Shown: one piece after another, positions 1 to 27,949 of the stretch | Position numbering within the stretch: the first letter of the stretch is position 1 | Layout: every line of letters begins with the position of its first letter | IMG/VR virus record: IMGVR_UViG_3300042362_000348 | Coordinates: 1-27,949 of that record | From: a virus | DNA: 27,949 nucleotides | Direction: 5' to 3' (one strand) | Position numbers and translations under genes: made by a program | The notes under the pieces: generated by a model | The model's database searches: none | What the model saw: the letters and a program-made list of their open reading frames with translations, nothing else | Told to the model about the DNA's origin: nothing

Positions 1-3000
1 CGCACCGGCCGCGCCAGCCGACAAGAAGCCGAGGACTACAATGTCATGCGCCAAGCGGTGCAAACCCTCCGCGCCGACGAACGCCTCATCGACGCCCAAG
101 CCATCCGCCGCGCCACCGTGGACGCCGCAGGCTTCCGCTTCCTCGACACCACCGAGATCATCAACCCCCGCTTCCAGCAAGCCGCCCTCGCCGACGCAGG
201 CTTTACCCCCCGCCCAAGCCAGCCCGCCATACCCTACGCCACCGAGAATCCCCAAGCCGCCATCCCTCTCCAAGGCCAACCTGCCGCCTACACCGGCCAA
301 GCGTTCCTCAACCGAGGCGGCGCAGCGCCAGCCTTCCAAGGCGGCAGCAACGCCCTGCCCGGCCCCGAGGGGATTCAAGCCCTACCAGCACCGGCCGCAA
401 TTAACCCACAGGTTAACCCGCCCGAGACCTTCGACCCTTCGACCGCAACCGAAATCCCCCCGAACACCTCTACGGCCCCAGCCGCCGCAAGTGGAGCGCC
501 TGCATCAACAGGCTCACCCGAATTGATCGCCGGGGAGGGGGCGAGTGTTTCAACAAGCCAACCAGCCCCGCCAATCGAGTCACTGTTTGATGTTGGAGAA
601 CAAGGCAACATCAAAGGCATCAAACCCCAAGTCGCTGCCACAGCTGCCGAGTATGAGAAAACCTACCCTCTTACCGAGCGCAAACGGGAAATCAAAAACG
701 CAGGGTATCCACCCGAGCAGGTTGAGCAATTCGTTGCTCAAAATTACAAGCCCTCGAAATTTGCAACGCTTTTAGAACCTCATCGTGGAAATATCGTTTT
801 CCTTGAAGCTCCAAGCACATCGGAATCAAACACAATTCCATTTGTTTTTGCGAACAAACTTGCCTCCGACTTTGGAGGTTCCGTTATAAAAGGGAACCAA
901 TACGCGACCTCTCAAGCTATCTCGGAAGCAAAAGATAAGAAGTCCTACATTTCCAAAATGGAGGACCCGAGCCGGTTCACCATTACAGACCCCGACTTAG
1001 CGTCCAAACTTTCCGAGAAATTTGTTGTGCTTGTCGATGATTTCGTGACCTCAGGAGAAACCCTTGATGGCCTCACCGAATCACTTACAGCGGCTGGAAT
1101 CAAACCTCAAGGAATCGTAGCGATTGGTGCCGCGAAAGGTTCCAAGCCCGCAACAAGCGCCAATCTCAAATCACTAGCCACCAAACTGAGCCGGATGCTC
1201 AATGAGCCGCAACGCCGAATCGAGGAAGATTTGCAGTTGGCACATGGGCATTCCAGACTTAACCTAATACGCAGAGCCGATGATGATTCAACCCGAAACC
1301 CTAGCCAAGTTCGAGAACTTATCGCCAGAAAAGCAGAACTTGTTCGACAAACTCTGGAAGGAAGAAAAGCAAGTCCGCAGGAAGGCAACAACCTGGCACC
1401 ATCCATCTCTTCAAGACCCGGAGGAGTTTCTTCTCTACAGAATGTGGAGGGGCAAACAGCACTCGAAGGAGTGGGACCAAGAGTGGTCGGATTACCAAGC
1501 CAGCAAGCTCAAAGCCCAAGCGGCCTAGAATCTTCTCCGCCTTCCCAGGCTTCCCCCCGCAAACCCCTTCGCGCCGACGAGCGAGGCGGCGTCCTCATCC
1601 CATCCCGCGAAGACCTCATCCAAGCCGGTCAAAATCTCTACGAGGCCGGAATGGATTTCGCCGCATGGGCAGGCCGCATGGTGCAGCAATTCGGTGAAGC
1701 CGTCCGCGAATTTCTCTCCGAAGTCTGGCAAGCCGTCTCCGGCGGGCAATACCTCCCCCAAGCCCGCGAGCGTGGGAGCGTAAACATCGGCACGCCCAAA
1801 ACCTCGGAACCCAAACCCCGCAAGTTCTCCCAATCCCTCCAAGCCGCTCCCGGCGTTGCGCCCGAAGTCAAATCCCGCCTCACCTCGCTGGACTACAATC
1901 CCGTCTCGAATGCCCAAACCCTCGCCAACGCCCGCGCCCGCATCGACTCGGCAGGCAGCATCGACACCGCTTTCACCGATCTCATGGGCAAGCCCGCCAT
2001 CGAAGGTTGGCAGCCCACCGCCGAGGATTACGCCACCGGCATGGAACTCATGGGGCAACTCCAAAACCGAAACCGCCATGCCGATGCCGCTTCCATCGCC
2101 AACATGATGGCCACTCGCGCCACCGACCAAGGCCGCGCCATTCAAGCCCTCTCGATGATTGGCCGCCTCGGCCCGCAAGGCATCGAGCTTTTCGCTCAGA
2201 GCCAACTCCAAGCCGCCGCCACCAAGCCCGCCAAGACCGACAAGCAGAAGGCCGATATCCAAGCCAAGATCACCGAGGCCGGTCAGTTGCAAGGCGAGGT
2301 GGACAAGCTCCGCCGCGACTCCACTACCGCAGCCATCGTCGCCAATAAAGACCTCATCAAATCCTCGCTCCCCGCCGGAGTCGATGCCGTCCAAGTCAAC
2401 ATCGCCATCCGCGAAGCCATCCTCGGCGCACCCACGCCGCTTGCCGCCCAAGCCGCGACCTCCTCCATCCTCACGGGCCAAGGTCTCTCCGACAAGGGAG
2501 CCGCCCGCATCTCCGGCAGCATCGTCCGCGACTTCCTTAAGACCACGCAAGACACCCGCGCCAAAGTCCTCCAAGACCTCCTCGCCACCGCCGATTCCGA
2601 CCGCCGCCTGGATAAATCCAAGCTCGGCTCCCTCATCCGCCTCAACCGCGAAGGCAAACTCACCGATGCCAGCCTCCACGCAGGCATGGCCAAGATGCTT
2701 GGCATCCCGCACTGGAGCGCCGAGCACAGCGCCAAAGTCCGCCGCATCCTCGCCCAGCACGAGAAGGCCACCGACCCCCGCATCAAGCTCGTCAAAGCCG
2801 CCGAAGCCCTCGATGTCGTTTACCGCGACTTCATGCCGCCAGGCTTCCTGGACAAAGTGGACGCCATCCAGACCATCGCCATGCTGCTGAATCCCAAAAC
2901 GGTGATCCGAAATGTGGTCGGCAACACCTTCATGGCTGGGGCCGACCTCGCCGCCGATACCGTCTCCGTGCCTATGGATGCCTTGGTTTCCCTGGGAACC

Positions 3001-4791
3001 GGCCAGCGCACCCGCACAGGGCTTTCACTCGGTGAACGAATCATGGGCCTCGGAGCCGGGGTAGGGGACATCAAAGCAGGCTACGACTTCGCCCGCTCGG
3101 AAGGCCGGGGCCGCATCGCCAGCATCGCCGAGGGCGTCGATACCCTCGTCCGCCTTGGCCGACTCCAATCCTCGGGCAAATACAACGCCTCAGACATCTC
3201 CGCCCTCAGCGGCCCCACCTTCACCGCCCCCGTCCTGCGCCAACTGGAATCCACACTCGGCCTCGTCCTCTCCATCTCCGACCGGGGATTCTACGAATCT
3301 GCCTTCCGCGCCAGCCTCGACACCCGCATGAAAGCTGCCGCCGCGAATGGCACGCCCATGCTCGCCCCCGATACCGACATGGTGGCCGCCGCCCGCATGG
3401 ATGCCGCCCGTGCTATTTACCAAGACCCTAATGTTGCGAGCCGCACATTGGGAGGTATGCGCCGTGTCATGAACTTGAACCAGCGATGGGGTATCGGCTC
3501 AATGCTGATGAAATTCACACAGGTTCCAGGCTCATTGCTCACTCGTGCCGTGGAATTTTCCCCACTTGGATTCATCAACACCGCCTACCAAAGCCTCGCG
3601 CCAATGCTCTCCAGCTCCCGCGAGTTCGACCAGAAAGCCTTTACTGATTCCTTTTCCCGCGCACTCGTAGGCACCACCGGCCTTATCGCCACCGGCTACT
3701 GGCTCACTCACCTCGGCATTCTTACTGCCGGAAGCGACGCCAAAGACGAAGACAAGCGCAATCTCAATCGCGCTATGGGATGGGGCTCCTACAAAATCAA
3801 TGTCAGCGCCCTCAAACGAGCCCTCATGACCGGCAATTTCTGGACCCCTCAGAAACAACAGCGCGACGACATGGTGATCGGCTACGATTGGGCACAGCCC
3901 CTCTCCATCGGCGTCGCCATGGGGGCCTACTCCCGAGAGAATCAAGAAGCCATCAAGCAAGACATCCTCGCAGGCAAGAAGCAAAGCCTCGCCGCCACCG
4001 GCCTCAACTGGCTCGCCTACGCAGGCGGCGCAGCCACCGGAGCCATGAACTCCCTCGTCGAGCAGCCGCTTCTCACTGGCCTCAATCAATTCGCCCGCGA
4101 TGTCGGCTACGACAATATCCCCGGCGCAATCCTCAAAACCGCCGCCGACGCCCCGGGCACCTTCATCCCCACCGCCGCAAGGCAATGGATGCAACTCACC
4201 GACAACGCCGTCCGCGAAACCCGCGACAGCTCCCCAGCTCGGCAATTCATCAACGAACTCAAGGCGCAACTCCCCGGCCAAAGCCAAACCCTCCCGCCGA
4301 AATACGACATCACCGGGCAACCCGTCGAGCGTTGGGCCAAGGACAGCAACACGCTCTTCAATGTCCTCTTCAATCCCTCGATGGTCTCCTACATCAAAGG
4401 CAGCCCTGCGCTCACCGAAATGAGCAAGGTTTACAAATACACCGCCGAAACCGGAGCCGTTCCCAACCAGGTCAAACCGGAGTTCACTGTCGAAGGCGTC
4501 AAAGTCCGCCTCACCTCCGAAGAGATCAGCGCCATGCAGAAAGACATGGGAGCCCTCAGCATCGCCGCGCTGGAAAAGTTCGTCCTCTCCGATCCCCGCT
4601 ACGACAAAGCCACATGGGATATCAAAGCCAAAGCCATGACCCGCGCCCTGGAGAAAGCCAGCACCGCCGCCAAATACCGCATCCTCATGTCTCGCCCCGA
4701 CCTCAAGACCCGCGCCAAGCAGGAATACGACGCCATCCAAGCCAACCGCGCCGCCACCCAATCCGACATGCTCGCCCCTGTCGGGCCGTAG
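1..4791 (+). CDS. Giant polyvalent (probably injected virion) protein, 5' end outside window
   Basis: The frame is open from base 1, so the protein starts before the window; the first ATG here is at 46, and at least 1596 codons are present. Counting from that ATG, residues about 60-185 are Pro/Ala-rich linker. Residues about 190-440 look like a phosphoribosyltransferase, with the loop VLVDDFVTSGET near 327-340. A second linker follows, then helical regions including FAAWAGRMVQQFGEAVREF near 540, a NPKTVIRNVVGN motif near 950, and a hydrophobic GTTGLIATGYWLTHLG segment near 1210. This mix of enzyme domains, linkers and long helical domains resembles the polyvalent proteins of phages and conjugative elements, thought to enter the cell with the DNA. 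The gene ends 3 bp from the convergent integrase with no terminator between. LRADER motifs lie on both sides of the linker and PRTase insert. The class is fairly sure; the exact role is inference. Confidence 0.75.
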   Translation, partial: RTGRASRQEAEDYNVMRQAVQTLRADERLIDAQAIRRATVDAAGFRFLDTTEIINPRFQQAALADAGFTPRPSQPAIPYATENPQAAIPLQGQPAAYTGQAFLNRGGAAPAFQGGSNALPGPEGIQALPAPAAINPQVNPPETFDPSTATEIPPNTSTAPAAASGAPASTGSPELIAGEGASVSTSQPAPPIESLFDVGEQGNIKGIKPQVAATAAEYEKTYPLTERKREIKNAGYPPEQVEQFVAQNYKPSKFATLLEPHRGNIVFLEAPSTSESNTIPFVFANKLASDFGGSVIKGNQYATSQAISEAKDKKSYISKMEDPSRFTITDPDLASKLSEKFVVLVDDFVTSGETLDGLTESLTAAGIKPQGIVAIGAAKGSKPATSANLKSLATKLSRMLNEPQRRIEEDLQLAHGHSRLNLIRRADDDSTRNPSQVRELIARKAELVRQTLEGRKASPQEGNNLAPSISSRPGGVSSLQNVEGQTALEGVGPRVVGLPSQQAQSPSGLESSPPSQASPRKPLRADERGGVLIPSREDLIQAGQNLYEAGMDFAAWAGRMVQQFGEAVREFLSEVWQAVSGGQYLPQARERGSVNIGTPKTSEPKPRKFSQSLQAAPGVAPEVKSRLTSLDYNPVSNAQTLANARARIDSAGSIDTAFTDLMGKPAIEGWQPTAEDYATGMELMGQLQNRNRHADAASIANMMATRATDQGRAIQALSMIGRLGPQGIELFAQSQLQAAATKPAKTDKQKADIQAKITEAGQLQGEVDKLRRDSTTAAIVANKDLIKSSLPAGVDAVQVNIAIREAILGAPTPLAAQAATSSILTGQGLSDKGAARISGSIVRDFLKTTQDTRAKVLQDLLATADSDRRLDKSKLGSLIRLNREGKLTDASLHAGMAKMLGIPHWSAEHSAKVRRILAQHEKATDPRIKLVKAAEALDVVYRDFMPPGFLDKVDAIQTIAMLLNPKTVIRNVVGNTFMAGADLAADTVSVPMDALVSLGTGQRTRTGLSLGERIMGLGAGVGDIKAGYDFARSEGRGRIASIAEGVDTLVRLGRLQSSGKYNASDISALSGPTFTAPVLRQLESTLGLVLSISDRGFYESAFRASLDTRMKAAAANGTPMLAPDTDMVAAARMDAARAIYQDPNVASRTLGGMRRVMNLNQRWGIGSMLMKFTQVPGSLLTRAVEFSPLGFINTAYQSLAPMLSSSREFDQKAFTDSFSRALVGTTGLIATGYWLTHLGILTAGSDAKDEDKRNLNRAMGWGSYKINVSALKRALMTGNFWTPQKQQRDDMVIGYDWAQPLSIGVAMGAYSRENQEAIKQDILAGKKQSLAATGLNWLAYAGGAATGAMNSLVEQPLLTGLNQFARDVGYDNIPGAILKTAADAPGTFIPTAARQWMQLTDNAVRETRDSSPARQFINELKAQLPGQSQTLPPKYDITGQPVERWAKDSNTLFNVLFNPSMVSYIKGSPALTEMSKVYKYTAETGAVPNQVKPEFTVEGVKVRLTSEEISAMQKDMGALSIAALEKFVLSDPRYDKATWDIKAKAMTRALEKASTAAKYRILMSRPDLKTRAKQEYDAIQANRAATQSDMLAPVGP
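1280..1528 (+). CDS. Possible out-of-frame overlapping gene inside the giant ORF (82 aa)
   Basis: An 82-codon ORF in another frame begins with tandem ATGs at 1280 and 1283 and ends with TAG at 1526-1528. Its product reads like a soluble helical protein: LAKFENLSPEKQNLFDKLW near residue 10, several Trp and charged residues, and WHHPSLQDPEEFLLYRMW in the middle. Over the second half of this stretch the giant frame gives mostly Ser/Gly/Gln/Pro linker. I suspect an original two-gene unit (PRTase plus small partner) that was fused in frame into the giant gene. No clear Shine-Dalgarno precedes it, so it may no longer be translated. I do not recognise a family. Confidence 0.35.
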   Translation: MMIQPETLAKFENLSPEKQNLFDKLWKEEKQVRRKATTWHHPSLQDPEEFLLYRMWRGKQHSKEWDQEWSDYQASKLKAQAA

Positions 4792-4794
4792 TCC

Positions 4795-5946
4795 TCACAG
4801 CGGATCAGGCTCCGTGATCAAATCATGGTAGTGAGCCCAAGTCGTCTGGAACGATCCATGCCGCAACATCCGGCTTGCCACCTCCAACCCGCTCCGCATC
4901 GCAATCTCCGCGCCGAATTGTCCCCGCAGCGCATAGCTCACCTTGTGCCCAGGTCGGTTCACTAGAAACGCCCGCGCCCAATCATTGATCGTCCGCTGAT
5001 ACAAATCCTCGGCATCCGTCTGGTGCTTGCGCGGAATCACAAAATCTTCCGACTCTGGAAATGCTCCGCGCAATTGCTCCAACAATTCCCGCCGTGCCGG
5101 AACCACCCCGTCGCGGCCCTTGGGAACATAGTAGGAGCCATCCGATAGTTTTCTTTTCACAAACTCCAACACCGGCCCCTTCGTCCCCTCGCGCACCCAA
5201 TCCCAGCGCAACTCCATCGTCTCGTTGTTCCTCAAACCGCACCACCGCATCAACGCAAAGACCGCCCAAATTTTTCGATCCTCTTCTTTCTCGCTCGTCC
5301 GCAAAATTTCCGCCGCCGCTTCCATGGCCACAAGCTGCTTCGGGTCGATCACTCGAAACGGCTCCGCCTTGCCAGCCTCCGCCCCGCCCCGCCGCCGAGT
5401 CGAAAACGCCACCGCTCGAAACCCCGCCACTTCGGGCAAATGCAAATCCTCGTAATAGTGCATCACTCCTGGAGCAAACATCGACTTGATCGAATTCACA
5501 TCCGAACGAATCCCCGCCGCCGCCCGCCCCGCCGCCACTTGTTTCTCCACCCATTTCCGAAACCGATCCGCCCTCAAAACCTCATTGATCCGGCGACCTC
5601 CCGCCGCCTCGGTCTCAAACTCCTCGCGCACATACCGCTCAAACCTCCCCGCGACTGCCCGCGCCGACTTAGGCCCCTTCTCCTCCCATTTTTCCGCCAC
5701 CTCTTGCACGGTAGCGAACCCCTGCCGCCTCGACACCTCCTCTTGGGTCTTCGTGTCACCCGTCTTGATGGCCTCCGCCAAACGCTTCGCCACCTTCAAA
5801 GCCGTCGGCTTGTCCGATTTCGTCCTGACATCGGTAGACCGCAGATACCGCCTGCCCCGATACTGGCAGCGATAATACCAAACATGCCGGGAATCGTCCC
5901 AGGTGACCGAAACCTCCCCCCATTTCCGTTGTGATTTTTCTTTCAT
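4795..5946 (-). CDS. int: Tyrosine recombinase (phage integrase)
   Basis: 383 aa from the ATG at 5946, which has GGAG 11 nt upstream; a GTG 24 bases further upstream is possible but falls inside an inverted repeat. The N-terminal part has an arm-binding-like strand region (KWGEVSVTWDDSRHVWYYR). The core-binding domain is helical and the catalytic domain is C-terminal. Visible active-site residues (383-aa numbering) are Arg 239 in GLRNNE, Arg 341 in YALR, His 363 in LRHGSF, and the nucleophile Tyr 373 in WAHYHDL. The usual box II His (HxxR) is Tyr 338. The enzyme should recombine the tRNA-Lys-type attP about 120 bp upstream of its start with the matching host tRNA gene. It is convergent with the giant gene and transcribed away from attP, a standard int-attP arrangement. 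Confidence 0.93.
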   Translation of the reverse strand: MKEKSQRKWGEVSVTWDDSRHVWYYRCQYRGRRYLRSTDVRTKSDKPTALKVAKRLAEAIKTGDTKTQEEVSRRQGFATVQEVAEKWEEKGPKSARAVAGRFERYVREEFETEAAGGRRINEVLRADRFRKWVEKQVAAGRAAAGIRSDVNSIKSMFAPGVMHYYEDLHLPEVAGFRAVAFSTRRRGGAEAGKAEPFRVIDPKQLVAMEAAAEILRTSEKEEDRKIWAVFALMRWCGLRNNETMELRWDWVREGTKGPVLEFVKRKLSDGSYYVPKGRDGVVPARRELLEQLRGAFPESEDFVIPRKHQTDAEDLYQRTINDWARAFLVNRPGHKVSYALRGQFGAEIAMRSGLEVASRMLRHGSFQTTWAHYHDLITEPDPL

Positions 5947-5974
5947 AAAAGTGGCCACTCCGCATGCCACTTTT
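5947..5974. promoter_or_regulatory. Inverted repeat immediately upstream of int
   Basis: Arms AAAAGTGGC (5947-5955) and GCCACTTTT (5966-5974) are perfect complements across a 10-nt spacer and abut the int ATG. The left part also contains the 10-bp palindrome AGTGGCCACT (5950-5959). The position suits an operator or a translation-controlling hairpin for int. It overlaps an alternative GTG start. The function is inferred. Confidence 0.45.
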
Positions 5975-6065
5975 CACTAAACCACAACCAAACCAATTTT
6001 CCACATTTAACAGAACGACCAGTGTAAAACCCTCTAAATGAACCCTCCGATCAACAATCAGGAAG

Positions 6066-6107
6066 TGCGCCCCCCGGGACTCGAACCCGGAACCAATTGA
6101 TTAAGAG
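6066..6107 (-). other. attP: Phage attachment site: 3' half of tRNA-Lys(CUU)
   Basis: On the minus strand the sequence runs from a tRNA anticodon loop (CTCTTAA, anticodon CTT at 6105-6103) through the 3' anticodon stem, a variable loop and a perfect 5-bp T-arm (CCGGG/CCCGG around TTCGAGT). It ends with a 7-nt acceptor strand GGGGCGC and discriminator A. It resembles the 3' half of bacterial tRNA-Lys. The 5' side does not pair with the anticodon stem, and no D-arm or 5' acceptor follows, so this is not a functional tRNA. Position next to int and truncation at the anticodon loop are typical of an att core that restores the tRNA on integration. CCA is not encoded. Confidence 0.85.
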
Positions 6108-6169
6108 ACCGGCGTTCTTTATTTGAAAATGAATATCTTATCAAAGACGCCTGCCGCTTTGCATGTCGG

Positions 6170-6340
6170 TTAGATAGGATTTGCTGGCTCTTTTCCGTCC
6201 ACCAGAGCGGGTGGAAATTCTCGGTCTTCGGTTGCCAGCTTTTCATCGGTCGTCACTGGAATGTCGAGCTGGTCGATGAACTTGGCAAGGGCTTCAAGGG
6301 CCGGTTCGCTTTTGGGTGAGTTCTTGGGGCGTGTGGGCAT
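6170..6340 (-). CDS. Small acidic protein (56 aa), last gene of the leftward operon
   Basis: ATG at 6340, TAA at 6170-6172. It overlaps the 3' end of the lipoprotein gene in another frame. The product starts MPTRPKNSPKSEPALEAL, continues with a short helix (LAKFIDQLDIP), and has an acidic tail ending in DGKEPANPI. The downstream frame stays protein-like well beyond the lipoprotein stop, which is why I think it is real. Translation would be coupled to the lipoprotein. No family recognised. The attP core begins about 60 bp downstream. Confidence 0.55.
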   Translation of the reverse strand: MPTRPKNSPKSEPALEALAKFIDQLDIPVTTDEKLATEDREFPPALVDGKEPANPI

Positions 6341-6740
6341 CTTTGATGAGGGCGTCGAGGAGAGGATTGTGACGGTATGAGGGGCTGACGATTCCGATGT
6401 TTTGCGGGATGGGTTCGTTGCTGCCGAACATTTCCCAGTTCATGGAGCCGTCGGGCCAGCGGGCGCGGAATTTCTGGCTCATGCGTCCGTTGTAGGGCCA
6501 GCGGGGATAGGTGTTCGGATAGGGCTTTTGCGGGGTGACTTTGATGGTGACGGGGGCCGCGCCGAGGACATTGCCGTTCCAATCCACAATGCCGCCTGCG
6601 GGGCTGGTGTGAATGGTGATCTCGACGGGGGCAATGACAGCTTGCGCGGGCCGTGTGATAGGCTCTGGCTTGGGGCTGGTGCAACTTGCCAGCATGGCCG
6701 CTAGAGCTAGGAAATATGCGGGTCTGATGAGGTTCTTCAT
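6294..6740 (-). CDS. Predicted lipoprotein with PEGA-like segment
   Basis: 148 aa. The N-terminus has a positive start (MKNLIR), a hydrophobic stretch and the lipobox LASC with Cys 20, so signal peptidase II processing and lipid anchoring in an envelope membrane are expected. Residues about 40-65 (ITIHTSPAGGIVDWNGNVLG) resemble PEGA-type surface modules. The rest contains Trp/Pro-rich segments. The start overlaps the stop of the two-TM gene (ATGA), so the two should be co-translated. In a temperate phage such a gene next to attP is a candidate lysogenic-conversion or superinfection-exclusion factor; that role is inference. A spanin-like role is possible but there is no partner gene beside it. 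Confidence 0.75.
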   Translation of the reverse strand: MKNLIRPAYFLALAAMLASCTSPKPEPITRPAQAVIAPVEITIHTSPAGGIVDWNGNVLGAAPVTIKVTPQKPYPNTYPRWPYNGRMSQKFRARWPDGSMNWEMFGSNEPIPQNIGIVSPSYRHNPLLDALIKDAHTPQELTQKRTGP

Positions 6741-7081
6741 TCTTCGTAGAATTTTTGAATTTTCGGATCAGAAAGCCTTTTTTCTATTGCAACGCGGTCT
6801 CCTCGTTTCCAATCCCAAATGAGTTCGGTAAGTTCCCGCTTGGCCATGGCGTTTTTAACGCGTGGCGGGGTTGCGGGATTCACAAACGCAACAACCGCAC
6901 ACATGGAAAATAGAATAAACCAACCAATGAATTTTGCTGGTTTGGTTTTGAAAATCTCGTTTGCCAAATACCAGCAACCGACCCAGCAGCAGCCAGCCAT
7001 CGAAAGCAAGCAAAGAGCGTATGGAAATCCCCAAAATGGACTATTTACAAACTTTATTGCCGCGATTCCTGATGGGTCCAT
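6737..7081 (-). CDS. Small membrane protein with two TM helices
   Basis: 114 aa from the ATG at 7081, a few bases after the stop of the upstream ribbon-helix-helix gene; the longer upstream open frame overlaps that gene and is unlikely to be used. The first hydrophobic segment (FPYALCLLSMAGCCWVGCWY) and the second (FIGWFILFSMCAVVAFV) are joined by a short basic loop. The C-terminus is a charged cytoplasmic-type tail (ELTELIWDWKRGDRVAIEKR). It sits between a regulator and a lipoprotein in one operon, so an envelope role with the lipoprotein is plausible. No family recognised. Confidence 0.7.
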   Translation of the reverse strand: MDPSGIAAIKFVNSPFWGFPYALCLLSMAGCCWVGCWYLANEIFKTKPAKFIGWFILFSMCAVVAFVNPATPPRVKNAMAKRELTELIWDWKRGDRVAIEKRLSDPKIQKFYEE

Positions 7082-7085
7082 TTTT

Positions 7086-7475
7086 TTAGCTCGATGATTT
7101 CCGCCGCTTGGCTTGGTAGCGGGTCGGGGTTTTCGCTGTTTTCGACCCACCAGCGGATTTGTCGGATGGATCGTGGATCGAGTCCCCATGGGCCTCGGTT
7201 GGGTTTTGCTGGTCGTTCAAATGAACGCGAGATAAGGGCGCATGATTGGGAAATAATTTTTCCTTCAAGTAGGTTTCGAGGTCGAGCATGTCGGCCTCGG
7301 TGAGGGATCGGTTGCCGTTCGCTCGGTAGGTGCGGACGAACCATTCGCAGGCCTGCTCGACGACATTGTTCCGGGTGATGTTGAGGCCGGTATTCGCGGC
7401 GATTTCGTCGAGCAATGCAATGACCTCCTCGGGCAGTCGGACTGAAAATTGCGTCTTGGGTTTGGTCTTTTTCAC
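7086..7475 (-). CDS. Ribbon-helix-helix transcriptional regulator, candidate repressor
   Basis: 129 aa with GTG at 7475 as probable start; an in-frame TTG slightly upstream is possible. The N-terminal 50 residues fit a ribbon-helix-helix domain: basic start, beta strand KTQFSVRLP, then helices EEVIALLDEIAANTG and TRNNVVEQACEWFVRTYR. The C-terminal half is polar and ends in a Lys/Arg/Ser-rich tail. It is the first gene of the leftward operon and diverges from a second ribbon-helix-helix gene at 7557. This geometry matches a lysogeny switch, with this longer protein in the repressor position. No CI-like HTH repressor is visible in the window. The role as immunity repressor is inferred. Confidence 0.7.
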   Translation of the reverse strand: MKKTKPKTQFSVRLPEEVIALLDEIAANTGLNITRNNVVEQACEWFVRTYRANGNRSLTEADMLDLETYLKEKLFPNHAPLSRVHLNDQQNPTEAHGDSIHDPSDKSAGGSKTAKTPTRYQAKRRKSSS

Positions 7476-7526
7476 TAGTTGCAATGTATCACAAATAAAT
7501 TTTTCGCAATTTTTTTGTTGACCAGT

Positions 7527-7553
7527 GGGTGTGTTTGAATCACAAACACACCC
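7527..7553. promoter_or_regulatory. Perfect 11-bp inverted repeat operator between divergent regulators
   Basis: Arms GGGTGTGTTTG (7527-7537) and CAAACACACCC (7543-7553) are perfect complements around the spacer AATCA and end 3 bp before the ATG of the rightward regulator. The 81-bp intergenic region is AT-rich on the leftward side, with a TTGACC box at 7518-7523, but I find no convincing -10 at the normal distance. The repeat is a good candidate operator for one or both ribbon-helix-helix proteins. Confidence 0.55.
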
Positions 7554-7556
7554 GCA

Positions 7557-7703
7557 ATGAAAACGATCAGCATTCGATTGCCAGCAGAACTCCACCGGGA
7601 AATCGCCCGGATGGCCGATGAACAGGGCCTCAAGCCCGGACAGGTGATTCGCTCACTCCTCCTCCGCATGGTGAAATCCAAACGCCAGGAGGTGCCGGTA
7701 TGA
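7557..7703 (+). CDS. Small ribbon-helix-helix protein (48 aa), Cro-like position
   Basis: ATG at 7557, stop at 7701-7703. The 48 residues are essentially one ribbon-helix-helix domain: strand MKTISIRLPAEL, helix HREIARMADEQG, then KPGQVIRSLLLRMVKSKRQ. It is the first gene of the rightward early operon and faces the longer regulator across the inverted repeat. An AGGAGG near its 3' end serves the next gene, whose ATG overlaps its stop. It should bind DNA as a dimer, perhaps the 7527-7553 repeat, and act as the lytic-side regulator. The domain call is good; the role is inferred. Confidence 0.75.
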   Translation: MKTISIRLPAELHREIARMADEQGLKPGQVIRSLLLRMVKSKRQEVPV

Positions 7704-7858
7704 GGCCGCCGAGAAAGTTTCTTTGGTATGTCGAGGGCTTGAATGCTCTCCGGCACAAAGTGGGCGATTATTTTTGGGCCTACACATCCGGCGAGGCGAG
7801 GCAGGAGTGGAGCCTGCGTTTCGGCGCAATCCCGAACCACTGGAGGCTCGAGAAATGA
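7700..7858 (+). CDS. Hypothetical small protein (52 aa)
   Basis: ATG overlaps the previous stop (ATGA), with AGGAGG 7 nt upstream. The product is rich in Trp, Arg and Tyr (for example KFLWYVEGLNALRHKVGDYF). No domain recognised. It is held in a chain of translationally coupled genes, which is the main evidence that it is real. Confidence 0.6.
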   Translation: MRPPRKFLWYVEGLNALRHKVGDYFWAYTSGEARQEWSLRFGAIPNHWRLEK

Positions 7859-7962
7859 CCCACGCGGATTTTTTGAGGTTGGCGGGCTATGCCTGGGATT
7901 TTGTGTGGGCGATCAGCCCGGCGGTTTTTTTGGCGGCGCTGACTTGGAGGGTGTCACGATGA
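7855..7962 (+). CDS. Very short hydrophobic protein (35 aa)
   Basis: ATG overlaps the stop of the previous gene and TGA overlaps the ATG of the next. The sequence contains one likely membrane segment (FVWAISPAVFLAALTW). A GGAGG inside its 3' end serves the following HTH gene. It may be a genuine small membrane peptide or a coupling ORF that keeps ribosomes moving to the HTH gene; I cannot tell which. Confidence 0.45.
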   Translation: MTHADFLRLAGYAWDFVWAISPAVFLAALTWRVSR

Positions 7963-8189
7963 TCGAGAAGCACTATTCGCTGCGCGAGCTTGGGCGGGTG
8001 CTTGGCATCAGCCATGTGACTTTGAGCCATCGCGTGGAGGAGGGTGATCTCCGAGCGGTGCGGATCGGGAAGAGGGTGCTCATCCCTGAGTCGGCGGCTT
8101 CGGATTGGCTGAATCGCCATACGGTGAATGCCGCCGCAGGGGTGCGTCGTGGCCGTGGGTCTGCCCCGCTGGCTGCTTCTTTTTCTTAA
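7959..8189 (+). CDS. Excisionase/MerR-type helix-turn-helix protein
   Basis: 76 aa with GGAGG 8 nt upstream of the ATG. Residues about 6-55 match the helix-turn-helix family of excisionases and related regulators: YSLRELGRVLGISHVTLSHR, then a wing VRIGKRVLIPESAASDWL. The tail is Gly/Arg/Ala-rich. It could be the directionality factor partnering the integrase, although int is about 2 kb away on the other strand, or an early regulator. A second, shorter HTH protein of similar type is encoded at 17190. Confidence 0.7.
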   Translation: MIEKHYSLRELGRVLGISHVTLSHRVEEGDLRAVRIGKRVLIPESAASDWLNRHTVNAAAGVRRGRGSAPLAASFS

Positions 8190-8207
8190 CCGCCGCGCCT
8201 TTTTTTT

Positions 8208-8912
8208 GTGACCACTGAGGGAAACACCCCATTGACGCCGGATGCGCCGCCTTTTTTTTGTGCCGATTTTTCGGATGGGGTGAATGCCCCATTGGCAACG
8301 GAGATCGATTTGGAGGGCTTGGGGGAGTCGCGGGCCGAGGGGGCCTTCCCTCTTCGCTCGAATCGCTACATGAAGCAATTCCATGCCGCGAAGGCTGACG
8401 ACAAGCGGAGCCGCCGTGGGATTAAGCGACTCGTGAGGCCGGAGAATGCTGCCGCGCTTGCCGAGTATTTGCCGGAGCCGGGGGAATGCACCCATGCGGT
8501 GGTGCGTGGGGATTTCGTGATGGCGGAAATCATTCCGCTGCTTTTGGGGAATCGAGTTGCGGACTTGGTGGGGATTTCGACTCTGGGGATGAGCAGGGAT
8601 AACGCTGTGAAGCTGGCCGAGCTGCTGGCCACGGGCAAGGTGCGCCGCCTTTTTTTGCTGGTGAGCCATTATTTTTCCCAAGTCGATAAGACGGGAACCT
8701 ATCGGGAGGTGAAAGGGCTACTCGGGGATGCTGTGGTGGTGGCCCGCACTCATGCGAAGGTGATCCTGGTCTCTGCCGCGCCGTCTTTTTTTGTGGTGGA
8801 GGGATCGGCCAATCTCCGGTCGAGCGACAACATCGAGCAGTTCGCCATCTGGAATGATGAGGAGCTACTGAACTGGCATCTGGAATGGATGCAGGAGGTG
8901 CAAGGTGCCTGA
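8208..8912 (+). CDS. Phospholipase D-like (single HKD motif) phage protein
   Basis: 234 aa from a GTG at 8208. There is no Shine-Dalgarno and a T8 run directly precedes it, so a later start (for example ATG at residue 55) is possible. The C-terminal half carries a PLD-type signature: H182-A-K184, then G199-S-A-N202 and Glu 210 in NLRSSDNIEQ. The Asp of canonical HxKxxxxD is not in place. An upstream helical/Rossmann-like portion contains VADLVGISTLGMSRDN. Single-HKD proteins of this kind usually dimerise and are often nucleases; that activity is inferred. It overlaps the next gene by 8 bp. Confidence 0.6.
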   Translation: MTTEGNTPLTPDAPPFFCADFSDGVNAPLATEIDLEGLGESRAEGAFPLRSNRYMKQFHAAKADDKRSRRGIKRLVRPENAAALAEYLPEPGECTHAVVRGDFVMAEIIPLLLGNRVADLVGISTLGMSRDNAVKLAELLATGKVRRLFLLVSHYFSQVDKTGTYREVKGLLGDAVVVARTHAKVILVSAAPSFFVVEGSANLRSSDNIEQFAIWNDEELLNWHLEWMQEVQGA

Positions 8913-9918
8913 GCCCTCGAACCTCAACGCGGAGATCGCTGCCAAGGTGCTCGAAGCGAATGTGCGGAACATCGTGGAGAAGGTGAAGGCCGGTGGAACG
9001 CTGAACGCCACGGAGCGGGCCATGATGGAGCAGGCCGCGACAAAGGCCGCGACGCCATTGCAGGAATCCGAAGCCGCCCTCTCCGCCGCGCCTTTTTTAT
9101 TTTCTGAAGACGAAATCGGGTTTGAGAAGCTGGAAGCCACGGGAGAGTTCACAGGGGAACGCTTGCTGGCTCGCCGCCCCGAGGTTTATCGGGCCGTGGT
9201 CCGCATGGCTGCCGAGGGACAGAGCATTTCGGCTACGGCCCGGGCGCTCTCGGTGAGCCGGAACACGGTCGCCGCCGTGAGGGAGCGTGAAGGAATTTCA
9301 ATAGAGCAGGAGAAAAAGGAGTTACTGAGGGATGTTCGCCGTGCGGCCCGTCTCTCGGTGGAGAGAGCTATCGAGCTAGTGCCTTCGATCAACAACGCCA
9401 AAGATGCGGCCATCGTCGCCGCTGTGATGGTGGACAAGATGCAGTTGTTGTCTGGTGAGGCCACAAGCCGAGTCGAGAAGGTTGAAGTCTCTCAAGACAA
9501 GCTCGCCGAAATGCTGGCTGCCTTGCCGATCCTCGAAGCCGAGGTGGTGGATACCGGTTTACAGCCGAGCGAGTCCAGCCAAATGCCGCCCGCTGCCTCT
9601 GCCCCCGGCCTGCCCTCCCCCTTGGTTAAAGGCGCACAAAATGCGGATAGTGAAAGCGTATTGCATATTGAAGAATGCGCTGTTGTCCCAATCCGAGAAG
9701 TCGATAGTTGTAAGCCATTCAGCATCAAGACAGGTCAATTATCCACTCCGGTGATTAGTGGAAGTTATGGACTAGATAACGCCGACCAGGGGGGGGAGGG
9801 GGTCGAGAATTTCGAGGCCCCCCCATTGGATAGCACTGGTTTGGGTTCACAGAAAATTTTCACCAAAGGGCCTTCTACCACGGCCCCTGCCTCTTCGCAA
9901 CCATCCACCCTACCATGA
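8905..9918 (+). CDS. Helix-turn-helix DNA-binding protein, possibly small-terminase-like
   Basis: 337 aa from GTG at 8905 with AGGAGG 6 nt upstream. Residues about 105-130 form a helix-turn-helix (GQSISATARALSVSRNTVAA). A helical region follows (ERAIELVPSINNAKDAAIVAAVMVDKMQLLSGE), of a type I associate with phage small-terminase-like proteins. The last 120 residues are low complexity, and their DNA contains G8 and C7 runs. If it is TerS, it lies about 6 kb from the large terminase, which is unusual. A transcriptional regulator is the alternative. Confidence 0.6.
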   Translation: MPEPSNLNAEIAAKVLEANVRNIVEKVKAGGTLNATERAMMEQAATKAATPLQESEAALSAAPFLFSEDEIGFEKLEATGEFTGERLLARRPEVYRAVVRMAAEGQSISATARALSVSRNTVAAVREREGISIEQEKKELLRDVRRAARLSVERAIELVPSINNAKDAAIVAAVMVDKMQLLSGEATSRVEKVEVSQDKLAEMLAALPILEAEVVDTGLQPSESSQMPPAASAPGLPSPLVKGAQNADSESVLHIEECAVVPIREVDSCKPFSIKTGQLSTPVISGSYGLDNADQGGEGVENFEAPPLDSTGLGSQKIFTKGPSTTAPASSQPSTLP

Positions 9919-10196
9919 GCACTAAAAAACAAAAAAACGCCGCGCTGGAGCCGTCTCCGGCTCAGGATACGCCGCCCGCCGAGCCGGTGCCGGAGTATAT
10001 CACCGCCCGCCTCCTTGGGCATGAGATCAACAAGGAGTTCCTGACCCTCTCGATTCCGGACGGGGCAGGGGGGTTCTCGCGGGTGCGGATGCGCGTGGCC
10101 CGCCGCCTCGCCCATTGCTTCAAAAAAAACGCCGTCGTCCGTGTGCGTCGCACCGACGATCCGCTTGTTGTCGAACCTTTTCCCTCGATTTTATGA
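9915..10196 (+). CDS. Hypothetical protein (93 aa), beta-rich
   Basis: Starts with an ATGA overlap. The basic N-terminus (MSTKKQKN) is followed by an Ala/Pro linker and a probable small beta domain (EYITARLLGHEINKEFLTLS, then FSRVRMRVARRL and NAVVRVRR). No family recognised. Position at the head of the replication block and the basic strands suggest nucleic-acid binding, as inference only. Confidence 0.6.
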   Translation: MSTKKQKNAALEPSPAQDTPPAEPVPEYITARLLGHEINKEFLTLSIPDGAGGFSRVRMRVARRLAHCFKKNAVVRVRRTDDPLVVEPFPSIL

Positions 10197-10339
10197 AAAA
10201 ACAACCCGTTACCCTCTATTCAACCGCCTCGGAATCAGCGGCTTTATTCCGCCGATTTCTGGAAAAACAATCCCCCCGCATCACCGCCACCGCCTTTCTG
10301 GCCGCTCTCCGCGCCTTCCGCGCAAGGAGGTCGGCATGA
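10193..10339 (+). CDS. Hypothetical small basic protein (48 aa)
   Basis: ATG at 10193 overlaps the previous stop and its TGA overlaps the exonuclease ATG. The product is basic and helical (ALFRRFLEKQSPRITATAFL, then Arg-rich end). A strong AAGGAGG near its 3' end is the ribosome binding site of the next gene. No family recognised. Confidence 0.5.
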   Translation: MKKQPVTLYSTASESAALFRRFLEKQSPRITATAFLAALRAFRARRSA

Positions 10340-10905
10340 AGGCCCGTCTTGTCGTCATTGATACCGAGACCGGCGGCCTCGATCCCGAGCGCAACGCCCT
10401 CTTGAGCGTCGCCGCCGTGGATAGCACGGATGGTGAGGCATTTGTCGGCCTCATCCGCCCCCACGCCGATTGGATCACCGAGCCCGAGGCATTGGCCAAG
10501 AACGGCTTCACCCTCGAATTTCTCGAAAAAAACGGACGCCCCGAGCGCGATGTCCTCCAAGACCTCGCCCTCTGGCTCGCCCAGCGCCGGTTCAGCATCC
10601 TCGCCGGGTGCAATGTCGCCTTCGACCGCGACTTCCTCCGCGCCGCCTTCGCCCGCCACGGCATGACCTGGCCTATGAACAAGAGCGTCGATCTGCAAGC
10701 CGCCGCGTGGCTCGCCTACGAAGCCGGTCGGCTCCCGCTCCCCGAGGGCAAGGACGGCCTGCCCCGCCTCAGCCTCGACCACATCGCCGCCGCCATGGGC
10801 TTCTCGCGCAGCAGCGACACGCACAACGCCCTCGAAGACGCCCTCATGACCACGGCCTGCCTCCGCCGCCTCATCGACCGCCTACCCCCCCCGACCATTG
10901 TATGA
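10336..10905 (+). CDS. DEDDh 3'-5' exonuclease (DnaQ-like)
   Basis: 189 aa. The start at 10336 is fixed by the strongest Shine-Dalgarno in the window (AAGGAGG, 5 nt spacing) and an ATGA overlap. Exo I is VVIDTETGG with Asp 9 and Glu 11. Exo II is NVAFDRDFL with an Asp near 97. Exo III is HNALEDA with His 163 and Asp 168, giving a complete two-metal active site. The protein is a stand-alone exonuclease domain with no polymerase attached. It probably trims or proofreads DNA ends during phage replication or recombination, working beside the initiator and helicase encoded downstream. Confidence 0.9.
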   Translation: MKARLVVIDTETGGLDPERNALLSVAAVDSTDGEAFVGLIRPHADWITEPEALAKNGFTLEFLEKNGRPERDVLQDLALWLAQRRFSILAGCNVAFDRDFLRAAFARHGMTWPMNKSVDLQAAAWLAYEAGRLPLPEGKDGLPRLSLDHIAAAMGFSRSSDTHNALEDALMTTACLRRLIDRLPPPTIV

Positions 10906-11072
10906 AAAAAAACGGCCAGCATTTCCTAGAAACCTACGACCGCGACGACAGCCGCGCCGGTTGGAAATTCCCATCCGGAGGGGGCAAAGACATCGACGCC
11001 GCCTGCAACCGCTGGCTCGAAAAAAACACCCCACCCTCAAAAAAGAAAAAACGCCGCTTCGGCAACTACTGA
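10902..11072 (+). CDS. Hypothetical small basic protein (56 aa)
   Basis: ATG overlaps the exonuclease stop and the first codons include an A8 run. It is basic at the C-terminus (SKKKKRRFGNY) with a central WKFPSGGGKDIDAACNRWL segment. It ends one base before the replication initiator ATG. No family recognised. The basic tail and position suggest DNA binding. Confidence 0.6.
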   Translation: MKKNGQHFLETYDRDDSRAGWKFPSGGGKDIDAACNRWLEKNTPPSKKKKRRFGNY

Positions 11073-11073
11073 C

Positions 11074-11973
11074 ATGAACTGGATTAAAATGCGTAGCAAT
11101 CTCTGGAACGACCCCCGCGTCACCAAAATTTGCGACATCACAAACAAACCTGAGCGCGAGGTCATCGGCTCCCTGTATTGGCTCTGGACTATGGCCGACG
11201 ATCAAAGCGTTGACGGTCGGCTAGACGGCTTCTCTCTGGGAGCTATCGACCGCAAGACCGGATTCAAAGGCATCGGAGCCGCCTTGGTGAAAGTCGGTTG
11301 GCTTTTGGAAACAGAAGAGGGTGTTGAGATTGCACGCTTTGACGAGCACAACGGAGCCTCCGCAAAACGCCGCGCCAGTGAGGCCAAGCGTATGCAATTC
11401 GTTCGCAAGCCCAAGGAAACTTGTTCGCAATCCATGCGAACAGAAAGCGAACACCATGCGCAGCTAGATAAGAATAGAATAGATATATCCCCTATAGTCC
11501 CCACAGGGGACATGATGTTGGAGGTCGAAGAAACTCCCAAACCCGAGGAGACACACCCCCATCTCGCCCGGCTCCGCGCCCTTTTCCGCATCCAGCCCTC
11601 GACCCCGCTCGACACTTCCTCCCTCCGAGCTTGGGAAAAAAATAAAAAAAGCGCGGCGGCCCTCACCGAAGACGAGTGGCGCACCCTCGAATGGGCTTAC
11701 CGCCAAAAAGAAGGCCCCGCCGCGCAGTTCCGCCGCAAGGATTTATCCACCCTTCTGAATAACCTCCTCGCCGAAGTCACCCGCGCCCGCGATTGGGCCA
11801 CCCGCTCCGGCCACAACCCCACCGCCGCGCCCTCCGCCCCCGTCGAACCCGCTGGCTGGCGAGACCTTATCGAGTCCGAACACCCCGAATGCAACCTCAC
11901 CACCTGGGCCGCTCTCCCCGACAGCATGAAAGCCTGGGTGCGCGAAAAACAACGCGAACTTTCCGCAGCATAA
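11074..11973 (+). CDS. Phage replication initiator (lambda O-like organisation)
   Basis: 299 aa. The N-terminal 105 residues (starting MNWIKMRSNLWNDPRVTKI, then REVIGSLYWLWTMADD and LVKVGWLLETEEGVEIARF) match the winged-helix N-terminus I know from phage replication proteins. A polar linker near residues 110-160 is encoded by AT-richer DNA with repeated GTTCGCA motifs. The C-terminal domain (LTEDEWRTLEWAYR, LSTLLNNLLAEVTRARDW) is probably the partner-binding part that loads helicase. The DnaB-type helicase lies 340 bp downstream. The layout of DNA-binding domain, origin-like linker, then interaction domain parallels lambda O. Confidence 0.7.
   Translation: MNWIKMRSNLWNDPRVTKICDITNKPEREVIGSLYWLWTMADDQSVDGRLDGFSLGAIDRKTGFKGIGAALVKVGWLLETEEGVEIARFDEHNGASAKRRASEAKRMQFVRKPKETCSQSMRTESEHHAQLDKNRIDISPIVPTGDMMLEVEETPKPEETHPHLARLRALFRIQPSTPLDTSSLRAWEKNKKSAAALTEDEWRTLEWAYRQKEGPAAQFRRKDLSTLLNNLLAEVTRARDWATRSGHNPTAAPSAPVEPAGWRDLIESEHPECNLTTWAALPDSMKAWVREKQRELSAA
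11401..11511 (+). other. ori: Candidate replication origin: iterons plus AT-rich stretch inside the initiator gene
   Basis: Four copies of GTTCGCA or its complement occur: 11401-11407 (+), 11423-11429 (+), 11435-11441 (-), and 11447-11452 (-, last 6 bases). Copies 2 and 3 form a perfect 8-bp inverted repeat (TGTTCGCA at 11422-11429, TGCGAACA at 11435-11442). An AT-rich stretch of about 35 bp (11463-11497) and a 6-bp inverted repeat (GTCCCC, ACA, GGGGAC at 11497-11511) follow. This is the classic origin layout and sits between the two domains of the initiator. Confidence 0.5.
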
Positions 11974-11989
11974 ACCAAATAAAAACAAC

Positions 11990-12316
11990 ATGATCAACTA
12001 CATCGAAACCATCGAAGAAGCCACCGACGGCCCCCGTGTCGTCACCCGCCATTACCCCGATTGCATCAATGATTTTCTCCGCTGGCAAGTCGGCATCTAC
12101 ACCGCCCGCCCCGTCGAAGAACCTCTCTACGAGACCATTTACGACGAGAATGGCCAGCCCATCCTCACCGAGTCCGACGCCATCCAGCACCGCCTCATCG
12201 GCTACGAGACGAACCCCACCGTCTTTGTCAAAGTCTTCCACCTCCTCGGCTTCGGTGCAGATTTGAAAATCGCCACCGCCGCCGCCTCACCCAAGCTCGC
12301 CGCCCTCGCCGCCTGA
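11990..12316 (+). CDS. Hypothetical protein (108 aa) between initiator and helicase
   Basis: ATG at 11990 follows a short A-rich leader without a Shine-Dalgarno. The stop overlaps the helicase start (TGATG). The product begins MINYIETIEEATDGPRVVTR and carries acidic and aromatic residues (YETIYDENGQPILTESDAI) with an Ala-rich end. No family recognised. The position suggests a replication accessory role, but nothing in the sequence proves it. Confidence 0.65.
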   Translation: MINYIETIEEATDGPRVVTRHYPDCINDFLRWQVGIYTARPVEEPLYETIYDENGQPILTESDAIQHRLIGYETNPTVFVKVFHLLGFGADLKIATAAASPKLAALAA

Positions 12317-13680
12317 TGAAAAACTCCCTACCCGAAAACCTCCTCGCCGAGCGAGCCGTCCTCGGAGCCGCCATCGCCGATGGCCGCCACGCCGATGCCG
12401 TGTTGGAGGTCGTGAGCCCCGACCAGCTCACGCACCCCGCCCACCGCCTCATCCTCTCCTGCCTCGCCACCATGCGTCAGGAGGCCCGGCCCGTCGATCT
12501 CATCCTCGTCACCACCGAGTTGGAAAAGCTCGGCCAGCTCGAAGAGTGCGGCGGCCATCAGGGGCTCACCGATCTCGTCCAAGACCTCGCCGTCACGGCC
12601 AACTGGCGCTACTACGCCGCCGAAGTCCTCGACATCTGGCGACGCCGCTCCATGCGCCAAGCCGCCCTCGCCATGGCCGAAGCCGCCAACGACCCCGCCC
12701 TCACCACCGACGACGCCATGGAACGCTGCGAAGTCGCCCTCTACGGCCTCCGCGAGCAATCCACCAGGGAAAACCCCGTCTCCCATTGCAAAACCGCCGT
12801 CCTCGCCGCCGTCGATCACATCGAGAAAGTCTACGCCAACCGAGGCCAGACCGTCGGCCTCGCCACCGGCATTCACGATCTCGACCGCTCCACCGGAGGA
12901 TTCCTCGGCGGGCAAATGATCATCATCGCCGCCCGCCCCGCCTGCGGCAAATCCGCGCTCGGCATGCAATTCGCCCTCCACGCCGCCATGCAATCCGCCG
13001 TGCCCACCCTCGTCTTCTCCGTCGAAATGCCCAGCACGGAACTCATGGTCCGCGCTATCTGTTCCGAGGCAGGGGTCGATCTTCAAAATGTCCGCCACGG
13101 ATTTTTCGGCACCGCCCAGCTTGCCGGAGTCGGAGCCGCCGCCGGGCGACTCGCCCAGGCCAAGCTCTACCTCGACGACACCCCCGGCCTCACCGTCGCC
13201 CAATTCCGCTCCCGCGCCCGCCGAGCCAAGACCCAGCACGGCCTCGGCCTCATCGTCGTCGATTACCTGCAATTCATGCACGGCAGCTCCAAGAGGGCAG
13301 GGGAGAGCCGCGCCCTCGAAGTCAGCGAGATCAGCAAAGCCATCAAGACCACCGCCAAAGAACTCAACATCCCCATCATCGCCCTCGCCCAGCTCAACCG
13401 CGACGCCGACGAAGGCTCCAAGCCCAAGCTCTCGAACCTCCGCGAATCCGGCAGCATCGAGCAAGACGCCGACACCGTTTTGTTGATTCACCGCCTAGAC
13501 AAAAACAAAAAACGCGACGCCGACGAAGAGCCCATGGATCACAACACCCTGCTCATCCTGGCAAAACAAAGAAACGGCCCCACCCCCGAAATCAAACTCA
13601 ACTTCATCGGCCAGCACACCATTTTCCGAAATGTCACCGAAAAACTCTACAGCAACAACCAGAACGAAAGGCAGAAATGA
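12316..13680 (+). CDS. dnaB: Replicative DNA helicase, DnaB family
   Basis: 454 aa, a normal DnaB length. The N-terminal domain opens with LPENLLAERAVLGAAIADG, as in DnaB. The RecA-like C-terminal domain has a Walker A in ARPACGKSALG (residues about 208-218), a SVEMPSTELMVR segment, a Walker B in LIVVDYLQFMHG near 315, and the DnaB-type ELNIPIIALAQLNRDAD followed by LRESGSIEQDAD. It is a hexameric 5'-3' helicase that should be loaded by the upstream initiator. No primase is obvious in the window, so the phage may use the host primase. The stop overlaps the next gene. Confidence 0.93.
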   Translation: MKNSLPENLLAERAVLGAAIADGRHADAVLEVVSPDQLTHPAHRLILSCLATMRQEARPVDLILVTTELEKLGQLEECGGHQGLTDLVQDLAVTANWRYYAAEVLDIWRRRSMRQAALAMAEAANDPALTTDDAMERCEVALYGLREQSTRENPVSHCKTAVLAAVDHIEKVYANRGQTVGLATGIHDLDRSTGGFLGGQMIIIAARPACGKSALGMQFALHAAMQSAVPTLVFSVEMPSTELMVRAICSEAGVDLQNVRHGFFGTAQLAGVGAAAGRLAQAKLYLDDTPGLTVAQFRSRARRAKTQHGLGLIVVDYLQFMHGSSKRAGESRALEVSEISKAIKTTAKELNIPIIALAQLNRDADEGSKPKLSNLRESGSIEQDADTVLLIHRLDKNKKRDADEEPMDHNTLLILAKQRNGPTPEIKLNFIGQHTIFRNVTEKLYSNNQNERQK

Positions 13681-13886
13681 AAAGCTCCATCCACTGGCAC
13701 CCCGCCAGCACGCCACCTGACGCCGAGCAAACCGTCCTCGTCCACCTCGCCGATGGCGAAGTTTGGACCGGCTACCTCGACGGCGACACCTGGCGCTATG
13801 TCAGCGCCGACCGCATCGAAGCCGAAGTCCTCCACTGGGCCGATTTTCCGAACCCGCCAACTACCAAATCCAAACCCGCCAAATGA
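13677..13886 (+). CDS. DUF551-like small protein (69 aa)
   Basis: ATGA overlap with the helicase. The sequence fits the common phage DUF551 pattern: IHWHPASTPPDAEQTVLVHL, then GEVWTGYLDGDTWRY and a final VLHWADFP. These proteins are small beta folds of unknown function, often seen in phage accessory clusters. The call rests on the pattern W..P..P..G..VLV....G....GY..G..W.......V.HW..LP as I remember it. Confidence 0.65.
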   Translation: MKSSIHWHPASTPPDAEQTVLVHLADGEVWTGYLDGDTWRYVSADRIEAEVLHWADFPNPPTTKSKPAK

Positions 13887-14125
13887 CCCTCAACCACAAA
13901 TCCACCCGCACGCTCACCGAGCACACCTACCGCCTCACCGACGACTCCGACCACAGCCTCGGAAACATCGTCATCACCTTCGAGAACGGCAGGTTTTTGA
14001 AATGCGACTTCCCATTTCGCGGCACCTACACCCGCGAGCAATGGGCCGTCCTCGCCGAGATCGAAGCCGAAATCCAGCGCCTCCACCTCGGCAAACAACC
14101 CATCGACCGCTTCTTTGATTTATGA
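13883..14125 (+). CDS. Hypothetical protein (80 aa)
   Basis: ATG at 13883 overlaps the previous stop; a longer upstream open frame would run through the DUF551-like gene and is not favoured. The product looks like a small alpha/beta protein: HTYRLTDDSDHSLGNIVITF, then FPFRGTYTREQWAVLAEIEA. No family recognised. Confidence 0.6.
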   Translation: MTLNHKSTRTLTEHTYRLTDDSDHSLGNIVITFENGRFLKCDFPFRGTYTREQWAVLAEIEAEIQRLHLGKQPIDRFFDL

Positions 14126-14382
14126 GCCAATCCATCGACCCCTTGATCGCCTGTCCCGCCTGCCGCCGCGAGTGGCAGGACCACCCCGGCGTCGCGCATT
14201 GTTGCAAGCTCGCCACCGAGTTAGCCGCCAGCCTGCGCGACATCCTCACCTATGTCCGCCCGCCGGAATACACCCGCGACATCACCGAGCAGGAAATCTT
14301 CTTCGACGCGGTGGAAAACGCCCGCCGCCTCGTCGTCAAAGCCGGGCATTTCCAAGACTATCCCCCCGAGCCCCATCCATGA
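14122..14382 (+). CDS. Small putative zinc-binding protein (86 aa)
   Basis: ATGA overlap. The N-terminus has CPACRREW followed by HCC (residues about 11-29), enough Cys and His for a zinc site. The rest is helical (LATELAASLRDILTYV, DAVENARRLVVKAGHF). No named family. It is one of several small Cys-rich proteins in this block. Confidence 0.6.
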   Translation: MSQSIDPLIACPACRREWQDHPGVAHCCKLATELAASLRDILTYVRPPEYTRDITEQEIFFDAVENARRLVVKAGHFQDYPPEPHP

Positions 14383-14786
14383 AATTGACCACCGAGAACA
14401 CAGAGGACACGGAGAGGGAGCTTTCAACTATCCACCGCTGGATTGAGAGAAATCATCCTGACGGATTTATTGATTCGCTGTCTTTCTCTCAAAATTTAGA
14501 GCGAGTCGCGGATCGTTGGTATGAACGCCTTGAACGGGTAGAACGCGAGCGCGACAGGGGGAGGGCGCTCGCTGAAGAATTCCACCGAGATCAAGTCCGC
14601 CTACTCATGGAGCGCGACGAGGCGCGTGAAAAGATCGAACGCCAAGCCGAGCGTATTAGCAACCTATTCGAAAAAGACCAGACGCGGCTACTCATGGAGC
14701 GCGACGAGGCGAGGGAGCAAGTGGAAGAACTCACTGCCGTCATCAAAGGGCTCCGCGTGATCATGCGCCAGGAGGCCGCTAAATGA
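14379..14786 (+). CDS. Coiled-coil protein (135 aa) with internal duplication
   Basis: ATG overlaps the previous stop. The first 14 codons (MKLTTENTEDTERE) are a copy of the dispersed repeat, here read in the sense direction. The remainder is charged coiled coil with a 29-residue tandem duplication: each unit starts RLLMERDEARE, and a 24-bp stretch is identical at 14601-14624 and 14688-14711. No enzyme motif. Start choice is supported by the overlap, but a downstream start after the repeat remains possible. Function unknown; it may be structural or an adaptor. Confidence 0.6.
   Translation: MKLTTENTEDTERELSTIHRWIERNHPDGFIDSLSFSQNLERVADRWYERLERVERERDRGRALAEEFHRDQVRLLMERDEAREKIERQAERISNLFEKDQTRLLMERDEAREQVEELTAVIKGLRVIMRQEAAK
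14384..14419 (-). repeat. Dispersed CTCTGTGTC-type repeat, copy A (inside a coding region)
   Basis: Same 34-36-bp element as at 15375, 17118 and 17981 but in the opposite orientation, built from 9-bp CTCTGTGTC-like units ending in GTGGTCAAT. This copy lies at the very 5' end of the coiled-coil gene and is translated. Confidence 0.8.
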
Positions 14787-15022
14787 CCTGCCCCACCTGC
14801 CAAGCCGATACGCGGGTTCTTTCTTGCCGACCGGTAGGAGAGGAATTTGTGCGCCGCCGCCTGTGCGAGAACGGCCACCGGTTCAACACCTCCGAGACCC
14901 TGCGGCCCGGCCCGTTCCCCTGGCGACCAGCCAAAGTCAAGAAAACCCACAAACCCAAGCCCAAACCCAAGCCGCAAGCCACCCACTGGCTCGCCCGCAT
15001 CGCCGCCGCCGTTTCCGAATGA
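14783..15022 (+). CDS. NrdR-like zinc-ribbon protein (79 aa)
   Basis: Start fixed by the ATGA overlap and AGGAGG 7 nt upstream. Residues 1-40 match the NrdR zinc ribbon: MTCPTCQADTRVLSCRP, then RRRLCENGHRFNTSETL, with a Cys/Cys/Cys/His ligand set, since the second pair is C..GH rather than C..C. The ATP-cone regulatory domain of full NrdR is missing; a Lys/Pro tract follows instead. Full NrdR represses ribonucleotide reductase genes. A ribbon-only phage protein might compete for that DNA or simply be a DNA-binding module. Confidence 0.65.
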   Translation: MTCPTCQADTRVLSCRPVGEEFVRRRLCENGHRFNTSETLRPGPFPWRPAKVKKTHKPKPKPKPQATHWLARIAAAVSE

Positions 15023-15201
15023 ACTCCCTCCGCGACTACCTCACCGCCCGCCGGTTCGATCCCGACCACGCCCTCAATCTCCTGCAAGACCACGGCATCA
15101 TCTCCGACGAATGCGTCACCCCCGAAGATGTCGGCGACTCGGGAAAAGCCATCACCTGGTTAAGCCTCCGCGAATCCGAACTCCTCCCCGCCAAGCCATG
15201 A
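15019..15201 (+). CDS. Hypothetical small protein (60 aa)
   Basis: ATGA overlaps on both sides. The sequence MNSLRDYLTARRFDPDHALN begins a compact helical protein with an acidic middle (HGIISDECVTPEDVG). No family recognised. Coupling to its neighbours is the main support. Confidence 0.6.
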   Translation: MNSLRDYLTARRFDPDHALNLLQDHGIISDECVTPEDVGDSGKAITWLSLRESELLPAKP

Positions 15202-15374
15202 GCCCCGCCGCCTTTGCCATGTGTGGCTCCAAGACCCGCTACGCCCGCAAAGCCGATGCCGCCTATGCGCGGCATTATCGGCTCTACCGGGATACCCGCC
15301 GGAATAAACCCGATTTCCTCCGCGTCTACCATTGCCCCGTCTGCAACGGCTGGCACCTCACCCGCAAACCCTAA
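15198..15374 (+). CDS. Small zinc-finger-like protein (58 aa)
   Basis: ATGA overlap with the previous gene. Basic, with Cys 9 early and YHCPVCNGWHLTRKP at the end, giving a C..C..H cluster. Similar short basic proteins with a terminal HCPxCxxWHLT motif are common beside phage packaging genes, in my recollection. It is the last gene before a dispersed repeat and the large terminase. Confidence 0.65.
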   Translation: MSPAAFAMCGSKTRYARKADAAYARHYRLYRDTRRNKPDFLRVYHCPVCNGWHLTRKP

Positions 15375-15410
15375 CTCCTCCTCTGTGCCCTCTGTGTCCT
15401 CTGTGGTCAA
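15375..15410 (+). repeat. Dispersed CTCTGTGTC-type repeat, copy B, abutting the terL start
   Basis: Composed of imperfect 9-bp units (CTCTGTGCC, CTCTGTGTC, CTCTGTGGTC). It fills exactly the space between the stop of the previous gene and the ATG of the large terminase, so it is the whole local 5' leader of terL and provides no Shine-Dalgarno. Confidence 0.85.
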
Positions 15411-17114
15411 ATGATCCCGCAAACCCCCAACCCCGTCATACCCCCCATCGAGGTCGAAGGCCGCCGCCCCGATGGCAGCTTCGTCGTCCGCTACCGAGGC
15501 CAAAAGCTCGCCGCCACCGAGGCCCAACTTCTCGCCATCCACCGCGAGCGCGAGGAGCAAATCGCCCGCATGGTCGAAGACCCTTGGCGCTACGGCTGGC
15601 TGAACCCCGCCTGGCAGCGAGCCGATTCCGCCTACGACAGCCTCCGCGAGAAATTCCCCAAAGGCGTCACCGAACTCCTCATCCTCGGCGGCAACCGCTC
15701 CGGCAAGTCCCGCTACTTCGCCCGCCGCGCCATGCAGCACCTCGTCGAAAAGCCCGGCGCGAAAGTCTGGTGCCTCCAATCCACCGAAGCCGCCAGCATT
15801 CAAAACCAGCAGCCCTACTTGTGGGAGTATTTGCCGAAAGAATGGAAACCCAGCGCCTCCGGCAAACTCAAAAAAGGTGCCGTCGCCAACATCACCTACA
15901 GCCAAAAGGGCGGCTTCACCGAAAACAGCTTCGTGCTGCCGAATGGCTCCCAATGCTGGTTCAAGTTCTACTCCATGGATGTCACCTCCATCGAAGGCGC
16001 GGAGTTGAATTTCGTATGGGCCGACGAACTTGTCACCCCCGATTGGCTCGAAGCCCTGCGCTTCCGCTTGCTCACCCGCGACGGCGAACTCGGCATCGGC
16101 TTCACGCCGGTCGAAGGCTACACAACGACGGTCAAAGAATACCTCGATGGCGCGAAGACCTTGGAGGAATGCCCCGCCCCGCTCCTTCCCCGCTACCGCG
16201 ACGGCCATCTCCTCGGCGTCGAGACCGTCCCCCGCGTCCAGCAATGCACCCGCGAGAAAGCCCGCGTCGTGTATTTCCACACCGCCGACAACCCCTTCGG
16301 CAACCCCGAGGCCATGGAAACCGAACTCCGAGGCAGCAACCGCGAACGCATCCTCATGCGAGCCTACGGCGTCCCCACTAAAGCGCGGCTCTCCATGTTC
16401 CCGAAATTCCGCGAGAATGTGCATGTCGTCCCTCACGACAAAGTTCCCAAGGAGGGAACCGTCTTCCATTTCGTCGATCCGGGCGAAGGGAAAACATGGG
16501 CCATGTTGTGGATTCGATTCACCCCCGATGGCCGGTGCTGGATTTACCGCGAGTTCCCCGACCAGCTCGACTACATCGAAGGCGTCGGCTACCCCGGCCC
16601 GTGGGCCGAAGCCGATGGCAAGCTGCAAGACGGACGCCCCGGCCCCGCGCAAAAAGCCTGCGCCGGGTTTGGCTTCGAGGACTACAAGCGCCTCATCGAA
16701 GCCGCCGAGAAAGCCGACTCCGCCGAGCCCGCCGAGCGTTGGATGGATTCCCGCTACGGCAACACCCCCACCATGACGCATGAAGGCGTGCGCACCCTCA
16801 TCGAGCAATGCAGCGAGCGCATCGGCCTCGACTTCCGCGCCACCAGCGGCCAAGCCATCGTCGAAGGCGTCACCCTCATCAACGACTGGCTCGCCTACAA
16901 CGACGAAGCCCCCGTGGATGCCCTCAACTCCCCCCGGCTCTACATCTCCGAGCGTTGCCAAAACCTCATCTACGCCCTCAAGACCTGGACCGGCAGCGAC
17001 GGAAAACGCGGTGCAACAAAAGACTGGATTGATATTTGTCGCTATATTGCGCTCTCCGGCGTCGAATACGAAGACCCCGCCTCCCTCCGCACCCGAGGAG
17101 GCGGCTGCTACTAA
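15411..17114 (+). CDS. terL: Terminase large subunit
   Basis: 567 aa. The packaging ATPase has Walker A GGNRSGKS (residues 93-100) and a Walker B region LNFVWADE near 198-205. The C-terminal nuclease half begins near residue 350 with FVDPGEGKTWAMLW, whose Asp is a likely metal ligand; further acidic residues are in WMDSRYG near 444. The protein cuts and pumps DNA into the prohead through the portal. The gene begins directly at the end of repeat copy B and stops just before copy C, so it sits as a cassette between direct repeats. The TerS candidate is far upstream at 8905. Confidence 0.93.
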   Translation: MIPQTPNPVIPPIEVEGRRPDGSFVVRYRGQKLAATEAQLLAIHREREEQIARMVEDPWRYGWLNPAWQRADSAYDSLREKFPKGVTELLILGGNRSGKSRYFARRAMQHLVEKPGAKVWCLQSTEAASIQNQQPYLWEYLPKEWKPSASGKLKKGAVANITYSQKGGFTENSFVLPNGSQCWFKFYSMDVTSIEGAELNFVWADELVTPDWLEALRFRLLTRDGELGIGFTPVEGYTTTVKEYLDGAKTLEECPAPLLPRYRDGHLLGVETVPRVQQCTREKARVVYFHTADNPFGNPEAMETELRGSNRERILMRAYGVPTKARLSMFPKFRENVHVVPHDKVPKEGTVFHFVDPGEGKTWAMLWIRFTPDGRCWIYREFPDQLDYIEGVGYPGPWAEADGKLQDGRPGPAQKACAGFGFEDYKRLIEAAEKADSAEPAERWMDSRYGNTPTMTHEGVRTLIEQCSERIGLDFRATSGQAIVEGVTLINDWLAYNDEAPVDALNSPRLYISERCQNLIYALKTWTGSDGKRGATKDWIDICRYIALSGVEYEDPASLRTRGGGCY

Positions 17115-17117
17115 ATC

Positions 17118-17152
17118 CTCCCTCCGTGTTCTCTGTGTCCTCTGTGGTCAAT
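17118..17152 (+). repeat. Dispersed CTCTGTGTC-type repeat, copy C, just after terL
   Basis: Same orientation as copy B and starting 3 bp after the terL stop. Identical to copies B and D across the CTCTGTGTCCTCTGTGG core. It lies in a 75-bp gap before the next small HTH gene. Confidence 0.85.
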
Positions 17153-17189
17153 CCCTCCCTTGACTCCCTCTCATAAAATCAAAGCATCC

Positions 17190-17342
17190 ATGAAACTACT
17201 CCGCCGCCGCGATGTCATGGCCCGATTGGGCGTTAGCGCAAAGCAAATCACCAAACTCATCGACTCCGGCATTCTCCGCCCCATTCGCCGCGAAGGAGCC
17301 CGCGCCTGGTATCGCGCCGCCGACCTCGAAAAACTCGCATGA
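17190..17342 (+). CDS. Short helix-turn-helix protein (50 aa)
   Basis: MKLLRRRDVMARLGVSAKQI opens a minimal MerR/excisionase-like helix-turn-helix, followed by a wing (ILRPIRREGARAWYRAADLE). The stop overlaps the next ATG (ATGA). It is a second candidate for excisionase or a late regulator, placed between terminase and capsid genes in a three-gene cassette bounded by repeat copies C and D. Confidence 0.65.
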   Translation: MKLLRRRDVMARLGVSAKQITKLIDSGILRPIRREGARAWYRAADLEKLA

Positions 17343-17593
17343 GCACCAAACGCACCGACAACCACGGCAGCCTGAGCCGCAACAAGAAAAAGGAAAAGGA
17401 AACGCACCCCACGCACAAAGGCTCCTGCACCATCGAAGGCCGCGAGTATTGGATCAGCGCGTATGTGAACGAAAGCCGCGACAACGGCGAAAAGTATTTC
17501 AAGCTCTACTTCGAGCCGAAGAAGCCCCGCGAGGATTCCGCCGCCGAGCCGCATTCCGCCTCGCTCTCCGAGTCTCCCGACATTCCCTTTTGA
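17339..17593 (+). CDS. Putative OB-fold/ssDNA-binding-like small protein (84 aa)
   Basis: A basic N-terminus (SRNKKKEKETHP) precedes a short beta-rich module (GSCTIEGREYWISAYVNES, then EKYFKLYFEPKK). This layout recalls small phage proteins annotated as ssDNA-binding-like, but similarity is from memory. The tail is acidic and Ser-rich, ending in DIPF, similar in spirit to SSB acidic tips. Overlaps both neighbours. Confidence 0.5.
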   Translation: MSTKRTDNHGSLSRNKKKEKETHPTHKGSCTIEGREYWISAYVNESRDNGEKYFKLYFEPKKPREDSAAEPHSASLSESPDIPF

Positions 17594-17844
17594 TGAGCGC
17601 CGAAGACTTGCAAGCCGCCTGGTGCGTGCCGCCCGAGGAACTCTGGTTCCGCAGCGTCATCGCAAAAATAACCGACGCCATCGAGGACGCCGCCGAGATC
17701 ACCTGCATGCCGCAAACCGCACAGAACCCCGGCCTCCTCGCCCACAGCGCCGGTGGCCTCGAAGCCCTCCGCACCCTCCGCGAAGAAATCGAGCGCACCC
17801 GCTCCGAGGCTTTCCAAAACAAATTTCGACAGGCAGACGCATAA
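17593..17844 (+). CDS. Hypothetical helical protein (83 aa)
   Basis: TGATG overlap with the previous gene. Begins MSAEDLQAAWCVPPEELWFR and is helical throughout, with acidic IEDAAEITCMP and a C-terminal EALRTLREEIERTRSEAF helix. No family recognised. Last gene before the longest gene-free stretch. Confidence 0.65.
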   Translation: MSAEDLQAAWCVPPEELWFRSVIAKITDAIEDAAEITCMPQTAQNPGLLAHSAGGLEALRTLREEIERTRSEAFQNKFRQADA

Positions 17845-17980
17845 CACGGATGAGCGGTTAGGTTAGGGATTTCTAGCCACCGCCACATCGAGGTCGGGAG
17901 GCGTCCGTATGGGCGACCGCAACCTTGGAAACCCGGCGTTTGAAAAGGGAGCGCGCACCCGTCCCTGTCTTCTTCCCCCC

Positions 17981-18014
17981 CCTCTCCGTGTCCTCTGTGT
18001 CCTCTGTGGTTAAT
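17981..18014 (+). repeat. Dispersed CTCTGTGTC-type repeat, copy D
   Basis: Same orientation as copies B and C, with a C-rich lead-in and ending in GTGGTTAAT. It lies in the gap between the small-gene cassette and the capsid module. Confidence 0.85.
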
Positions 18015-18030
18015 CTTTTCTGCAATCTTT

Positions 18031-18070
18031 TTAGCCCCCGTTAGCACTCATTAGCACCCGTTAGCGCCCA
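18031..18070 (+). repeat. 10-bp tandem repeats TTAGCNCCCR
   Basis: Four consecutive 10-mers TTAGCCCCCG, TTAGCACTCA, TTAGCACCCG and TTAGCGCCCA, with a degenerate fifth unit starting TTGCGCC. The period is about one helical turn, which would place a protein on one face of the DNA. It may also simply be a minisatellite-like host repeat. Confidence 0.7.
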
Positions 18071-18220
18071 TTGCGCCAGCACCCCCTTCCGCTCCCCGCA
18101 TTTCGCAGGCATTTCCTTTCGCAAGCGAGGGCTGAACTGCTCGCCGCGAACTCCGTGGAAACCGTGCGGAGCCGCATAAAACCTCAGTTCTGACACCGCG
18201 ACTTGGACGCACCACAAACC

Positions 18221-19273
18221 ATGGACCAGACAGAATCAGCATTCAGCATCGGCGAAGTCATCGACGCGCTGGGAGTCACCCTCCCGACCGTGGATGAGAC
18301 ATCTCCGGCGGCCCCCGAAGCCGACCAGGAAGCAATCGCGGATGAGACGCCTGACAACACCCCAACCGAAGAAACCGAGACCGAAGATTCCCCCGAAGAT
18401 TCGTCCGATTCGTCTGATCCCTCCGACGAAGCAGACGACGAGCCCGAGGAAACCGACGACGCCACCGACGACGAAGACCCCGACGAGGAGACCGTAGAGG
18501 CCGAACCCGCTGCCGTCCGCAAGTTGACCAAGCGCGTGGACAAGCTCACCGCCCGCGCCAAAAGCGCCGAGGAGCAAGCCACCACCCTCCAAGCCGAACT
18601 CGCCGCCGCGAAGGATGCGCTCACAAAAGCCCAGCCCATCGTTGTGCAAGACGCCAGCGACCCCCTCGCCGATGTCACCACCGCCGAAATCCTCGAAAGC
18701 CGCCTCGCCGCCGCCAACACCGTCCTCGACAATGTGCCCGACCTCATTGCCAAGGCCGACATGGAAGGCGAAGTGGAAGTGCCCATGGGAGACGGGTCCA
18801 CCCGCAAGTTCACGAAGCAAGAGCTTCAAGAGCGCCTGCGAGTCGCCCGCCAAATCCTCAAAGCCGAGCCCGCCCGCCGGAACTACCTCGCCCAGCGCGA
18901 GACCTTCCAGCAAGAAGCCCGGCAAGTTTATCCCGAGCTTTTCCAAGACGACTCCCCGGCCCGCAAGATGATGCTCACCACGCTCCAGGCGTATCCCGGC
19001 ATCGCCAAGCTCCCGAATCTCGAACTCATCATCGGCGACGCCATTCGCGGCCAAGCCCTCCGCTTCCAGCAAGCCGAGGCCATGGCCAAGAAATCCGCTA
19101 CGGCAAAGGCCCGTCCCGCCGCAGCCGCTCCCGCGAAACCCGCCGTCGCTCCCAAGGTTGTCAGCCCCTCCGCCGCCCCAAAAACCAAGTCCAAAGCCGA
19201 CCCGCTCGAAGTGTTGAAGAAGTCAGGAAACCGTGATGCCGCCGAGAATTTCGTCGCCTCACTTTTCAACTAA
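18221..19273 (+). CDS. Putative capsid scaffolding protein
   Basis: 350 aa from ATG 18221; an in-frame TTG at 18203 is less likely. The N-terminal third is highly acidic (Glu/Asp/Thr/Ser/Pro-rich). A coiled coil follows near residues 100-145 (LTKRVDKLTARAKSAEEQAT), then a helical domain. The tail is Ala/Lys/Pro-rich before LEVLKKSGNRDAAENF. There is no protease motif. An acidic, helical, low-complexity protein directly before the major capsid gene fits a scaffold. Confidence 0.7.
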   Translation: MDQTESAFSIGEVIDALGVTLPTVDETSPAAPEADQEAIADETPDNTPTEETETEDSPEDSSDSSDPSDEADDEPEETDDATDDEDPDEETVEAEPAAVRKLTKRVDKLTARAKSAEEQATTLQAELAAAKDALTKAQPIVVQDASDPLADVTTAEILESRLAAANTVLDNVPDLIAKADMEGEVEVPMGDGSTRKFTKQELQERLRVARQILKAEPARRNYLAQRETFQQEARQVYPELFQDDSPARKMMLTTLQAYPGIAKLPNLELIIGDAIRGQALRFQQAEAMAKKSATAKARPAAAAPAKPAVAPKVVSPSAAPKTKSKADPLEVLKKSGNRDAAENFVASLFN

Positions 19274-19313
19274 ACCCAACCCAAAACTTAAACCCCCCCC
19301 CAAAACCACCACT

Positions 19314-20324
19314 ATGCCAGCTACCCCCATCACCACAGTCAAAGGCCAACGCGAGGACTTGTCCGACGCGATGGTCCTCATCGAACCCGGCGACACACCT
19401 TTGTTCAGCCTCTGCAAGAAATCAAAAGAGCCCGCGAATGTCCTCTTTTCTTGGCCCGCCGACCGCTACAACGATCCGCAAACCGCTGGCGTCCTCGCCA
19501 ACGATGATGTCACCAGCTTCGACGACCAGCACGCGAACCGCGAACTCCTCTCGGGCCGCATCCAAAAAGTCCGCCGCAGCTTCCAGGTTGACGATCTCGT
19601 TGAGAATGTCGCCGACCTCGCAGGCGTTGGCAAAAAGCAAGCCTTCAACAAGGCCGCTGCCAAAGCCCTCGTCGAATTGAAAATCGACATCGAGAGCATC
19701 ATGGGCTCCGACAACGACAGCCAGGTGCAGTCCGGATCGAACCCCTACAAGACTCGCGGAATCGGCGAGTGGGTCAAAGCCACCGCGCAGGCCGACACAG
19801 CCACAGCCGTTCCCGCCGCGTTCCGCACCCCTGCCGCGTCGATCAACACCACCGCCACTGCTTCTCTCACCGAGAACAATGTCATTGATGTCTTGGAAAG
19901 CATCTTCAAGGTCCGTCGCGCTCGTCGCAACTACGACCTCGTTTGCGGCACCAGCCTCAAGCGTGCATTCACCAACTTCATCCGCACCACAGCGGGCTCG
20001 ACGAATGTCATGTCCTCCGTGCGCACCTTCAACAGCAATGTGGAAGACAAAAAAATCGTGAACACTATCGACCTGTATGAGGGAGATTTTGGCGTTCTCT
20101 CATTGCATGTCTCGACCTACCTCGCTCATGGCGCGGCAGCCGCCGTCTCGGCAGCCCGTGGCTATGTGCTCGACATGGACCTCGTGTCCATCGGGTTCAA
20201 TCGCAAACCAAGAATGGAAGAGCTTGAAGACCGTGGCGGTGGACGCCGTGGCTACTGCGACGCCATCTTCGGCGTAGCCGTCTCGAACCCCCAAGTCCTC
20301 GGAAAATTCGCGGCCACCGCGTAA
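19314..20324 (+). CDS. Major capsid protein, SU10-like
   Basis: 336 aa. The start follows an A/C-rich leader without Shine-Dalgarno. The opening (VKGQREDLSDAMVLIEPGDTP then PLFSLCKKSK) and the conserved middle (RELLSGRIQKVRRSFQVDD, then AKALVELKIDIESIMGSDND) match the SU10-type capsid family that I recall as DUF5309. The end (GYVLDMDLVSIGFNRKPRME) is also typical. It has the HK97 fold in known members. A strong terminator directly after the gene suggests separate, high-level expression. Confidence 0.85.
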   Translation: MPATPITTVKGQREDLSDAMVLIEPGDTPLFSLCKKSKEPANVLFSWPADRYNDPQTAGVLANDDVTSFDDQHANRELLSGRIQKVRRSFQVDDLVENVADLAGVGKKQAFNKAAAKALVELKIDIESIMGSDNDSQVQSGSNPYKTRGIGEWVKATAQADTATAVPAAFRTPAASINTTATASLTENNVIDVLESIFKVRRARRNYDLVCGTSLKRAFTNFIRTTAGSTNVMSSVRTFNSNVEDKKIVNTIDLYEGDFGVLSLHVSTYLAHGAAAAVSAARGYVLDMDLVSIGFNRKPRMEELEDRGGGRRGYCDAIFGVAVSNPQVLGKFAATA

Positions 20325-20336
20325 CACCCGCCCCCC

Positions 20337-20396
20337 AGCCCTTGCCGGTGGCCCCTCGTCTCGGGACAGGCCACCGGCAACCGGGCTCCCCTTTTT
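20337..20396 (+). terminator. Rho-independent terminator after the major capsid gene
   Basis: Perfect 12-bp stem TTGCCGGTGGCC (20342-20353) and GGCCACCGGCAA (20369-20380). It is extended by AGCCC/GGGCT across a 2-nt bulge, and a T5 tract follows at 20392-20396. It lies 12 bp after the capsid stop and just before the next gene, so it should attenuate transcription into the portal. Confidence 0.85.
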
Positions 20397-20400
20397 GAAA

Positions 20401-20748
20401 ATGGAAATCCTCAAAGAAGCCCTCAGCGACCTCCCCGGCGACCTCGCCGAAGGAGCGAAAAGCGAGTTGTTCCAGCAGTGGAACTCCCGCGCCGTGCAGG
20501 CCGACGCCCGCCAGCACGCCATCGCCGCCGACCACGCCAAGCAAGACCTCCGCTCCATCGAAGGCGTGGGCGCTTTGACCCTCTCCGTTGACCCCCAAAT
20601 TTATCACTTCTGGAATTGGAAAGTCCCCGGCTGCTGGCGCGACTCCGATTTCATCGCGTGGTTCAAACGCAACTTCCCCCAATGCGTCGTCAAATGCGGC
20701 GGCACCGGGAAGTTCGCCATCCTCATGCCCGGACTCCGCACCGCATGA
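20401..20748 (+). CDS. Hypothetical protein (115 aa) between capsid and portal
   Basis: ATG at 20401; a TTG two codons upstream is possible but lies in the terminator T-run. The N-terminal part is helical (LKEALSDLPGDLAEGAKSEL, then a probable helix through HAIAADHAKQDL). The C-terminal part is compact with many Trp/Phe (YHFWNWKVPGCWRDSDFIAW). The stop overlaps the portal ATG. No family recognised; a structural or completion protein is the likeliest guess. Confidence 0.6.
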   Translation: MEILKEALSDLPGDLAEGAKSELFQQWNSRAVQADARQHAIAADHAKQDLRSIEGVGALTLSVDPQIYHFWNWKVPGCWRDSDFIAWFKRNFPQCVVKCGGTGKFAILMPGLRTA

Positions 20749-22838
20749 TTAAAGACTCCGCCGAGGAAACTCGGGACACAAAGTATTGGATCGGCCAGCT
20801 CACCGAAGCAGCCACCGATGGCGGCTGGTTCTCGACCCTCCGCTCGCGGAACTACGACACCCGCATGGCCCTGTGGGACGGCCAATCCTCCGATGGCAAG
20901 AAGTGGCCTGAGAATTACGGGAAAAATGTTTTCCCCTGGTCCGGTTCGAGTGATTGCCGCATCCGCCTCGCCGATCTCGTCTGCAACCGCGAGGCCCAGC
21001 TTTGCCTCACCGCAACTTTTGCCGCCCGCTTGCAAATGATGCCAGTCGAATCCTCGGACGCCCTCTCCCGCACCGCCGCCGAGGCCGTGCTGAAATGGAT
21101 GCTCTTCACCCACTGCGCCTCCGACCTCCGCCGCGAACTCGAACTCGCCCTCAACATCCGCGCCACCTACGGCCTCGCCATCATGGGCGTGTTTTGGAAA
21201 ACGACGACACGCATTGAGCAGAAGAGCGTCAGCCTCGAAGACCTCATCGTCATGGCCCAAGAGCAGGGCGACCCCGCCTCGCCGCTCGCCATGCTCATCG
21301 GCGCGATCCTCGATCCACTCCAAGAAGAAATCGCCATTGAGCTCGCCGAGCAATTCGCCCCCGGCACCGGCACCGCCGCCAATGTCCGCAAGCTCCGCGA
21401 AGGCGGCACCGTCGAATACACCGAGCCCTACATTTTCGAGAGCAAGCCCGAGTGGACCGCCCTCGAACCTTTCAACGACATCATTTTCCCCACCGCCACC
21501 TACGACCTCCAACGCGCCCCCTGGATCGCCCGCCGCGAGATGGTCACATGCGAGGAGTTGGAAGAGCGCACCGTCACCGAAGGCTACCCCTACGAATTTT
21601 ACGAGAAGGCCGAGAACTACAAAGGCACCAGCCTTTGGCCGATCTACGCCCACCAGAACACCAACCGCCGCGACTCCATCCTCTGGCAAGACCACCGCGA
21701 CCTGGTGGAAATCTGGCATGTCTATTCCAAGGAAACCGACGAGAAGACCGGCGCGACGAAAATCATGTGCCGGGTCATGCACCCGAATGTGGACATCTTC
21801 GCCAAAGAAGAAATCTCCCCCTACTCGCACGGCGAATATCCTTTCATCGAACTCCCCCGCGAGCGCGTCACCCGCTGCCTCATTGAAGCCCGAGGCATCC
21901 CCGAGATCGTCAGCACCATGCAGGCGGAAATCAAAACCCAGCGCGACTACCGCACCGACCGCGCCGGAATTGCTATCCTGCCGCCCATGCGCGTGCCCGC
22001 CAACCGTGGCAAGCTCGACATTATCCTCGGCCCCGCCGTGCAAATCCCCGAGCGCCGCCCCAACGAAATCGGCTGGATGCAACCGCCGCCCTTCGACCAA
22101 GGCACCATCGAGATCGAACGCGCCGTGCGCCGCGATGTGAACGAATACTTCGGCATGGCAGGCGAGGGGGTTGATCCCAACTACACCGCCCTCGTCCAGC
22201 AGCACACGGTGGACCGCTGGCTCCGCGATTTTAAGGGCATCATCACCCAGACCTACCAGCTCATGCAGCAATACATGCTGCCCGTCCAAATCCTCCGCGT
22301 CTCCGGTGGCCAAGTCCTCCCGTTCCAAGCCGACCGCGAAAGCATCCAAGGCAAGTTCGACCTCATCGTCGATTGGGACGCCCGAAACCTCGACGCCGAA
22401 GCCCTCGGCGCAAAGCTCGACTACATCAGCAAAGCCATCGTGCCGATGGATACCGCCGGAGTCATCGACCGCGCCGGGCTCATCAAATTCATCATGAGCG
22501 CCGTCGATCCAGTTCTTGCCGAAATGCTCGTCCGCGACCCCGGCCCCGCTGCCGCCATGGAAGCCAACGAAGAACAACTGGCCTTCACGAAAATCGCCGC
22601 AGGCACCGAGCCCGAACTTCCCGCCGAAGGGCAAAACCACCAGCTCCGCGCCCAAGTCCTCCAAGGCATCATCCAGGCAAACCCCGCCCTGCAACAGCGC
22701 ATCCAGCAAGACGAGATTTTCCGGAACATGATCGAGGCCCGCATGAAGGGTTTCAACTTCCAGCTCCAACAACAGCAAAACGCCCAGATAGGCCGCCAAG
22801 GCACCCTGCCCGCCTTGCAGCAAGGAGGCGCACAATGA
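20745..22838 (+). CDS. Portal protein (head-tail connector)
   Basis: 697 aa, large for a portal. The start overlaps the previous stop. The N-terminal region (ENYGKNVFPWSGSSDCRIRL) and a helix-rich core fit portal architecture of podovirus-type phages. The segment YPFIELPRERVTRCLIEARG is followed by the long-helix region QAEIKTQRDYRTDR. The C-terminus is Gln-rich coiled coil (NFQLQQQQNAQIGRQG), as in portal barrel or crown extensions. It should form the dodecameric channel for terminase and tail. It lies downstream of the capsid gene, the reverse of the usual order. Confidence 0.8.
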   Translation: MIKDSAEETRDTKYWIGQLTEAATDGGWFSTLRSRNYDTRMALWDGQSSDGKKWPENYGKNVFPWSGSSDCRIRLADLVCNREAQLCLTATFAARLQMMPVESSDALSRTAAEAVLKWMLFTHCASDLRRELELALNIRATYGLAIMGVFWKTTTRIEQKSVSLEDLIVMAQEQGDPASPLAMLIGAILDPLQEEIAIELAEQFAPGTGTAANVRKLREGGTVEYTEPYIFESKPEWTALEPFNDIIFPTATYDLQRAPWIARREMVTCEELEERTVTEGYPYEFYEKAENYKGTSLWPIYAHQNTNRRDSILWQDHRDLVEIWHVYSKETDEKTGATKIMCRVMHPNVDIFAKEEISPYSHGEYPFIELPRERVTRCLIEARGIPEIVSTMQAEIKTQRDYRTDRAGIAILPPMRVPANRGKLDIILGPAVQIPERRPNEIGWMQPPPFDQGTIEIERAVRRDVNEYFGMAGEGVDPNYTALVQQHTVDRWLRDFKGIITQTYQLMQQYMLPVQILRVSGGQVLPFQADRESIQGKFDLIVDWDARNLDAEALGAKLDYISKAIVPMDTAGVIDRAGLIKFIMSAVDPVLAEMLVRDPGPAAAMEANEEQLAFTKIAAGTEPELPAEGQNHQLRAQVLQGIIQANPALQQRIQQDEIFRNMIEARMKGFNFQLQQQQNAQIGRQGTLPALQQGGAQ

Positions 22839-23794
22839 AGGCCACTCCCTACCGCACCGTCCGCGATGGCGTCATCAGCCGAATGGGCATCGACCCCGCG
22901 CAGCCGCTTATGGCCTCGCAGGCCACGGCGTTGGCGGAGTATTTGACCACCGCTGCCGCGACGGCTTGGACTTTTTTCGATTGGCCCGAGGTTTATTTGA
23001 CCGAGGCCCGCACGCCTGCGGGCGATGGATTCCAGACCGGCGTCTACACCTACGAGTCCGACTATGTGGGAACCACCTCCTATATTGGCCGCGCTGTGCA
23101 GGGCTCGCAATTTTCGGACCCTGTGTGGCGAATCAAGCGCGTCACCACGACCGCTGCGGGCGATCTTCTGAATATCGACACCGCCGTGAATGTCGCGTGG
23201 GACGACCGCACGACCGCGACCTACATTGAGACCAGCGCGAATGAAGCCGCCGAGGATGAGTTCCCCTACATTCCGCTTGTTGCGCAAGGTCTGAAGCCTA
23301 TCGGAACGGTGCTGAAAATCTACGACCGCAATCCTCACGAATGCGGCTCGCAGCCACTCACGAAGACCTTTTGCCATGTCGTCACCGACAACCGCATCCT
23401 TATCACCGATACCAGCTACACGGCGGGCGAGCCGGTCTGGGTCGAGTTCTCGCTGCCTCAGCCGAAATTCACAGCGACCGCATTCAACTCCTCCACGGCT
23501 TACGCAGCGGGCGATCTCGTTTACTACAACAGCACCGGAGATTGCTACGAGGCCATCGCCGACACGACCGGCAATCTCCCGACGAATGAGGAGTTCTGGC
23601 TACGCCACCGCATCCCGGCATTCCTCGCCGACTACCTCAAGTTCTACGCCCTCGCCGAAACGCTTTCCGAGGACGGCCAGATGGACAAGGCCACCTACCA
23701 ATTCGCCCGCGCCGAAGGCATCCTGCAGCAACGAATGGACGACGCCTGGCTCCGCAAAGGCGAGGTCCGCCGCTACTCCGCTTCGTTCCAATAA
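22835..23794 (+). CDS. Probable head-tail connector with carbohydrate-binding-like insert
   Basis: 319 aa. The start is set by AAGGAGG 7 nt upstream and the ATGA overlap with the portal. The N-terminus is a helical adaptor-like region (LAEYLTTAAATAWTFFDWPEV) and the C-terminus is again helical (FLADYLKFYALAETLSEDGQ). Between them are beta-rich segments and, near residues 210-257, a module like small chitin-binding domains (FNSSTAYAAGDLVYYNSTGD, then YEAIAD, TGNLPT and FW). I infer a neck protein with a surface-binding module. Confidence 0.65.
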   Translation: MKATPYRTVRDGVISRMGIDPAQPLMASQATALAEYLTTAAATAWTFFDWPEVYLTEARTPAGDGFQTGVYTYESDYVGTTSYIGRAVQGSQFSDPVWRIKRVTTTAAGDLLNIDTAVNVAWDDRTTATYIETSANEAAEDEFPYIPLVAQGLKPIGTVLKIYDRNPHECGSQPLTKTFCHVVTDNRILITDTSYTAGEPVWVEFSLPQPKFTATAFNSSTAYAAGDLVYYNSTGDCYEAIADTTGNLPTNEEFWLRHRIPAFLADYLKFYALAETLSEDGQMDKATYQFARAEGILQQRMDDAWLRKGEVRRYSASFQ

Positions 23795-23801
23795 CCCCCT
23801 A

Positions 23802-23830
23802 TTGACACCCTTCACCATAATTAAATTAAC
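23802..23830 (+). promoter_or_regulatory. Promoter-like sequence before the small structural genes
   Basis: A perfect TTGACA box (23802-23807) begins an AT-rich patch, with ATTAAC at 23825-23830 after a 17-bp spacer as the best -10. That match is weak and would put the start site at or beyond the ATG at 23834, giving a leaderless message. Treat as tentative. Confidence 0.25.
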
Positions 23831-23833
23831 GAC

Positions 23834-24130
23834 ATGAGTAACCCCACAATTCAGATCGCCGCTCGCAACACCGCTGGCATTGTCCAGCCCGTCCAAGCCA
23901 CACCAGATGGGGCTCTGCGGGTGAGCACAGGTTTTCCTACTCCCGCTTACACGAAGTATGAAAATGTTCGTTTCGCCGCCCCCGCGACGAACAACACAAG
24001 CTATGTCGATTTCACTTTCAACGGCACCTCGGTAGCCCGAATCGTCAATACCTATTTTGGAGCAAATCCCCCCACGGCCGACAACGCGGAGATCCGCAGC
24101 GTCGAGATTAAATTCCCGCCCTACACTTAA
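23834..24130 (+). CDS. Hypothetical small structural protein (98 aa)
   Basis: ATG at 23834 after an AT-rich 39-bp gap. The N-terminus (MSNPTIQIAARNTAGIVQPV) and a beta-rich body (TSYVDFTFNGTSVARIVNTY) suggest a virion or fibre accessory protein. It ends in a TAATG overlap with the next gene. No family recognised. Confidence 0.6.
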   Translation: MSNPTIQIAARNTAGIVQPVQATPDGALRVSTGFPTPAYTKYENVRFAAPATNNTSYVDFTFNGTSVARIVNTYFGANPPTADNAEIRSVEIKFPPYT

Positions 24131-24396
24131 TGTCGCAGGTTTTTTTCAATCCCTTTTCCGGCGCGGCGCAGAATATCGCTCTGCCCCAGCTCGACTCCTC
24201 GGGCCAAATCTCCGGCGCGATGATTCCAGACGACTTTGACGATGTGCAAGCCTTCCCGACCCTCGAAGATTTCCCAAACCCCGGCACCGTAGCCCGCATC
24301 TACTTTCCGCAAGATTCCAACATCCCCCACCGTTGGGACCCCGACACCCTTTCCTACCTCCCCATCGCCTCCGACGCGGACGGCGGTGAGTTTTAG
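24130..24396 (+). CDS. Hypothetical small structural protein (88 aa)
   Basis: Overlaps the previous stop (TAATG). The segment ALPQLDSSGQISGAMIPDDF, then FPTLEDFPNPGTVARIYFPQ and HRWDPDTLSYLP, is of a type commonly found in phage tail-fibre N-terminal or accessory proteins, where a short display domain binds other virion parts. I cannot name the family. Confidence 0.6.
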   Translation: MSQVFFNPFSGAAQNIALPQLDSSGQISGAMIPDDFDDVQAFPTLEDFPNPGTVARIYFPQDSNIPHRWDPDTLSYLPIASDADGGEF

Positions 24397-24435
24397 GAGA
24401 ACCCCGCAGAACAACCCAAACACCCCCAAAACATC

Positions 24436-25281
24436 ATGCCAAATACCCTTCGCATCAAACGCCGCCTCTCCGGTAACGCCGGAGCCCCGTCCAGCCTCGC
24501 CATCGGCGAACTCGCCTACAACAAGGTTGACGACAAACTCTACATCGGACTCGACTCCGGTATCGTCGCCCTCGCCGGTGAAGGCCACTTCGCCACGAAC
24601 TCCGACCTCGCCTCCGAAGTCTCCACGCTGAACTCCAGCATCAGCTCGGAAACCTCCCGCGCCACCGCAGCGGAAGCCGCCCTCGGCGTTCGCATTGACA
24701 ATGTTCTCTCGAACACAACGCAGGGCTCGCTTGATTCGTTGACGGAGGTTGTGCAAGCCTTCGAGGCCGCCGACAGCAACCTCAACGGAGCCATCACCTC
24801 CCTCGCCAACAGCGCCTCCAGCGCCCTGACCGCCGAGGTCAACCGCGCCACCGCAGCCGAAGGCGTCATCGCCGCCGGTCTCGCTCAAGAGCTTCTTGAC
24901 CGTGCCGCCGCCGACACCACCCTCCAGGGCAATATCAACACCGTTGCAGGCAATCTCTCGACCGAGACATCGGCCCGCCAAGCGGCTGACACCACCCTCC
25001 AGAACAATATCGACAGCGAGGCCAGCACCCGTGCTTCGGCCATCAGCGCCCTCGATAGCCGAGTGGTCGCGCTCGAAGGTGCCTCCGCCGACGCCCGCCT
25101 CGACGAGGTGGAGTCCGACATTGCTGCCATCGAATCCGCCGCGACAGCCTTGACTGGCCGCGTCTCCAGCTTGGAGACCACCGCAGCCGGACTCGGCACC
25201 ATGTCCACGCAGAATGCCAACAATGTCGCCATCACCGGCGGCACCATCGAAGGCATCGAGCTCGACGGCGGCAGCTTCTAA
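24436..25281 (+). CDS. Tail fibre protein with trimeric coiled-coil shaft
   Basis: 281 aa. The N-terminus (MPNTLRIKRRLSGNAGAPSS then LAIGELAYNKVDDKLYIG) is the virion-attachment motif found in many fibre proteins. The shaft consists of recurring Ala/Glu-rich units such as SSETSRATAAEAALGVRIDN, NRATAAEGVIA and STETSARQAADTTLQNNIDS, typical of trimeric coiled-coil fibres. It ends ITGGTIEGIELDGGSF, a common fibre tip. The A/C-rich leader has no Shine-Dalgarno. Confidence 0.8.
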   Translation: MPNTLRIKRRLSGNAGAPSSLAIGELAYNKVDDKLYIGLDSGIVALAGEGHFATNSDLASEVSTLNSSISSETSRATAAEAALGVRIDNVLSNTTQGSLDSLTEVVQAFEAADSNLNGAITSLANSASSALTAEVNRATAAEGVIAAGLAQELLDRAAADTTLQGNINTVAGNLSTETSARQAADTTLQNNIDSEASTRASAISALDSRVVALEGASADARLDEVESDIAAIESAATALTGRVSSLETTAAGLGTMSTQNANNVAITGGTIEGIELDGGSF

Positions 25282-25299
25282 CAGCTCCCTCCCCCCACA

Positions 25300-25330
25300 G
25301 CGGCGGTGCGGTTCCAGCCCGCGCCGCCGC
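25300..25330 (+). other. GC-rich hairpin after the fibre gene
   Basis: GCGGCGGTGCG (25300-25310) pairs with CGCGCCGCCGC (25320-25330), 11 bp with one G-U and a 9-nt loop. No T-tract follows, so it is not a standard intrinsic terminator; it may pause transcription or stabilise the upstream message. Confidence 0.45.
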
Positions 25331-25342
25331 CACGGGGCCACT

Positions 25343-25375
25343 GCTTAAAACTTAATTCTTAAAACTTAAAACTTC
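25343..25375 (+). repeat. CTTAAAACTT/TTAAAACTTAA tandem repeat
   Basis: About 33 bp built from overlapping CTTAAAACTT and TTAATTCTT units, AT-rich in a GC-rich setting, immediately before the next fibre-like gene. A related AAAACTTAA occurs in the leader of the major capsid gene. Confidence 0.6.
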
Positions 25376-25378
25376 TCC

Positions 25379-25747
25379 ATGGCCACGGTCCTCAAGCTCC
25401 TCCGCAGCACGGTTCCAGGCCGAGTCCCCACCGCCGCGCAAGTGGCCGAAGGGAGCCTCGCCCTCAACCTCGCCGACCGGCGCTTGTATTCGAAGGACCA
25501 CACCGGAGAAGTCTTCCGCCTCGCCCGCCCCCGTGACCCCTCCGACTACCAGCTCCTGCACGCTGCGGACGGCAACCACCTCTACCTCGGACGCCTCGCC
25601 TGGGCAGACTACCCCGCCTCCGGCCCCGCCGAAGACGCCGAAGAGTGGACCATCTACAAAATCACCACCGACGCCGCAGGCAATGTCTCCTCCGAGCAAT
25701 CCGCAGTCGGCCAGTGGTCTTCCAAGGAGTCCCTTCAATTTTCCTAA
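25379..25747 (+). CDS. Short fibre-like protein with attachment motif (122 aa)
   Basis: ATG at 25379. The N-terminal 50 residues (LKLLRSTVPGRVPTAAQVAE, then GSLALNLADRRLYSKDHTG) are the same type of attachment motif as in the fibre at 24436, in the more common GELALN..DG.LY.KD.SG form. The C-terminal half (SDYQLLHAADGNHLYLGRLA, then EEWTIYKITTDAAGN) looks beta-rich. It may be a short fibre or an adaptor. Confidence 0.65.
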   Translation: MATVLKLLRSTVPGRVPTAAQVAEGSLALNLADRRLYSKDHTGEVFRLARPRDPSDYQLLHAADGNHLYLGRLAWADYPASGPAEDAEEWTIYKITTDAAGNVSSEQSAVGQWSSKESLQFS

Positions 25748-25767
25748 ACCTCAAAAAACCCAACACC

Positions 25768-26049
25768 ATGACAGTATCCACACCACTCCAAATCGACGGC
25801 AAGCAATACGACCGCTACTCTTTGAACCTCGCCATCACCGGCAAATACAACGGTAACGGATCGACTGACGCGCAGGTCGCCATGCGCCTCGTCCCTACCC
25901 GCATCGAGAACGGCCAAGTCGAAACTGCAGACGCCAACGCCATCGGCATCTCGCTCGGCACGCTCGCCGGATCGGACGAAGCCACCCAGCAAGCTGTCGG
26001 CGCGATTCAAGCCGCTCTGCAAACCTACATCACCGCGAAAGGACTTTAA
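25768..26049 (+). CDS. Hypothetical structural protein (93 aa)
   Basis: A/C-rich leader, no Shine-Dalgarno. The product starts MTVSTPLQIDGKQYDRYSLN and has beta segments (LAITGKYNGNGSTDAQVAMR) followed by a helical end (ATQQAVGAIQAALQTYITA). An AAAGGA inside its 3' end serves the next gene. No family recognised; the fibre gene context suggests a virion role. Confidence 0.6.
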   Translation: MTVSTPLQIDGKQYDRYSLNLAITGKYNGNGSTDAQVAMRLVPTRIENGQVETADANAIGISLGTLAGSDEATQQAVGAIQAALQTYITAKGL

Positions 26050-26051
26050 TC

Positions 26052-27949
26052 ATGGCACTCATCGTATCTGCCGCGAGCGGCAATTTTAATGCACCCGCGA
26101 CATGGGTCGGCGGCGTTGTTCCGACCACGGGCGACGAAGCCCGCGCCTCGACAGGCCACACCGTCACCATCACCGCCAACGCAACCTGCGACGAGATCAG
26201 CAACGCGGGAACGGGAAAATTCGTCCTTAATGATGGCATCACGCTTACGGCGAATGTGACGCATAAAGGAGCAGATTCAACGAATTGCTTGGAATTTTCT
26301 GCAAATTTTCCAGCAACCGCATCTGTTGTCGGAAATTTAACTGCTGGAACCAATAACAATAGACGAGCCGCTGCAAATCTTGGAACTGGAACATTTAACA
26401 TTACCGGAAATTGCGTTGGAGGCTCGTTTAATAATGCACAAGCTGTTTTAAACAACTCAGCAGGAACAGTAAACATCACGGGTAATTCTACAGCGGGTGC
26501 TGGCGCATCCGCGCACGGAGCAAACAATAATTCTACCGGGACGATAAACATTACCGGAAATGCAACCGCAGGCACTGGGACAGGCAACGGCGTTTTCCAA
26601 AACTCAACTGGACTACTCTCCATCATCGGCACTATCGCCGCCTCACAATCTGCAAATGGCGTGCTTGCGACCAACCGTCTCGCCACCAACATCCTCTCCG
26701 GTCCGTTCGTTACCGAATTAGTCAACGGCACCTCTCCTATCTGTTGTGCCTCTTGGCGCTGGAACGCGTCCCCAAGCCCCTCGACATATTTTGAGGTTCC
26801 AACCAACACGCTCGGCGCCAAGCGCACCCTCTACACGGCCGACAACATCACCGGCATGCCCGCCGCGTCGAATGTGAAAACCGGCGTCACCTACGGCCCC
26901 GTCGGCGAATTAACAGGCACATTCGACTTTGTGCAAAGCCCCAGCGCTGCCGACATTCAAGCCGCCGTCTGGAGTGCCACGACTCGCACGATCACCGGCG
27001 GATTGGTCGATACCGCGACCACCCTCACCAACGCGCCGACCGTGCCGACGCCGAGCCAAATCGCCAGCCAGGTGAGAACGGAGCTATCCACCGAGCTTTC
27101 GCGCTTGGATGTCGCCACCAGCACCCGCGCCGTGGCCGCTGACATCCCGACCTCGGACATCTCGGCAATCAAGGCCAAAACCGACAACTTGCCAGCAAGC
27201 CCTGCAGCCGTCAGCGACATACCAACCGCCGACATCGCCGCCATCAAGTCCTCCACAGACAATCTCCCCAGCGACCCCGCCGACCAAAGCCTCGTCGAGG
27301 CCGCTATCTCCGCCCTCTCGATCCCGAGCGTGGTCGAGATTCGCACGGAAATGGATTCCAACTCCACCAAGCTGGCGAACCTCGACGCCACCGTGTCGAG
27401 CAGGCTGGCCAGCAGCGCCTACACCGCGCCAAGCACTCCACCGACAGCCGGAGACATCGCCTCGGCAGTTTGGGCGGCGGCAGACAAGACAGGCTACAGC
27501 CTCACCAGCGCCGAGCGCACCGCCATTGCCGCCGCCGTGGAAGCCTCCATCCTCAACGAAGGCGACGGCCAAGCCGTTCTGAACGCCATCGTCGCCGCAA
27601 TCGGAAACAGCAATGTTGACCAGATCGCCCTCGTCGCCGCGATCCGAGCCGACCTCGAGCGCACCGGCGGCAAGCTCATCAACTTGGATGCCACGATCTC
27701 AAGCCGCCTCGCATCGGCAGACTACAATGCACCGACCAGCGCCCCAACCGCTGCCTCTGTGGCAAATGCCGTGTGGGGAGCCGCCAGCCGCACCATCACC
27801 GGCGGCGTGGTTGACACGCTCACCAACGCCCCAGCATCAGTCACGCCAAGCGACATCTGGAGCCACGCCACCCGCACGCTCACCAGCGCCAGCGGCCCGA
27901 CAGCCATCGAGATTCGCCAAGAACTCGATAGCAACTCGACCCAGCTTTC
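26052..27949 (+). CDS. Large tail/fibre protein with beta-helix and shaft repeats, 3' end outside window
   Basis: ATG 26052 with AAAGGA 8 nt upstream; the frame is open to the last base, so at least 632 residues. Residues about 1-85 are beta-rich (starting MALIVSAASGNFNAPATWVG). Residues about 89-200 have an exact 25-residue period (89, 114, 139, 164, 189), three copies reading T-x-N-I-T-G-N, a parallel beta-helix pattern. Residues from about 290 on alternate AVW-containing units (AAVWSATTRTITGGLVDT), SRLDVATSTRA or NLDATVSSRLAS motifs and EIRTEMDSNSTKL, typical of long phage tail proteins. Probable receptor-binding or tail-shaft component. The beta-helix part uses AT-richer codons than its neighbours. 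Confidence 0.75.
   Translation, partial: MALIVSAASGNFNAPATWVGGVVPTTGDEARASTGHTVTITANATCDEISNAGTGKFVLNDGITLTANVTHKGADSTNCLEFSANFPATASVVGNLTAGTNNNRRAAANLGTGTFNITGNCVGGSFNNAQAVLNNSAGTVNITGNSTAGAGASAHGANNNSTGTINITGNATAGTGTGNGVFQNSTGLLSIIGTIAASQSANGVLATNRLATNILSGPFVTELVNGTSPICCASWRWNASPSPSTYFEVPTNTLGAKRTLYTADNITGMPAASNVKTGVTYGPVGELTGTFDFVQSPSAADIQAAVWSATTRTITGGLVDTATTLTNAPTVPTPSQIASQVRTELSTELSRLDVATSTRAVAADIPTSDISAIKAKTDNLPASPAAVSDIPTADIAAIKSSTDNLPSDPADQSLVEAAISALSIPSVVEIRTEMDSNSTKLANLDATVSSRLASSAYTAPSTPPTAGDIASAVWAAADKTGYSLTSAERTAIAAAVEASILNEGDGQAVLNAIVAAIGNSNVDQIALVAAIRADLERTGGKLINLDATISSRLASADYNAPTSAPTAASVANAVWGAASRTITGGVVDTLTNAPASVTPSDIWSHATRTLTSASGPTAIEIRQELDSNSTQL

Follow-up and report, generated by a model that had tools for sequence, protein, structure and literature searches.

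A dispersed repeat of 9-bp units at accessory-gene junctions around the terminase gene of a phage group

The discontinuities that separate a group of related phages concentrate at copies of a short repeat that is also abundant in the likely host family of these phages. The reading favoured here, with a probability of about 0.6, is that a dispersed host repeat was captured by the phages and acts as a border and as a patch of homology for the exchange of accessory genes, further crossovers falling within terL, the gene of the large terminase subunit. The window, that is, the whole stretch of DNA that was analysed, is a virus record of 27,949 bases, and it contains four copies of the repeat (A to D), each of 34–37 bp and made of 9-bp units.

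Repeat copies and genes in the window

The consensus of the repeat is CTCYGTGYY CTCYGTGTY CTCYGTGGT YAA, and chance recurrence is ruled out by its 18-nt core, which, with up to 3 mismatches allowed, has 7 matches in the window and 0 in 100 dinucleotide shuffles. A literature search for the repeat sequence gave no relevant match. The earlier note described copies B, C and D in one orientation and copy A inverted, and all four are present as described: A at 14384–14420 (minus strand, 83–91% complementary to the other three), B at 15375–15410, C at 17117–17153 and D at 17979–18015 (all plus strand). It also placed them exactly at module borders; B and C do adjoin terL, but A is not intergenic and D is set apart from its neighbouring genes. 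Copy B abuts the ATG of terL at 15411, its left neighbour depending on the phage and its right neighbour being terL (15411–17114, plus strand; phrog_2, E=9e-20; Terminase_6N, 2.5e-9), a backbone gene, and copy C follows the terL stop (17114). Copy A lies within a gene (14379–14786, plus strand) whose body varies among close relatives, and copy D stands 3' of three small genes, 135 bp past the stop of the third and about 205 bp ahead of the next start. These three genes (17190–17844, plus strand) encode an HTH/MerR/excisionase-like protein, which is the first after terL, an ssDNA-binding-like protein and a protein of 83 aa; they form a syntenic backbone that is also found in relatives without the repeat.

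Other features were observed in the window. Positions 14783–15022 encode a small protein whose zinc ribbon is NrdR-like (PF22811, E=1.2e-6). An open frame of 641 aa antisense to terL (15036–16961, minus strand) exceeds terL in length and is probably an effect of composition. Positions 17160–17179, 5' of the HTH gene, hold a TTGACA-like and a TATAAT-like hexamer (TTGACACCCTCACCCTATAAT in relatives), a pair conserved at the corresponding position past terL in most relatives and whose gap of only about 9 bases is short for a sigma-70 promoter. Further downstream, 24766–25104 contains a family of imperfect internal repeats inside a coding region.

Breakpoints among relatives

Relatives of terL number about 80 in viral contigs and 2 in bacterial MAGs; all of their contigs are assembled metagenome data. 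The ends of pairwise alignments are about 12 times commoner at repeats than at random positions. A fairer control is given by the other gene borders that these phages have in this region, and repeat borders break more often than they do, with a mean excess of 0.347 (35 of 44 phages; 0 of 2000 permutations of the labels), in tests that are not fully independent, the phages compared being kin. The breakpoints that the earlier note looked for at the repeats are therefore concentrated there.

Breakage at the repeats is polar. Plus-strand copies break on the cargo side in 55% of cases and on the backbone side in 10%, and minus-strand copies are the mirror image (76% vs 17%), the rates elsewhere being 20–23% at other gene borders and about 0 in the middle of genes. 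In both orientations the GGTYAA (TTRACC) end adjoins the conserved backbone, with the CTCC end towards the variable cargo. At site B, at least five unrelated classes of left neighbour meet the same repeat and terL, each class recurs in at least three contigs, and the similarity between relatives begins with the first bases of the repeat.

Homologous recombination at conserved boundary sequences is one of two models of mosaicism, and it is an open question whether mosaics arise by homology targeted at boundary sequences or by random joining followed by selection (PMC3233612). Like phage boundary (linker) sequences, which are short conserved sequences between genes at mosaic breakpoints, the present repeat is conserved at breakpoints between unrelated modules; unlike them, it belongs to a dispersed family abundant in the likely host lineage, is made of 9-bp units, is polar and can be coding.

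The repeat is probably not confined to the phages that share this terL: an exact 22-mer of it occurs in 69 viral stretches, and of 68 that were examined 55 share no long DNA match with the terL loci, although some of these stretches may be other parts of related genomes. Conversely, many relatives lack the repeat at orthologous genes, including terL, and variable junctions are also seen at repeat-less borders (L011, L014, L022, L083).

Accessory genes as the exchanged units

The earlier note regarded the repeats as recombination linkers for swapping the terminase and the small-gene cassettes. The order terL-HTH-g17339-g17593-g18221 is kept in five relatives in which no repeat was detected (L153, L066, L041, L020, L061). 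This is an outcome that the earlier note itself named as refuting, and it leads to the rejection of the terminase and the HTH cassette as the units that are swapped. The phages differ instead in the accessory genes that adjoin the CTCC end of each copy, and for these genes the junction data are best read in terms of linkers.

Several sites illustrate these differences. Ahead of copy C, two relatives (L017, L019) carry a cytosine-methyltransferase-like gene, its motifs judged by eye, and two others (L016, L018) a gene of 73 aa; repeat-less versions and versions with an extra gene both occur at this site among the relatives, and L083 has a gene with no repeat. To the left of copy D, L004 has a DDE transposase and a methyltransferase-like gene (2.4 kb in all, the methyltransferase motif again judged by eye). 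This pair is located 0.7–3.1 kb past terL, between the 83-aa gene and copy D. The window and L004 are 99% identical up to the inner end of copy A, beyond which identity is low over the body of the gene and agreement returns from the next gene onwards, so that the difference amounts to one gene.

In integron gene cassettes with attC sites, too, a repeat of constant orientation comes after an accessory gene, and the present accessory genes resemble them in this respect. The difference is that cargo was not seen to move between equivalent sites: relocation to another repeat site was found in 0 of 323 pairs, which indicates that the repeats are not interchangeable docking sites.

Location of the crossovers

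The identity of the 5' part of terL tracks the upstream gene, falls off along roughly 600 bp and is more even beyond. Given this co-variation, many crossovers lie inside terL, and together with the junctions that vary where no repeat is present it speaks against breakage that is confined to the repeat. Within one copy the units are mostly uniform, being all of the TCT or all of the TCC type. In L053 and L048 this type is at odds with that of the phages whose flanking sequence is closest, a pattern that recombination in short tracts of the repeat would produce, and in L033 the units within the repeat are mixed. Some copies thus look converted independently of both flanks, in line with the recombination at repeats proposed before, and crossovers in terL and short tracts in the repeat both seem to happen.

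These data bear on the possibility, which we consider real although clearly the lesser one, that the repeats are passive passengers, exchange taking place by homologous recombination in the conserved flanks and the repeat being simply the last shared piece before the variable gene. The gradual decay along terL is what such passengers would show, as are the permanence of the repeat on the backbone side and the exchanges at the repeat-less borders of L011, L014 and L022; however, passengers account poorly for repeat borders that break more than repeat-less borders of the same genomes, and for the discordant repeat types of L053 and L048.

Copies in the likely host lineage

The two MAGs that bear terL, one labelled Verrucomicrobia and the other Chthoniobacter flavus, both belong to a repeat-rich bacterial family. 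With up to 2 mismatches, the repeat is found in 18 of 26 genomes of this family, in up to 51 copies and with 0 control matches, in agreement with the earlier suggestion of a dispersed bacterial repeat. Over the phylum, an exact 21-mer occurs in 17 of 289 genomes, and 39 of 195 have the repeat when up to 2 mismatches are allowed. This abundance suggests that the transfer went from host to phage.

The arrangement of the copies differs between host and phage. Close pairs of repeats in host DNA are all inverted (22 of 22) with TTRACC outward, and phage copies are mostly single. In G120:C156, an inverted pair of the phage-type repeat brackets a GxxExxY gene; in eight genomes inverted short-unit repeats generally surround the GxxExxY genes (17 of 20 score at least 20, vs 2% of mismatched pairs), and the same is true of 11 of 19 four-helix-bundle genes. 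The GxxExxY (L197–L216) and TIGR02436 four-helix-bundle (L217–L236) loci are Verrucomicrobiota genes bracketed by inverted tandem-unit repeats, whose units vary by gene yet are similar in style to the phage repeat; at L198 the bracket is of the phage repeat family itself.

Such pairs raise the idea, unlikely in our judgement, that the repeats derive, as its ends or its scars, from a small MITE-like or REPIN-like mobile element with terminal inverted repeats, which would carry accessory genes as cargo and insert near gene ends in host and phage. The uniform inversion of the host pairs agrees with it, and so do an outer end that is fixed next to an inner end variable in unit number and the bracketing of GxxExxY genes, in G120:C156 by the phage-type repeat. 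Nevertheless, inspection by eye revealed no target-site duplication in the flanks of host pairs, the interiors of these pairs are mostly unrelated (of 36 pairs compared for a shared, MITE-type interior, 2 reached the listing score) and most phage copies stand singly. REPINs are dispersed inverted pairs of a short repeat, extragenic and with a less conserved spacer (PMC3116915). The present repeat is like them in its inverted doublets in host DNA, and unlike them in its 9-bp tandem units, its single phage copies and its lack of association with Y1/RAYT genes: in a search for a cognate Y1 transposase flanked by the repeat, the repeat was near 1 of 20 Y1 loci and not beside the other 19, and two repeat-rich genomes (G231, G313) had no Y1 match. 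Membership of the REPIN/RAYT class is ruled out by these Y1 loci.

The repeat as coding sequence

A 9-bp unit corresponds to three codons and can be read in frame without a stop on either strand, and for this reason a junction at the repeat can be coding. Copy A supplies codons 3–13 of the gene at 14379–14786, whose plus-strand reading begins M K LTTENTEDTE (MKLTTENTEDTE) and whose ATG at 14379 overlaps the stop of the preceding gene. When GTG and TTG starts are admitted, ORFs of viruses start within or just before the repeat 111 times in the LTTEDTE frame vs 13 times in the other open frame, and at host loci ORFs start at only 9 of 52 copies, 6 of them in the LTTEDTE frame. With ATG as the only start there are 50 in-frame fusions, 47 of which fall in six genuine protein families; a seventh group (L035-like) proved to be a false match under the strict ATG criteria, and the six families stand. 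Genes of the DUF551-like type exist both in a plain form and with the repeat as an N-terminal extension, and in one case the copy is shorter by exactly one unit (three residues). At site B, the open frame through the repeat reads SVPSVSSVVK in most phages and its stop overlaps the start of terL. No gene runs through copy B in the window, where the gene at 15198–15374 stops ahead of the repeat.

A sequence so often placed at gene starts could be a signal for translation or transcription maintained by selection, comparable to the Start-Associated Sequences (SAS/ESAS) of Cluster K mycobacteriophages, which are 13 bp long, lie 5' of start codons and are essentially absent from the hosts (PMC3203893). 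The present repeat, too, is short and asymmetric, and like these sequences it recurs at the starts of many genes in a group of phages with one orientation prevailing; it is unlike them in its abundance in the host family and its frequent location within coding sequence, and its coding fusions and host abundance set it outside the SAS/ESAS class. The copies at gene starts and ends and the bias of viral ORF starts towards one frame are consistent with a signal, a function that is nonetheless very improbable, given that the orthologues of many relatives, terL among them, have no repeat and that copies are found in either orientation as well as within coding sequence. An essential phage signal is ruled out by the relatives that lack the repeat at the same genes.

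Assemblers usually finish with k-mers longer than 36 bp, and the joining of unrelated phages at a short repeat during metagenome assembly, which could be suspected from contigs that are all metagenomic and break at repeats, is hardly credible for a repeat of 36 bp when the main junction classes at site B each appear in at least three contigs with different metagenome numbers and reading frames stay open across many junctions.

Proposed mechanism and implications

According to the favoured explanation, capture of a host repeat that serves accessory-gene exchange, a dispersed repeat of 9-bp units from Verrucomicrobiota would have been taken up by the phage group and kept at the borders of accessory slots. 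Each copy would be polar, with its TTRACC/GGTYAA end attached to a backbone gene and the opposite end to a variable gene. Because phages share the repeat and the adjoining backbone gene at a given site, homologous recombination, in the repeat or in the adjoining gene, could replace the accessory gene and leave the repeat as the visible junction. This junction could be coding: in one orientation the repeat would give, by a start codon, the N-terminal LTTEDTEDTE, and in the other, before terL, often the end of the upstream gene.

A bolder and tentative extension is that a dispersed bacterial repeat, its 9-bp units preserving the frame, serves phages as a portable adaptor for coding, whose inner end takes new genes and which gives them an N-terminal peptide beside a start codon or a C-terminal tail, and that it belongs to a wider, little-described class of inverted short-unit repeats bracketing small cassettes of bacterial chromosomes, such as those of the GxxExxY and four-helix-bundle genes.

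With its many relatives, a recognisable boundary sequence, sites that are polymorphic for the repeat and a likely host family that bears it, this phage group allows both models of mosaicism to be tested directly. The in-frame N-terminal fusions suggest, in addition, one route from a dispersed repeat to protein sequence.
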